This document shows, in pieces, positions 1 through 56,315 of a DNA stretch of 56,315 bases. The position numbers were made by a program, and so were the translations under genes. The notes under the pieces are model-generated. The model was given only the letters and a program-made list of their open reading frames with translations. It had not been told where the DNA came from and did no database searches. The stretch lies in contig NZ_PXYK01000035.1 in assembly GCF_003012745.1 (NCBI RefSeq), positions 1 to 56,315 on the forward strand, in the 5' to 3' direction. Each line of letters opens with the position of its first letter. Positions within the stretch are counted from its first letter, which is position 1. This DNA comes from Kumtagia ephedrae (lineage in GTDB: Bacteria; Pseudomonadota; Alphaproteobacteria; Rhizobiales; Rhizobiaceae).

Positions 1-18
1 AGGGGAGGGAGAACCGCG

Positions 19-1326
19 TTACTTGCATTCTTCATTCACCGGCCAGGGCGCGTTCGCCTCGGCGTATTTCTTCGCCTCGGCCTCGACCAGCGGCGCGATC
101 ATGTCCTGGTCGGCCTCCAGCCGGTCCGACACCTTCACGAACCTGGCGCCGTCCCACTGCAGCATCCACGCGCCGGAATGGCCGGAATGGTTGGAGCAGG
201 AGGTGGAGAAGGGCGGCACCATGCCTTCCATGCCGATCTCCTTGAGGCGCGCCTCGTCGAGCTTCAAGTTCTCCAGGCCCCAGCGCAGCTGCTCGGCATT
301 CACCACCTTGGTCTTGAAATGCGCCTGCGCCTCCTTGATGCCCTCGACCACGAACATCGAGATCACCACGCCGCGCTGGTAGAAGACGTAGTCGAACTCT
401 TCCCGCGGCAGCAGCGAGTGGCCGGCCTCGACGACCAGCTGCTTGATGTCCTTCATCACCTTGGAATCGGAGACCGGGAAGCTCCACGAGATCGACCGGT
501 AGCCCTTGCCGGCCTCGCCGACGCTCTTCAGGTCGGCATCGCTGCCCGACCACCAGATGCCGACGAACTTGTCCATCGGGAACTTGGTCTTCACCGCTTC
601 GGCCAGCGCGCCGGCGTTCATGGCGCCCCAGCCCCACATCAGCACGAAATCGGGCCGCTCGCGCCGGATCTGCAGCCATTGCGCCGATTGGTTCTGCATC
701 TCCTTCACGCCGACGGGAACCGGCAGCAGCGTGAAGCCGAACTTTTCCGCATAGGCGTTGAGCAGCGGGATCGGCTCCTTGCCGTAGGGCGCGTCGAGGT
801 GCAGCAGCACGATCTTCTTGCCCTTGAGGTTTTCGAGATTGCCCTCGGAAATGTTCTTCAGGATCATCGAGGCGCCGTCCCAGTAGCTGGCCGGCGGGTT
901 GAACGCCCACTGGAACACCTTGCCGTCGGCCATCGGCGAAAAGCCGTAGCCGGGCGCCAGGATCGGCACCTTGTCGACATTGGTCTTGGGCAGCACCTGC
1001 AGCGTGATGCCGGTCGACCAGGGCTGGGTGACGATCGACGCCGCCTTGGTCTTCTCGTAGCACTCGGCGCCCTTTTCGGTGTTGTAGCCGGTCTCGCACT
1101 CCTCATAGATCAGCTTGACCCCGCCGACCCCGCCGTCGCGCTCATTGAGCATGGTGATGTAGTCGCGCTGGCCGTTCATCAGCGGGGTTCCGGTCGCCGC
1201 GAACGGTCCGGTCCGATAGGACAGGTTGGCGACCGTGATCGAATCCTCAGCGAAGGCTTGCCCGGCGAGCGTCAACCCGGCGAGCAGGTTGCCTGCAAGC
1301 AGTATCCTGGAAATCGCGCGTCTCAT
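19..1326 (-). CDS. Branched-chain amino acid type ABC transporter substrate-binding protein
   Basis: Periplasmic solute receptor of the Leu/Ile/Val-type (Peripla_BP_6) family, 435 aa. Residues 1-26 form a Sec signal peptide (MRR start, hydrophobic LLAGNLLAGLTLAG, cleavage after AFA); the mature chain begins EDSITVANLSYRTGPFAATG, typical of this family's first strand and ligand loop. The ATG is preceded by a strong GGAGACA ribosome site. It is the last visible gene of an operon running 7224 to 19; a small GGCGGC/GCCGCC hairpin lies in the 64-bp gap after livM, as often seen ahead of abundantly made binding proteins. The ligand cannot be read from sequence. The co-transcribed acyl-CoA synthetase suggests a carboxylate that is CoA-activated after uptake (inference). 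Confidence 0.93.
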   Translation of the reverse strand: MRRAISRILLAGNLLAGLTLAGQAFAEDSITVANLSYRTGPFAATGTPLMNGQRDYITMLNERDGGVGGVKLIYEECETGYNTEKGAECYEKTKAASIVTQPWSTGITLQVLPKTNVDKVPILAPGYGFSPMADGKVFQWAFNPPASYWDGASMILKNISEGNLENLKGKKIVLLHLDAPYGKEPIPLLNAYAEKFGFTLLPVPVGVKEMQNQSAQWLQIRRERPDFVLMWGWGAMNAGALAEAVKTKFPMDKFVGIWWSGSDADLKSVGEAGKGYRSISWSFPVSDSKVMKDIKQLVVEAGHSLLPREEFDYVFYQRGVVISMFVVEGIKEAQAHFKTKVVNAEQLRWGLENLKLDEARLKEIGMEGMVPPFSTSCSNHSGHSGAWMLQWDGARFVKVSDRLEADQDMIAPLVEAEAKKYAEANAPWPVNEECK

Positions 1327-1390
1327 TTTGTCTCCTCCACTTTCATTTCCTCCACGCCGGCGGCGATGCCGCCGCCACGATGCCCCGAAT

Positions 1391-2467
1391 CTAGTGCGGG
1401 AACGGCCACATGATCAGCTTCTCCCGGATGATCGCCCAGAACCGCGCCAGCCCGTGCGGCTCGACGATCAGGAACAGGATGATGAGCGCGCCGATGATCA
1501 TGGTGTTCAGGTGCTCGACCATGGCCGAGCTGAGCGGCAGGCCGACCGCGGCCGGCAGGGCGCTGATGATCACCGGCAGCGCCACGATGAGGATGGCGCC
1601 GAGATAATTGCCCAGGATCGAGCCGAGCCCGCCGATGATGGCGATGAACAGCACGCGGAACGACAGCGGGATGTCGAAGGCGACAGGTTCGGCCGCGCCG
1701 CGCCACAGGAACACGAACAGGGCGCCGGCGACGCCGACGATGTAGGACGACACGGCAAAGGCAGACAGCTTCGCCTTCATCGGATTGATGCCGACGAGCT
1801 CGGCGGCGATGTCCATGTCGCGCACCGCCTTCCACATGCGGCCGATGCGGCCGCGCGTGATGTTGATGGCGAGAACGGTGACGAGCGCGACGATCGCCAG
1901 CACCACGTAATACTGAACCATCGCCGTCGCGTTGGGACCGGCCACCGGCACGCCGAACATCGAGATGGTGGGCACCTGGATCGCGCCGGAGGAGTTGTAG
2001 TTGTAGAGCCAGGCCCATTTCTCGAACAGCCACACCAGGAAGAACTGCGCGGCCAGCGTGGCGATGGCGAGATAAAACCCCTTGATGCGCAGCGACGGCA
2101 GGCCGAAGGCGACGCCGATCGCGGCGGAGAAGAAGCCGGACAGGGCGATGGCGACGAGCAGGTTCATCTCCGGGAAGAGGGTGACGAGCTTGTAGCAGGC
2201 ATAGGCGCCCACCCCCATGAAGGCGCCGGTGCCCAGCGACAGCTGGCCGGCATAGCCGGTGAGGATGTTCAGCCCGAGTGCCGCCAGCGCATAGATCAGC
2301 ACCGGCGTCAGCAGGGCGCGGAAGGCGAATTCGCTCGCCGTCAGCGGGAAGATGACGACGGCGAAGAGCAGGATGAAGCCGAGCAGCCAGGCGTCCTGCT
2401 TGACGGGAAACAGCGCATGGTCGGCACGGTAGGAGGTCTTGAACTGGCCGGCGGTGCGGTAGAGCAT
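1391..2467 (-). CDS. livM: Branched-chain amino acid type ABC transporter permease (LivM family)
   Basis: Inner-membrane permease of 358 aa, many hydrophobic helices. The LivM landmark NILTGYAGQLSLGTGAFMGV is at about residues 65-85, and the EAA-type loop (VRDMDIAAELVGINPMKAK) near 215-235 contacts the ATPases. ATG at 2467 lies 3 nt after the TGA of the DUF559 gene and has only a weak ribosome site, so translation is probably coupled to that gene. In an uninterrupted liv operon the gene would directly follow livH. It pairs with LivH to form the channel, driven by LivG and an unseen LivF. Confidence 0.93.
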   Translation of the reverse strand: MLYRTAGQFKTSYRADHALFPVKQDAWLLGFILLFAVVIFPLTASEFAFRALLTPVLIYALAALGLNILTGYAGQLSLGTGAFMGVGAYACYKLVTLFPEMNLLVAIALSGFFSAAIGVAFGLPSLRIKGFYLAIATLAAQFFLVWLFEKWAWLYNYNSSGAIQVPTISMFGVPVAGPNATAMVQYYVVLAIVALVTVLAINITRGRIGRMWKAVRDMDIAAELVGINPMKAKLSAFAVSSYIVGVAGALFVFLWRGAAEPVAFDIPLSFRVLFIAIIGGLGSILGNYLGAILIVALPVIISALPAAVGLPLSSAMVEHLNTMIIGALIILFLIVEPHGLARFWAIIREKLIMWPFPH

Positions 2468-2470
2468 CGG

Positions 2471-3064
2471 TCAGGCGCTCCGATCGGCAAAGGCGGATGG
2501 GGCGATGTTCACCCCCTCCGCCTCGCTAACGCTCGGCACCTCCCCCATCGAGGGGGAGGAGGGAACCCCTCCGCCAGTGCGTCGCCTGGACATTGAAAAA
2601 GCAGGAGCGTTCACTCCGCCATGCAGATGCGCATAGATCGTATTCAATACTGCACCCATCTCCTTCAGCACTTCCTCGTTCCAGAAACGCAGCACCCGGA
2701 AGCCCTGCGCCTCAAGGAACGCAGTGCGTCTGTCATCGCGTCGGCGCTTAGAATCGAATGCGTGCTGAAAGCCGTCCACTTCGATCACAAGACGCCCGCG
2801 CAGGCAGGCAAAATCCGCGACATAAGGACCGATCGGCACTTGTTTGCGGAAATGTGTATCGACTGTTCGAATGTTCTTGAGGTTCGCCCAGAGCTTAGCC
2901 TCGGGACCGGTCAGGGTTTTCCGCAAGCGTTTGGCCTGCATCTTGGCGCGAGCGTTTGGCGACTTTGACGCAGCCGTGCCCTCTCCGCCCTCCCTCCCCT
3001 CGATGGGGAGGGTGGCCGCGAAGCGGCCGGGTGGGGTGACTGTCCGGTCCCGATCTTGACTCAT
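2471..3064 (-). CDS. DUF559 domain protein (Vsr-like endonuclease fold), inserted in the liv operon
   Basis: 197 aa. The core (about residues 40-150) matches the DUF559 family, a small restriction-endonuclease-like fold related to very-short-patch repair nucleases: RKTLTGPEAKLWANLKN, then FRKQVPIGPYVADFAC, then LVIEVDGFQHAF, with the likely metal-binding acidic residues in VADF and VIEVDG, and a terminal RVLRFWNEEVL. The start ATG overlaps the livH stop by one base (TGATG). Both ends of the reading frame are repeat-like: residues about 8-30 are read from a hairpin pair at 2992-3028, and the C-terminal 45 residues from a hairpin region at 2510-2580. It sits between livH and livM, where no transport gene would be expected, so it is probably an inserted cassette. 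No cellular role is established for the family. Confidence 0.85.
   Translation of the reverse strand: MSQDRDRTVTPPGRFAATLPIEGREGGEGTAASKSPNARAKMQAKRLRKTLTGPEAKLWANLKNIRTVDTHFRKQVPIGPYVADFACLRGRLVIEVDGFQHAFDSKRRRDDRRTAFLEAQGFRVLRFWNEEVLKEMGAVLNTIYAHLHGGVNAPAFSMSRRRTGGGVPSSPSMGEVPSVSEAEGVNIAPSAFADRSA
2539..2559. repeat. Perfect hairpin at the 3' end of the DUF559 gene
   Basis: CCTCCCCC and GGGGGAGG form an 8-bp perfect stem around ATCGA. It is preceded on plus by CTCGCTAACGCTCGGCA. The segment is read as the proline/serine-rich C-terminal tail of the DUF559 protein and resembles half of a palindromic element rather than conserved coding sequence. Confidence 0.7.
2992..3028. repeat. Double hairpin at the 5' end of the DUF559 gene
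   Basis: CCCTCCCC/GGGGAGGG (2992-3012, loop TCGAT) is followed at once by GGCCGC/GCGGCC (3014-3028, loop GAA). The segment is translated as residues about 13-25 of the DUF559 protein. With the hairpin at 2539 it brackets the nuclease-like core. Confidence 0.7.
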
Positions 3065-4023
3065 CACACCCGCTCGATGATGCGCTCGCCGAACAGGCCC
3101 TGCGGCCTGAACAAGAGCACGATCAGGGCAAAGACGAAGGCGAACCAGGTCTCGGTGTTGCCGCCGAGCAGCGGCTGGCCCCAGTAGATCTCGAACAGCT
3201 TTTCCAGAATTCCGATGGCGATGCCGCCGATAATGGCGCCGGAGACCGATTCCAGCCCACCCAGCATCAGCACCGGCAGCGCCTTGTAGGCGATGACCTC
3301 CAGCGCGAAGGAGACGCCCGCGCGGGCTCCCCACACGATTCCCGTGGCGAGCGCGATCACGCCCGCGATGAACCAGACCAGCACCCAGATGGTCGACAGC
3401 GAAATGCCGACCGACAGTGCTGCCTGGTGATCGTCGCCTAGCGCGCGGATGGCGCGGCCCATCTTGGAGCGGTTCAGGAAGAGGATGAGCACGATCACCA
3501 GCACCACGGCGCCGATCACCGCTGTCAGATCCTTCTGCTCGATCGAGACGAAGCCGCCGAACGGCTCGAAAGTGTAGCTGCCGGTGGGAATGTAGAGCTC
3601 CTCGGTGATCATCGTCTTGTTCTCGCCGCCGAAGATGATCTCGCCGAAGCCGATCAGGAACAGCGTGATGCCGATGGTGGCCATGAACAGGATGATGTCG
3701 GGCTGGTTGACCAGCGGCCGCAGCACCGCCCGCTCGATCGCCACCGCCAGCACGAACATGACGACCAGCGTCAGCGGCACGGCGAGCAGCGCCGGCACGC
3801 CGTGCTCGTGGAAGCCGATGAGGGTGAGCGCGGCGAACACCACCATGATCCCCTGCGCGAAATTGAAGATGCGCGAGGACTTGTAGATGAGCACGAAGCC
3901 GAGCGCGATCAGCGCGTAGAGCACGCCGGCGACGAGGCCTTCCCACAGCACCTGCAGCAGGAAGTCGGGCGCGGCGATCATGTCCGCGAAGGGTTTTACG
4001 AGGATGGCGTTCAGGAGATCCAT
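3064..4023 (-). CDS. livH: Branched-chain amino acid type ABC transporter permease (LivH family)
   Basis: 319-aa inner-membrane permease. After MDLLNAILVKPFADMIA comes the LivH landmark GLVAGVLYALIALGFVLIYK, then FNFAQG, and a cytoplasmic loop MGRAIRALGDDHQAALSVGI that meets the ATPase. ATG 4023 was chosen over an upstream in-frame start at 4194 because AAGGAGA lies just before it, and because the upstream extension is only the translated palindromic element at 4070-4251. The stop overlaps the start of the DUF559 gene. Confidence 0.93.
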   Translation of the reverse strand: MDLLNAILVKPFADMIAAPDFLLQVLWEGLVAGVLYALIALGFVLIYKSSRIFNFAQGIMVVFAALTLIGFHEHGVPALLAVPLTLVVMFVLAVAIERAVLRPLVNQPDIILFMATIGITLFLIGFGEIIFGGENKTMITEELYIPTGSYTFEPFGGFVSIEQKDLTAVIGAVVLVIVLILFLNRSKMGRAIRALGDDHQAALSVGISLSTIWVLVWFIAGVIALATGIVWGARAGVSFALEVIAYKALPVLMLGGLESVSGAIIGGIAIGILEKLFEIYWGQPLLGGNTETWFAFVFALIVLLFRPQGLFGERIIERV

Positions 4024-4069
4024 GCGGGTCTCCTTGCCGGAAGGCGTTCGGACCGACCTCTTCCATGCC

Positions 4070-4251
4070 GGCGTTCCTTCACACCCCCCTCTGGCCTGCC
4101 GGCCATCTCCCCCGCAAGGGGGGAGATTGGCTGGCCGCCTTGGTTTCGCCAATCGCCGACGTTGCAAGAAAGACGGGGAGAGCGAAGCTGCCAATCTCCC
4201 CCCTTGCGGGGGAGATGGCCGGCAGGCCAGAGGGGGGTGTGAAGGAACGCC
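4070..4251. repeat. Palindromic element, family A copy 1 (62-bp perfect arms)
   Basis: Arms 4070-4131 and 4190-4251 are perfect inverted repeats; the 58-bp spacer contains TTTCGCCAATCG. Each arm holds a TGGCC-TGCC-GGCCA hairpin and an ATCTCCCCC/GGGGGAGAT hairpin with a GCAA-type loop. It lies between the DUF3096 gene and livH, inside the operon, so it would be transcribed as a long folded RNA. Confidence 0.92.
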
Positions 4252-4264
4252 ATCATCGCCGGCC

Positions 4265-4414
4265 TCACCCCGCCAGCTGCGGGAACAGGCCGAGCAGCCC
4301 GATGATGATCAGGTAGATCGCCACGATGTAGTTGAGCAGCCGCGGCATGATCAGGATCAGGACGCCGGCGATCAGCGAGACCAGCGGGGTGATGGCGATG
4401 TTGGCGATATCCAT
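4265..4414 (-). CDS. DUF3096 small membrane protein
   Basis: 49-aa protein beginning MDIANIAITPLVSLIAG and continuing ILIMPRLLNYIVAIYLIIIG, which is the DUF3096 pattern: two short hydrophobic helices separated by the PRLLNYIVA turn. AAAGGA precedes the ATG at a good distance, and the gene starts 12 nt after the livG stop. Function is unknown for the family. Its place between livG and livH suggests that it is made with the transporter, perhaps only by operon capture. It is short, but length, ribosome site and family pattern all agree. Confidence 0.82.
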   Translation of the reverse strand: MDIANIAITPLVSLIAGVLILIMPRLLNYIVAIYLIIIGLLGLFPQLAG

Positions 4415-4426
4415 GGGAAAATCCTT

Positions 4427-5242
4427 TCAATGCGCGACGCCGAGATAGGCGTCGATCACGGCCTGGTTGGACTTCACGGCGTCGGGAACGCCGTCGGCGA
4501 TCTTCTTGCCGTAGTCGAGAACGACCACCCGGTCGGAAAGGTCCATGACCACGCCCATGTCGTGCTCGATCAGCGCGATGGTGGTGCCGCGCTGGCGGTT
4601 GACGTCGAGGATGAAGCGGCTCATGTCCTCCTTCTCCTCGAGGTTCATGCCCGCCATCGGCTCGTCGAGCAGAAGCAGCGACGGCTCCATCGCCAGCGCC
4701 CGGCCGAGCTCCACCCGCTTCTGCAGGCCGTAGGGCAGCTTGCCGACCGGCGTTCGGCGGATGTGCTGGATTTCCAGGAAATCGATGATCTCCTCCACCG
4801 CCGCGCGGTGTTCGATCTCCTCGGCGAGCGCCGGCCCGTGCCACAGCATCTGCCAGAACAGGTTGCGGCGCATCTTCACGGCGCGCCCGGCCATGATGTT
4901 GTCGAGCGTCGACATGCCCTTGAACAGGGCGACGTTCTGGAAAGTGCGGGCGATGCCCTGGCGCACGGCGTGGTGCGGCTTCATGGCGCGACGCGTCTGC
5001 CCCCGGAAAACGATCTCGCCCTTCTGCGGCGTGTAGAAGCCGTTGATGACGTTGAGCATCGAGGTCTTGCCGGCGCCGTTCGGCCCGATGATCGCCCTGA
5101 TCTCCCCCTTGCGGATGTCGAAGGAGATGTCGGTGATCGCCTTCACCCCGCCGAAGGACAGCGACACGTTGCGTACCTCCATCAGCATCTCGCCGGCGCC
5201 TTGCTCGGCGATCGCTACGGGATCGGCCACACGCGAGTTCAT
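4427..5242 (-). CDS. livG: ABC transporter ATP-binding protein (LivG family)
   Basis: 271-aa cytoplasmic ATPase. Walker A is GPNGAGKTS (about residues 53-61), the signature region is modified to LPYGLQKRVELGRALA, Walker B is LLLLDEPMAGM, and the switch histidine is in ALIEHDMGVVMDLSDRV. The long insert after the Q-loop and the ending AVIDAYLG are typical of LivG rather than LivF. Its ATG overlaps the stop of the acyl-CoA synthetase by 4 bp (ATGA), so the two are translationally coupled. Confidence 0.94.
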   Translation of the reverse strand: MNSRVADPVAIAEQGAGEMLMEVRNVSLSFGGVKAITDISFDIRKGEIRAIIGPNGAGKTSMLNVINGFYTPQKGEIVFRGQTRRAMKPHHAVRQGIARTFQNVALFKGMSTLDNIMAGRAVKMRRNLFWQMLWHGPALAEEIEHRAAVEEIIDFLEIQHIRRTPVGKLPYGLQKRVELGRALAMEPSLLLLDEPMAGMNLEEKEDMSRFILDVNRQRGTTIALIEHDMGVVMDLSDRVVVLDYGKKIADGVPDAVKSNQAVIDAYLGVAH

Positions 5243-7224
5243 GCCGCCAGATCCCGCTCGGCCGGCGCATGGATGCGCGCGTCCGTGATCTTTACGGTGG
5301 CGCGGATGCGGCCCTTGCGACCGTCCTCGTAGGTCACCTCGGTCTCGACGAACTTTTCCGCCGAGCCATCGTAGAGCGCCTCGATCAGCGGCCGGTAGCG
5401 CTCGGCGACGAAGGCGCGGCGGACCTTTTGCGTGCGCGTCAGTTCGCCGTCGTCGGCGTCGAGCTCCTTGTGCAGGATGAGGAAGCGGCTGATCTGCGCG
5501 CCCGCCATCGCCGGCTCGCGCGAAAGCCGCCGGTTGGTCTCGTCGACATGGCCGGCGATGATCCTGGAGACCTCGGGATGCCCCGCCAGCTCCTGATAGG
5601 AAGCGAAGGCGATGTTGTTGCGCTCGGCCCAGTTGCCCACCGCCTGCAGGTCGATGTTGAGGAAAACGCCGACGAAGTCGCGGCCGTCTCCGAAGGCCAC
5701 CGCCTCCTTGATGTTGGGGAAGAATTTCAGCGTGTTCTCGATGTATTTGGGCGCGAACAGCGCGCCGGAGCGGAGCCTGCCGACGTCCTTGGCCCGGTCG
5801 ATGATCTTGAGCTGCCCCGAGGCATCGAAGAAGCCGGCGTCGCCGGTCTTCACATAGCCGTCCTCGGTGACGGTCTCGGCGGTCGTCTCATCCTGCCTGA
5901 AATAGCCGGCGAACTGGCCGGGCGAGCGGAACTGCACTTCGCCGGCCTCCGAGATGCGGATGTCGACATTGGGCGCGGCCGGCCCGACCGTGTCGGCGCG
6001 CACCGCCCGGTCGTTCTGGCAGGTGACGTAGAGAAAGGCCTCGGTCTGGCCGTAGAGCTGCTTCAGGTTGATGCCGAGCGAGCGGAAGAAGGAGAACAGG
6101 TCCTGGCCGATCGCCTCGCCGGCCGTATAGGCGACCCGCACGTTGGAGAGGCCGAGCACGTTGCGCAGCGGCTGGTAGATCAGGAATTTCCCGAGCGCAT
6201 AGTCCAGCCTTGCAAGCAAGGGCACCGGCCGACCTTCGAGGATGGCTTCGCCATATTTGCCGGCGACGCCGATCCAGCGCTTGTAAATCCAGCGCTTCAG
6301 CCGGCCGGCATCCTCCATGCGGATGGTGACGCTCGTGAGCAGCGATTCAAACACCCGCGGCGGCGCGAAATAGAAGGTGGGCGCGATCTCGCGCAGGTCG
6401 AGCGCCACCGTCTCGCCGCTCTCCGGACAGTTGACGCAGAAGCCGGAGACGCAGCCCTGCGCGTAGTTCATGTAGTGGTCGCCGACCCAGGCGAGCGGCA
6501 GGTAGGCGAGCACGTTGTCGCGCTCGTCGAGGTCGTCGAAGGCGGCGGTGTCTGATGCGGCCTGGACCGCGCTGCGCGAGCGGATCATCACGCCCTTCGA
6601 ACGGCCGGTGGTGCCGGAGGTGTAGAGCATGACGGAAACATCGTCTCCGGAAGCGTTGCGGATGCCATCCTCCCACGCTTTCGCCACACCAGGGTCGGCC
6701 GCGAGCAGGGCCTCACCGCGCTCCTGCACGCTTTCGAAGGAATGCAGAAGCGCATGGCGGTAGTCGCCGAGCCCGCGCGGCTCGTCATAGACGATGCCGC
6801 GCAGCGACGGGATGCGGTCGAGCGTGCCGAGAATCTTGTCGACCTGCTCCTGGTCCTGCACGACGGCGAAGCGCACCTCGGCATGGTCGAGCACATAGGC
6901 CATCTCGTCGGCGACGGCATCGCCATAGATCGGCACGGGCACCGCCCCCAGCGACTGCGCTGCGGTGAGGGTCCAGTAGAGGCGCGGCCGGTTGGCGCCG
7001 ATGACGGCGATGTTGTCGCCGGCCTGCAGACCGAGCGCCCGCAGGCCGAGCGCCAGCCTGCGGACCTCGTCGAGCTGCCGCGACCACGTCCAGCTCTGCC
7101 AGATGCCGAAGTCCTTGTGGCGCATGGCCGGCCGGCCGGCGAAGCGGGCGGCATTCAGCAGGAGATATTTCGGAAAGGTGTCGAGGCCGGAGTCGGCGGC
7201 GGAGGTCGTAGCCGTCATGGTCAT
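5239..7224 (-). CDS. AMP-dependent acyl-CoA synthetase (long-chain type)
   Basis: 661-aa ANL-superfamily enzyme: carboxylate + ATP + CoA to acyl-CoA + AMP + PPi. The P-loop-like motif MLYTSGTTGRSKGVM is near residue 200, LKQLYGQTEA near 390, YVKTGDAGFFDASGQLKIIDRAKD near 465-490, and RTQKVRR near the end. Start ATG 7224 has GGGAGGAG upstream; a second in-frame ATG is two codons later. First gene of the operon that continues into livG. Co-expression with an importer suggests that it activates the imported acid; this synthetase plus Liv-type importer layout is common in proteobacteria, while the substrate is unknown. Confidence 0.93.
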   Translation of the reverse strand: MTMTATTSAADSGLDTFPKYLLLNAARFAGRPAMRHKDFGIWQSWTWSRQLDEVRRLALGLRALGLQAGDNIAVIGANRPRLYWTLTAAQSLGAVPVPIYGDAVADEMAYVLDHAEVRFAVVQDQEQVDKILGTLDRIPSLRGIVYDEPRGLGDYRHALLHSFESVQERGEALLAADPGVAKAWEDGIRNASGDDVSVMLYTSGTTGRSKGVMIRSRSAVQAASDTAAFDDLDERDNVLAYLPLAWVGDHYMNYAQGCVSGFCVNCPESGETVALDLREIAPTFYFAPPRVFESLLTSVTIRMEDAGRLKRWIYKRWIGVAGKYGEAILEGRPVPLLARLDYALGKFLIYQPLRNVLGLSNVRVAYTAGEAIGQDLFSFFRSLGINLKQLYGQTEAFLYVTCQNDRAVRADTVGPAAPNVDIRISEAGEVQFRSPGQFAGYFRQDETTAETVTEDGYVKTGDAGFFDASGQLKIIDRAKDVGRLRSGALFAPKYIENTLKFFPNIKEAVAFGDGRDFVGVFLNIDLQAVGNWAERNNIAFASYQELAGHPEVSRIIAGHVDETNRRLSREPAMAGAQISRFLILHKELDADDGELTRTQKVRRAFVAERYRPLIEALYDGSAEKFVETEVTYEDGRKGRIRATVKITDARIHAPAERDLAA

Positions 7225-7594
7225 GCTCCTCCCGCTTTCGCGGCGCCTGCGGCCGATCCGGCCATAATGGCCTCGCTCGGCCCGTGCGCAAGCCCGCCGT
7301 TAGACGAATAGGCCGGCTCTCCGCCGACGGATCGAACCCGCCGCCCGAACGCATGCTTCGGCGCCACCGCGGCACGGTGATAGACGAGCGATGCGCGAAA
7401 TCGCGCCAACCGAAATCCTCCCATGTCCGGGCGGATGGTCTCCGCCTCGAGGACCCTGTTCCGGAAACCCGGATGGTCCTTTGTTCGTTGCAGGAGGCTA
7501 GCCGCAAATCCGGCTTCCGTTCAACAAGCGCATTGACAGACAGGGAGGGCGATTGTCTGATGCAATCGCGGCCTTGCGCCCGGGTTCCCTCCGA
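7225..7594. other. Intergenic region: promoter of the synthetase-liv operon
   Basis: 370 bp without a convincing gene. It must carry the promoter for the minus-strand operon that starts at 7224, but no clear -35/-10 pair stands out. A GCGATTG/CAATCGC hairpin at 7549-7569, just past the Crp-like gene, could be a weak terminator; it lacks a T-run on the minus strand. Open frames here are low-complexity shadows. Confidence 0.5.
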
Positions 7595-8269
7595 TCAGCC
7601 TTCGTAGTCGCTCAGCGCCTGGAGATCGATCACCGTGACGCGGCCGTGCTCGACACGCAGCACGCCTTCTTCCTCGAGTTCCTGCAGGCTGCGGTTGGCG
7701 ACCTGCCGCGACACGCCGGCGAGCAGCCCCAGCTCCTCCTGGCTGATCTCCACCGTCGACGCCGTGTCCGGATAGAGCACGGGATTGAAGAACCAGGACA
7801 GGTTGCGCGCCACCCGCGCCTTCGGATCGAGGATGCGGTCGTATTCGATCGTGGCGATGAACTGCCCCATGCGCTCGTTGAGCTGGCGCACGAGGAAGCG
7901 GTTGAACGCCGTGCTGTTCTCGTAGAGCCACATGAAGGTGGAGCGATGCATCATCGCCAGCCGCGTGTCGCGCAGCGCCACGAGATCGTATTTGCGCGGC
8001 TCGTCCTTCAGCACCGAGCCTTCGCCGAACCAGCCGCCGGCACCGGCGCCTGCAAAAGTCATGGCCTTGCCGCCGCGCGAGATGGCGCTGATCTTGACCA
8101 GGCCGGTGACGACGCCGGTCCAGTAGTCGAGCTTGTCGCCGCGATGGCAGACATAGCTGCCCTTGCCGAAGTGCCGCTCCGTGAGGCCGCGGCTCGCACG
8201 CTCGATCTCGTCGTCCGTCAGCTCGCGGGACCAGATTGCCGATCTGGCAAGTTCGATACGTGCGTTCAT
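7595..8269 (-). CDS. Crp/Fnr family transcriptional regulator
   Basis: 224 aa. N-terminal cyclic-nucleotide-binding-like beta barrel (about residues 25-140; FGKGSYVCHRGDKLDYWTGV, later GGWFGEGSVL) and C-terminal winged helix with LGLLAGVSRQVANRSLQELE as recognition region. The usual cAMP-binding RxS pattern is not seen, and there is no Fnr N-terminal cysteine cluster, so the signal is unlikely to be cAMP or a 4Fe-4S cluster (inference). ATG follows GGGAG. It lies 102 bp downstream of the FeeM-like gene on the same strand, with a strong hairpin between. Confidence 0.88.
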   Translation of the reverse strand: MNARIELARSAIWSRELTDDEIERASRGLTERHFGKGSYVCHRGDKLDYWTGVVTGLVKISAISRGGKAMTFAGAGAGGWFGEGSVLKDEPRKYDLVALRDTRLAMMHRSTFMWLYENSTAFNRFLVRQLNERMGQFIATIEYDRILDPKARVARNLSWFFNPVLYPDTASTVEISQEELGLLAGVSRQVANRSLQELEEEGVLRVEHGRVTVIDLQALSDYEG

Positions 8270-8320
8270 AGGCTCCCGAGGTCACTGGCGACCATGTAGG
8301 GAAGGTTATGAACGCCTCAC

Positions 8321-8358
8321 CCGGACCTGACAAGCAACAGGCCGCATGTCGGGTCCGG
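8321..8358. terminator. 12-bp hairpin between the FeeM-like gene and the Crp-like gene
   Basis: CCGGACCTGACA (8321-8332) and TGTCGGGTCCGG (8347-8358) pair over 12 positions with one T/G exception and a 14-nt loop. No U-run follows on either strand, so it may be a Rho-assisted or leaky terminator, or an RNA-processing stem separating the two genes. Confidence 0.45.
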
Positions 8359-8371
8359 ACCGCGGCGCGGC

Positions 8372-9142
8372 CTAGGCGGCGTCGCGCATGTATTTCGCTG
8401 TCGGCAGGATGGTCAGCGGCGCGAGCTCGCCCTGGCGCGGCTTGGCGAACAGCATCCGCTGCTCCATCGCCGTCGACCTGAAGAACGGATAGCGGGTGAA
8501 CGAGCGCTCGCGAATCGCCGCCACCGTTGCGCGGTAAAGCACGACCGGATAGTTCAGGTTCGGATAATCGCGCAATTCGCCAATCTGCTCGGAGCGGTAG
8601 ATGCGCTTGTAGAAGCCGACATGCTCTTCCTTGATGGTCGAAAGGCAGTAAGGCGCCTGAAAGTGGAAGCAGGCCATGCCGGCCAGCCGCAGCGTCAGAT
8701 AGGGTATCTGCGGATAAACCCGCGACCATTCCGGATCGGCCGCGAAACGGCTCGGGTCGATGAACGTGTCGCCGGCGGCGAGCTGCGGCCGCAATATGTC
8801 GCCATAGACCATGGTGGACGGCGAGAACGGCGCCTTGCCGCTGACATGGTGGATGCGCAGCGTGCTGACTAGGAAGCCGTCGACATAGATGCCGAACTTG
8901 TAGCAGTTGGGCGCCTCGTCGAGCGCGTCGTGGATCATCTGCTCCGGAATGTCGGAGACCATGTCGGACAGACGATAGGACTTGTACCGCAGCCGGTAGA
9001 TGTCCTCCAGATCCTCGCCCTTGTCGCAGCGCCGGTATTCGGTCCGTTCCAGCAACTCGGAAACTTTTCTCGCGAACTCGGAAACTTCGGGCACACTACT
9101 GCCCGCTGCGCCGTCGCCCGGCGCATCACGCCTCTCGATCAT
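8372..9142 (-). CDS. N-acyl amino acid synthase FeeM-type acyltransferase (GNAT/autoinducer-synthase fold)
   Basis: 256 aa. The pattern IYRLRYKSYRLSDMV near residues 47-61, then DEAPNCYKFGIYVDGFLVSTLRIH, then GDTFIDPSRFAA, and CLSTIKEEHVGFYKRIYRSE matches the FeeM/LuxI-like GNAT proteins, which move acyl chains from acyl carrier protein to an amino group. The TTG two codons upstream was passed over for ATG 9142, which has GAGG at 6 nt. The product is probably a lipid-like N-acyl amino acid (family knowledge); substrate and role here are not known. It is followed by a Crp/Fnr regulator and preceded by a c-di-GMP protein. Confidence 0.82.
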   Translation of the reverse strand: MIERRDAPGDGAAGSSVPEVSEFARKVSELLERTEYRRCDKGEDLEDIYRLRYKSYRLSDMVSDIPEQMIHDALDEAPNCYKFGIYVDGFLVSTLRIHHVSGKAPFSPSTMVYGDILRPQLAAGDTFIDPSRFAADPEWSRVYPQIPYLTLRLAGMACFHFQAPYCLSTIKEEHVGFYKRIYRSEQIGELRDYPNLNYPVVLYRATVAAIRERSFTRYPFFRSTAMEQRMLFAKPRQGELAPLTILPTAKYMRDAA

Positions 9143-9222
9143 GGTCAACCTCAGCCCCTTCCGCCGCAGTGAAGGTGAACTTCCGCAGACTGCGTGTAAA
9201 GGTGCAAACTCGACACGTTCCG

Positions 9223-9237
9223 TTTACCAGTCGTTAA
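9223..9237. promoter_or_regulatory. Possible CtrA box upstream of the FeeM-like gene
   Basis: TTTA, seven bases, TTAA: one base off the alphaproteobacterial CtrA consensus TTAA-N7-TTAA. It lies about 80 bp before the ATG at 9142 in the most AT-rich stretch nearby. A single near-match is weak evidence. Confidence 0.25.
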
Positions 9238-9308
9238 CCTTAAAAATTCGTAAACTCCTAACGAATCCCGCTCGAAGGAGTCCAGCCTAGGGACTCCGAA
9301 GGCTTGGC

Positions 9309-11678
9309 TCAGCCTTGCAGCAGATTGTCGCGGCGTTGCTTGCCCTTGGCGGCGGGCCGGTCGGGGGCGAAGTGCCAGACCGTGCTCGACATGGTCTCGA
9401 TGCCGGCCGCCGACAGCGCCGAGCCGAAGAGGAAACCCTGGAGCAGGTCGGGTTTCACTTCAGTCGCCAGGATCTTGAGCTGGTCGAAGGTCTCGACGCC
9501 CTCGACCGTGACAGTGAGGCCGAGCGGGCGCGACAGGTTGACGATGCCCTTCAGAAGCTCCAGCGAGCGCCGGCTGCGCGTCACGTCGAGCAGGAAGCTG
9601 CGGTCGATCTTGATCTTGTCGAGCGGCAGCGTGTGCAGATAGCTCAGGCTGGAGTAGCCCGTGCCGAAATCGTCGAGGGCGATGCGCACGCCGGTCTGCC
9701 GCATCTCCTCGATGAACTTGCGCGTTAGCGACTTGTCGTCGAGCAGCGCGGTTTCCGTGACCTCGATCTCGAGGCGGTGCGCCGAAAGCTTCGCGGACGC
9801 CAGGGCGTCGCGCACCCGCTCGACGATGTTGCGGTTGCGGAAGTCGCGGGCCGAAAGGTTGACCGATACGCCGATCTGATCAGGCCATTTCGCGCATTCG
9901 CGGCAGGCCGCGTCGAGCATGAAGGCGCTGATCTCCGAGACGATGCCCATTTCCTCGGCGAGCGGGATGAATATCCCCGGCGAGATCGGGCCGAGATCCG
10001 GATGGTCCCAGCGGCACAGCGCCTCGCAACTGGTGATGCGCATCGTGTCCAGCGCGACGATCGGCTGATAGACCACCCGCAGCGAGCGCGTCTCGATCGC
10101 CGTGCGCAGGTCGGCCTTCATCAGCTGCCGATTGCGGAACGCCGCGTCCATCGCCGCTTCGAACAGCCGCCAGTTGTTCTTGCCGAATTCCTTGGCCTTG
10201 TAGAGCGCAAGATCCGCCTTGACCGTCATGGCGTCGACATCGGTGTCCTTGACCCGCGCCAGCACGGCGCCGCCGCTCATCTGCACGTGCAGGGCATGGC
10301 CGGCGACATCGACGTCGCCCTGCAGGCCGGCGAAGATGCGGTCGATCATGGCCGCCAGATGACTGTCGTCCTCGACCCGGTCGAAGAAGATCATGAACTC
10401 GTCGCCGCCGAAGCGGCTGACCCGCACGGTGTCGGTGGCGAAGGCGGCGAGCTTTTCGGCGACGGCATAGATCAGTCCGTCACCGATCGGATGACCGAGC
10501 GTGTCGTTGATGCTCTTGAAGTCGTCGAGGTCGAGCACGGCGATCGCGCACAGCCGGTCGCGATCGCCGCCGGCCAGTGCCGCTTGCACCACCTCGTGGA
10601 AATAGGCGCGGTTCGGCAGGCCGGTCAGGCTGTCGTAGCGCGCCATCGAGCGGATCTTCTCTTCCGCCTCGACCCGCGCGGTCACGTCCTCGAAGGTGAT
10701 GACGCCGAGCTCCTGGCTGCCTTCGCGCGCCGAGAATTCGTAATGCTGCCCGTTGGTGAAGGAGACCAGCACCTTGCGGCTGCGCCCCTCGCGCAAGGCG
10801 CGCGTCAATTGCGCCTCGATGAAGCGGCAGTCCTTCGCGTCGAGCATGCCGCCGGCGACGCCGCGCATCAGCAGCGAATGGATCGGCCGGCCGAGCAGCG
10901 CGTCCGGCGACTTGAGCGACATCAGATGCGCGGCCTCGGCATTGGCGACCACCACCTTGCCGTCGGGCCCCAGCATGACCAGGCCGTGCGACATCGTGTT
11001 GAGCGCGCGATTGAAGCGCTCGGCGAGCCGGTTGGCCTTGCGCTCCTCCGAAATCGCGGTGAACAGCACGTCGCGAACCAGGTCGGCGAACCGCCGGATG
11101 GCGAAGAAGAACGGCACGGACAGCGTGCCGAGGATGACATGATACATGTCGCCGCGCAGGATGAAGCCCAGCGAGATCGGCCAGGTCATGGTCATGATGA
11201 AGATCATCACCATGCGCGGCGAGCCGTAGTTGCGGCCCGAGATCGAGGTGGCGGAGGCGAGCGTGACCGAGACGGCCGCGATCTCGGCGAAATTGTCGTG
11301 CGCCAGGTAGATGCCGACGAAGCAGAACATGCCGAGCATGAGCCCGTGCAGGGAGCCGTAGACGATGTAGTCGTTCTCGCGCTGACGCGCTTCGTGCCAA
11401 TCCCGCGGCCGGGGCGCGTTGCGGTATTTGCGCACGTTGGTCAACCGCAGCACGGCGACCACCGCCAGCCCGACGGCGACATAGAGGTAGATCGGATCGC
11501 CGGTCTTCCAGTAGCAGAGCCCGACCAGCAGGATCTGCGCGGCGAAACCGATGCTAAGCGTCAGCCCGTCGCGGAAAAGCGTTTCCACGAACGGAATGTA
11601 GACGTCGACCGATATGTCGCTCTTTCGTCTTGTTGGCACGCCGCGATTCCGGCCTTGGGGCAGACCATGGTGTCCCAC
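9309..11678 (-). CDS. Bifunctional diguanylate cyclase/phosphodiesterase (GGDEF-EAL) membrane protein
   Basis: 789 aa. N-terminal hydrophobic region (about residues 35-190) with several membrane helices, then a PAS-like segment (FNRALNTMSHGLVMLGPDGK, about 230-340), then GGDEF (SRFGGDEFMIFF, near 415; active-site motif intact) and EAL (TSCEALCRWDHP near 555, DDFGTGYSSLSYL near 670; intact). It could therefore both make and degrade cyclic-di-GMP. ATG 11678 has no clear ribosome site; a GTG 13 codons later is an alternative start. The gene stands alone, about 170 bp upstream of the FeeM-like gene. Confidence 0.9.
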   Translation of the reverse strand: MGHHGLPQGRNRGVPTRRKSDISVDVYIPFVETLFRDGLTLSIGFAAQILLVGLCYWKTGDPIYLYVAVGLAVVAVLRLTNVRKYRNAPRPRDWHEARQRENDYIVYGSLHGLMLGMFCFVGIYLAHDNFAEIAAVSVTLASATSISGRNYGSPRMVMIFIMTMTWPISLGFILRGDMYHVILGTLSVPFFFAIRRFADLVRDVLFTAISEERKANRLAERFNRALNTMSHGLVMLGPDGKVVVANAEAAHLMSLKSPDALLGRPIHSLLMRGVAGGMLDAKDCRFIEAQLTRALREGRSRKVLVSFTNGQHYEFSAREGSQELGVITFEDVTARVEAEEKIRSMARYDSLTGLPNRAYFHEVVQAALAGGDRDRLCAIAVLDLDDFKSINDTLGHPIGDGLIYAVAEKLAAFATDTVRVSRFGGDEFMIFFDRVEDDSHLAAMIDRIFAGLQGDVDVAGHALHVQMSGGAVLARVKDTDVDAMTVKADLALYKAKEFGKNNWRLFEAAMDAAFRNRQLMKADLRTAIETRSLRVVYQPIVALDTMRITSCEALCRWDHPDLGPISPGIFIPLAEEMGIVSEISAFMLDAACRECAKWPDQIGVSVNLSARDFRNRNIVERVRDALASAKLSAHRLEIEVTETALLDDKSLTRKFIEEMRQTGVRIALDDFGTGYSSLSYLHTLPLDKIKIDRSFLLDVTRSRRSLELLKGIVNLSRPLGLTVTVEGVETFDQLKILATEVKPDLLQGFLFGSALSAAGIETMSSTVWHFAPDRPAAKGKQRRDNLLQG

Positions 11679-11783
11679 ATCGGGCTTAAGAAAGCCTTAG
11701 GCGCGGCCCGAGAGACGGAAAAATGAAGGCTGGCCATCGTCATGACGGCTCCCTTTCGAAAGGCGGTGGAAGAGCGTCCTTTT

Positions 11784-14700
11784 CTACTCAGCGGCGCGCG
11801 CCACCGGCTCCGGCTCCGCAGCGGAAAGGCGGGCAAGCAGGCGCTCGCGCTCGGCATCGGCCCTGGCAACGCTCGCCTGCTTGACATGCCCATAGCCCCG
11901 GATGAGCTGTGGTAGCGAAGCAAGCGCCGTCGCCGCTTCCATGCGATGCGGCTCGAGCAGGCCCATGATGTGGTCGAGGTCGCCTTCGTAGCGGCGGAGC
12001 AGACCCCGCTCCATGCGCCGCTCGGCGGTGCGGGAGAACGGGTCCAGCACGGTGCCGCGCAGGCGCCGCATCGCCGAAAGCACTTTGAAGCCGCTCATCA
12101 TCCAGCCGGGGAAGCGGGATTTGCGCGGCTTGCCTTCAGCGTCGCGGCGGCCGAGGGCGGGCGGGGCAAGGTGGAACTCAAGCCGCTCGTAGCTCTGGAA
12201 CTCGCGCGAAAGCTGCTGCCGGAACGAGCCATCCGTATAGAGGCGCGCCACCTCGTATTCGTCCTTGACCGCCATCAGCTTGAACAGGTTGCGGGCGACC
12301 GCTTCGGTCAGGCGCGTGGAGGCCGGAACCGCGCGGCTTTCTGCCGCGTGCACGGCGGCGACCCGGTTGCGATAGCGCCGCGCATAGGCGGCGTCCTGGT
12401 AGGCGGCCAGGAAGTCGGCACGCCGCGCGATGACCTCGTCCAGCGACTGGGCGACGGGAACCGGGCTCGACGCGTCCGCCTCGCCGACCAGCTGGCGGAG
12501 GAATTGCGGGTCATGGGCGGCGCGGCGGCCCCAGCGGAAGGCAGCGACATTCATGGCGACGGCCTCGCCGTTGAGCCCGATCGCCCGCTCGATCGCCTCC
12601 GCCGACAGCGGCAGCGCGCCAAGCTGGAAGCTCACGCCGAGCAGGAGCATGTTGGCCGCGATCGAATTGCCGAACAACACGGCGGCCGTGCGGGAAGCGT
12701 CGAAGAAATGCGTCCTGTCCTCGCCCGCCGCCTTGCGGATCGCCCGCTTCAGCCGCTCTGTCGGCAGCGAGAAATCGGCGCTGCGGGCAAAGTCGCCGGG
12801 CATCACCTCGGCCGTGTTTGCGACGAAGACGGTGTGGCCCTCGCGCACTGCGGCGAGCACCTTGCGCGAGCCCGAGACGACGAGGTCGCAGCCGAGCACC
12901 AGGTCTGCCTTGCCCGCCGAGACGCGGATCGCATGGATGTCGTCCGGCGTCGCGGCGATGCGTACATGCGTGTAGACCGCTCCGCCCTTCTGGGCGAGGC
13001 CGGCCATGTCGATCATGCCGCAGCCCTTGCCTTCCAGATGCGCGGCCATGCCGAGGATGGCGCCGATGGTCACGACGCCCGTGCCGCCGACGCCGTCGAC
13101 CACCGCCGACCAGCCGGCACCGCCGAGCGGAAAGGATTTCGGCGCCGGCACGCCGTCCAGCGGATCGGCAGCCCCCGCCAGTCCCGGCGCCTTCCTGATC
13201 TTCGCCCCATGCACGGTCACGAAGGAGGGGCAAAAACCGTTGACGCAGGAAAAATCCTTGTTGCAGCTCGACTGGTCGATGCGCCGCTTGCGGCCGAACT
13301 CGGTGTCCAGCGGCTGCACCGAGACGCAGTTCGACTTGACTCCGCAGTCGCCGCAGCCCTCGCAGACCAGCTCGTTGATGATCACCCGCCGGTCGGGATC
13401 GGGAAAGGTGCCGCGCTTGCGCCGTCGCCGCTTCTCGGCCGCGCAGGTCTGGTCGTAGATCAGCACCGATACGCCTTTGACCTCGCGCAGCTCGCGTTGC
13501 ACGAGGTCGAGATCGTCGCGGTGGTGCACCGTTGTGCCGGAAGGGAAACGAGCGGTATATTTGTCCGGCTCGTCGCTGACGACGGCGATCCGCTCGATGC
13601 CTTCCGCCCGCACCTGGTCGGCGATGGCATGGACGGTGATCCCGCCCTCGTGCGGCTGGCCGCCGGTCATGGCGACGGCGTCGTTGTAGAGGATCTTGTA
13701 GGTGATGTTGGCGCCGGCGGCCTTGGCGTAGCGCAGCGCCAGGCTGCCGGAATGGTTGTAGGTACCGTCGCCGAGATTCTGGAAGATGTGATCTCTGGTG
13801 GTGAACGGCGCCTGGCCGACCCACTGCGCGCCCTCGCCGCCCATCGCGGTGAAGCCGAAGGTCGAGCGGTCCATCCACAGCGCCATGAAATGGCAGCCGA
13901 TGCCGGCCGAGGCGATCGAACCTTCCGGCACCTTGGTCGAGCTGTTGTGCGGGCAGCCGGAGCAGAAATAGGGCGTGCGCTGGCCGATGTCCTGCGTCTG
14001 CGCAAGCATGGCCTGGAACTGCCTGAGCCGCGTGACCCGCGCGGAAATCTCCTCCGACGGGCCGATGCCGCGCAGGATGCGCTCGCCGATGGCGATGGCG
14101 ATGTCGTTGGGGTCGAGCGCGCCCGTGGCCGGAAACAGGCCGTCGCCGCGCTCGTCGCGCTTGCCGACGATATCGGGCTGGTGGGCGGTGCCGTAGAGTG
14201 CTTCCTTGAGCTGCACCTCGATCAGCGCCCGCTTCTCCTCGACCACCACGACGGTTTCCAACCCATCGACGAACTCTGCGACGTGCTGCAGGTCGAGCGG
14301 CCATGGGGCGCCGACCTTGAACAGGCGGATGCCGAGCCGGTCGGCCTCGGCTTCGCCGATGCCGAGATCGTCCAGCGCCTGGCGTACGTCGAGATAGCTC
14401 TTGCCGACCGTGATGATGCCGAGTTTTGCGCTGCGCCCGCCGGAATAGACGATGCGGTTGATGCCGTTGGCGCGGATGAAGGCGGCGGCGGCGGCGCGCT
14501 TGTATTCATGCAGCCGCACCTCCTGGCCGAGCTGGTCGAGCTCGTTGCGGATGTTGAGGCCGCCGAGGGGCATATCGAACGGCGGCAGCGCGATCTGCAG
14601 CCGCTCCAGCGCCGAATCGACGGAGGCCGTCGATTCGATATTGTCCTTCACGCATTTGATCGCCGTCCAGGTGCCGGCGAAGCGCGACAGCGCATAACCG

Positions 14701-15254
14701 TAGAGGCCGTAGTCGATCAGCTCCTGCACGCCGGCCGGGTTGAGGATCGGCATCATCATGTCGACGAACAGGAATTCGGTGGCGTGCGCGTTGGTCGAGG
14801 ATTCGGCCATGTGGTCGTCACCCATCAGCGCCAGCACGCCGCCGTGCCGCGAGCTGCCGGCGAGATTGGCGTGGCGGAACACGTCGCCGGAGCGGTCGAC
14901 GCCCGGTCCCTTGCCGTACCAGAGCCCGAAGACGCCGTCGTGCCGGCCTTCGCCGGTGAGCTCGGCCTGCTGCGAGCCCCAGACAGCGGTAGCGGCGAGC
15001 TCCTCGTTGAGGCCGGGCTCGAACACGACGCCGGAGCGGCCGAGCTGCTCACGCGCCCTCCAGAGCTGCATGTCGAGCCCGCCAAGCGGTGAGCCGCGAT
15101 AGCCGGAAACGAAGCCGGCGGTGTCCAGTCCGGCCCGCCGGTCGCGCTCGCGCTGCATCAGGAGCATGCGCACGATCGCCTGGGCGCCGGAGAGGAAGAC
15201 GCGCTCCTTCGACAGATCGAACTTGTCGTCGAGCGCGACGTCGTGGAGGGTCAT
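11784..15254 (-). CDS. Indolepyruvate ferredoxin oxidoreductase family protein (fused alpha/beta/gamma)
   Basis: 1156-aa cytosolic enzyme of the thiamine-diphosphate 2-oxoacid:ferredoxin oxidoreductase type: aryl or branched 2-oxoacid + CoA + oxidised ferredoxin to acyl-CoA + CO2. Order: pyrimidine-binding domain (GFVSGYRGSPLGGLDMQLW near 50), TPP-binding domain (FCSGCPHNSSTKVPEGS near 435, GGEGAQWVGQAPF, later GDGTYNHSG), an iron-sulfur-like segment (CEGCGDCGVKSNC near 640), gamma domain (DGVGGTGVVTIGAILGMA near 730) and a C-terminal helical domain. ATG 15254 is preferred over a TTG two codons upstream. It stands alone and is as long as other fused proteobacterial members. Confidence 0.93.
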   Translation of the reverse strand: MTLHDVALDDKFDLSKERVFLSGAQAIVRMLLMQRERDRRAGLDTAGFVSGYRGSPLGGLDMQLWRAREQLGRSGVVFEPGLNEELAATAVWGSQQAELTGEGRHDGVFGLWYGKGPGVDRSGDVFRHANLAGSSRHGGVLALMGDDHMAESSTNAHATEFLFVDMMMPILNPAGVQELIDYGLYGYALSRFAGTWTAIKCVKDNIESTASVDSALERLQIALPPFDMPLGGLNIRNELDQLGQEVRLHEYKRAAAAAFIRANGINRIVYSGGRSAKLGIITVGKSYLDVRQALDDLGIGEAEADRLGIRLFKVGAPWPLDLQHVAEFVDGLETVVVVEEKRALIEVQLKEALYGTAHQPDIVGKRDERGDGLFPATGALDPNDIAIAIGERILRGIGPSEEISARVTRLRQFQAMLAQTQDIGQRTPYFCSGCPHNSSTKVPEGSIASAGIGCHFMALWMDRSTFGFTAMGGEGAQWVGQAPFTTRDHIFQNLGDGTYNHSGSLALRYAKAAGANITYKILYNDAVAMTGGQPHEGGITVHAIADQVRAEGIERIAVVSDEPDKYTARFPSGTTVHHRDDLDLVQRELREVKGVSVLIYDQTCAAEKRRRRKRGTFPDPDRRVIINELVCEGCGDCGVKSNCVSVQPLDTEFGRKRRIDQSSCNKDFSCVNGFCPSFVTVHGAKIRKAPGLAGAADPLDGVPAPKSFPLGGAGWSAVVDGVGGTGVVTIGAILGMAAHLEGKGCGMIDMAGLAQKGGAVYTHVRIAATPDDIHAIRVSAGKADLVLGCDLVVSGSRKVLAAVREGHTVFVANTAEVMPGDFARSADFSLPTERLKRAIRKAAGEDRTHFFDASRTAAVLFGNSIAANMLLLGVSFQLGALPLSAEAIERAIGLNGEAVAMNVAAFRWGRRAAHDPQFLRQLVGEADASSPVPVAQSLDEVIARRADFLAAYQDAAYARRYRNRVAAVHAAESRAVPASTRLTEAVARNLFKLMAVKDEYEVARLYTDGSFRQQLSREFQSYERLEFHLAPPALGRRDAEGKPRKSRFPGWMMSGFKVLSAMRRLRGTVLDPFSRTAERRMERGLLRRYEGDLDHIMGLLEPHRMEAATALASLPQLIRGYGHVKQASVARADAERERLLARLSAAEPEPVARAAE

Positions 15255-15381
15255 GCGCAAATGCCTGTTCGGGTCCTGGCCTCGAACAGGCCGGCCCCTT
15301 GGGTTCGTCGCGGCGGACTCTTTCGCTCCTTGAACGCCGCGTCAAACAAATTTGCATGTACGGCCGGTAACATAGGGATGA

Positions 15382-16200
15382 CTAGCCCGTCGCAGACCCC
15401 GCCGGTGTCTCGGGAAGACGATAGACGGATATGTGGGAGCGCGATTCGGCGGTGAATTCTGATCTTGTCCAGTCCGCGTGCCTGCCTTCCAGCTCGAACC
15501 CGGCCAACTGAGCCATGAGGTCGAGCTCCGCCGGCCAGATGTAGCGGTGAGGCGAGCGGAACAATCGGGCCTGCTTGCCCGCGTCGAACCGGAAATGGTG
15601 CGACACCACCTGCTGGCGAAGAAGGTCGTAGGTGTCCAGGCCGATATAGCCGTCATCCGCCTGCCAGACGACCGCCTGCTGGCCCGGCGGCAGCTTTCGC
15701 AGCTCAGGCACCCACAGCTCGATCACGAAGCGGCCGCCGGGCGCGAGATGGCGGGCCGCGTTGCGGAAGCAGGCGACCTGCTCGGCCTGCGTCAGCAGGT
15801 TCGATAGCGTGTTGAAGACGAGGTAGACGAGGCTGAATCTTCCCGGGACGATAGCGGTGGCCATGTCGCCCTGGACGACGGGGATGGTCGCCTCGTCGGC
15901 CTTCGCCCGCAGCCGGGCAATCATCGGTCCCGACAGCTCGATGCCGGCAACCGCAATTCCCCGTTCGCACAGAGGCACGGCCACGCGGCCGGTGCCGATC
16001 GCGAATTCGAGCGCCCGGCCGCCGCCGGCGAGCCCCGTCAGGCGATCCACAGCCGGCTCCAGCACGTCGGGCGCGAACATGCCGGTGCCCGGCGTGTCGT
16101 AGTTTTCGGCCGCCTCTTCGTCCCAGATGTCCTGACGATGCATGCCGCGGACTATGTGGCCGGACGGGACCGGCTGTCCAGCGGACCGTCTCGGCGCCAT
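15382..16200 (-). CDS. Class I SAM-dependent methyltransferase
   Basis: 272 aa. Rossmann-type methyltransferase: motif I ALEFAIGTGRVAVPLCERG (about residues 75-93), motif II acidic residue in VAGIELSGPMIARLRAKA, then VVQGDMATAIVPGRFSLVY and a DTYDLLRQ segment; C-terminal LDLMAQLAGFELEGRHADW is typical of small-molecule methyltransferases. Start 16200 has AAGGCGG upstream, formed by the last codons of the preceding gene, whose stop is 2 nt away, so the genes are coupled. A later ATG at 16143 would also keep the whole domain. Substrate unknown. Confidence 0.87.
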   Translation of the reverse strand: MAPRRSAGQPVPSGHIVRGMHRQDIWDEEAAENYDTPGTGMFAPDVLEPAVDRLTGLAGGGRALEFAIGTGRVAVPLCERGIAVAGIELSGPMIARLRAKADEATIPVVQGDMATAIVPGRFSLVYLVFNTLSNLLTQAEQVACFRNAARHLAPGGRFVIELWVPELRKLPPGQQAVVWQADDGYIGLDTYDLLRQQVVSHHFRFDAGKQARLFRSPHRYIWPAELDLMAQLAGFELEGRHADWTRSEFTAESRSHISVYRLPETPAGSATG

Positions 16201-16202
16201 GG

Positions 16203-16748
16203 TCAATCCGCCTTGCCGCCGGCTTTTCCGGGGCATGAGAGTTTCTCGACGTCGGGCAGCTTGCCGTCGGCATGGCCGGCGAGTTCGGGATTGGGCGTGT
16301 AGAGCGGACCGACCACCAGCGGCCGGTCCGGCAGCTCCGTCTGGTCCTGCGACGAGGTGATCGACGTCTCGATCGCTTGCACCTGCCGGCCTTGCGCATC
16401 CTCGATGCGGATCGTGATCCCGTACGGCCTGCCCTTGACGATGCAGCGCAGGGGCGGCGTGGTGACGGTCGTCTTCGCCATTGCCGGCCAGATCTTCTGG
16501 CGCACCTCGATCGGCGCGCCGCCGGTCGGATCCTCGAAGGAGGCGATCGCCACCTGACCATCCTCGACCGGGCCAACGGGCTTCAGGTTGACGAGGAAAG
16601 TGGCCGTGGCGACACGGTAGTTGAAGACGACGAGCTTGCCGTCGAGCGCGAAGCGGTCGCCATCGCTGCCGGAATCGCGGCAGGCTGCCGTAGCGAGGCT
16701 AGCCGCCACCAGCACGGCGATCCGCAGAAGGCTGCCCGGATCAGGCAT
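16203..16748 (-). CDS. Hypothetical lipoprotein
   Basis: 181 aa. Residues 1-23 form a lipoprotein signal with lipobox LATAAC; the aspartate-free +2 residue (Arg) suggests outer-membrane rather than inner-membrane retention. The rest is soluble and strand-rich (KLVVFNYRVATATFLVNLKP, later RPYGITIRIEDAQGRQVQAI). I do not recognise a family. The start overlaps the end of the CGNR gene by 8 bp and its stop abuts the methyltransferase, so all three form one transcript. Confidence 0.8.
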   Translation of the reverse strand: MPDPGSLLRIAVLVAASLATAACRDSGSDGDRFALDGKLVVFNYRVATATFLVNLKPVGPVEDGQVAIASFEDPTGGAPIEVRQKIWPAMAKTTVTTPPLRCIVKGRPYGITIRIEDAQGRQVQAIETSITSSQDQTELPDRPLVVGPLYTPNPELAGHADGKLPDVEKLSCPGKAGGKAD

Positions 16749-17346
16749 GACCGTTGTCCTCGACCCTGCGGCGGCGATAGTGGCGCTGCGCCTTGCGGCG
16801 GTTGCCGCACACCGCCATGTCGCACCACAAGCGGCTGCGGTTGCGGCTCCCGTCGACGAACAGCCAGCGGCAGTTGGCGCAGATGCGGATGCGCGACAGC
16901 CGCGCCGGCTGCAGCAGCGACAGCGCCGACACCGCCAGCGCAGCCTCGAAGGCGAGCGGCGTCTGCACAGCGCGAAAGGGGCGGTCCGTCGCGTCGAACC
17001 GTTCCCCTAGGCTGCCGAGGCCGGCGGCGCAGGCGACCAGCAAAGCCGCAAGCTCGGCCGCAGCAATCGATCCTTCTTGCGCCGCGCTCCGGAACAGCCG
17101 GTCCGTCGCCTCACGGATCGACAGCACTTTCGGCGCGATGTTCCTTGCGTCTTCCACGATCAGCCGGCGGCCGTCGAGCTCTTCCGACCGGTGGAGCGAA
17201 GCGGCCTCGGCGAAGCGTGCGATCTCCGCGACATCGGCGAAGCGGTCGAACGAGCGGACGGGATCGCCGCGCAGCACCACCGTATTGGCCGCATCGAGCG
17301 CCAGCACGCCGCCGGAAAAACGATGCGGTGTCCAGGAAACGGTCAT
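16741..17346 (-). CDS. CGNR zinc-finger (ABATE domain) putative transcriptional regulator
   Basis: 201 aa. N-terminal alpha-helical ABATE-type region (about residues 15-140) and a C-terminal CGNR zinc finger: CANCRWLFVDGSRNRSRLWC, then DMAVCGNRRKAQRHYRRRR. The four zinc cysteines (CxxC...C...C) are all present. These proteins are thought to be stress-linked transcription factors. First gene of the minus operon with the lipoprotein and methyltransferase. It is divergent from the LivH-like gene, with an inverted repeat in the shared 89-bp promoter region. Confidence 0.87.
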   Translation of the reverse strand: MTVSWTPHRFSGGVLALDAANTVVLRGDPVRSFDRFADVAEIARFAEAASLHRSEELDGRRLIVEDARNIAPKVLSIREATDRLFRSAAQEGSIAAAELAALLVACAAGLGSLGERFDATDRPFRAVQTPLAFEAALAVSALSLLQPARLSRIRICANCRWLFVDGSRNRSRLWCDMAVCGNRRKAQRHYRRRRVEDNGHA

Positions 17347-17355
17347 TCCTCGTAC

Positions 17356-17387
17356 TCTAACTGGTAAAAGCCGTTTGACAAGTTAGA
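17356..17387. promoter_or_regulatory. Inverted repeat in the CGNR / LivH-like divergent promoter
   Basis: TCTAACT (17356-17362) and AGTTAGA (17381-17387) are perfect inverted half-sites with centres about 25 bp apart. TTGACA (17375-17380) overlaps as a possible -35 box for the plus gene. It may be an operator for the adjacent CGNR regulator. Confidence 0.35.
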
Positions 17388-17435
17388 TCGGCGGCCGCAG
17401 GTTTCCGCAATGGCAGGTCACGCCGGGACGGCTCC

Positions 17436-18338
17436 ATGCTCTACTTCCTGCAACAATTGCTCAACGGCCTGCATATCGGCGCCATCTACGCGCTGCTCGC
17501 CTTCGGCTATGCGCTGATCAACGGCGTCCTGCACCGCACCAATCTTGCCCATGGCGCCATCTTCGGCTTTGCCGGCCAGGTGACGATCCTGGCGGCGGTG
17601 TTCGGCTGGCAGGTGCTGTGGCTGGCCCTGCCGGCGACACTCGCCTTGGGCGTAGCGGTGGCGCTGGTCTACGGCGCCTTCGTCTCAGCCCTGCTCGGCC
17701 GCCATGTGCTGCTGCCGCTGGCACGCCTGGCGCCGAACGCCATCGTCGTCGCCACGCTCGGTGCCGCTCTGGCGCTCATGGAGGCCGGGCGGATCGCCGC
17801 GGAGACGCGGGACTTCTGGCTGCCGCCTCTGTTGACCGGAGCCGTCGTCTTCGCCGCCGCCGGCGATTTCCGCGTCACCCTGACAGCCATGCAGATCGTC
17901 AACTGCGCGGTCGCGGCGGTCACTCTCGTCCTGGCTTCGCGCTGGCTGGCCGTCAGCCGGTACGGCCGGGAGTGGCGTGCCGTCGCCGACGATCCGGCCG
18001 CCGCGGCGCTCTGCGCCGTCGACACGGGACAGGTCTTCATCCGCACCGTCGTCATCGGCGGGCTCGCCGCCAGCCTCGCGGGCATCCTCGCGGTGCTCTA
18101 CTACGGCAATATCGGCTTCGGCGCCGGCCTCGTCTTCGGCCTCAAGGTGCTGTTCGTCACGGCGATCGGCGGCTTCCTCTCGCCGCTGCGCGCCGCAGCC
18201 GGCGCCGCCTGCTTCGGCATCGCCGAGTCGGTGTGGTCGGGCTATTTTCCGATCGAGTGGCGGGACGGCTGGATGCTGGCCCTGCTCTGCGCGCTTCTGG
18301 TGCTGCGGCCGGAGCGCGCCCGCGACGCGCGCGTCTGA
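17436..18338 (+). CDS. Orphan LivH-type ABC transporter permease
   Basis: 300 aa, about eight hydrophobic helices. The opening MLYFLQQLLNGLHIGAIYAL and FGYALINGVLHRTNLAHGAI matches LivH-type permeases; the EAA-like loop is SRYGREWRAVADDPAAAAL near residues 170-190 and GLVFGLKVLFVTAIGGF near 230. No ATPase, LivM or binding protein is nearby, so it must borrow partners or work with genes elsewhere. It diverges from the CGNR regulator. Confidence 0.85.
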   Translation: MLYFLQQLLNGLHIGAIYALLAFGYALINGVLHRTNLAHGAIFGFAGQVTILAAVFGWQVLWLALPATLALGVAVALVYGAFVSALLGRHVLLPLARLAPNAIVVATLGAALALMEAGRIAAETRDFWLPPLLTGAVVFAAAGDFRVTLTAMQIVNCAVAAVTLVLASRWLAVSRYGREWRAVADDPAAAALCAVDTGQVFIRTVVIGGLAASLAGILAVLYYGNIGFGAGLVFGLKVLFVTAIGGFLSPLRAAAGAACFGIAESVWSGYFPIEWRDGWMLALLCALLVLRPERARDARV

Positions 18339-18553
18339 TTCGACCGGCGGCACCCGGACAGGGTTTCGCCCGGCATTAGACATTCGTCGAATGCCGGCAC
18401 ACGACGGCGCGGTTCCGCAACGTCACCTGGTACAATCTCCGACCCGGTCTGCACCAGCCGAGTTGACGCACGCCGCGCTCGTGTCCTACCGATGCTGCAT
18501 CGGTTCGCCGAAAGAAACCGGGTGAACACGGCGGATCGCTGATCGGGAGGAAC

Positions 18554-19141
18554 ATGATGGGAGGGCTGCTCGCTCTTGCGAGAGGCGTTGATCGCCTCAA
18601 CGAATTCATCGGGAAATGGGTCGCCTGGCTGATCCTGGTGTCGATCCTGATCAGCGCCGGCAACGCGGTGATCCGCAAGGCGTTCAACATCTCGTCCAAC
18701 GCCTGGCTCGAATTGCAGTGGTACCTGTTCGGCGCAGCCTTCCTGCTCGCCGCCGCCTATACGCTGAAACAGAACGAGCACATCCGCATCGACATCGTCT
18801 ACGGCATGTTCTCGCGCCGCGTGCAGCACTGGATCGACCTGTTCGGCCACGTCTTTTTCCTGATGCCGTTCGTCATCCTGATGATCGTCTACTTCATTCC
18901 TTACGTTTCGCTGTCCTTCCGCAGCGGCGAGGTCTCGACCAATGCCGGCGGCCTGATCATCTGGCCGGCCAAGTCGATGCTCCTGATCGGTTTCTTCCTG
19001 CTCGGCCTTCAGGGCGTGTCGGAGATCATCAAAAAGATCGCGGTGATGCGCGGCGACATGGATGATCCCACTCCTTTCATCTCCGTGCATGAGCAGGCCG
19101 AGCTCGAGGCCAAGGCGCTGGCCGAGGAGGTGCGCTCGTGA
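18554..19141 (+). CDS. TRAP transporter small permease (DctQ family)
   Basis: 195 aa, four membrane helices (about residues 18-40, 55-75, 100-120, 140-160). The pattern WLILVSILISAGNAVIRKAF and WLELQWYLFGAAFLLAAAY is that of DctQ proteins of the FcbT2-like group. GGGAGG precedes the ATG. Its TGA overlaps the GTG start of dctM by 4 bp. It anchors and stabilises the large permease. Confidence 0.93.
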   Translation: MMGGLLALARGVDRLNEFIGKWVAWLILVSILISAGNAVIRKAFNISSNAWLELQWYLFGAAFLLAAAYTLKQNEHIRIDIVYGMFSRRVQHWIDLFGHVFFLMPFVILMIVYFIPYVSLSFRSGEVSTNAGGLIIWPAKSMLLIGFFLLGLQGVSEIIKKIAVMRGDMDDPTPFISVHEQAELEAKALAEEVRS

Positions 19142-20946
19142 TCGAGTTCATCGCCCAGAACATGGCGCCGATCATGTTCTTCTCGCTGATCGTCTTCCTC
19201 CTGCTCGGCTATCCCGTCGCCTTTTCGCTGGCGGCCAACGGCCTGCTGTTCTTCTTCATCGGCGTCGAGCTGGCGCCATATTCCAACAACAGCATCAACC
19301 TGTCGTGGCCGCTTCTCTACGCGCTGCCCGAGCGTTTCTGGGGCGTCATGTCGAACGAGACGCTCCTGGCCATCCCGTTCTTCACCTTCATGGGCATCGT
19401 GCTCGAACGATCGGGCATGGCCGAGGACCTGCTCGACACCATCGGCCAGCTGTTCGGGCCGATCCGCGGCGGCCTTGCCTATGCGGTCATCTTCGTCGGC
19501 GCGCTGCTTGCCGCCACCACCGGCGTGGTCGCCGCCTCGGTCATCGCCATGGGGCTGATCTCGCTGCCGATCATGCTGCGCTACGGCTATGACCGGCGGG
19601 TCGCCTCCGGCGTGATCGCGGCATCCGGCACGCTGGCGCAGATCATCCCGCCGTCCCTGGTGCTGATCGTGCTTGCCGACCAGCTCGGCCGCTCGGTCGG
19701 CGACATGTATGCCGGCGCGATCATCCCCGGCCTGGTGCTGACCGGCCTCTACATGGGCTACATCTTCATCATGTCGCTGCTGCGGCCGAAGGCGATGCCG
19801 GCCCTGCCGCTCGAGGCGCGCACGCTCGGCCACGGCGTCACCTCGCTGGCGGTAGCGCTGGCCGTGGCGGCCGCGATCGCCTATGCCGCGCACGTCTATC
19901 TCACGCCGACGCAGGGCAGCAATGCCGACATTCTCGGCGCCACCGTCGGCGTCATCGTCATCTACGTGGTGGCGATCGCCGACAGGAGCTTCAACATCAA
20001 CATGATGTCGAAGCTGGCGCAGCAGGTCATCATCGTGCTGATCCCGCCGCTGGCGCTGATCTTCCTGGTGCTCGGCACCATCTTCCTCGGCATCGCCACC
20101 CCGACCGAGGGCGGCGCGATGGGCGCGGTCGGCGCGCTGGTCATGGCCGCCGTGAAAGGCCGGCTGTCGCTCGACGTGATCCGGCAGGCGCTCGCCTCGA
20201 CGACGCGGCTTTCCAGCTTCGTGCTGTTCATCCTGATCGGTGCGCGGGTCTTCTCGCTCACCTTCTACGGCGTCAACGGCCATCTCTGGGTCGAACACCT
20301 GCTGGTATCGCTACCGGGCGGCGAAATCGGCTTCCTGATCGCCGTTAACGTGCTGGTCTTCCTGCTGGCGTTCTTCCTCGACTTCTTCGAGCTCGCCTTC
20401 ATCATCGTGCCGCTGCTGGTGCCCGCAGCCAACGCGCTCGGCATCGACCTGATCTGGTTCGGCGTGCTGCTCGGCGTCAACATGCAGACGAGCTTCATGC
20501 ATCCGCCCTTCGGCTTCGCGCTGTTCTACCTGCGCTCGGTGGCGGCGCGTGTGCCTTATCTCGATCGTATCACGGGGAAAAGCATCCAGCCGGTGACCAC
20601 CGGCCAGATCTATTGGGGCGCGGTACCCTTCGTCTGCATCCAGATCATCATGGTGGCGCTGGTGATCGCATTCCCGCAGATGGTCATGCACTACAAGGGC
20701 ACGGTGGTCGATCCGGCCGATGTCGAGATCGTGCTGCCGCCGATGGGCGGCGGCCAGCCCGGATTGCCGGGACTCGGCCAGCCGGGCCTGGATGGCTCGC
20801 CGCCTTTGGGGACGAATCCGGCGGCGCCGGCCCAGCCCGCGCCGTCGGCGACGGACCTGTCGCAGCCGCCGAGCTTCGGCAGCGAGCCGCCCGCCCAGCC
20901 GACGGCGCCAGCCACCGACCTGTCGAAGCCGCCAAGCTTCAACTGA
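19138..20946 (+). CDS. TRAP transporter large permease (DctM family) with Pro-rich C-terminal tail
   Basis: 602 aa; GTG start within GTGA overlapping dctQ. About 12-14 membrane helices with DctM landmarks: SLAANGLLFFFIGVELAP, ATTGVVAASVIAMGLISLP, GTLAQIIPPSLVLIVLAD and ATPTEGGAMGAVGALVMA. It forms the sodium-coupled carrier. The last 65 residues or so are unusual: a hydrophilic Pro/Gly/Ala-rich tail with GLPGLGQPGL and a twice-repeated ATDLSxPPSF motif ending at the stop. Such a tail is longer than in most DctM proteins. Confidence 0.93.
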   Translation: MIEFIAQNMAPIMFFSLIVFLLLGYPVAFSLAANGLLFFFIGVELAPYSNNSINLSWPLLYALPERFWGVMSNETLLAIPFFTFMGIVLERSGMAEDLLDTIGQLFGPIRGGLAYAVIFVGALLAATTGVVAASVIAMGLISLPIMLRYGYDRRVASGVIAASGTLAQIIPPSLVLIVLADQLGRSVGDMYAGAIIPGLVLTGLYMGYIFIMSLLRPKAMPALPLEARTLGHGVTSLAVALAVAAAIAYAAHVYLTPTQGSNADILGATVGVIVIYVVAIADRSFNINMMSKLAQQVIIVLIPPLALIFLVLGTIFLGIATPTEGGAMGAVGALVMAAVKGRLSLDVIRQALASTTRLSSFVLFILIGARVFSLTFYGVNGHLWVEHLLVSLPGGEIGFLIAVNVLVFLLAFFLDFFELAFIIVPLLVPAANALGIDLIWFGVLLGVNMQTSFMHPPFGFALFYLRSVAARVPYLDRITGKSIQPVTTGQIYWGAVPFVCIQIIMVALVIAFPQMVMHYKGTVVDPADVEIVLPPMGGGQPGLPGLGQPGLDGSPPLGTNPAAPAQPAPSATDLSQPPSFGSEPPAQPTAPATDLSKPPSFN

Positions 20947-21078
20947 TGCCTGATGGCCGCTATGATCGACCTCCCGCCCGCTTCGGGCCCTTGGGTCATC
21001 TCCCTCCGGGAGGTACCGGACGAAGCGAGGCGGGTAAGCGACCGAACGGCAAAGGAACGCCGATATGAGGCTGGGGCG

Positions 21079-22110
21079 ATGAAGGCGGTCAGGCTGGAGG
21101 CCATCGGCGTGCTCGCCACGCGCGACATTGCCAAGCCGGTTCCCGGCCCGGACGACCTGCTGGTGCGGGTCGAAGCCTGTGGAATATGCGGCACGGACCG
21201 CCACCTCTTCCGTGGCGAGTTCCCATCGAAGCCGCCGGTGACCCTGGGCCACGAATTCTCCGGCATCGTCGAGGCGGTGGGCAGCGGGGTGAGCGGCTTC
21301 GCCGTCGGCGACCGCATCACCGGCGACCCCAACATCGCCTGCGGCAGGTGCCCGCACTGCCAGAACGGACGCGTCAATCTCTGCCGAAGCCTGCAGGCGA
21401 TCGGCATCCACCGCGACGGCGGCCTCGCAGATTACGTGATCGTGCCGCAGAAGCAGGCGTTCGCGTTGCCCGCCAGCCTCGCGCCGACGCACGGCGCCTT
21501 CTGCGAGCCGCTGGCCTGCTGCCTGCACGGCATCGACATCGCGGCCATCAAGGCGGGTTCCTCCGTCGTCGTGCTCGGCGGCGGCGTCATCGGCCTGCTC
21601 GTCGTCCAGCTCGCACGCCTGGCTGGCGCCTCGACGGTGATCCTGTCGACCCGCCAGGCGTCCAAGCGCGCGCTTGCCGAGGAGCTCGGCGCCACGGCGA
21701 CGGTCGACCCGTCCGCCTCCGACGTGATCGGGCAGGTGGCAGGCCCGGACGGTCTGGTGCCGGGCGGGGTCGACGTGGTGATCGAATGCGCCGGCGTGCG
21801 CGACACGGTCGAACAGGCGCCGCGGCTTGTCCGCGCCGGCGGCACGGTGGTGATCCTCGGCGTCATGCCGCAGGGCGAAAAGGTCGAGATCGAGCCGTTC
21901 GATCTGCTGTTCCGCGAACTGCGGGTGCTCGGCTCCTTCATCAATCCGTTCGTGCACCGGCGCGCCGCCGAGTTGATCGCCTCCGGCACGATCAAGGTCG
22001 AGAAGCTCGTTTCGAGGCAGGTGAGCCTCGACGAGGCCCCGCAGGTCATCGCCAACCCGCCGGGGCCGGGCGAGGTCAAGGTGCTGGTGGTGCCATCGGG
22101 TACTCGCTGA
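21079..22110 (+). CDS. Zinc-dependent alcohol dehydrogenase (MDR superfamily)
   Basis: 343 aa. Catalytic zinc ligands are seen in CGICGTDRHLF (Cys near 36) and GHEFSG (His-Glu near 60); structural zinc cysteines in CGRCPHCQNGRVNLC; NAD(P)-binding motif VVLGGGVIGLLVVQLARLAG near 165-185. The ATG 21079 start gives the usual 340-350-aa length; an upstream in-frame extension reads spacer DNA. It follows dctM on the same strand after 132 bp and may oxidise a polyol or hydroxy acid imported by the TRAP system (inference). Confidence 0.9.
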   Translation: MKAVRLEAIGVLATRDIAKPVPGPDDLLVRVEACGICGTDRHLFRGEFPSKPPVTLGHEFSGIVEAVGSGVSGFAVGDRITGDPNIACGRCPHCQNGRVNLCRSLQAIGIHRDGGLADYVIVPQKQAFALPASLAPTHGAFCEPLACCLHGIDIAAIKAGSSVVVLGGGVIGLLVVQLARLAGASTVILSTRQASKRALAEELGATATVDPSASDVIGQVAGPDGLVPGGVDVVIECAGVRDTVEQAPRLVRAGGTVVILGVMPQGEKVEIEPFDLLFRELRVLGSFINPFVHRRAAELIASGTIKVEKLVSRQVSLDEAPQVIANPPGPGEVKVLVVPSGTR

Positions 22111-22225
22111 AGCGCAGAGGGCTTGCCGGAACCGGCGGTCGATGACGCGCGCCCGAAGCACGTCTCCCGAAAGTGCGCAGCGGGTCCGCTATGAAGACAC
22201 GCGCAAATTCAACAACCTACAGCAC

Positions 22226-22252
22226 GTCGCATGAATCGTTTTTTCACGCGAC
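22226..22252. terminator. Hairpin between convergent genes
   Basis: GTCGCATGAA and TTCACGCGAC pair over 10 positions with one mismatch around a T-rich loop, between the dehydrogenase stop (plus) and the DctP stop (minus). A second imperfect stem lies at about 22267-22292 (GGGGAAGG.. / ..CCTCCCC). They may end transcription from both sides, although no T-run follows the stems. Confidence 0.4.
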
Positions 22253-22306
22253 GCGCGGTAGGCGACGGGGAAGGCGTGTGCACACCCTCCCCATTCGCAG
22301 CGATCG

Positions 22307-23464
<1,158 letters not shown>

Positions 23465-23548
23465 TCATGTCGCTCAGACGGCGCTGGACCCATGATGCAT
23501 GACCGCTGGCCCAAGTCCAGATGAAGAGGTCTCGCGGCAGATGAAACC

Positions 23549-23587
23549 GAAAAACCGAAGGCCCCGAAGATGGTGTCTCCGGGGCCT
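23549..23587 (-). terminator. Rho-independent terminator after the first DctP gene
   Basis: On the minus strand AGGCCCCG, a 13-nt loop, CGGGGCCT (perfect 8-bp stem), then TCGGTTTTT. It begins about 28 nt past the stop of the DctP gene ending at 23615 and lies before the second DctP gene. Confidence 0.88.
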
Positions 23588-23614
23588 CTTCTTCACTCGG
23601 AAGATTCTGGAGCG

Positions 23615-24889
<1,275 letters not shown>

Positions 24890-24947
24890 CTATAGTCTTA
24901 GCGGCCGTGCGACGGTTGGAGAGGCGCGCGCGGATTCTGCCGCGCTT

Positions 24948-24970
24948 CCGCAATGCTGCCGCAATGTTTG
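24948..24970. promoter_or_regulatory. Direct repeat (11-bp period), likely response-regulator site 1
   Basis: CCGCAATG occurs at 24948-24955 and again at 24959-24966, one helical turn apart, 38 bp before the response-regulator ATG. Tandem half-sites at 10-11 bp are the usual binding mode of OmpR-family regulators. A close match lies upstream of the lipoprotein gene at 27079. Confidence 0.55.
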
Positions 24971-25007
24971 TGGCCGAGAGGGGAATGCGAAAACAGGCGC
25001 CGGACGC

Positions 25008-25679
25008 ATGCGCATATTGCTGGTTGAGGACGAGAAGCAGATGGCCGAAGCGCTTTCGGCGGCGCTGGGCAGGCAAGGCATCGTCATCGATCACACCCCG
25101 CTGCTCGCCGATGCCGTCGAGCTGACGCGGCAGAACGTCTACGATGCGATCCTGCTCGACCGGCGCCTGCCCGACGGCGAGGGGCTGACCTTCATTCCGC
25201 AACTGCGACGTGCGGGCATCGACACGCCGGTCGTCGTCCTGACCGCCCACAACGAGCCGATGGAACGCGTCGAGGGCCTCGACATCGGTGCCGACGACTA
25301 TCTGGGCAAACCGTTCCTCGTCGAGGAGCTGATGGCACGGCTGCGCGCCGTGCTGCGGCGGCGGGCGAGCCTCGCCGAGCCGCGGATCACGGTCGGCAGG
25401 ATGGAGATCGATCCGCTGCATATGAGCGTGAGCGTCGGCGCGGTGCCTCTCGACCTGCCGCGGCGGGAGCTCCTGGTCCTATCGGCGCTTGCCAAGCGGC
25501 ACGGCAGGACCGTTCTTCGGTCCGTGCTGGAAGCGGCGGTCTACAATTACGAGGAAGAGATCCAGTCCAACGCGCTCGACGCGCATATCTCGCGGCTGCG
25601 CAGGCGGTTGCTGGATGCCGGGGCCGGCGTGACCATCCACGGCATCAGGGGCGTCGGCTATCTCCTGAAGGAAGAATGA
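25008..25679 (+). CDS. OmpR-family response regulator
   Basis: 223 aa. Receiver domain (residues 1-115): acidic pair in LLVEDEK, phospho-acceptor Asp in AILLDRRLPDGEG near 51, switch Thr in VVVLTAHNE, Lys in DYLGKPFLVEEL. C-terminal winged helix (about 125-220) with LPRRELLVLSALAKRHGRTV and HISRLRRRLLDAG. ATG 25008 gives the usual length; the longer in-frame extension was rejected as spacer. It overlaps the kinase gene by 4 bp (ATGA). It probably binds the repeat at 24948-24970 and so controls itself (inference). Confidence 0.94.
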   Translation: MRILLVEDEKQMAEALSAALGRQGIVIDHTPLLADAVELTRQNVYDAILLDRRLPDGEGLTFIPQLRRAGIDTPVVVLTAHNEPMERVEGLDIGADDYLGKPFLVEELMARLRAVLRRRASLAEPRITVGRMEIDPLHMSVSVGAVPLDLPRRELLVLSALAKRHGRTVLRSVLEAAVYNYEEEIQSNALDAHISRLRRRLLDAGAGVTIHGIRGVGYLLKEE

Positions 25680-27007
25680 TGGGCGCCAGCAACACCTCGC
25701 TCCGGTGGAAACTGAGCTGGCAGCTCAGTCTCGTCTTCACGGCCGTGGTCGCAGCCGTCGCCCTCGGGCTTTGCTACTATGCGACCTTGATCCGCTCGCC
25801 CAACGTGGCGCTTGAAGACAGGGTCGGACCGGCGATCGTCGAAGCCATCATGCGTGATGCCGAGGGCCGGTTCGAGATCCGTGATACGCCTTTGCTCGCG
25901 TCGATCAGGGAGCATAACCCCGACCTCTGGTTCGTCGCCGCGACCATTGACGGCGCGACCGCATCCTACGGCGATGTCCCGGCGGCTTATGCCGGGCTCA
26001 TCAGCCAGATACATCTTGTCAAGGATGCCGATATCCGCGGTCCCGGCGGCAGCGGCGAAGTCGTATCCATCGACGACGTCGAGACGGCGCTTGGCGAGGT
26101 CCGCTTCATGATCGGCGGCAGCTCCGGCCACGACTGGCCGTACCTGACGATCCTGCGCCGCATGTATCTGATTTACGTGCCGCTGGTGGCCATGGCTCTT
26201 CCTGCCATCTTCGTCGCCGTGCCCCATATCGTGCGAGGCGCCCTATCCGGGTTGAGCGACGTCGTTCGAAAGGCGCCGGAGATCGATCCGCGCCGGCCCG
26301 GATCGCGCCTTCCGGTCGAGAACGTGCCGAAGGAGGTCGTGCCGCTGGTGGTCGCCTTCAATGCCGTGCTCGAGCGCCTCGAACGTCAGTTCCAGGCACG
26401 GCAGCGCTTCCTGGTCGACGCCGCGCACGAGCTGCGGACGCCGATCGCCATCATGCAGACGCGGATCGACGGCATGGTTGAAGGCGAGGAGCGCCGGCGC
26501 CTGCTCGACGACGTCGCGCGGCTGGGCGCGACGGCCGAGCAACTGCTCGATTTCGAGCGCAGCGGCCATGCGACCGATCTCCATGAGACGGTCGATCTCG
26601 TCGAAATGGCGCGGACTGTCGTCGCCGATATGGCGCCGCTGGCGATCGCCGCCGGCTACGAGATTTCCTTCGGGAGCGAGGTCGACCGGCTTGTGCGCCA
26701 GGGCAGCCCCTCGGCCCTGCCGCGGGCGCTCGGTAATCTGGTAAGCAACGCCATCGACCATGGCGGCAATGCCGGCGTGATCTCGGTCTCGGTTTCGGCC
26801 GCCGGGGAGATCGCCGTGGCCGACCAGGGCAAGGGAATCGCCGCGGACCTCCAGCATCTGGTGTTCGAGCCGTTCTACCGGGTCACGCCCCGCAGCAAGG
26901 GAGCCGGCCTGGGGCTCACCCTGGTGAAGCAGATCGTGTCGAACCATCGCGGCCGGGTCACCCTCGACAGCAGCCCGGCCGGAACGACGTTCACGATCCG
27001 GCTCTGA
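25676..27007 (+). CDS. Sensor histidine kinase
   Basis: 443-aa membrane kinase. One helix near residues 12-36, a periplasmic sensor region of about 125 residues, a second helix near 165-185 and a short HAMP-like linker. H-box FLVDAAHELRTPIAIMQTRI carries the phospho-acceptor His near 251; N-box NLVSNAIDHGGNAG; G-boxes DQGKGIA and GAGLGLTLVKQI. Cognate partner of the overlapping response regulator. The signal is unknown. Confidence 0.94.
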   Translation: MMGASNTSLRWKLSWQLSLVFTAVVAAVALGLCYYATLIRSPNVALEDRVGPAIVEAIMRDAEGRFEIRDTPLLASIREHNPDLWFVAATIDGATASYGDVPAAYAGLISQIHLVKDADIRGPGGSGEVVSIDDVETALGEVRFMIGGSSGHDWPYLTILRRMYLIYVPLVAMALPAIFVAVPHIVRGALSGLSDVVRKAPEIDPRRPGSRLPVENVPKEVVPLVVAFNAVLERLERQFQARQRFLVDAAHELRTPIAIMQTRIDGMVEGEERRRLLDDVARLGATAEQLLDFERSGHATDLHETVDLVEMARTVVADMAPLAIAAGYEISFGSEVDRLVRQGSPSALPRALGNLVSNAIDHGGNAGVISVSVSAAGEIAVADQGKGIAADLQHLVFEPFYRVTPRSKGAGLGLTLVKQIVSNHRGRVTLDSSPAGTTFTIRL

Positions 27008-27078
27008 ACCGGAGCCGGCTCCGAGTCGACCGACGACCTTTCAGCTCCGCTCATGATCGCGGTCCCCCGGGCGAGCCC

Positions 27079-27099
27079 GTAATGCTGCGGCAATGCTGA
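27079..27099. promoter_or_regulatory. Direct repeat (11-bp period), likely response-regulator site 2
   Basis: AATGCTG occurs at 27081-27087 and 27092-27098 with an 11-bp period. Aligned with the site at 24950-24970, 16 of 21 positions agree. It lies 93 bp upstream of the lipoprotein gene, which is therefore a likely target of the adjacent two-component system. Confidence 0.5.
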
Positions 27100-27192
27100 T
27101 CGCGCACGGTCGCCGTCGTCACGATCCGCGACAACGATGCTCGCGAGCCAGATCGCTCTCCATGTGTTCCGTCATTTGCTGGATGAACCGAA

Positions 27193-28038
27193 ATGCCGCT
27201 GCTTAGAACCGCCTTGCTGGCGTTGCCGATGACGCTGGCCATCGCCGGCTGCGCGTCGGTGCCCCTGAAGAAGGCCGGCACGCTTACGTCCTACAGCAAT
27301 CTGGGCGTGCCCAAGGGGACGTTGTCCAAGGCTCGCCGGTTCGTGGACGCGCAAGGTCTGGCTGCGGTCAAGACCGTCAGCATCGTTCCGACAAGTTTTG
27401 CGTTCGGCACCTCGCCGCGCGTCAGGAGCAAGGATGATCTGGCTCTGGTGGCCAACGCGCTCGACCGTGCGATCTGCATCGCGCTCAGCGACAGGTACCA
27501 CATGGTTCCCCTCGGCCAGCCCGCCGATCTGAAGGTTCGAGCCGTCGTCACCGACATCGTGCCGACCAACAAGGTCGTCGCCGGCGTTTCGACGGCGGTG
27601 ACCCTGGCGAGCGGCGCCTTCATGCCGCCCGAGGTGCCGGTCAGCGTGCCGCGCCTTCCGATCGGTCTTGGCGGGCTGGCCGTCGAAGCGGAGGCGGTGG
27701 ACAGCTCCGGCGTCCAGCGCGCTGCCATTATCTGGGCGCGCGGCGCGAACTCGATCCAGAACAAGCCCCGCGTCTCGGAGGTCGGCGACGCCTACGGTCT
27801 GGCCTCGACCTTCGGCAACGATTTCTCGCGCATGCTGATCACCGGCAAGGAGCCCAAGGGGCTGCAGCTTACGCTGCCGTCCGGCCAGCGGATCAAATCC
27901 ATGGTCGGAGGCAAGCACAAATACGCCGCCTGCGAGACTTTCGGCCGATCCCCCGGCATTCCGGGAATGGTGGCCGGCAAGTTCGGCGCGCCGCCGCAAT
28001 GGACGGACAAGCGCCCGAAACCGGCGGCGCTGTACTGA
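27193..28038 (+). CDS. DUF3313-like lipoprotein
   Basis: 281 aa. Lipoprotein signal with lipobox LAIAGC (Cys near residue 20). The body resembles DUF3313 lipoproteins: GTLTSYSNLGVPKGTLSKAR, IVPTSFAFG, LSDRYHMVPLGQPADLKVRA, TDIVPTNKVVAGVSTAVTLA. Probably outer-membrane anchored; function unknown. It follows the two-component system, and a copy of that system's putative binding repeat lies upstream. Confidence 0.82.
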   Translation: MPLLRTALLALPMTLAIAGCASVPLKKAGTLTSYSNLGVPKGTLSKARRFVDAQGLAAVKTVSIVPTSFAFGTSPRVRSKDDLALVANALDRAICIALSDRYHMVPLGQPADLKVRAVVTDIVPTNKVVAGVSTAVTLASGAFMPPEVPVSVPRLPIGLGGLAVEAEAVDSSGVQRAAIIWARGANSIQNKPRVSEVGDAYGLASTFGNDFSRMLITGKEPKGLQLTLPSGQRIKSMVGGKHKYAACETFGRSPGIPGMVAGKFGAPPQWTDKRPKPAALY

Positions 28039-28141
28039 CGGGGATCGGACCCCGGGGGCCGGCGTGCCTAATGGCCCTCCTCGTTCGGGGATCCTTGCAA
28101 GTCCAGTGGTCTTCGTATCGAACACAATCAGGAGCAGGCGC

Positions 28142-28744
28142 ATGTCGCTTTCCGGGTTTCAACACGCTCGGCGCGTTGTCATAGCATTGTTGCTGGCTTT
28201 CAGCTTTTGCATGCTTCTGTTCGTCGGTGCGGTGGGAAGCCCTGAGCGTCGCAACGACATCGAGATGGTCGGCGTTGCATTGATCGTGATCGGGATTGTC
28301 GGCCGGCTCTGGTGTACCCTCTACATAGGTGACAGAAAGGCGGCCGAGCTTGTCGTCCATGGGCCTTACTCCGTCAGTCGCAACCCGCTCTATTTTTTCT
28401 CGAGCATCGCTGCCGCTGGCGTCGGCGCCCAAACCGGCAGCATCACACTGTCCTTCCTGTTTTTCGTAGCTTCGACGATGATCTTCCGCATCGTCATTCT
28501 GCGGGAGGAACGGTATCTGCAGGATGCTTTCGGTGCCGCCTATTCGGCCTACACCGCCGACGTTCCCCGCTTCTGGCCGTGGCCTGCGCGCTATCGCGAT
28601 GTGCCTGCCTTGAGCGTGTCGACAGGCTGCATCTACGGCACGTTCAGGGATGGGCTCATCTTCTTCGTTGCCATGCCAGCATTCGGGCTTGCCGAATATC
28701 TTCAGGCGACGGGAGCGATCCCGGTGCTCGCAAGGCTATTTTAG
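28142..28744 (+). CDS. Isoprenylcysteine carboxyl methyltransferase-like (ICMT/PEMT) membrane protein
   Basis: 200 aa, four or five membrane helices. LVVHGPYSVSRNPLYFFSSI is the hallmark GPY..RNPxY motif of the ICMT/PEMT family, and ILREERYLQDAFGAAYSAYT matches its C-terminal E-E/R-x-L signature for SAM binding. ATG 28142 has AGGAG upstream; an earlier frame start at 28064 was rejected. The bacterial substrates of such enzymes are mostly unknown; lipid or small-molecule methylation is likely. Confidence 0.85.
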   Translation: MSLSGFQHARRVVIALLLAFSFCMLLFVGAVGSPERRNDIEMVGVALIVIGIVGRLWCTLYIGDRKAAELVVHGPYSVSRNPLYFFSSIAAAGVGAQTGSITLSFLFFVASTMIFRIVILREERYLQDAFGAAYSAYTADVPRFWPWPARYRDVPALSVSTGCIYGTFRDGLIFFVAMPAFGLAEYLQATGAIPVLARLF

Positions 28745-28922
28745 AGACGGATCGCAAAAAGCAGGACATGCGGGTGGAAGCGGCGTGCGCGTTACGGTCG
28801 ATCCGGTCACCATGACAAGGTCTTGTCGCGCACGCCGCCGTATCCAAGGCTGTTCCGCGCCTTGGCAAGCATACCGCCTTCGCCTATTTTACGGCCGCAT
28901 CGCGTCATCACGAAAGCCGAAA

Positions 28923-29696
28923 ATGCGCCAGCCGCTCGTTGCCGTCTCCACCGACGTCCGCCAGTTCGACAACTACTTCTGGCATGCCGCCCCGCAGCAA
29001 TATCTCGAGGCGGCGATCGTCGGCGCCGGGGTGCTGCCGGTCCTGGTCCCCTCCTTCGGCGACAGGCTCGATCTCGATAGCCTGCTCGCCTCGGTCGACG
29101 GCGTGATGGTCACCGGCTCGAAGTCGAACGTGCATCCCTCGCTTTATGGCGGCGATGCCAGCGAGGCGAACGGCCCATACGACCCGGCGCGCGACGCCAC
29201 CACCCTGCCGCTGATCCGCAAGGCGATCGAGCAGGGCGTGCCGCTGCTCGCCATCTGCCGCGGCATCCAGGAGCTGAACGTCGCGCTGGGGGGCACGCTC
29301 GCCACCGAATTGCAGGAGCGCGAAGGCTCGCTCGACCACCGCGCCCCGGTGAGCGACAACCAGGACGAACGCTTCGCCATCCGCCAGAACGTGTCGATCA
29401 AGCCGGGAAGCTGCCTTGCCGGCGTGTTCGGCGCCGGCGACATCATGGTGAATTCCGTGCACCGCCAGGGCATCGAGCGCCTCGGTACGCGGCTGCAGGT
29501 CGAGGCAGTGGCGACCGATGGAACGGTCGAGGCTGTTTCCGTCAAGGACGCGCCGGCCTTCGCCGTCGGCGTGCAGTGGCACCCGGAATATTGGGTCCAC
29601 AGCGACTCGGTTTCCGCGAAAATCTTCAAGGCTTTTGGCGATGCCGTGCGCGGCCACGCCGCGGCCCGGCTCGGGCTGCGCCCGGCGGCGGAATAG
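28923..29696 (+). CDS. Gamma-glutamyl-gamma-aminobutyrate hydrolase family protein (peptidase C26)
   Basis: 257-aa class I glutamine-amidotransferase-like hydrolase of the PuuD type. Nucleophile Cys in LLAICRGIQELNVALGG near residue 112; catalytic His-x-Glu in VQWHPEY near 222; oxyanion region MVTGSKSNVHPSLYG. The PuuD group cleaves gamma-glutamyl-GABA in putrescine breakdown. Here the local partner could be the GABA aminotransferase 10 kb away, but no other Puu gene is adjacent. The start at 28923 was chosen because MRQPLVAVSTD is the usual N-terminus. Confidence 0.88.
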   Translation: MRQPLVAVSTDVRQFDNYFWHAAPQQYLEAAIVGAGVLPVLVPSFGDRLDLDSLLASVDGVMVTGSKSNVHPSLYGGDASEANGPYDPARDATTLPLIRKAIEQGVPLLAICRGIQELNVALGGTLATELQEREGSLDHRAPVSDNQDERFAIRQNVSIKPGSCLAGVFGAGDIMVNSVHRQGIERLGTRLQVEAVATDGTVEAVSVKDAPAFAVGVQWHPEYWVHSDSVSAKIFKAFGDAVRGHAAARLGLRPAAE

Positions 29697-29720
29697 GTCG
29701 CCCGGAATTGGCTGCATGAT

Positions 29721-29868
29721 CGACGGGCGTCCTTCGAGGCTCGCCCGTCGATGATCTTGCTTTTACAGCTGATGCCTTGCCGGCACGTCCTCCCTCATTC
29801 CTGAGGCGGGAGCCCGCAGAGCGATCGCAAGGTAGCCCGGACTTTCGCGGGCGAGCCTCGAAGGACGC
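29721..29868. repeat. Inverted-repeat element, family C-like (21-bp arms)
   Basis: GCGTCCTTCGAGGCTCGCCC- at 29727-29747 is repeated in inverted form at 29848-29868 (21/21). The left arm also forms its own CGACGGGCG/CGCCCGTCG hairpin (29721-29750). It sits between two convergent genes and shares GCGTCCTTCGA with the element at 52586-52696. Confidence 0.75.
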
Positions 29869-29878
29869 ACCGACAAGC

Positions 29879-30853
29879 TCAGCCTGCCTTCACATGCGCC
29901 GTCTCCGGCACGGCCGTGAGCGGGCGACCCTCGGCGAACCAGGAGACGAGATTGTCGACGACGAGGTCGGCCATCGCGTCGCGCGTATGCACCGAAGCCG
30001 AACCGACATGCGGCAGCAGCGTCGCGTTCGGCAGGTCGAGCAGCGCCTGCGGCACGTTCGGCTCGTCGGCGAAGACGTCGAGGCCGGCCGCCGCGATGGT
30101 GCCGTCGGCAAGCGCGCGGGCTAGCGCCTGCTCGTCGACCGTGCTGCCGCGGCCGATGTTGACGAAGACGCCGGCCGGGCCGAGCGCCTCCAGCACCTCG
30201 GCGTTCACCGCCCTGGCCGTCGAAACCGTGCCGGGCACCACCGCGATCAGCGTGTCCACCGCCCCGGCAAGACCCTTCAGCGTCGGGTGATAGGCATAAC
30301 CGAGCCCCTCGACCGGGTTGCGGTTGTGATAGGCGATGGAAAGGCCGAGAGCCTCCAGCCGCCGGGCGATCGCCAGGCCGATGCGGCCCATGCCGAAGAT
30401 GCCTGCCTTGCGGCCGCGCAGGGTGAGCGGCGTCAGGCGGTAATGCCCCTCGCTGATCCATCGGCCCTGGCGCAGCCAGTCTTCGGCGCGCGACAGCTCG
30501 CGCACCGTGTTGATCAGAAGGCCGAGCGCCGTGTCGGCGACCTCTTCGGTGAGCACGTCGGGCGTGTTGGTCACCATGACCTTGCGCGTCGCCGCGTGGC
30601 GGGCGTTAACCCCGTCATAGCCGACGCCGAAGCTGGCGATGATCTCCAGCTTCGGCAGGCTGTCGATGAGGGCCGCATCGATCGGGGCCATTGCGGCGAT
30701 GCCGCGCACTTTCGCGCGCAGCTCCTCACTCAGCAGGGCCGGATCGCCGCGGTCGACCCGCACGACGCGGAAACGTTCGGCCAGCCTCGCCGGGATGCGC
30801 TTGTTCAATTCCCCGACGACGAGCACGGTCATCTCGGATAGCGGTTCGGACAT
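29879..30853 (-). CDS. D-isomer-specific 2-hydroxyacid dehydrogenase
   Basis: 324 aa. NAD(P)-binding motif GMGRIGLAIARRLEALG near residues 155-171; catalytic residues Arg in NIGRGSTVDE near 235, Glu in FADEPNVPQ, His in LLPHVGSAS near 285. It reduces a 2-oxo acid such as glyoxylate, hydroxypyruvate or a 2-ketoaldonate; the basic HNRN segment after the second strand hints at NADPH. ATG 30853 has GGAG upstream. It follows the LacI regulator by 46 bp, so that regulator probably controls it. Confidence 0.9.
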   Translation of the reverse strand: MSEPLSEMTVLVVGELNKRIPARLAERFRVVRVDRGDPALLSEELRAKVRGIAAMAPIDAALIDSLPKLEIIASFGVGYDGVNARHAATRKVMVTNTPDVLTEEVADTALGLLINTVRELSRAEDWLRQGRWISEGHYRLTPLTLRGRKAGIFGMGRIGLAIARRLEALGLSIAYHNRNPVEGLGYAYHPTLKGLAGAVDTLIAVVPGTVSTARAVNAEVLEALGPAGVFVNIGRGSTVDEQALARALADGTIAAAGLDVFADEPNVPQALLDLPNATLLPHVGSASVHTRDAMADLVVDNLVSWFAEGRPLTAVPETAHVKAG

Positions 30854-30899
30854 GTCGATCTCCGGAAGCGTTTGGGCGGTTGAGGCGAAAGCGCGGCGC

Positions 30900-31919
30900 T
30901 CAGCGCTCGCGCGGGCGGCCGGTGGACTGGCGCACATGCAGCTCCGGCTTGATCAGCTCCTGCGAGGGGCGCACCTGCGTCCCGCTCAGCTTGTCGAGCA
31001 GGGCGCGTGCCGCGCGGCGGCCGACCTCGCGCTGGCCGTTCCACACCGTGGTCAGCGCCGGCGTGGCGATCGCCGCCTCCTCGAGGTCGTCATAGCCGGT
31101 GACGGAAATGTCGACGCCCGGCGTCAGCCCGGCGCGGGCGATGCCGTTCATCAGGCCGATGGCGACGAGGTCGTTCCAGCAGCAGGCGGCCGTCGGATGA
31201 TCCTTCAGCGCCAGGAACTGGCCCGCCGCCTCGAAGCCGGCCTGCTTGGTGCGCGGCCCGGGAATGCGCCAGCCCGGCCGCACCTCCAGTCCCGCCGCCT
31301 CCATGGCGTTGAGATAGCCCTGATAGCGGTCGCGGCCCGTCGAGGTCTGGTCGGTGCCGCCGATCATCGAGATGCGGGTGTGGCCGAGCGAGATCAGGTG
31401 GTTGGTCGCAAGGGCGGTGCCGTATGCGTCGTCGCCGCGGAACACCGGCACGGCCGCGCCCTCGACGGTGCGGGCGATCAGCACCGCCGGCAGACCGTTC
31501 TCCTCGGCCATGAGGATGTCCTCCGGTGGCGTGCCGATCGCCGGCGACATGATCACGCCGTCGGCGCCGAGCTGCAGCAGCGTGTCGATGAAGGTCCGCT
31601 GCTTCTCGAGCTGGTCGTAGTGGTTGGACAGGATGAAGGTCTGGCGGCTGCGGTCGAGCTCGCTTTCGATCGAGCGCAGGATCTCGGCGAAGAACGGGTT
31701 CATGATGTCGTGCACGACGACGCCGACGATGCCAGAGCGCGACGTCCTCAGGCTCGCGGCGCGACGGTTGTAGATGTAGCCGATCGCCCGCGCATGATCC
31801 TTGATGCGGTCACGGGTCGAGTCGGCGACCAGCGGGCTGTCGCGCAACGCCAGCGACACGGTCGCCGTGGATACGCCGAGCGCGTCGGCGATTGTCGAAA
31901 GCTTGATCTTCTGGGCCAG
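30900..31919 (-). CDS. LacI-family transcriptional regulator with a CTG start codon
   Basis: 339 aa. HTH STIADALGVSTATVSLAL followed by the hinge IYNRRAASLRTSRSGIVGVV, then a periplasmic-binding-protein-like effector domain (FILSNHYDQLEKQ, ISMIGGTDQTSTG, ISVTGYDDLEEA). The reading frame is closed upstream by TAA and has no ATG, GTG or TTG before the HTH. A CTG at 31919-31917 sits exactly where family members begin (M)AQKIKLSTIA and has a perfect GGAGG 5 nt upstream. A start after the HTH would remove DNA binding. First gene of a two-gene unit with the hydroxyacid dehydrogenase. Confidence 0.87.
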   Translation of the reverse strand: MAQKIKLSTIADALGVSTATVSLALRDSPLVADSTRDRIKDHARAIGYIYNRRAASLRTSRSGIVGVVVHDIMNPFFAEILRSIESELDRSRQTFILSNHYDQLEKQRTFIDTLLQLGADGVIMSPAIGTPPEDILMAEENGLPAVLIARTVEGAAVPVFRGDDAYGTALATNHLISLGHTRISMIGGTDQTSTGRDRYQGYLNAMEAAGLEVRPGWRIPGPRTKQAGFEAAGQFLALKDHPTAACCWNDLVAIGLMNGIARAGLTPGVDISVTGYDDLEEAAIATPALTTVWNGQREVGRRAARALLDKLSGTQVRPSQELIKPELHVRQSTGRPRER

Positions 31920-31951
31920 CGCGCCCTCCCCGGCATGCCTGCAAGAACAGA

Positions 31952-31966
31952 TTTAAACTGTTTAAA
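31952..31966. promoter_or_regulatory. Palindromic operator candidate for the LacI regulator
   Basis: TTTAAAC-T-GTTTAAA is a perfect 15-bp palindrome 32 bp before the CTG start. It is AT-rich in a GC-rich region, and probably overlaps the promoter. LacI proteins often bind such sites next to their own genes. Confidence 0.55.
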
Positions 31967-32006
31967 AATGCTTATGCCACCCTTTGCCGGCGTGGCAAAG
32001 CCTAAA

Positions 32007-32948
32007 TCACAGCTTCTCGGCGAGATCGGCCGAGTCCTCGTTGGGTGCGGCGCGGTTCTTCAGCCTCAGGCGATGCTCGCGATGGATGATGTAGAGCCCG
32101 CCGGCCACGATGATGGCCGTGCCGGCCAGTGTCCAGCGATCCGGTAACTGTCCGAACACCAGGTAGCCGGACGCCACCATCCAGGCCATCTGCAGGTAGG
32201 GATAGGGCGCCAGCGCGCTGGTGGTGGCGAGCCGGTAGGCCTTGATCAGGAACCAGTGGCCGATGCCGCCGAAGACGCCGAGCAACAGCAGGATCAGGCC
32301 ATGCCAGAGGCTCGGGGGCATCGAGGCGGAGAACGGGACGACCGGCGCCATCAGCACGGTCGGTGCCAGCGCCGAGTAGAAGATGAGGCTGGCCGGCGTC
32401 TCGCTTTCCGACATGCGTCGGGTCAGGATCACGTAGAAGCAGTAGCTGAGCGTCGAGCACAGCGCGAACACATGGCCGATGCCGAAGGCGCCGTAGCCGG
32501 GCCGGGTGATAACCAGCACGCCGACGAAGCCGGCGAGCACCGCCAGCCAGCGGCGCCAGCCTGCCCATTCGCCGAGCAGCGGCCCGGCAAGCGCGATGGT
32601 GATCATCGGCGCGGAGAAGTAGATCGCCGAGGTCTCGGCGAGTTGCAGCGTCAACAGCGCGGCGAAATTGAAGATCGTCGAACCGGCCAAGCAGAGCCCG
32701 CGCACCACCTGCAGCGGCAGGCTGGCGAACCGGAACACCGCCGGGTTGCTCCAGAACCGCAGCAGCAGAAGCGCCAGCACCGTATGCTCGGCGAAGCGCA
32801 TCCAGGCGACGAACGGTGCCGACATTCCCGCCAGCACGAGATATTTCGCGCTGGTATCCAGGCCCGTGAACAGCAGTCCCGCCGCGAATACGTAGAGAAT
32901 AGCCGCGGCCGGTGTGGCCGCTTCATGCTTGGAAGGAGATCGGTCCAA
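32007..32948 (-). CDS. DMT-superfamily (EamA) transporter
   Basis: 313 aa with ten hydrophobic helices in two EamA halves: first half ILYVFAAGLLFTGLDTSAKY to LQLAETSAIYFSAPMITIAL, second half beginning after RPGYGAFGIGHVF. The family exports amino acids, nucleotides or other metabolites. The first in-frame start is TTG 32948 with no good ribosome site, and no in-frame ATG precedes the first helix, so the exact start is uncertain. The LacI gene follows downstream on the same strand. Confidence 0.87.
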   Translation of the reverse strand: MDRSPSKHEAATPAAAILYVFAAGLLFTGLDTSAKYLVLAGMSAPFVAWMRFAEHTVLALLLLRFWSNPAVFRFASLPLQVVRGLCLAGSTIFNFAALLTLQLAETSAIYFSAPMITIALAGPLLGEWAGWRRWLAVLAGFVGVLVITRPGYGAFGIGHVFALCSTLSYCFYVILTRRMSESETPASLIFYSALAPTVLMAPVVPFSASMPPSLWHGLILLLLGVFGGIGHWFLIKAYRLATTSALAPYPYLQMAWMVASGYLVFGQLPDRWTLAGTAIIVAGGLYIIHREHRLRLKNRAAPNEDSADLAEKL

Positions 32949-33076
32949 CAGACATGCCGGTCAGGAAGGAAAGGTCAGCCGGTTGTGCGCCATGCCCTGC
33001 CATGGTGCAAGCATGAATGTGCCGCTGGTCAAGGCGTCTTGCCGCGGCTGGCCCAGCCCGGAGAGGGCAGGCGGTC

Positions 33077-33547
33077 TCAGTCCTCGACGACATCGTCCTC
33101 GTCGATCTCGGCGACGGCGAGGTCCGAGAGATTCGCCTCGATGCGGGACAGCAGCTTGGTCAGCGCCTTCTGATCCTTCTTGTCGAGGCCCTTCAGCGCC
33201 AGCTTCTCGGTCTTGCGCACGGATTTCTCGATGTCGCGGATCGCCTCGCGGCCGGTGCCGGTCAGGAAGATGTGCGCCTGCCGCGCATCCTTGTCGGACG
33301 CCCGCTTTTCCAGGAACCCTTGGCTTTGCAGACGGTTGATCGTCTTGGTGATGGTCGGCGGCCTGACCCCGATGCGCGTGGCGAGCTGCCCGGGCGTCTG
33401 GCCGTCCTCGCGGTCGAGCGCCAGCATGATCTGGTCCTGGCCGGCATAGAAGCCATGCGACAGCAATCTGGCCGCCAGCGCCGTGCGCGAGAGCCGCGCC
33501 GCCGAATGCAGACGGCCCATGGTGACGCTTCTGGTGGTTCTGGCCAT
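33077..33547 (-). CDS. MarR-family transcriptional regulator
   Basis: 156 aa. Winged-helix core: MLALDREDGQTPGQLATRIG, then VRPPTITKTINRLQSQGFLE as recognition helix and RQAHIFLTGTGREAIRDIEK as wing. Ends in an acidic tail (DLAVAEIDEDDVVED). ATG 33547 has GGGAG upstream; the longer frame was rejected. The usual ligand is a phenolic or aromatic compound. No directly linked target gene; the divergent CobW gene is 256 bp away. Confidence 0.9.
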   Translation of the reverse strand: MARTTRSVTMGRLHSAARLSRTALAARLLSHGFYAGQDQIMLALDREDGQTPGQLATRIGVRPPTITKTINRLQSQGFLEKRASDKDARQAHIFLTGTGREAIRDIEKSVRKTEKLALKGLDKKDQKALTKLLSRIEANLSDLAVAEIDEDDVVED

Positions 33548-33803
33548 TTTTCGCTCCCTCGACGAAATTGGTGACCTATTTTGGCAGGTATCCTGAGAAG
33601 CTGCCACGGCGATCCGCATAAGCTTTGCCGGCAACCGAAATTCGGCAGCTCGGCTAATGGCAGACCTTCTTTACAATTGCGTGACAGCGCGTCCGCTCCT
33701 GTCGAAAAAGGCAGCAGGCAAGCGGCGGCACCGAGCGGATTGAAGCGTGCAATCCGCCCGGCAGCGTCCTATATGGAGGCGACAAGAACCCCCGGGGCCT
33801 ACC

Positions 33804-34889
33804 ATGAGCGAAGCGCAAACCCAGATTCCCGTGACCGTGCTGACCGGCTATCTCGGCGCCGGCAAGACCACCCTGCTCAACCGCATCCTCTCCGAGAACC
33901 ACGGCAAGCGCTATGCCGTGATCGTCAACGAATTCGGCGAAATCGGCATCGACAACGACCTCATCGTGGAATCCGACGAGGAAATCTACGAGATGAACAA
34001 TGGCTGCGTCTGCTGCACGGTGCGCGGCGACCTGGTGCGCGTGGTCGAGGGCCTGATGCGCCGGCCGGGACGCTTCGACGCGATCGTGGTGGAGACCACC
34101 GGCCTCGCCGACCCGGTGCCTGTCGCCCAGACCTTCTTCATGGACGAGGACGTGCGCAGGAAAACCAGGCTCGATGCCGTCGTCGCGCTGGTCGATGCCA
34201 AGCACCTGCCGCTCAGGCTGAAGGATTCGCGCGAGGCCGAGGACCAGATCGCCTTCGCCGACGTGGTCGTGCTCAACAAGACCGACCTGGTGGCGCCCGA
34301 GGAGCTGCGCGAGGTGGAGGCGGCGATCCGCGCCATCAATCCCGGTGCCCGCATCCACCGCACGACCCGCGCCGGCGTCGACCTCGGCGAGGTGCTGGAC
34401 CGCGGCGCCTTCGACCTGAAGCGGGCGCTCGACAACGACCCGCATTTCCTCGACGCACATGACCACGACCACGATCATGTCTGCGGGCCCGACTGCGACC
34501 ACGATCATCATCACCATCAAGGCCACGATCATCACCACCACGATCACGACCGCCATCATCATGAGCATGGCGCGATGTCGCCGATCCACGACGTGACGGT
34601 GCAGTCGGTGTCGCTGCGCGGCGGCGAGATGGATTCGAAGAAGTTCTTCCCGTGGATCGAGAAGGTGACGCAGCTCGAGGGGCCGAATATCCTTCGGCTC
34701 AAGGGCATCATCGCCTTCAAGGACGATCCAGACCGCTACGTGCTGCAGGGCGTCCACATGATCATGGAAGGCGACCACCAGCGCGCCTGGAAGGATGGCG
34801 AGAAGCACGAGAGCAGGCTGGTCTTCATCGGCCGCAAGCTCGACGAGGAGCGGCTGAGGAAGAGCTTCGAGGCGTGTCAGGTGGCTTGA
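33804..34889 (+). CDS. CobW/COG0523-family GTP-dependent metal chaperone with long His-rich loop
   Basis: 361 aa. Walker [13 protein letters not shown] (about residues 14-25), the metal-binding CxCC motif in [13 protein letters not shown] near 70, Walker B-like ETTGLADP, NKxD in VVLNKTDLV. Between the GTPase and the C-terminal CobW domain is a 40-residue loop (about 220-257) made mostly of His and Asp with VCGPDC inside, a likely metal reservoir. The C-terminal domain includes [13 protein letters not shown] and the basic segment [12 protein letters not shown]0523 proteins hand zinc, cobalt or other metals to client proteins. It is followed by a WD40 gene. Confidence 0.93.
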
Positions 34890-35203
34890 CCGGCTGAGGC
34901 ACGAACGCGGGCTATAGCTCGTAGCTCATGCCAGGCATGAGCTATAGAGAATATTTCTATAACTCATGCCTTGGAATTGGCAGCGGCCGATCGACGTTGT
35001 TTCGCTTATGAGCGACAGGCGCTGGAGCCTCTGCAGGACCTGACGGCCAAGGGAGCCCTGACGCGGCACACGCGCTACGAGTTGAATATCGAAAGGTGAC
35101 GCATCAAAGGCGAATGCCGTGGCGTTGCAGCCGCAGGCAAAGCGATTGAGCATCGGCGGAGAACGCCGTAAGGGGTGGGCCCGCAACGCTTGCTGGATTT
35201 GCC
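34890..35203. other. Intergenic region between cobW and the WD40 gene
   Basis: 314 bp. The first half holds tandem/inverted CTATA-n-CTCATGCC motifs (see 34912-34970). A 43-codon frame, 34971-35099 on plus, opens with TTG after the last motif and reads LELAAADRRCFAYERQALEP and onward to ELNIER; it may be the tail of a decayed gene or a very small protein. No family is recognised and no good ribosome site is seen. Confidence 0.4.
34912..34970. repeat. Clustered palindromes of a CTATAnCTCATGCC motif
   Basis: AGCTCATGCC-A-GGCATGAGCT (34923-34943) is a perfect 21-bp palindrome. GGCATGAGCTATAG (34934-34947) and CTATAACTCATGCC (34957-34970) form a second stem with one mismatch and a 9-nt loop. A further CTATAGCTC lies at 34912. 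This looks like an array of operator half-sites. Confidence 0.6.
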
Positions 35204-36178
35204 ATGCCCACAATCGCCCCTCTCGATCTCGACGGCCATTGCGTCGCCGCCGTCTTCCTCGCCGACATTCCGCATTTCGCGCTGGCCGACGGCACGGTCC
35301 ATCGTCTCGATCACGGCCACAAGACGGTGCAGGCCAATGACGGGCTGCTCTGCGCGGCGCTCGACCTGACCGGCACGAAGCTGATCACCGGCGGCGAGGA
35401 CGGAAAGGTGTTTGCCACCGGCGCCGACGGTACCGCCACGGTCGTCGCCGAGGCCGGCCGCAAATGGATCACCAGCGTCGCCGCCGGCCCGCAGGGGGCG
35501 CTCGCCTATGCCACCGGGCGCAGCGCCTGGGTGAAGCTGCCGGACGGCAAGCTGAAGGAGTTTTCGCACCCGCGCTCGGTCGAGGGCATCGCCTTCGCGC
35601 CGAAGGGCATGCGCATCGGCGTCGCCCGCTACAACGGTGCGACGCTGCATTTCCCGGCGACCGAGGGCAAGCCCACCGAGCTGGAATGGGCCGGCGCGCA
35701 TACCGGCATCACCTTTTCGCCCGACGGCAATTTCCTCGTCACAACCATGCAGGAGAACGCCCTGCATGGCTGGAAGCTGGCCGACGGCAAGCACATGCGC
35801 ATGTCCGGCTATCCGTCCAAGGTGAAATCGCTGTCCTGGGCCGCCAGGGGCAAATGGCTGGCGAGTTCCGGCGCGCCGGCGGCGATCGTCTGGCCGTTCC
35901 AGGCCAAGGACGGGCCGATGGGCAAGGCGCCGCTGGAGCTCGGCACGCGCGGCAACACCATGGTCACCACGGTCGCCTGCCACCCCAGCGAAGACATCGC
36001 GGCGATCGGCTACGAGGACGGCATGGTGCTCGCCGTCCGCTTCGCCGACGCCAAGGAGGTGCTGCTGCGCCGCCCTGGCAAGGGCGCGATCACCGCGCTG
36101 ATGTGGGACAAGGCCGAGCGCCGCCTCGTCTTCGGCTCGGAAGCCGGCGACTGCGGCGTCATCGACATTTCCGCCTGA
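35204..36178 (+). CDS. WD40-repeat protein, CobW-associated
   Basis: 324 aa, no signal peptide, so cytoplasmic. It is built from repeated beta-propeller blades, each ending in a hydrophobic strand after a GD/DG turn: LDLTGTKLITGGEDGKVFAT, GAHTGITFSPDGNFLVTTMQ, KSLSWAARGKWLASSG, ACHPSEDIAAIGYEDGMVLA. Probably six or seven blades. WD40 genes are found next to CobW/COG0523 genes in alphaproteobacteria, so it may be a scaffold or client of the metal chaperone (inference). Confidence 0.88.
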   Translation: MPTIAPLDLDGHCVAAVFLADIPHFALADGTVHRLDHGHKTVQANDGLLCAALDLTGTKLITGGEDGKVFATGADGTATVVAEAGRKWITSVAAGPQGALAYATGRSAWVKLPDGKLKEFSHPRSVEGIAFAPKGMRIGVARYNGATLHFPATEGKPTELEWAGAHTGITFSPDGNFLVTTMQENALHGWKLADGKHMRMSGYPSKVKSLSWAARGKWLASSGAPAAIVWPFQAKDGPMGKAPLELGTRGNTMVTTVACHPSEDIAAIGYEDGMVLAVRFADAKEVLLRRPGKGAITALMWDKAERRLVFGSEAGDCGVIDISA

Positions 36179-36312
36179 TCCTCCGGTTCGGTCCAGCAAA
36201 CCCGATCGACTGAGGTCGCAAGGACGGGCGATCGCTTGACGGAGGAAGGCGGGCCGTTGACGCGCAACATTCCGCCTTTAAAGTCAGCGACTTGAAGAAG
36301 GGGGAGTCCGCC

Positions 36313-37155
36313 ATGATGCCGCTGCGCTCAAAACTTCTCCTGATCATCCTCGACGGGCTGCCGTGGCGGAACTGGAAGCCGTTCATGGGCAATCTGGAAG
36401 GCTGGGCCCAGTCGGGCGAAGCGCGCAAATGGCGCATGCGTTCGGTGCTGCCGTCGACCTCCGCCTGCTGCTACGCCTCCATCCACACCGGCGTGCCGCC
36501 GCAGGTGCACGGCATAAGCTCGAACGAGTTCCGCAAGCGCGTCGAACAGCCCGACATCTTCTCGGAAGTCACCCGGGCGGGCGGCAGGACGGCCGCCGTG
36601 ACCCATTCCTACTGGTCGGAGTTCTTCAACCGCTTCCCGTTCGATCCGGTGCGCGACATCGAGTATGACGACCAGGAAGGGCCGATCGGGCACGGCCGCT
36701 TCCACACCATGACCGGCTACAGCCACACAAACCAGATGACGCCGAGCGACGTTGACCTGTTCGCCACGCTCACCCGTCTCGCCGAGCGGTTTTCCATCGA
36801 CTACGGCATCCTGCACACCTGCACGGTCGATTCGATGGGCCACCGCTACGGCCAGGACTGCGTCGAGATGGACAATGCGCTGTACGGGCTCGATGCGTCG
36901 CTGGCCGGCTTCCTGCCGCGCTGGCTTGCCTCGGGCTATGAGGTGATCGTCACCGCCGACCATGGGCAGACGCTGCGCGGGCATCACGGCGGCCACGACG
37001 ACGAGATGCAGGACGTCGCGCTGTATTACTTCGGAGACGGACAGGGGTGGAACACGGACACGCTGCTCGACCAGCTCCAGCTCGCCCCGACCATCCTCAC
37101 GCGGCTCGGCGTAGGGGTCCCGGAGACGATGACGGCGGAGCCCTTCCTCGACTGA
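36313..37155 (+). CDS. Alkaline-phosphatase-superfamily protein (nucleotide pyrophosphatase/phosphodiesterase type)
   Basis: 280 aa, no signal peptide. Metal-site residues are visible in order: Asp in LLIILDGLPW, nucleophile Ser/Thr in LPSTSACCYASIHTG, Asp-His in DSMGHRYGQDC, Asp-His in TADHGQTLRGHHGG. This is the binuclear zinc arrangement of phosphodiesterase/phosphonoacetate hydrolase-like enzymes. GGGGAG lies 6 nt before ATG 36313; a TTG seven codons upstream was rejected. It converges with the transporter gene with no gap between stop codons. Confidence 0.87.
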   Translation: MMPLRSKLLLIILDGLPWRNWKPFMGNLEGWAQSGEARKWRMRSVLPSTSACCYASIHTGVPPQVHGISSNEFRKRVEQPDIFSEVTRAGGRTAAVTHSYWSEFFNRFPFDPVRDIEYDDQEGPIGHGRFHTMTGYSHTNQMTPSDVDLFATLTRLAERFSIDYGILHTCTVDSMGHRYGQDCVEMDNALYGLDASLAGFLPRWLASGYEVIVTADHGQTLRGHHGGHDDEMQDVALYYFGDGQGWNTDTLLDQLQLAPTILTRLGVGVPETMTAEPFLD

Positions 37156-38100
37156 TCAGCCGGCCAGGCCGGCGCGCCGCGCCTGCCACGTGGCGGGCGT
37201 CTGCGGCTTGACGAACAGGCCGGCTATCTGCGGCAGCTTCGCGCGCACTGCACTTTCCAGCCGCAGCACGCAGGCCTCGATTTCCGGCGCGGTCGCCTTG
37301 TCCTCGAATTCGAGGCTGAGCCCCGCCACGACCTGCTCAGGACCGAGATGGACGGTGATCACTCCGTTGGCGCCGTGCACCGCGGGGTCGGCACGCGCCG
37401 TCGCCAGGATCGTCTCCTGCAGGACAGGGTCGGCCGCCTCGCCCATCAGCAGGCCCTTGCTCTCGCGTGCCAGGAAGATCGCGGTGAGCGCCAGCACGAG
37501 GCCGATGCCGACCGAAGCGGCGCCGTCGAGTTCGGGAATGTCGAAGACCTGCGAGGCGGTGATGCCGACGAGGGCGATCATCAGGCCGAGCAGCGCGGCG
37601 CTGTCCTCGAACAGCACGGTGAAGACGCTGGGATCCTTGCTGCGGCGGACAGCTTCCAGATAGCCCAGCCGGCCCTTGGTGACGCGGAACGCCTTCAGGG
37701 CGACCAGCCAGGAGAAGCCTTCGAACAGGATCGACAGGCCGAGCACGACATAGGTGACGGCGACGTTGCGGATCGGCTCGGGTTCGAGGATGTGCATGAC
37801 GCCCTCGTAGAGGGACACCCCCGCGCCGAGCGCGAACACCAGCAGCGCGACGATGAAGCTCCAGAAATAGAGCTCGCGGCCGTGGCCGAAGGGATGCGTC
37901 CTGTCGGCCGGCCGCGCCGCGCGGTGCATGCCGAACAGCAGCAGGCCGCCATTGCCGGTGTCGACCAGCGAATGCACGCCTTCCGACAGCATGGCTGAAC
38001 TGCCGGTGAAGAAGGCGGCGGCGAATTTTGTCGCCGCGATCATCAGATTGCCGGCGAGCGCCGCGTAGATGACGATTCTCGGACCCGAATGCGCGGCCAT
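37156..38100 (-). CDS. Cation diffusion facilitator family transporter
   Basis: 314 aa, about six membrane helices then a cytoplasmic C-terminal domain. AAFFTGSSAMLSEGVHSLVD in helix II carries the HxxxD metal site; FDIPELDGAASVGIGLVLAL in helix V gives the second acidic residue (LDGAAS where many have DxxAS). HPFGHGRELYFWSF is a family landmark. Exports zinc, manganese or iron by proton exchange. ATG 38100 was chosen over a start 19 codons upstream because GTGGAG precedes it. Confidence 0.9.
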   Translation of the reverse strand: MAAHSGPRIVIYAALAGNLMIAATKFAAAFFTGSSAMLSEGVHSLVDTGNGGLLLFGMHRAARPADRTHPFGHGRELYFWSFIVALLVFALGAGVSLYEGVMHILEPEPIRNVAVTYVVLGLSILFEGFSWLVALKAFRVTKGRLGYLEAVRRSKDPSVFTVLFEDSAALLGLMIALVGITASQVFDIPELDGAASVGIGLVLALTAIFLARESKGLLMGEAADPVLQETILATARADPAVHGANGVITVHLGPEQVVAGLSLEFEDKATAPEIEACVLRLESAVRAKLPQIAGLFVKPQTPATWQARRAGLAG

Positions 38101-38187
38101 TCTCCACTCCGCCGTCTGTCTGCCTTCATGAACCGGGCAGACGGCGGATCGTTGCACGCAACGGGCGTCGCGATCGAGGCGATACCC

Positions 38188-39354
38188 TCAGACGAACGGC
38201 TTGCCGATGTCGTATTTCTTCGGCACCAGCCGTCCGAAATAGGCGCGGCCTGCGGCCGACAGGCCGGTGCCGCTCGCATCGAGGAAATCGTCCGGCATGT
38301 GGCGCGTCTTGCCGGCGACGTTGGCCAGCGGCACCTTGCGCAGCACCGTCCTGCCGTTCTCCTCCTGCAACGCCACCGAGCCGCCGCCTTCGGCGGCCAC
38401 CCGCACGGCGAAGGCGCCGGCGTCGAAGGCCTCCTGCTGGTCGACCTTGCTGATGGCGCCGACGAAGCCGCGCGGCATGTAGCCGAGCGCGTCGACGCGC
38501 GCCCGCTTGCCCGGCAGCCCCTCGCGCAGCGCATGCTCGAAGGCCATGCCGAGATCGCCGCCGGAAAGCTTGAGATTGCCGTGCGCGTCACGCTCCAGCC
38601 GCTCCGGCGGGACCAGCGATTCGACCAGGGCGCGGCCGTCCTCGGTCGTCACGCCCTCAGACACGGCGACGATGCAGCGCTTGTGGCGGTCGAGCGTGAG
38701 CTTGACGTCGTCGATGAAGCGTTTCGGCGAGAAGGCGCGCTCCGGCACGTAGACCAGGTGCGGCCCGGACTCCTCGTCGATGCGCCATGCGGTCGAGGCG
38801 GCGGTGAGAAAGCCGGCATGGCGGCCCATGACGATCGCCACATAGATGCCGGGCAGCGCACGGAAGTCGAGATCGGCGGTGAGGAAGGCCCCCGCCGTAT
38901 ATTCCGCAGCCGAAATGAAGCCCGGAGTGTGGTCGTTTTCCTCGAGATCGTTGTCGATGGTCTTGGGGGCATGCACGAAGGCTATTCTGCCGCCGGAGGC
39001 GTCTGTGAGGATCTGCTGCGTGCCCGAGGTGTCGTTGCCGCCGATATAGATGAAGGCATCCGCGCCGGCCTTCTGCAGGCCCTTCAGCACCAGCTCGCAA
39101 TAGGCGGCGTCCGGCTTGTCGCGGGTGGAGCCGAGGGCGGCGCTCGGCGTGCCGGCGATGCGGCGCAACTCGGCCTCGGGGACCGCCGACAGGTCGACGT
39201 AGTCGCCGTCGCGAATACCGCGCACGCCGTGGCGCGCGCCGAGCACCTTTGCGCCCGGATGCTGCTTGCGCACCTCAAGCGCGGCGCCGACCATGGTCTG
39301 GTTGATCACCGCGGTCGGGCCGCCGCCCTGCGCAATCACGAATGTTCCGGCCAT
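38188..39354 (-). CDS. 6-phosphofructokinase, probably pyrophosphate-dependent
   Basis: 388 aa. N-terminal GGGPTAVINQTMVGA; active-site IYIGGNDTSGTQQIL, where the ATP-type GGDGS is replaced by GGND; PKTIDNDLEENDHTPGF with the Lys typical of PPi-using enzymes; later MGRHAGFLTAAS. It transfers phosphate to fructose 6-phosphate, reversibly if PPi is the donor. ATG 39354 was chosen because the preceding 21 codons lack conservation. Divergent from gabT. Confidence 0.9.
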   Translation of the reverse strand: MAGTFVIAQGGGPTAVINQTMVGAALEVRKQHPGAKVLGARHGVRGIRDGDYVDLSAVPEAELRRIAGTPSAALGSTRDKPDAAYCELVLKGLQKAGADAFIYIGGNDTSGTQQILTDASGGRIAFVHAPKTIDNDLEENDHTPGFISAAEYTAGAFLTADLDFRALPGIYVAIVMGRHAGFLTAASTAWRIDEESGPHLVYVPERAFSPKRFIDDVKLTLDRHKRCIVAVSEGVTTEDGRALVESLVPPERLERDAHGNLKLSGGDLGMAFEHALREGLPGKRARVDALGYMPRGFVGAISKVDQQEAFDAGAFAVRVAAEGGGSVALQEENGRTVLRKVPLANVAGKTRHMPDDFLDASGTGLSAAGRAYFGRLVPKKYDIGKPFV

Positions 39355-39478
39355 GCCTTCCTCCGATCTGTTTCCTCCACGGTTTAGCCTAGTTTTGTGT
39401 CCGTGCAACCGCCGCAAGTCCCCACGGCTGAGGTTGAGCTAATCCGGCCGGCACGTACCGACCTGCTTGCAGGAGCAG

Positions 39479-39503
39479 CCTCTGCTGGCCGCAGAGGTTT
39501 TTT
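39479..39503 (+). terminator. Intrinsic terminator upstream of gabT
   Basis: CCTCTGC-TGGCC-GCAGAGG followed immediately by six T. Plus orientation, 105 bp before the gabT ATG, with no gene upstream that would need it. Its 5' strand can alternatively pair: AGCAG (39474-39478) with CTGCT (39482-39486). It may be an attenuator in the gabT leader or the end of a small RNA. Confidence 0.8.
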
Positions 39504-39608
39504 GCTGCTGCGCCATTCAAACGGCAGCTTCGGCGCTATAGTGGCGGCGATCAAGGGCGAAATGCCGTCAACCGGCCGCGGCTCGTGGCCGGATCTTTGA
39601 GGGAAACC

Positions 39609-40895
39609 ATGTCGAACAACGCATCGCTTCAATCCCGCCGCACCGCCGCCATCCCGCGCGGCGTCGCCACCGCCTATCCGGTCTTCGCCGCGCGGGCGGA
39701 AAATTCCGAGCTGTGGGACGCCGACGGGCGCCGCTTCATCGATTTCGCCGGCGGCATTGCGGTGCTCAACACCGGCCATCGCCATCCCAAGGTGATCGCC
39801 GCCGTGAAGGCGCAGCTCGACGCCTTCACCCACACCGCCTTCCAGATCGTGCCTTACGAGCCCTATATCGAGCTCTGCGAGCGGCTGAACGCGCTGGCGC
39901 CGTTCTCCGGCGAGGCCAAGACCATACTGTTCTCCACCGGTGCGGAAGCGGTGGAGAATGCGGTCAAGATCGCCCGCGCCCATACCGGGCGGACCAATGT
40001 CATCGCCTTCTCCGGCGCCTTCCATGGCCGTACCCTGATGACCAGCGCGCTCACCGGCAAGGTGGCGCCCTATAAGAAGAAGTTCGGGCCGATGCCGGCC
40101 GGCATCTGGCACGTTCCCTTCCCGGTGCCGCAGCACGACGTTTCGGTGGCCGATTCGCTCAAGGCGCTCGAATACCTGTTTCGCGCCGACGTCGATCCGG
40201 TCAACGTCGCGGCGATCATCATCGAGCCGGTGCAGGGAGAGGGCGGCTTCCACCCGGCGCCGCCGGAGCTGCTGCAGGGGCTGCGGAAGATCTGCGACGA
40301 GCATGGCATCGTGCTGATCGCCGACGAGGTGCAGACCGGCTTCGCGCGCACTGGAAAAATGTTCGGCATCGAGAATTCCGGCGTCGAGCCGGACCTCGTC
40401 ACCATCGCCAAGTCGCTGGCCGGCGGCTTCCCGCTGTCGGGCGTCATCGGCCGGGCGGCAATCATGGACGGGCCGGAGCCGGGCGGGCTCGGCGGCACCT
40501 ATGCCGGCAGCCCGATCGCCTGCGCGGCGGCGCTCGCCGTGCTCGAGGTGATCGAGGAGGAGCGGCTGATCGCCCGCGCCGACACGCTCGGCGCGCGCAT
40601 CAAGGGCGAGCTGGCGCGCATCGCCCGGCGCAACGACACCGTGCCGATGGAGTTCGTGCGCGGCCCCGGCGCCATGATCGCCTTCGACGTCGTCAAGGAG
40701 GGCGGCGGCAGCGAGCCGGACGCCGATGCGACGAAGCGGGTGACGCAGGCCGCCCTTGCCGAAGGGCTGGTGCTGCTGTCCTGCGGCGTGCACGCCAACA
40801 CCATCCGCATCCTCATGCCGCTTACTATCTCCGACGACATCCTGGCGGAGGGCCTGGGCAAGCTGGAAAAGGCGCTGGTCGCCGCCCAGGGATGA
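39609..40895 (+). CDS. gabT: 4-aminobutyrate aminotransferase
   Basis: 428-aa class III PLP aminotransferase: GABA + 2-oxoglutarate to succinate semialdehyde + glutamate. PLP Lys in TIAKSLAGGFPLSGVIG near residue 267, LIADEVQTGFARTGKMFG near 238, phosphate site FSTGAEAVENAVKIAR, and substrate-pocket region GVATAYPVFAARAENSELWD. Length and motifs match GabT/PuuE. The ATG 39609 is followed by MSNNASLQSRR, a usual start; GAGGGAAACC precedes it. No gabD is adjacent. Confidence 0.93.
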   Translation: MSNNASLQSRRTAAIPRGVATAYPVFAARAENSELWDADGRRFIDFAGGIAVLNTGHRHPKVIAAVKAQLDAFTHTAFQIVPYEPYIELCERLNALAPFSGEAKTILFSTGAEAVENAVKIARAHTGRTNVIAFSGAFHGRTLMTSALTGKVAPYKKKFGPMPAGIWHVPFPVPQHDVSVADSLKALEYLFRADVDPVNVAAIIIEPVQGEGGFHPAPPELLQGLRKICDEHGIVLIADEVQTGFARTGKMFGIENSGVEPDLVTIAKSLAGGFPLSGVIGRAAIMDGPEPGGLGGTYAGSPIACAAALAVLEVIEEERLIARADTLGARIKGELARIARRNDTVPMEFVRGPGAMIAFDVVKEGGGSEPDADATKRVTQAALAEGLVLLSCGVHANTIRILMPLTISDDILAEGLGKLEKALVAAQG

Positions 40896-40908
40896 CGAGC
40901 GGGCGCAG

Positions 40909-40987
40909 GGGGACAGTTTACTTTGTTTCCGCAGAAAGACGGTAGCGCTTGAAGGCTGGCGCGGGCGGAAAAAAGTAAACTGTCCCC
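40909..40987. repeat. Inverted-repeat element, family D copy 1
   Basis: GGGGACAGTTTACTTT (40909-40924) and AAAGTAAACTGTCCCC (40972-40987) are perfect 16-bp inverted repeats; pairing extends inward through TTTCCGC/GCGGAAA with one irregularity. It starts 14 bp past the gabT stop. A second copy is at 42870-42948 in opposite orientation. Confidence 0.85.
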
Positions 40988-40998
40988 GGCACTTACCT

Positions 40999-41439
40999 CT
41001 CGCCCGCCGCGAAGTCGCGGCTGACGGAATCCGCTTTTCGCGGGCGTTTTATCCCCTCCCTTCTCGCTTGGCCTATACTTGTCCGTGAAAGCCGCTCCCT
41101 TGCGGGAATCTGGTGCGCACCGGGTATCAGGAGGGAGCGTCGGCGCCGGGTCGGTCGTGCAATCGGTAGCGCGGCTGGCGAGAGTTGGAGACCCGGGCCC
41201 CAGCCGCGACACCTGCGGAAATGCAGAGCTAGCGGACGGGCAAGAACGCCGGCGGGGCGCGGGTCACCGCGCCACGTACTTTAATTGAGAGGCTCGGCCC
41301 CGCGCCCCGCTTCCCGCACTTCTCTTCAATGGCCAGACTGCAAAAAAGCAGGGCGTGGCGAGGATGGAGCATGTCTGTGGCAGGGCAGTCATATATGACG
41401 AACGATGCGCAATTCCGACGCACCGCTTTCCGGCTGCTC
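40999..41439. other. Intergenic region with several strong inverted repeats; possible structured RNA
   Basis: About 440 bp between convergent genes, no credible gene. TATACT at about 41074 could be a -10 box. Downstream stems: GCTCCCT/AGGGAGC (41094-41138, enclosing GGTGCGCACC), CGCGGCTGG/CCAGCCGCG (41170-41208), and GCGGGGCGCGGG/CCCGCGCCCCGC (41252-41310). Together they could form an unrecognised non-coding RNA of about 230 nt. No known RNA family was identified. Confidence 0.35.
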
Positions 41440-42231
41440 TCACGCCACAACGACGATCGGCGTCTTGCCCTTGTCCTTGACCCGGTCGTAGAGGTCGATC
41501 ACGTCCTGGTTGATCATGCGCACGCAGCCGGAGGAGGCGGCCTTGCCGATCGAGCGCCATTCCGGCGTGCCGTGGATGCGGAACAGCGTGTCCCTGCCGT
41601 CCTTGTAGATGTACAGCGCCCGCGCGCCGAGCGGGTTGTCGAGGCCGCCGGGCTGACCGCCGGCATATTTCTTCAGCGACGGTTTTCGCTCGATCATCTC
41701 GGAGGGCGGCGTCCACGTCGGCCATTTGCGGGTATGGTCGACCACCGCGCGGCCCGACCAGACGAAACCGTCCTTACCGATGCCGACGCCGTAGCGGATG
41801 GCGTCGCCGTTCTCCTGGACCAGATAGAGATGGCGTTCCCTGAGATGCACGACGATGGTGCCGGGCTTCTCGCCGGTGGGATCGACCACCAGCCGGCGCA
41901 GATGCTTCGGCTTCAGCTCGCCCGCCGGGATCGCCGGCAGGGTGAAGCCGCTGTCGGTGAATGAGGAATACATCAGCTCCGGCCGGCCGAGATAGCCGTA
42001 GCCGGCGGCCGGGCCAAGCGAGGCGGTTTCGACCTTGGCGGGGGCCGCGGGAGCGGCTGGCCGCGCCGGCACCGCTGCACGGCTGACCGTGGGCAGGCCG
42101 ATGTCGATGCTGCGGCTGCAGCCGCCGAGCGCCAGCGCGCCCAGACCGAGAAGCGCCATGCGCCGGCTGATGACGACGTTGGAGAGGGCGGGGGCGAGAG
42201 TAAGAGAATCGAGCTTCGACACGGGCGGCAC
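41440..42231 (-). CDS. L,D-transpeptidase (YkuD domain), membrane-anchored
   Basis: 263 aa. YkuD domain with catalytic pattern HGTPEWRSIGKAASSGCVRM (His and Cys present), followed by NQDVIDLYDRV; upstream VGIGKDGFVWSGRAVV. The N-terminus has SRRMALLGLGALALGGC, a lipobox preceded by twin arginines, so it is probably a periplasmic lipoprotein. Residues 40-75 are an Ala/Pro-rich linker. It makes 3-3 peptidoglycan cross-links or attaches proteins to peptidoglycan. The start is uncertain: GTG 42231 has no good ribosome site, and ATG at about 42159 begins right after the arginines. Confidence 0.88.
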   Translation of the reverse strand: MPPVSKLDSLTLAPALSNVVISRRMALLGLGALALGGCSRSIDIGLPTVSRAAVPARPAAPAAPAKVETASLGPAAGYGYLGRPELMYSSFTDSGFTLPAIPAGELKPKHLRRLVVDPTGEKPGTIVVHLRERHLYLVQENGDAIRYGVGIGKDGFVWSGRAVVDHTRKWPTWTPPSEMIERKPSLKKYAGGQPGGLDNPLGARALYIYKDGRDTLFRIHGTPEWRSIGKAASSGCVRMINQDVIDLYDRVKDKGKTPIVVVA

Positions 42232-42470
42232 GCTACACCAGAAACGCTTTACGGACAGGCGCCGCTCACCGGCTGTTTCGAATCTTCATCAATCGTGGTT
42301 GACGAATTGTAAACTCAATAACCTTTTGTATTTGCTTCGGTATTTGACCGCACTCTGTGACTCCCCTGTGGATTTCCATGCTTCCGCCGCAGCCGACATG
42401 GGAACTCCTCCGTTCAGCCACAATGTCGGCCGGAGCCGTTCCTATCTGTCGCCGCGACAGCGAGGGAATC
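42232..42470. other. Intergenic region upstream of the L,D-transpeptidase and small ORF
   Basis: 239 bp, AT-richer than its surroundings around 42285-42345, which is the likely promoter area for the minus-strand transpeptidase and perhaps the small plus ORF. CTGTCG/CGACAG (42447-42461) is a short stem just before the small ORF's ribosome site. Confidence 0.35.
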
Positions 42471-42593
42471 ATGATCAGGACGTTGAAAACCGGGTTCGAA
42501 CCGTTTGCAGCCGCATTGCTGGCGATCGCGCCGCTGCTCGCGGCAAGCATGGGCCTCATCCTGGTCCTGGCCGCATCGGCGGGGGTGTTCTGA
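42471..42593 (+). CDS. Small single-helix membrane protein (hypothetical)
   Basis: 40 aa: MIRTLKTGFEPFAAALLAIA then PLLAASMGLILVLAASAGVF. Basic N-terminus and one hydrophobic helix through to the C-terminus. GAGGG precedes the ATG by 5 nt. No family recognised. Short hydrophobic frames arise by chance in GC-rich DNA, so the call rests on the ribosome site and clean topology. Confidence 0.4.
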   Translation: MIRTLKTGFEPFAAALLAIAPLLAASMGLILVLAASAGVF

Positions 42594-42869
42594 TGGACAG
42601 GCGGGAACGGCCCGGCGGCCTCGCCGCTTCGCGCACGCAGGGCCCGGTCGCGACCGAGCGCTGGCAGGGGTTCATCCTCTCCTTCGAAGAGAGGAGATAT
42701 CCGTGCCGCTTGAAGCCCGGGCGGCCTTCGCCGCGGCATCAGCGGTTCTTCTGATTGTGCCAGGCATGCCACCTGTCTGCGCACGACCTTGCGGCGGCGA
42801 CGCGAGACCTCGTCTGCGTGAGAGCCCGAAAGCGGTTCGCGAGCGCACGGCAGGGATGGTGCAAAGGCC

Positions 42870-42948
42870 GGGGACAGTTTACTTTTTTCGGCCCGCGCGG
42901 ACTTCTGAACTACGGCAGCCTTCTGCCGAAAGAAAGTAAACTGTCCCC
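42870..42948. repeat. Inverted-repeat element, family D copy 2
   Basis: GGGGACAGTTTACTTT (42870-42885) and AAAGTAAACTGTCCCC (42933-42948), with the stem continuing through TTTCGG/CCGAAA. Its spacer, read on the minus strand, resembles that of copy 1 on plus (GCAGAA...GCGCGGGC), so the copies are inverted relative to each other. The remaining intergenic sequence, 42594-43050, shows no gene. Confidence 0.85.
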
Positions 42949-43050
42949 TGCGGTTCCTTCTGCCCGCGGCGGCATCGCGCGCGAATTTCGGCTCAATTGG
43001 GTGGGTAAAACGTTGCCCACTGGTGTCGGCACCTCCCCGGCGGCCGAGGC

Positions 43051-43407
43051 TCAGCCGACCATCTTCTTCATCTCGGCGATCTCGAAGAAGTCGAGCAGGA
43101 TGGCGCCGGCGACGCCGAATGCGGTGAGGATCAGCCCGGTCAGGAAAATCCGGTTCGCGCGCTCGAAGTAACGGCGGCGCAGGCATTTGTGGTCGAGCAG
43201 GTCGGCCAGCGCCTTGATCTGGAAGCAGATGCCGATGAGCATCGGGCCCAGCGCCAGGCCGTCCAGCGGCTCCCACGGGATCGGATTGGCCGCCCAGTGG
43301 GAAAGGAAGCCGAGGGAGAAGGCGAGAACGATGCCGACAACGGTCAGCGTGCCGTTGCGGAAGATGGTCTCGACCAGATCGTCGGGTCTGTAGTCGCGGT
43401 CCGTCAT
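43051..43407 (-). CDS. Hypothetical membrane protein
   Basis: 118 aa. Two or three hydrophobic segments: LTVVGIVLAFSLGFLSHWAA (about 20-40), LALGPMLIGICFQIKALADL (about 51-70), and FLTGLILTAFGVAGAILLDF (about 88-107), with a basic HKCLRRRYFERANR between. Not assigned to a family. It is divergent from the TPR gene across about 80 bp. Confidence 0.75.
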   Translation of the reverse strand: MTDRDYRPDDLVETIFRNGTLTVVGIVLAFSLGFLSHWAANPIPWEPLDGLALGPMLIGICFQIKALADLLDHKCLRRRYFERANRIFLTGLILTAFGVAGAILLDFFEIAEMKKMVG

Positions 43408-43486
43408 GCAGCAATCACCGGGCAGGCTGTGATTCCGTCAAACTCCGGATAGGATGCTAAGAAAGCCTGAACGGAGGCCATGTTCC

Positions 43487-44809
43487 ATGAAGGATCGTCT
43501 CGGACTGGAGCTTTCCGGCGCCGGCCAGGCGAGCCTGCCGCACTACGAGACGGCGCTGCGCGACCTGCAGTGCTTCGCCGGGGATCCCGTCGGCGCGGTC
43601 GACCAGGCGCTCGCGGTAAGCCAGGGTTTCGCCATGGCGCATGTGCTGAAGGGCTATCTCTACGCGCTTTCGACCGAAAAGGCGGCGCTGCCGGTCGCCC
43701 GCGTCTGTCACCAGGCGGCATCCGCCGCGGCCGGGACCGCGCGCGAGCGCGGCCATGCCGCCGCGCTGGGCCACCTTGCGGAAGGGCGCTGGCACGACGC
43801 CGGTCACGTTCTGGCCGCCGTCTCGGCCGAGCACCCGGCCGATGCGCTGGCTTTGCAGGCTGGACACCAGATCGACTTCTTCACCGGAAATGCGGCGATG
43901 CTGCGCGACCGCATCGCGCGCGCCCTGCCCGCTTGGTCGGCCGGCATGCCGGGCTACCATGCGATGCTCGGCATGCAGGCGTTCGGCATGGAGGAGATGG
44001 CCGCCTATGCCGAAGCCGAGGCGCTGGGGCGGCAGGCGATCGAGATCGAGCCGCGCGACGGCTGGGCGCAGCACGCGGTCGCGCATGTGATGGAGATGCA
44101 GAGCCGCCAGCGCGACGGCATTTCGTGGATGCGCGGCAACGAGGCCGCCTGGACCGGCGACAGCTTTCTCCAGATCCACAACTGGTGGCATCTCGCGCTC
44201 TTCCATTATGAGCTCGGCGAGGCGGATCAGGTGCTGGCGCTGGTCGACGGGCCGATCCGCGGCGGCCGTTCGCCGCTGGTCCTCAACCTGCTCGACGCTT
44301 CCGCCATCCTGTGGCGGCTTTGGATGGGCGGGATCGACGTCGGCGACCGCTGGGCCTCGCTCGCCGAGGACTGGAAGCCGAAGGCCGGCGACGGCAACTA
44401 CGCCTTCAACGACATGCACGCCATGATGGCCTTCGTTGGCGCCGGCCTGGAGCAGGAAGCGCGCGGCCTGCTGGCCGCGCAGGAGGCGGCGATGCAGGGC
44501 GGCGGCGACAACGCCGCCTTCACCCGCGACGTCGGCCGGCCCGCCGTGCTTGCCGTCCAGGCCTTCGGCGAAGGCCGCTACGCGGATGCGGCAAGGCTGC
44601 TGCTGCCGCTGCCGGCGATTGCCCACCGCTTCGGCGGCAGCCACGCGCAGCGCGACGTGATCGAGCTGACACTGATCGAGGCGGCGCTGCGCGCCGGCGA
44701 TGGATTTCTCGCCCGCGAACTCACTGCCAAACGTCTGGCGGCACGGCCGGCCAGCCCGCTTTCGGCGGTGTTTGCGGGACGGGCGGAGGCGCTTCCGTCC
44801 TTGTCCTGA
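43487..44809 (+). CDS. Tetratricopeptide-repeat protein (TTC38-like)
   Basis: 440-aa soluble protein of helical repeats. Recognisable runs: GDPVGAVDQALAVSQGFAMA, EAEALGRQAIEIEPRDGWAQ, HAVAHVMEMQSRQRDGISWM, FLQIHNWWHLALFHYELGEA. The order and the NWWHLALF block match the TTC38-like family found in alphaproteobacteria and animals, of unknown function. ATG 43487 was chosen over 43454 because GGAGG lies 9 nt upstream. Confidence 0.85.
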   Translation: MKDRLGLELSGAGQASLPHYETALRDLQCFAGDPVGAVDQALAVSQGFAMAHVLKGYLYALSTEKAALPVARVCHQAASAAAGTARERGHAAALGHLAEGRWHDAGHVLAAVSAEHPADALALQAGHQIDFFTGNAAMLRDRIARALPAWSAGMPGYHAMLGMQAFGMEEMAAYAEAEALGRQAIEIEPRDGWAQHAVAHVMEMQSRQRDGISWMRGNEAAWTGDSFLQIHNWWHLALFHYELGEADQVLALVDGPIRGGRSPLVLNLLDASAILWRLWMGGIDVGDRWASLAEDWKPKAGDGNYAFNDMHAMMAFVGAGLEQEARGLLAAQEAAMQGGGDNAAFTRDVGRPAVLAVQAFGEGRYADAARLLLPLPAIAHRFGGSHAQRDVIELTLIEAALRAGDGFLARELTAKRLAARPASPLSAVFAGRAEALPSLS

Positions 44810-44825
44810 CGAGTTGCCGCCGCCC

Positions 44826-45164
44826 TCAGCGCCCTTGCAGGATACGGATGAGGTTGGGCGTCGGACGCCCCGCCATATATGCTCGATAGTCGGCATAGGA
44901 AAGGCGGCCCGAACTGACGGCGGTGACTATCCGCCGGCACACAACTGTCTTTACCGAGGACACGGAGCTGTTCGTCAGCGCCGCCATCACTTCCATATCC
45001 CTTTTGGAGGGGTTGGCCTTTTTGACGCAATCCGCCACGGCCATCGACCGCAGCTTGGGACTGCCGTCCAGCGCCACCTGCGCGGTCTCGTATTTTTCCT
45101 GACTCACCGCGCAGCCGGCCAGCACCAACAGCGCCACGCCGACAAGAACTGAAATCCGCCTCAA
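44826..45164 (-). CDS. Small hypothetical lipoprotein
   Basis: 112 aa. Lipobox LVLAGC after a short basic start (RRISVLVGVALL). The mature part SQEKYETAQVALDGSPKLR, then ADCVKKAN and VVCRRIVTAVSSGRLSYADY has two cysteines that could pair. TTG 45164 is preferred because GGGGGG lies about 7 nt before it and it gives a normal lipoprotein signal; a TTG 15 nt upstream is possible. No family recognised. Confidence 0.7.
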   Translation of the reverse strand: MRRISVLVGVALLVLAGCAVSQEKYETAQVALDGSPKLRSMAVADCVKKANPSKRDMEVMAALTNSSVSSVKTVVCRRIVTAVSSGRLSYADYRAYMAGRPTPNLIRILQGR

Positions 45165-45435
45165 GATAACCCCCCACAAGTATCAGCTTGCCCCAAGCAA
45201 TCTCATACTTGCAACCGCAGGGCGCGGCAAGCTTGCGCCGCAAGTACCGTGGTCACCGCGATCCCTCATTTTTCCTCATTTTTCCGAGGCTCGAAAAAAT
45301 CTTCCTCTAGGTCTTTTGCCGGCCGGCATGCTCCGCTATTTTGCATCGAAACGGCCCGCGGCGGAGGAGGCTGCAAGCCGCGCTTCGTGGCGGAATAATT
45401 TCGTCGCGAATCCGGCGGCGTTCGGGAGGACAGAC

Positions 45436-46887
45436 ATGTATCTGGGGATCGACCTCGGCACGTCCGGCGTCAAGGTGCTGCTGATCGACGCCGACCAGGA
45501 GGTGGTCGGCTCGGCCAGCGCCCATCTCGACGTCTCGCGCCCGGAACACGGCTGGTCGGAGCAGGAGCCGGCCGACTGGATCAGGGCCACGGACGAGGCG
45601 ATCGCCGCGCTTTCGGCCAAGCACGGCAAGGCGGTTGCCGCGGTCAAGGGCATCGGGCTTTCCGGCCAGATGCACGGCGCGACACTGCTCGATGCGGGGG
45701 ACGAGCCGCTGCGCCCCTGCATCCTGTGGAATGACACGCGCAGCCACCGCGAGGCGGCGAAACTCGACGCCGATCCGCGCTTCCGCAAGATCACCGGCAA
45801 CATCGTCTTTCCCGGCTTCACCGCGCCGAAGCTCGCCTGGGTGAGGAACAACGAGCCGGAGGTCTTCGCCAAGGTCCGCAAGGTGCTGCTGCCGAAAGAC
45901 TACCTGCGCCTCTGGCTGACCGGCGAGCATATTTCCGAGATGTCGGATTCCGCCGGCACCTCCTGGCTGGATACCGGTGCGCGGAAATGGTCGGCGGAGC
46001 TGCTCGCGACGACGCATCTCGACGAGGGCCACATGCCGGCCCTGGTGGAGGGGACCGAGCAGGGCGGCAGGCTGCGCGACGAGCTGGCTTCGCGCTGGAA
46101 ACTGCAGCAAGGCGTGATCGTGGCCGGCGGGGCCGGCGACAATGCCGCGTCGGCCTGCGGCATGGGCACGGTGAAGGCGGGCCACGCCTTCGTCTCGCTC
46201 GGTACGTCGGGCGTGCTGTTCGCCGCCAACGACGCCTATCTGCCGAAGCCCGAAAGCGCCGTCCATGCCTTCTGCCATGCGCTGCCGAGAACCTGGCACC
46301 AGATGGGCGTCATCCTGTCAGCGACGGATTCGCTCAACTGGCTGGCGGCGGTCAGCGGCAAGCAGCCGGCCGAGCTCACCAATGCTCTCGGCGAGGGACT
46401 GCGCAAGCCGACGGGCGTAACCTTCCTGCCCTATCTCTCCGGCGAACGCACCCCGCACAACGACGCGGTGATCCGCGGCTCCTTCACCGGACTCGAGCAC
46501 GAGACCGACGTGCCGGCGCTGACCCAGGCGGTGCTGGAGGGCGTCGCCTTCGCCTTCCGCGACAGCCTGCAGGCGTTGCGCGAGGCGGGCACCACGATCG
46601 GCCGCGTCACCGCCGTCGGCGGCGGATCGCGCTCGCATTACTGGCTGAAGGCGATCGCGACGGCGCTGGACGTCGCCGTCGACATCCCCGCCGACGGCGA
46701 TTTCGGCGCGGCCTTCGGCGCGGCGCGGCTCGGGTTGATCGCGGCCGAGAAAGCAGACCCGCACCACGTGCTGACCGCGCCTTCGACCGCCGAGACGATC
46801 GCGCCGGTGGCCGGGGTGACGGCGGCCTATGACGACGCATACGCGCGTTACCGCGCACTCTATCCGGCTATCAGAGGAGTTTCCTGA
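45436..46887 (+). CDS. xylB: Xylulokinase
   Basis: 483-aa FGGY carbohydrate kinase: D-xylulose + ATP to xylulose 5-phosphate + ADP. N-terminal phosphate-binding MYLGIDLGTSGVKVLLID; substrate loop GIGLSGQMHGATLLD with the xylulokinase MHG; ATP-side motifs GGAGDNAASACGMG, VSLGTSGVLFAA, LPYLSGERTPHND and AVGGGSRSHYWLKAIATAL. GGGAGG precedes the ATG. It abuts xylA with no intergenic space. A XylR regulator is not in the window. Confidence 0.96.
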   Translation: MYLGIDLGTSGVKVLLIDADQEVVGSASAHLDVSRPEHGWSEQEPADWIRATDEAIAALSAKHGKAVAAVKGIGLSGQMHGATLLDAGDEPLRPCILWNDTRSHREAAKLDADPRFRKITGNIVFPGFTAPKLAWVRNNEPEVFAKVRKVLLPKDYLRLWLTGEHISEMSDSAGTSWLDTGARKWSAELLATTHLDEGHMPALVEGTEQGGRLRDELASRWKLQQGVIVAGGAGDNAASACGMGTVKAGHAFVSLGTSGVLFAANDAYLPKPESAVHAFCHALPRTWHQMGVILSATDSLNWLAAVSGKQPAELTNALGEGLRKPTGVTFLPYLSGERTPHNDAVIRGSFTGLEHETDVPALTQAVLEGVAFAFRDSLQALREAGTTIGRVTAVGGGSRSHYWLKAIATALDVAVDIPADGDFGAAFGAARLGLIAAEKADPHHVLTAPSTAETIAPVAGVTAAYDDAYARYRALYPAIRGVS

Positions 46888-48198
46888 ATGACCACCGGCT
46901 TTTTCGGCGACATCAAGCCCATCAAGTATGAGGGGCCGGATTCGACCAATCCGCTCGCCTACCGCTTCTACAATCCCGACGAGGTGGTGTTCGGCAAGCG
47001 GCTGGAGGACCATCTGCGCTTCGCCGTCGCCTATTGGCACTCCTTCGCCTGGCCGGGCGGCGATCCGTTCGGCGGCCAGACCTTCGAGCGTCCGTGGTTC
47101 GGCGACACGATGGAGAAGGCGAGGCTCAAGGCCGACGTCGCCTTCGAGATGTTCTCGCTGCTGGGGGCTCCCTATTACTGCTTCCACGACGCCGATGTGC
47201 GTCCGGAGGGCGCGACCTTTTCCGAAAGTGCGGCGCGTCTCGACGAAATTGCCGAGGTTTTCGCCGAAAAACAGCAGAAAACCGGCGTAAAACTGCTGTG
47301 GGGAACCGCAAATCTGTTCTCGCACCGCCGCTTCATGGCGGGCGCGGCGACCAATCCGGACCCCGACGTCTTCGCCTATTCGGCGGCGACGGTGAAGAAA
47401 TGCATCGACGTCACCAAGCGGCTCGGCGGCGAGAACTATGTGCTGTGGGGCGGCCGCGAGGGCTATGAGACGCTGCTCAACACCGACATGAAGCGCGAGC
47501 GCGAGCAGGCCGGGCGTTTCCTGTCGATGGTCGTCGACTACAAGCACCGGATCGGCTTCGAGGGAACCATCCTGATCGAACCGAAGCCGCAGGAGCCGAC
47601 AAAACACCAGTACGACTACGACGTCGCCACCGTCTACGGCTTCCTCAAGGACTTCGGCCTGGAGAAGGAGGTCAAGCTCAACATCGAGCAGGGCCATGCG
47701 ATCCTGGCCGGCCATTCCTTCGAGCACGAGCTGGCGCTGGCCGGCGGGCTCGGCGTCCTCGGCTCGATCGACATGAACCGCAACGACTACCAGTCGGGCT
47801 GGGACACCGACCAGTTCCCCAACAACGTGCCGGAGATGGCGCTGGCTTACTACTACGTTCTGCAGGCGGGCGGTTTCACCACCGGCGGCACCAATTTCGA
47901 CGCGAAGCTGCGCCGCCAGTCGCTCGACCCGCAGGATCTGCTGATCGGCCATATCGGCGGCATGGACTGCTGCGCCCGCGGGCTGAAGGCGGCGGCGCGG
48001 ATGATCGAGGACAAGGCGCTGTCGGGGCCGCTGGAGGAGCGCTATGCCGGCTGGAAGTCGGCGGAGGCGCAGGCGATGCTGTCGGGCAAGCGCACGCTCG
48101 AGGAGATCGCCGAGCGCGTGGTCAAGGAGAAGATCGAGCCGCAGCCGCGCTCCGGCCGGCAGGAGTTCCTGGAGAACGTCGTCAACCGCTACGTCTGA
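46888..48198 (+). CDS. xylA: Xylose isomerase
   Basis: 436-aa TIM-barrel enzyme: D-xylose to D-xylulose. Motifs: FRFAVAYWH-type segment [33 protein letters not shown] with the catalytic His, [56 protein letters not shown] and [20 protein letters not shown] metal ligands. Length matches class II enzymes. It starts one base after the xylB stop; AGAGGAG lies at the end of xylB. Confidence 0.97.
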
Positions 48199-48219
48199 GA
48201 CGGCGGCCTGCGTGATTTC

Positions 48220-48253
48220 CCGATCCGAACCTGCTAGCCGGGCCTCGGATCGG
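48220..48253. terminator. Hairpin after xylA
   Basis: CCGATCCGA and TCGGATCGG form a perfect 9-bp stem with a 16-nt loop, 21 bp past the xylA stop. No T-run follows, so this is a candidate rather than a certain intrinsic terminator. Confidence 0.45.
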
Positions 48254-48379
48254 TTCGACGCTGCGCGGCCACCGCTTGGATGCCTTGGCGGCGCCTGCCT
48301 GCACGAGCTTGTCCCTGACGTTCTGGATCGACGGTTTTCCCTGTCTGCGCGGCGAGCGTGCCGGATCGACCTGATACAA

Positions 48380-48402
48380 GGCCTCTCCAGAGTGGAGAGG
48401 CC
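48380..48402 (+). promoter_or_regulatory. Hairpin enclosing the ribosome site of the GNAT gene
   Basis: GGCCTCTCC-AGAGT-GGAGAGGCC is a perfect 9-bp stem. Its 3' strand contains the GGAGAGG ribosome site of the gene starting at 48406, so folding would hide the start region. Confidence 0.55.
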
Positions 48403-48405
48403 AGC

Positions 48406-48885
48406 ATGGACGAGAGCCGGATCGTCATACGTCCCGCGACGGAAGCGGACAGGGCGTCGGTGCAGGCGATCCTGGCCGACACGTTCGAGACCACATGGCG
48501 CCCGCATCTGACGTCCGCTGCGATCGAGGACTACCTGTCGGCGGGGCGCGGCGATCGTTATGTCGGCGAACACTGGCCGGCATTTTGGGTCGCCGAAATG
48601 GACGGCAAGCCCGCCGGTTTCGTGCATTGGGACGGCGACTTCATCGAAGCCGTGCACGTCTCCTCAAATCATCTGCGCCGGGGCATCGGCAGCCGGCTGC
48701 TCGACCATGCCGAGCGCGCGATCGCCGCGGCCGGCTTTGCCGAGGCGCGGCTGGAAAGCGACGACTTCAACCGGCGCAGCCACGCCGTTTACCTGACGCG
48801 CGGCTACGTAGAAAAGGACCGCTATCCGGACGATGAATGGAACAGCGGCTTCACGACGCTGCTTTTCGCCAAGCCGCTCGGGTGA
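48406..48885 (+). CDS. GNAT-family N-acetyltransferase
   Basis: 159 aa. Acetyl-CoA binding motif A is VHVSSNHLRRGIGSRLLDHA (with the RxxGxG loop); N-terminal VIRPATEADRASVQAILADT and the final GYVEKDRYPDDEW are typical. Substrate unknown. The ATG is 4 nt from the hairpin at 48380-48402. An upstream in-frame ATG at 48358 lacks a ribosome site and would begin before that hairpin. Confidence 0.9.
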   Translation: MDESRIVIRPATEADRASVQAILADTFETTWRPHLTSAAIEDYLSAGRGDRYVGEHWPAFWVAEMDGKPAGFVHWDGDFIEAVHVSSNHLRRGIGSRLLDHAERAIAAAGFAEARLESDDFNRRSHAVYLTRGYVEKDRYPDDEWNSGFTTLLFAKPLG

Positions 48886-49018
48886 CAGCAGCAGCGGATT
48901 TTCTCCGGGGACATTTTTCAAGTCAGGGCAAGGGGTTGGCGTGGGTGGATGGGCGGTGCCTCATTTCCGGCACGCAGATGCCTTCGGCCTGTCATGAAAC
49001 CCCGGTAGGGTCCGTGGC

Positions 49019-49246
49019 ATGGAACAGAATCGCATAGACCACGCGCTGCCGGGCCGGCTCGATCAGGCGATCTTCAACGGCTTCGGCGACGACGATTCGA
49101 TTGTCGATCGGCTGCTGGCGCTGCCGGTTGCAACGCCGGCGCACGACGGCAAACCCAATGTTTGGGAGGCCGGAGTGGCGCGGCGACTGGAAAAGCTGCT
49201 TGCCGACGAGATGCGCGAGCGGATCGAAGGCAAGCCGGAACGCTAG
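49019..49246 (+). CDS. Small hypothetical protein
   Basis: 75 aa, acidic/basic mixed and helical: MEQNRIDHALPGRLDQAIFN, then DDSIVDRLLALPVATPAHDG and RRLEKLLADEMRERIEGKPE. No membrane segment and no recognised family. TAGGG lies about 9 nt before the ATG. Amphipathic pattern and normal composition favour a real gene. Confidence 0.5.
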   Translation: MEQNRIDHALPGRLDQAIFNGFGDDDSIVDRLLALPVATPAHDGKPNVWEAGVARRLEKLLADEMRERIEGKPER

Positions 49247-49297
49247 GCCGGAGCCTCGGCCAAGACTTAGTCAACCAGTAATCCACAGGTGCGATGT

Positions 49298-50278
49298 CTA
49301 TTTCTGTCGCATGCGGCGTGGCGCCTCACCAAAGGCGCGTGAAAAGGCCCGCGAAAAGGCAGCCGAGCTGGAAAAGCCGCAGCGCGCGGCGACGTCGGCC
49401 AAGGCGATGCGGGTGTCGAGCACCAGCCGGCGCGCCGCATGCAGCCGCAGCCGCAGGTAGTAGGCGCCCGGCGATTCGCCGATCGAGCGGCGGAAGATCG
49501 TCTCCAGCGTGCGGGCGGTGACGCCGGCCCGCCGGGCAATTGCCGCGACGGTGAGCGGCTGGTCGATATGCGCCTCCATCAGCCGCACCGCCTGCGCGAG
49601 GCGCGGGTCGTAGCCGTCGAGCCGGCCGAGCGACACCAGCGGCTGCGCGTCGGTGGCGGAGCGCGCCTGGTCGTAGATGAAGACTGAGGCGACATCGAGC
49701 GCCACCGCCATGCCGAGGCGCGAGCGCACCAGATGCAGCATCAGGTCGAAGGTCGGCGAGGCGCCGCCGGCGGTGAAGGCCGGGCCGTCGATCACATAGC
49801 GGTCGGGCCGCACGTCGGTGCCCGGAAAGGCGTCGACGAAATCCTCCATGTCCTCCCAATGCGTCGTCGCGGCCCGCCCCTCCAGCAGCCCGGCACGGGC
49901 GATCACCCATGAGCCGGCCTCGATGCCGCCATAGGCGCGCGCCGCCCGCGCCACCCGGCGGACGCCGGTCAGCAGGCCCGGAGCGGCCTCGTGGCGTGCG
50001 CCGAAGCCGCCGATGATTGCGAGCACATCCGGGCGCTGCGCCGGATCGAATATGCCCGTGACCGCGACGGGCAGGCCGGCGGTGGTGATAGGCGGGGAGC
50101 CGTCGAGCGATACGATCTTCCAGTCGAACATCGTCTCGCCGGTCACGCGATTGGCCGCCCGCAGCGGGTCGACGGCCGAGGCCACGCACATCAGCGATGA
50201 GCCGGAGAGCGCGAGGAAGGTCACGCCGAGCGGGGTCCGCTCGGGCAGAAAGATTGAGGGCTTTTCGCCTTTCGCCAT
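49298..50278 (-). CDS. GlxA-family transcriptional regulator (AraC HTH with DJ-1/PfpI-like domain), CdhR-like
   Basis: 326 aa. N-terminal class I amidotransferase-like sensor (about residues 15-180: GVTFLALSGSSLMCVASAVD, LAIIGGFGARHEA, GIEAGSWVIARAGLLEGRAA; the catalytic Cys is replaced by Gly-Ser, so it is a ligand sensor). C-terminal AraC-type double HTH: TVAAIARRAGVTARTLETIF and IALADVAARCGFSSSAAFSR. Members of this class (CdhR, GbdR) activate carnitine or betaine catabolism, and this one is divergent from a carnitine-type BKACE gene across 78 bp. ATG 50278 gives the usual length; the ribosome site is weak. Confidence 0.9.
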   Translation of the reverse strand: MAKGEKPSIFLPERTPLGVTFLALSGSSLMCVASAVDPLRAANRVTGETMFDWKIVSLDGSPPITTAGLPVAVTGIFDPAQRPDVLAIIGGFGARHEAAPGLLTGVRRVARAARAYGGIEAGSWVIARAGLLEGRAATTHWEDMEDFVDAFPGTDVRPDRYVIDGPAFTAGGASPTFDLMLHLVRSRLGMAVALDVASVFIYDQARSATDAQPLVSLGRLDGYDPRLAQAVRLMEAHIDQPLTVAAIARRAGVTARTLETIFRRSIGESPGAYYLRLRLHAARRLVLDTRIALADVAARCGFSSSAAFSRAFSRAFGEAPRRMRQK

Positions 50279-50356
50279 TTCGATTTCGTAAAACGCAAAG
50301 CACTTTCCCGCAAGTGAGGCATGCTTGGTCCGTAGACGACAAGGGAGGAGGTCCTC

Positions 50357-51274
50357 ATGCCGCTCGAGATGAATCGCGAGGTCTTCATCACCTGCGCCGT
50401 GACCGGTTCCGGCGGGACGCAGGATCGCAGCCCGCATGTGCCGCGCTCGCCAAAACAGATCGCCGACTCGGCGATCGCGGCGGCCAAGGCGGGCGCCGCC
50501 ATCGTCCACTGCCATGTGCGCGACCCCGAGACCGGAAAACCGCGCCGCGACGTCTCCCTCTACCGCGAGGTGACGGAGCGCATCCGCGAGGCCGATGTCG
50601 ACGTGGTGCTGAACCTCACCGCCGGCATGGGCGGCGACATGGTGTTCGGCCCGGTCGAAAGCCCGCTGCCGCTGAAGACGGCGGGCACCGACATGGGCGG
50701 TGCCACCGACCGGGTCGAGCATGTGCGGCAATGCCTGCCGGAGATATGCACGCTCGACTGCGGCACCATGAACTTCGCCGAGGCCGACTATGTGATGACC
50801 AACACGCCGGGCATGCTGCGCGCCATGGGCGGCATGATGACCGAAATGGGCGTCAAGCCGGAGATCGAGGCCTTCGACACCGGCCATCTCTGGTTCGCCA
50901 AGCAGTTGGTGGCCGAAGGCGTGCTGGCGCCGCAGGCGCTCGTGCAGCTCTGCATGGGCGTGCCTTGGGGCGCGCCGGACGACCTCAACACCTTCATGGC
51001 GATGGTCAACAACGTGCCGAAGGACTGGACGTTTTCCGCCTTCTCGCTCGGCCGCAACCAGATGGCCTATGTCGCGGCGGCGGTGCTCGCCGGCGGCAAC
51101 GTTCGGGTCGGCCTGGAGGACAATCTGTGGCTCGACAAGGGCGTGCTCGCCACCAATGCGCAGCTGGTCGAGCGGGCGGTCACGGTCGTCGAAAACCTCG
51201 GCGCGCGGGTGATCGGGCCGGAAGAGGTGCGCAAGAAGCTCGGGCTGACGAAACGGGCGCCGTTGGCCGCATAG
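50357..51274 (+). CDS. BKACE-family beta-keto acid cleavage enzyme (probable 3-dehydrocarnitine cleavage)
   Basis: 305-aa TIM-barrel (formerly DUF849). Family landmarks: FITCAVTGSGGTQDRSPHVP, AGAAIVHCHVRDPETGKP with the zinc-binding His pair, VVLNLTAGMGGDMVFGP, GVPWGAPDDLNTFMAMVNN, GGNVRVGLEDNLWLDKGVLA. These enzymes condense a beta-keto acid with acetyl-CoA and split it. Next to a carnitine dehydrogenase, the expected reaction is 3-dehydrocarnitine + acetyl-CoA to acetoacetyl-CoA + glycine betaine or the equivalent betainyl-CoA product. GGGAGGAGG precedes the ATG. Confidence 0.92.
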   Translation: MPLEMNREVFITCAVTGSGGTQDRSPHVPRSPKQIADSAIAAAKAGAAIVHCHVRDPETGKPRRDVSLYREVTERIREADVDVVLNLTAGMGGDMVFGPVESPLPLKTAGTDMGGATDRVEHVRQCLPEICTLDCGTMNFAEADYVMTNTPGMLRAMGGMMTEMGVKPEIEAFDTGHLWFAKQLVAEGVLAPQALVQLCMGVPWGAPDDLNTFMAMVNNVPKDWTFSAFSLGRNQMAYVAAAVLAGGNVRVGLEDNLWLDKGVLATNAQLVERAVTVVENLGARVIGPEEVRKKLGLTKRAPLAA

Positions 51275-51300
51275 GAATCGGGAATGCTGGCATTCCTTCC

Positions 51301-51458
51301 CACCCCCCTCTGTCCTGCCGGACATCTCCCCCGCAAGGGGGGAGATTGGCCGGCCGCCTGGCTTTCGCCAATCGTCCGCGTTGCAGAGGGTCGTGAGGCG
51401 TCGAGACAGCTAATCTCCCCCCTTGCGGGGGAGATGTCCGGCAGGACAGAGGGGGGTG
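51301..51458. repeat. Palindromic element, family A copy 2
   Basis: Arms 51301-51350 and 51409-51458 match at 49 of 50 positions. Both arms carry TGTCC-TGCC-GGACA in place of TGGCC-TGCC-GGCCA, a compensatory change. The spacer has CTTTCGCCAATCG as in copy 1. Located between the BKACE and carnitine dehydrogenase genes. Confidence 0.92.
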
Positions 51459-51496
51459 ACATGGAGCGGCACCGCCGGAAATAGGGGGATTGCACA

Positions 51497-52573
51497 ATGA
51501 CCATCGAAAAAGCAGCGGCCATCGGCGGGGGCGTGATCGGCGCGGGCTGGGTGGCCCGGCTGCTGCTCAACGGCATCGACGTCGCGATCTACGACCCGGA
51601 CCCGGAAGCCGAGCGCAAGGTCGGCGAGGTGATGAAGGGGGCGCGCCGCGCCTACCGCAAGATGGTGCCGGGCGGCCTGCCCAGGGAAGGCAAGCTGACT
51701 TTCGCCAAGACGATCGCCGAGGCGGTCGACGGCGCCGACCTCGTCCAGGAGAGCGTGCCGGAGCGGCTCGACCTCAAGCACAGGGTGCTGGCCGAGATCG
51801 ACAGGCACGCGCCGGCCAACGCGCTGGTCGCCTCCTCGACCTCCGGCATCAAGCCGACCGACATGCAGAGCGCCATGCGGCGGCCGGAGCGGCTGGTGGT
51901 GGCGCATCCGTTCAACCCGGTCTACCTGCTGCCGCTGGTGGAGATCGTCGCCGGCAAGGACACGCTGCCGGAAGCCGTCGAGATGGCCAAGGAGGCCTAT
52001 TCGTCGATCGGCATGAAGCCGGTGGTGGTGCGCAAGGAGATCGAGGCTTTCGTCGGCGACCGGCTGCTGGAGGCGGCGTGGCGCGAGGCGCTGTGGCTGA
52101 TCAAGGACGGCATCTGCACCGTCGAGGAACTCGACGACATCATGCGCTATTCCTTCGGCCTGCGCTGGGCGCAGATGGGCATGTTCCAGGTCTACCGCAT
52201 CGCCGGCGGCGAGGCCGGCATGCGCCACTTCATGGCGCAGTTCGGGCCGTGCCTCACCTGGCCGTGGACCAAGCTGATGGACGTGCCGGAATACAATGAC
52301 GAGCTGGTCGAGCTGATCGCCACGCAGTCGGACGAGCAGGCCAACGGCCTGTCGATCCGCGAGCTGGAAAAGATTCGCGACGACAATCTGGTCGCCATCA
52401 TGGAAGCGCTCGGCAAGCAGAACAAGGGCAAGGGCTGGGGCGCCGGCGCGCTCTACAACGCGTTCACGGGCGAGCTGGCCAAGCGGGCGACGAAGCCGAA
52501 GGCGTCCAAGGCGGCGGAGAAGGCCAAGGCCGAGAAGAAAGCGGAAAAGCCAAAGAAAAAGAAGAAGGATTGA
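51497..52573 (+). CDS. lcdH: L-carnitine dehydrogenase (3-hydroxyacyl-CoA dehydrogenase family)
   Basis: 358 aa. NAD-binding GGGVIGAGWVARLLLNG near residues 9-25; VVAHPFNPVYLLPLVEIV with the catalytic His; ASSTSGIKPTDMQ; C-terminal helical domain including LRWAQMGMFQVYRIAGGEAG. It oxidises L-carnitine to 3-dehydrocarnitine. Rhizobial forms are often fused to a thioesterase domain; this one instead ends in a 30-residue Lys/Ala-rich tail (KASKAAEKAKAEKKAEK then KKKKKD). AGGGGG precedes the ATG. Same strand as the BKACE gene. Confidence 0.88.
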   Translation: MTIEKAAAIGGGVIGAGWVARLLLNGIDVAIYDPDPEAERKVGEVMKGARRAYRKMVPGGLPREGKLTFAKTIAEAVDGADLVQESVPERLDLKHRVLAEIDRHAPANALVASSTSGIKPTDMQSAMRRPERLVVAHPFNPVYLLPLVEIVAGKDTLPEAVEMAKEAYSSIGMKPVVVRKEIEAFVGDRLLEAAWREALWLIKDGICTVEELDDIMRYSFGLRWAQMGMFQVYRIAGGEAGMRHFMAQFGPCLTWPWTKLMDVPEYNDELVELIATQSDEQANGLSIRELEKIRDDNLVAIMEALGKQNKGKGWGAGALYNAFTGELAKRATKPKASKAAEKAKAEKKAEKPKKKKKD

Positions 52574-52585
52574 GGCGTGAATTCG

Positions 52586-52696
52586 CGTGGTGCGTCCTTC
52601 GACAGGCTCAGGATGAGGATCGTTGGTGCAAGCCTTTGCATATCGAGGATTGGCGCAAACGGGCCTCATCCTGAGCTTGTCGAAGGACGCACCACG
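52586..52696. repeat. Inverted-repeat element, family C (33-bp arms)
   Basis: Arms 52586-52618 and 52664-52696 match at 32 of 33 positions; the core is TGCGTCCTTCGACARGCTCA. The spacer is 45 bp. It starts 13 bp past the carnitine dehydrogenase stop and ends 32 bp before the acyl-CoA dehydrogenase start. It shares GCGTCCTTCGA with 29721-29868. Confidence 0.88.
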
Positions 52697-52728
52697 ACAC
52701 GGTCAACCTTGTAACAGGTGATGCGAAC

Positions 52729-53892
52729 ATGGATTTCGGTCTTTCCGAAGAACAAAAGCTGATCGTCGATACGACGCGCGCCTTCGTCGAAAACGAACTC
52801 TATCCGCATGAGCGCGAGGTCGAGCGCAGCGGCCATCTCAGGATGGAGCTGATCAAGGAACTGCAGAAGAAGGCGATCGACGCGGGGCTCTATGCCGCCA
52901 ACATGCCGGCCGAGGTCGGCGGCGCCGGGCTCGATACGGTCACCTGGCTGCTCTATGAAAAGGAACTCGGGCGCGCCAACTATGCGCTGCATTGGACCTG
53001 CGTGGCGCGGCCGTCCAACATCCTGCTCGCCGGCACGCCGGAACAGCGCGAAAAGTATCTTTTCCCGTGCATCCGTGGCGAGAAATGGGACTGTCTCGCC
53101 ATGACCGAGCCGGGCGCCGGCTCCGACCTGCGCGGCATGAGGGCATCGGCCGTGCAGGACGGCGACGATTTTGTCCTCAACGGTACCAAGCATTTCATCT
53201 CCCATGCCGACCTTGCCGACTTCGCAATCGTCTTCATGGCCTCGGGCGAGGAGGAGTCTCCACGCGGCAAGCGGAAGAAGATCACCGCCTTCTTCGTCGA
53301 CAAGGGAACGAAAGGCTTCACCGTCCGCGACGGCTACCGTAACGTCTCGCACCGCGGCTACACCAATTCGGTGCTGGAGTTCGACGACTGCCGGCTGCCG
53401 AAGGAGCAGGTTCTCGGCGAGGTGCACAAGGGCTTCGAGGTGGCGAATTCCTGGCTGGGCGCGACGCGCCTGCAGGTTGGCGCCACCTGCCTCGGCCGGG
53501 CCGAGCGGGCGTTGCAGCACGCGATCGAATACGCCGCGCAGCGCGAGCAGTTCGGCCAGCAGATCGGAAAGTTCCAGGGCGTGTCGTTCAAGCTCGCCGA
53601 CATGGCGACCGAGCTGAAGGCGGCCGACCTGATGGTGTTCGAGGCCGGCTGGAAATACGATTCCGGAACCGTCACCGACCAGGACATGGCGATGGCCAAG
53701 CTGAAGGCGACCGAAATGCTTGCCTTCGTCGCCGACGAGGCGATCCAGATCCATGGCGGCATGGGGCTGATGGACGACCTGCCGCTGGAGCGCATCTGGC
53801 GCGACGCAAGGGTAGAGCGCATCTGGGAGGGAACGAGCGAGATCCAGCGGCACATTATCTCGCGGGCATTGCTGAGGGCGGTGGGGGGATGA
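52729..53892 (+). CDS. Acyl-CoA dehydrogenase
   Basis: 387-aa FAD flavoenzyme. N-terminal MDFGLSEEQKLIVDTTRAFV; FAD-binding CLAMTEPGAGSDLRGMRASA and FVLNGTKHFISHADLADFAI; C-terminal EAIQIHGGMGLMDDLPLERI and RIWEGTSEIQRHIISRALL, with the usual catalytic-base region. Beside carnitine genes it probably oxidises gamma-butyrobetainyl-CoA to crotonobetainyl-CoA (inference from context). It is followed by palindromic element copy 3 and the acyl-CoA ligase. Confidence 0.92.
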   Translation: MDFGLSEEQKLIVDTTRAFVENELYPHEREVERSGHLRMELIKELQKKAIDAGLYAANMPAEVGGAGLDTVTWLLYEKELGRANYALHWTCVARPSNILLAGTPEQREKYLFPCIRGEKWDCLAMTEPGAGSDLRGMRASAVQDGDDFVLNGTKHFISHADLADFAIVFMASGEEESPRGKRKKITAFFVDKGTKGFTVRDGYRNVSHRGYTNSVLEFDDCRLPKEQVLGEVHKGFEVANSWLGATRLQVGATCLGRAERALQHAIEYAAQREQFGQQIGKFQGVSFKLADMATELKAADLMVFEAGWKYDSGTVTDQDMAMAKLKATEMLAFVADEAIQIHGGMGLMDDLPLERIWRDARVERIWEGTSEIQRHIISRALLRAVGG

Positions 53893-53913
53893 TGGGCCTG
53901 CCCGCGCTCTGTC

Positions 53914-54070
53914 GCACCCCCCTCTGGCCTGCCGGCCATCTCCCCCGCAAGGGGGGAGATTGGCAGCGTCGGCGTCGCGCCTCTCACTGCGCTGGAGACT
54001 GGCGAAAGCAGCCCGGCCATCCAATCTCCCCCCTTGCGGGGGAGATGGCCGGCAGGCCAGAGGGGGGTGC
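53914..54070. repeat. Palindromic element, family A copy 3
   Basis: Arms 53914-53963 and 54021-54070 are perfect 50-bp inverted repeats. The spacer matches those of the other copies only when read on the minus strand, so this copy is reversed. Its right end, GAGGGGGGTGC, lies 3 nt before the ligase ATG. Confidence 0.92.
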
Positions 54071-54073
54071 TGC

Positions 54074-56315
54074 ATGATGAACCGCCTCGAACGCCTCCTT
54101 CGCCCGAAATCCATCGCCGTCATCGGCGGCGGCGCGTTCGGCACCAGCGTCGTCAGGCAGTCGCTGAAGATGGGCTTTGCCGGCGCAATATGGCCGGTGC
54201 ACCCGAGCAAGGCCGAGGTCGAGGGCGTGAGGGCCTACCGCACGGTGGCCGAGCTGCCCGGCGCGCCGGACGCGGCCTTCATCGGCGTCAACCGCCACCT
54301 CACCGTCGAGATGGTCAAGGCGCTGCGGGAGAAGGGCGCCGGCGGGGCGGTGTGCTTCGCCTCCGGCTTCCGCGAGACCGGGCACTACGACCCGGAAGGC
54401 GACGGGCTGCAGGCGGCGCTGCTGGACGCCGCCGGCGACCTGCCGATCATAGGCCCGAACTGCTACGGCCTGATCAACTACGCCGACGGCGCGCTGCTGT
54501 GGCCCGACCAGCATGGCGGCATCCGCCTTGCCGAAGGCGAAACGGGCGCGGCGATCGTCACGCAATCCTCCAACATCGCCATCAACATGACCATGCAGGC
54601 GCGCGGCCTGCCGGTCGCCTACATCATGACGGCCGGCAACCAGGCGCAGACCGGTCTGTCGGAGATGGCGCTTGGCCTGATCGAGGATAGCCGCGTCTCG
54701 GTGCTGGGGCTGCATATCGAGGCGTTCGACAAGGTCGACGGTTTCGAAAAACTGGCGGCGCGGGCGCGGGAGTTGAAGAAGCCGATCGTCGCGATGAAGG
54801 TCGGGCGCTCCGAGCAGGCGCGGGCCGGCACGATCTCGCACACCGCCTCGCTGGCCGGCTCGGATGCGGCCTCGGATGCGTTCCTGAAGCGGCTGGCCAT
54901 CGCCCGGGTCAACTCGATCCCGTCCTTCCTGGAAGCGCTGAAGCTGCTGCATGTGCACGGGCCGCTGGCGGGCTACCGGCTTTCTTCCATGAGCTGTTCG
55001 GGCGGCGAGGCGTCGGTGATGGCCGACAGCGCGGAAGGCCGGAAGGTATTCTTCCCGCCGCTGGCCGAGGAGCATCGGGCGCGCGTCAAGGCGACGCTGG
55101 GGCCGCTGGTGGCGGTCGCCAACCCGCTCGACTATCACACCTTCATCTGGAACGACGAGCCGGCGATGACGGCGACCTTCGGCGCCTTGGCGTCGGGCGG
55201 CTTCGACCTCAACCTGCTGGTCCTCGACTTCCCGCGCCGCGACCGCTGTTCGGACGTCGACTGGTGGACGACGCTGCGGGCGTTCGAAAGCGGGCTCAAG
55301 GCGCATGGCGCCAGGGGCGCGGTGGTGGCGTCGCTGCCGGAAAACCTGCCGGAGGATTATGCGCCCGGCCTGATGGCACGCGGCATGGTGCCGCTTTACG
55401 GTATCGCGGAAGCGTTCGACGCGGCCGAAGCGGCGGCGGTGATCGGAGAGGCTTGGTCGCAGGAGGAGTTGGAACTGGTCGGGGGTGTGGGCGCCAAGGC
55501 ACCCCCCTCTGCCCTGCCGGGCATCTCCCCCGCAAGGGGGGAGATTGATCCGGCCGCCAGGAGTTCGCCAATCGCCAGCATTTCAGAAGGAGCAGCGGCG
55601 CCGAAGCTGCCGATCTCCCCCCTTGCGGGGGAGATGGCCGGCAGGCCAGAGGGGGGTGCCTTGCGCTACCTGGCCACCCTGGACGAAGCCGGTGCCAAGG
55701 CGCTGCTGGCAGAGGCCGGCGTGTCGGTGCCGGCCGGACAACGCGCCACGACGGTGGACGAGGCGGTTGCCGCCGCCGCGGCGCTCGGCTTCCCGGTTGC
55801 GCTCAAGGCGCTCGGCGTGGCGCACAAGTCGGAAGCGGGCGCGGTGAAGCTCAACCTGCGCGACGCGGCCGCGGTGCGTGCCGCAGGGGAACAACTCGTG
55901 CCGCTGGGCAGCGGGCTCTATGTCGAGCGCATGGTCGAGGGCGGCGTCGGCGAACTGATCGTCGGCTTCACGCGCGACCCGCTGTTCGGGCCGGTGATGA
56001 CGCTGGGCTCGGGCGGCGTTCTGGTCGAGTTGCTGAAGGATTCCGCCACCTTGCTGCTGCCGGCGTCGCGAGCCGAGATCGAGGCGGCGCTGCGCGGGCT
56101 AAAACTGTTTCCGCTGCTCGACGGGTTTCGCGGCCGGCCGAAGGCTGATCTGCGGGCGGCGATCGGGGCGATCGAAAGGCTGGCCGGCTTCGTGCTCGCC
56201 TATGCCGACGAGATCGATGAAATCGACGTCAACCCGCTGATCGTCTGCGCCGAGGGCAAGGGCGCCTGGGTGGCTGACGCGTTGATGGTCGTTTCCTCCC
56301 CCCTCGCGGGGGAGG
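54074..56315 (+). CDS. NDP-forming acyl-CoA ligase (acetate--CoA ligase family) with in-frame palindromic insert; 3' end beyond the window
   Basis: At least 747 residues; no stop before the right edge. Order: CoA-binding Rossmann domain (about 8-130: KSIAVIGGGAFGTSVVRQSL, then GPNCYGLINY), two ligase/flavodoxin-like domains (about 150-450) with the phosphohistidine His256 in TISHTASLAGSD, and an ATP-grasp domain from about 535 (GFPVALKALGVAHKSEAGAV, later FGPVMTLGSGGVLVEL and EIDEIDVNPLIVCAEG). Reaction: acid + CoA + ATP to acyl-CoA + ADP + Pi. Residues about 474-530 are read from palindromic element copy 4 with no frame change or stop, in the linker before ATP-grasp. The start is ATG 54074 or 54077. 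Context suggests activation of gamma-butyrobetaine or carnitine (inference). Confidence 0.92.
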   Translation, partial: MMNRLERLLRPKSIAVIGGGAFGTSVVRQSLKMGFAGAIWPVHPSKAEVEGVRAYRTVAELPGAPDAAFIGVNRHLTVEMVKALREKGAGGAVCFASGFRETGHYDPEGDGLQAALLDAAGDLPIIGPNCYGLINYADGALLWPDQHGGIRLAEGETGAAIVTQSSNIAINMTMQARGLPVAYIMTAGNQAQTGLSEMALGLIEDSRVSVLGLHIEAFDKVDGFEKLAARARELKKPIVAMKVGRSEQARAGTISHTASLAGSDAASDAFLKRLAIARVNSIPSFLEALKLLHVHGPLAGYRLSSMSCSGGEASVMADSAEGRKVFFPPLAEEHRARVKATLGPLVAVANPLDYHTFIWNDEPAMTATFGALASGGFDLNLLVLDFPRRDRCSDVDWWTTLRAFESGLKAHGARGAVVASLPENLPEDYAPGLMARGMVPLYGIAEAFDAAEAAAVIGEAWSQEELELVGGVGAKAPPSALPGISPARGEIDPAARSSPIASISEGAAAPKLPISPLAGEMAGRPEGGALRYLATLDEAGAKALLAEAGVSVPAGQRATTVDEAVAAAAALGFPVALKALGVAHKSEAGAVKLNLRDAAAVRAAGEQLVPLGSGLYVERMVEGGVGELIVGFTRDPLFGPVMTLGSGGVLVELLKDSATLLLPASRAEIEAALRGLKLFPLLDGFRGRPKADLRAAIGAIERLAGFVLAYADEIDEIDVNPLIVCAEGKGAWVADALMVVSSPLAGE
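55495..55663. repeat. Palindromic element, family A copy 4, inside the acyl-CoA ligase gene
   Basis: Arms begin at CAAGGCACCCCCC (55495) and end at GGGGGGTGCCTTG (55663). The left arm has TGCCC-TGCC-GGGCA and the right arm the usual GGCC type, so each arm keeps its own hairpin although the two arms no longer match there. The spacer carries GTTCGCCAATCG. It is translated in the ligase frame as a peptide containing GISPARGEI and PISPLAGEMAGRPEGG. Confidence 0.93.

Follow-up and report, generated by a model that had tools for sequence, protein, structure and literature searches.

Whether a palindromic repeat can enter a conserved gene in frame, be translated there and add a segment to the protein is the question raised by the end of one contig of Kumtagia ephedrae (NZ_PXYK01000035.1; the window, i.e., the whole stretch of 56,315 nucleotides analysed here). 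The older question at stake is what such inserts amount to: junk that is tolerated, mobile DNA that is still live, or a source of new protein parts. Rickettsia, the best-known case of translated palindromes, is hard to work with; here the hosts are free-living relatives, many of them culturable, the inserts sit in core enzymes, and related species with, without or with a swapped insert at one place make the question directly testable.

The first-pass annotation had claimed a 169-bp palindromic element translated without a stop inside an acyl-CoA ligase, and both its coordinates and its reading frame proved right: the frame from 54074 is intact through the element and stop-free up to the end of the window, which is also the end of the contig, with the stop codon beyond view (Table 1). 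The element consists of two 51-nt arms, 96% complementary and 67 nt apart, and by eye the complementary stem extends a few bases past 55495 and 55663 on either side, with a bulge. The single-strand RNA fold of 55485-55675 reaches -142 kcal/mol (z = -10), a value equalled by 0 of 200 shuffles, and a search of 53800-56315 against Rfam gave no match at E up to 1. The ends characteristic of its family, named family A, read GCACCCC...GGGGTGC by eye, and the small hairpins of the window copy differ between the arms, one arm having CCC/GGG and its partner GCC/GGC.

Table 1. Features of the window and in-frame elements in other genes (locus handles are given for copies in other genomes).
Feature	Position or locus	Strand	Remark
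Family A copy, its end lying 3 bases upstream of the first ligase ATG	53914-54070	-	
ADP-forming acyl-CoA ligase	54074-56314	+	747 aa visible; 3' end beyond contig
Translated palindromic element, family A	55495-55663	+	ligase residues about 474-530
Left arm	55495-55545	+	C run, small hairpin 55512-55521, large hairpin 55523-55545
Core of family A, common to other genome copies	55499-55659	+	
Spacer separating the arms	55546-55612	+	67 nt
Right arm	55613-55663	+	large hairpin 55613-55635, small hairpin 55637-55646, G run
Probable beginning of another element, 3' end of ligase gene	56294-56315	+	by eye; cut by contig end
Family B in 5-oxoprolinase, both parts	L273, L287		G106
Family B in GNAT protein	L288		G106
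Family B in glycyl-tRNA synthetase beta	L285		G106
Kin B/D/E in 5-oxoprolinase	L300, L328		
Kin B/D/E in glycyl-tRNA synthetase beta	L315, L319		two elements each
Kin B/D/E in UvrD	L317		
Kin B/D/E in MmeI-like methyltransferase	L318		
Kin B/D/E in DNA polymerase I	L321		
Kin B/D/E in Lhr-like helicase	L324		
Kin B/D/E in helicase	L326		which we take to be HrpB-like
Kin B/D/E in 2-oxoacid dehydrogenase E2	L329		
Kin B/D/E in XdhC	L294, L307, L325		
Kin B/D/E in ResIII/DEAD helicase	L293		

The host gene encodes a ligase of the acetate/4-hydroxybutyrate-CoA ligase kind, ADP-forming, every NCBIfam score lying below the curated cut-off, and its predicted structure is similar to the DMSP lyase DddX and to 4-hydroxybutyryl-CoA synthetase. 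That the insert falls exactly in the linker between the ligase and ATP-grasp parts, as had been proposed, is borne out by Pfam, which places CoA_binding_2 (12-134) and Succ_CoA_lig (159-292) on the N-side of residues 474-530 and ATP-grasp_5 (535-740) on their C-side. In the AlphaFold model, 472-532 is the only run longer than two residues in which pLDDT falls below 50, both flanking domains being well predicted (mean 86), so that these residues are predicted to be disordered between folded domains. Moreover, an archaeal homologue has alpha and beta as separate chains that match ligase residues 2-375 and 537-739, which puts the insert where alpha and beta are fused.

The element belongs to a multicopy family. 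At least 40 family A places were found in the own genome, 39 of them besides the window copy (40 of 162 first-look candidates were scored), and two of the 39 (L010 and L011), near contig ends and with similar flanks, may be one copy. In the 58 copies read (12 of 70 were unread), the small local hairpin is paired in 109 of 116 arms, in T-A, G-C and C-G versions, and the two arms are unlike each other in 15 copies. From its sequence, we read the family A element as two REP-like units paired in inverted orientation, each with a hairpin of its own. By eye, the other families are built of the same kind of modules in a different order, and because these modules are common to families B, D, E and F, their labels overlap; the families are multicopy, family F being scarce in G054 (3 matches). 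Family A also matched 182 plasmid records, mostly rhizobial; among the 60 plasmid matches listed, two lay over ABC-transporter genes and the others had no gene or no annotation under the match, and the one match inspected more closely was rejected as an insertion, the overlap being at the edge only. Among six genomes searched for a Y1 (RAYT) transposase, none was found in the own genome, G106, G145 or G251 (the E. coli control was positive), and G178 and G196 gave one match each.

Two minor features of the family A copies may be added. The flanks (L001-L030) lengthen the palindrome by sequence that varies across copies but in each copy still pairs with its counterpart, e.g., GTTCTTTC/GAAAGAAC in L022 and GGCGGGACA/TGTCCCGCC in L010. 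In the copy just upstream of the ligase ATG, the G run (GAGGGGGG) could serve as ribosome-binding site.

Within the genus, the ligase is present in all four genomes searched, the own included, and every one of them carries a palindromic linker insert, of family A in the window and G002 and of family B in G003 and G001. The family-wide search found the ligase (E up to 1e-200) in 78 of 297 genomes, 77 of them with a readable linker (L188, cut by the contig end, was left out). Linker length is a multiple of three in 75 of the 77, the exceptions being L058 and L166; a match to non-ligase copies of families A-F was seen in 37 linkers, with 75 of sufficient length for the test, and 36 of the 37 keep the frame. 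Among all linkers of at least 30 nt, 41 of 120 match non-ligase copies, 37 of the 41 in the 77 family genomes and the remaining 4 in named loci that share linkers with other loci of the set. Shuffled linkers gave 0 of 120 and other stretches of the same genes 0 of 600, zero controls that are not fully matched because the repeat library had been gathered with linker queries for families B-F; family A matches elsewhere are free of this bias. Linkers L043, L051 and L056, longer than 100 nt and matching no family, were counted as absent.

As for the doubt, raised at the outset, that distant homologues might carry the same linker residues, most of these homologues have a linker of 39-57 nt without them (60 nt in Mesorhizobium), and the 111-nt linkers of two distant homologues (L082 and L089) match none of the six families. 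The insert of L082, from an uncultured Rhizobiaceae, is different-looking (SPCHSRYSGNPERMALDRRCGDDDNGG) and has no match to the six families. The L077/L166 linker measures 22 nt, and no family was matched in the relatives L154, L156 and L159, the Mesorhizobium rows and L141, the last being too short to test. The ligase halves lie in different frames at the element in L058 (G107) and without an element in L166 (G212); each may be a broken gene, a sequencing error or an enzyme naturally made as two chains.

On a ligase tree of 82 rows, made by a quick method with the linker omitted and with long-branch warnings, presence and absence of the element require at least 21 changes, and well supported branches alone force 16, for the group without the element. 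Family labels change 34 times, a figure less sure than the 21 since the labels overlap. Species of one genus, the own genus included, are often split on this tree, so the ligase gene itself may have moved, which would explain part of the scatter. Family A entered the linker at several points (L033, L037, L147 and L153), and by eye its scars can be seen in otherwise short linkers (e.g., L153 and L158), while most of the B, D, E and F inserts begin, again by eye, a few residues from the same tryptophan. Judged from these comparisons, the ligase linker is a hotspot, repeatedly colonised by several palindromic families.

The linker and the rest of the enzyme evolve differently. In ten ligase pairs the flanks have dN/dS of 0.04-0.27, which shows them to be under strong purifying selection, and the alignment of 40 sequences holds many invariant columns. 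The linker gave 0.44-1.55 in eight element or remnant pairs (0.84-1.55 in five of the eight), and 0.08 and 0.17 in two element-free pairs. Four-fold sites changed less in the linker than in the flanks in L049/L050 (0 of 37 vs 113 of 377, p 7e-6), L152/L162 (2 of 27 vs 120 of 368, p 0.0045) and L053/L160 (3 of 22 vs 129 of 339, p 0.022); the other three of the six element pairs and the remnant pair L157/L161 showed no significant difference, and in two of three element-free pairs the difference was significant in the opposite direction. Between L049 and L050 the arms differ at 0 of 90 positions and the spacer at 9 of 54. By these silent-site counts, some in-gene arms appear to be held or homogenised at the DNA level.

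Is the ligase then a single curiosity? A copy was taken to be in-gene if the frame through it ran on open for 40 or more codons in either direction, with a positive codon score near both edges, a rule that recovers 27 of 31 known ligase cases. It was passed by 1 of 69 non-ligase copies of family A (own genome 1 of 29, G178 0 of 20, G251 0 of 20), by 4 of 20 family B copies in G106 and, over seven genomes, by 14 of 40 copies of kin B, D and E, these 40 being the best matches to ligase inserts and no random draw (Table 1). The single family A case (L002 1501-1659; own genome, contig C25 54113-54271) lies in frame in a CobB-like protein as residues 500-552, between CbiA (259-443) and GATase_3 (582-770), Pfam domains on both sides, and its peptide is of the same kind as that of the ligase insert. 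Of the 19 in-gene loci, 16 have Pfam domains both before and after the element, and L288, L293 and L326 have one on a single side. These counts are probably low, since the Pfam search was limited to copies passing the rule. Six own-genome matches of a weaker codon rule (17 of 31 positives) were rejected, since they fell either in front of a gene or within an open frame of 69 residues, and the weak first codon rule passed 0 of 29 named-genome copies picked by translated peptide (L111, L123, L131, L134 and L136 were unscored). The second 5-oxoprolinase-region insert of G106 (L287) splits Hydantoinase_B in an apparently conserved stretch.

Two of these genes could be followed across genomes. The 5-oxoprolinase was matched in 24 of 151 genomes with a query that itself has an insert, and all 24 carry 24-183 nt at one site, always a multiple of three, in a sample without an insert-free outgroup. 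Among inserts of at least 30 nt, 14 of 22 match the repeat library minus the insert's own copy (shuffled, 0 of 110), the best family being A in 3 (L334, L335 and L340 hold family A parts), B in 5, E in 5 and F in 1. XdhC has an insert at the same place in three genomes, of family B in L294 and L307 and of family E in L325, likewise without an insert-free outgroup. Both enzymes appear to follow the pattern of the ligase linker, a site used by several families, and, as far as sequence comparison can tell, the in-frame element is no one-off: the ligase site and sites in other enzymes have been colonised repeatedly.

The first-pass annotation had further suggested that its open frame may let the element colonise genes as well as spacers. 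The frame is indeed open, but openness alone is no explanation, with 1 of 69 family A copies in-gene; whichever of the six family A frames is taken, 39-60 of the 69 copies have it open, so openness does not by itself select the frame. A single orientation and frame is nevertheless shared by 11 of 14 non-ligase in-gene loci (the others using two further ones, with 2 and 1 loci; L002, L285, L293, L307 and L325 are excluded from this count) and by 21 of 28 ligase linkers, 8 further linkers being unmatched by the four queries.

How do these elements compare with known systems? Rickettsia palindromic elements (RPEs) are described as palindromes of about 100-150 bp that lie between genes and also in frame within conserved genes of unrelated kinds, where they encode a conserved peptide (PMC2229807, PMC10969869). 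The likening to RPEs made at the start holds: family A is a multicopy palindrome, it and its kin lie in frame in unrelated conserved genes (A in the ligase and the CobB-like protein, kin B, D and E in others), and here too mostly one reading frame is used. Unlike RPEs, compared by description, the present elements have another host group and a G+C-rich sequence, and several module-sharing families occupy the same sites in many genera. For GTAG/CGTC REPs, pairs are reported from within the genes for uvrD, DNA polymerase I and tRNA synthetases, as are different REPs at about one site in recB of two Xanthomonas species, and linkers and loops are proposed as neutral sites (PMC3733652). Kin elements here likewise lie in UvrD, DNA polymerase I and glycyl-tRNA synthetase, and family A resembles BIME-type REP pairs in its two inverted units with a hairpin in each; unlike GTAG/CGTC REPs, its ends have no GTAG or CGTC tag by eye, no Y1 (RAYT) transposase was found in the own genome, and the composite units are larger. 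Rhizobium-specific intergenic mosaic elements (RIME) are palindromic mosaics of about 108 bp. They are described as repeats of rhizobial intergenic regions (PMC2573895), whereas the elements here, compared with that description, also lie within genes. Protein-coding palindromes in Rickettsia and intragenic REPs in other bacteria are therefore known already; the new part is the hotspots reused by several families, in this host group. In openly licensed literature, represented mostly by titles and abstracts, we found no description of translated palindromes in rhizobial-type bacteria or of one site occupied by several families in many genera.

With a probability of roughly 0.86, we hold that a REP-pair element was inserted in frame in the flexible ligase joint and is translated as tolerated filler. 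A paired REP-like palindrome of a multicopy family would insert in frame at the joint of the alpha-like and beta-like halves, presumably through a mobilising activity in trans; it would be translated in the cell as about 56 extra, probably disordered residues, would be tolerated because the joint is a spacer, and would decay through in-frame deletions that leave scars. What counts against this account is that no mobiliser was found, Y1 transposase being absent from four of six genomes searched, the own included, that family A is in-gene in only 1 of 69 copies in three genomes, and that the frame is broken in L058, at the element, and in L166, which has none. The break inside the L058 element could rather speak for a dying ligase gene, or for a frame open by chance, which is scarcely credible in view of the strong purifying selection on both flanks, the 75 of 77 linkers in frame and the many invariant columns among 40 sequences. 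The halves of L058 and L166 in different frames, and a junction where archaeal relatives split into alpha and beta chains, would also suit an element removed from the RNA, or an RNA cut there into two chains as in the archaeal enzyme; we think this very improbable, as 36 of 37 element-bearing linkers keep a frame that splitting would not need.

A hairpin useful in place, e.g., slowing the ribosome between domains or tuning the mRNA, and kept by selection would fit the RNA fold of -142 kcal/mol, the fewer four-fold changes in the element than in the flanks in 3 of 6 element pairs, and the L049/L050 arms (0 of 90 changes vs 9 of 54 in the spacer). Three element pairs and one remnant pair lack any significant difference, however, close relatives do without any family match (L154, L156, L159 and the Mesorhizobium rows, L141 being too short), and gene conversion or recent exchange can also conserve silent sites, which leaves such a usefulness improbable. 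A stronger rival is directed insertion, in which the elements recognise some cue at these sites, be it the structure of the DNA, its state of replication or an element already resident, and families land or convert at nearly the same codons. It draws on the occurrence of different families at almost identical positions in the ligase, 5-oxoprolinase and XdhC, on the starts of most B, D, E and F ligase inserts near one tryptophan (by eye), and on the shared modules that would permit conversion; yet no common flanking sequence is evident by eye among these genes, family A has several points of entry into the ligase linker, and clustering in loops is predicted by tolerance alone, so that we consider direction unlikely, though worth keeping in mind.

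Beyond the preferred reading of tolerated filler, we would tentatively suggest, at somewhat less than even odds, that such loops are standing landing sites which families enter, replace or convert repeatedly, the in-gene copies being live, with arms kept or homogenised as DNA and a peptide that drifts; the XdhC site slightly raises the odds. If it were true, the repeats would be a renewable supply of interdomain linkers, and hairpin DNA seems in any case to furnish proteins with new segments beyond the Rickettsia group too. Apart from the linker, the C-terminus of the ligase looks element-coded in relatives as well: L032 ends in SSPLEGEVAAKRPEGV..., and the stop of L033 is preceded by TSPLWGGRAEGAGGGA.
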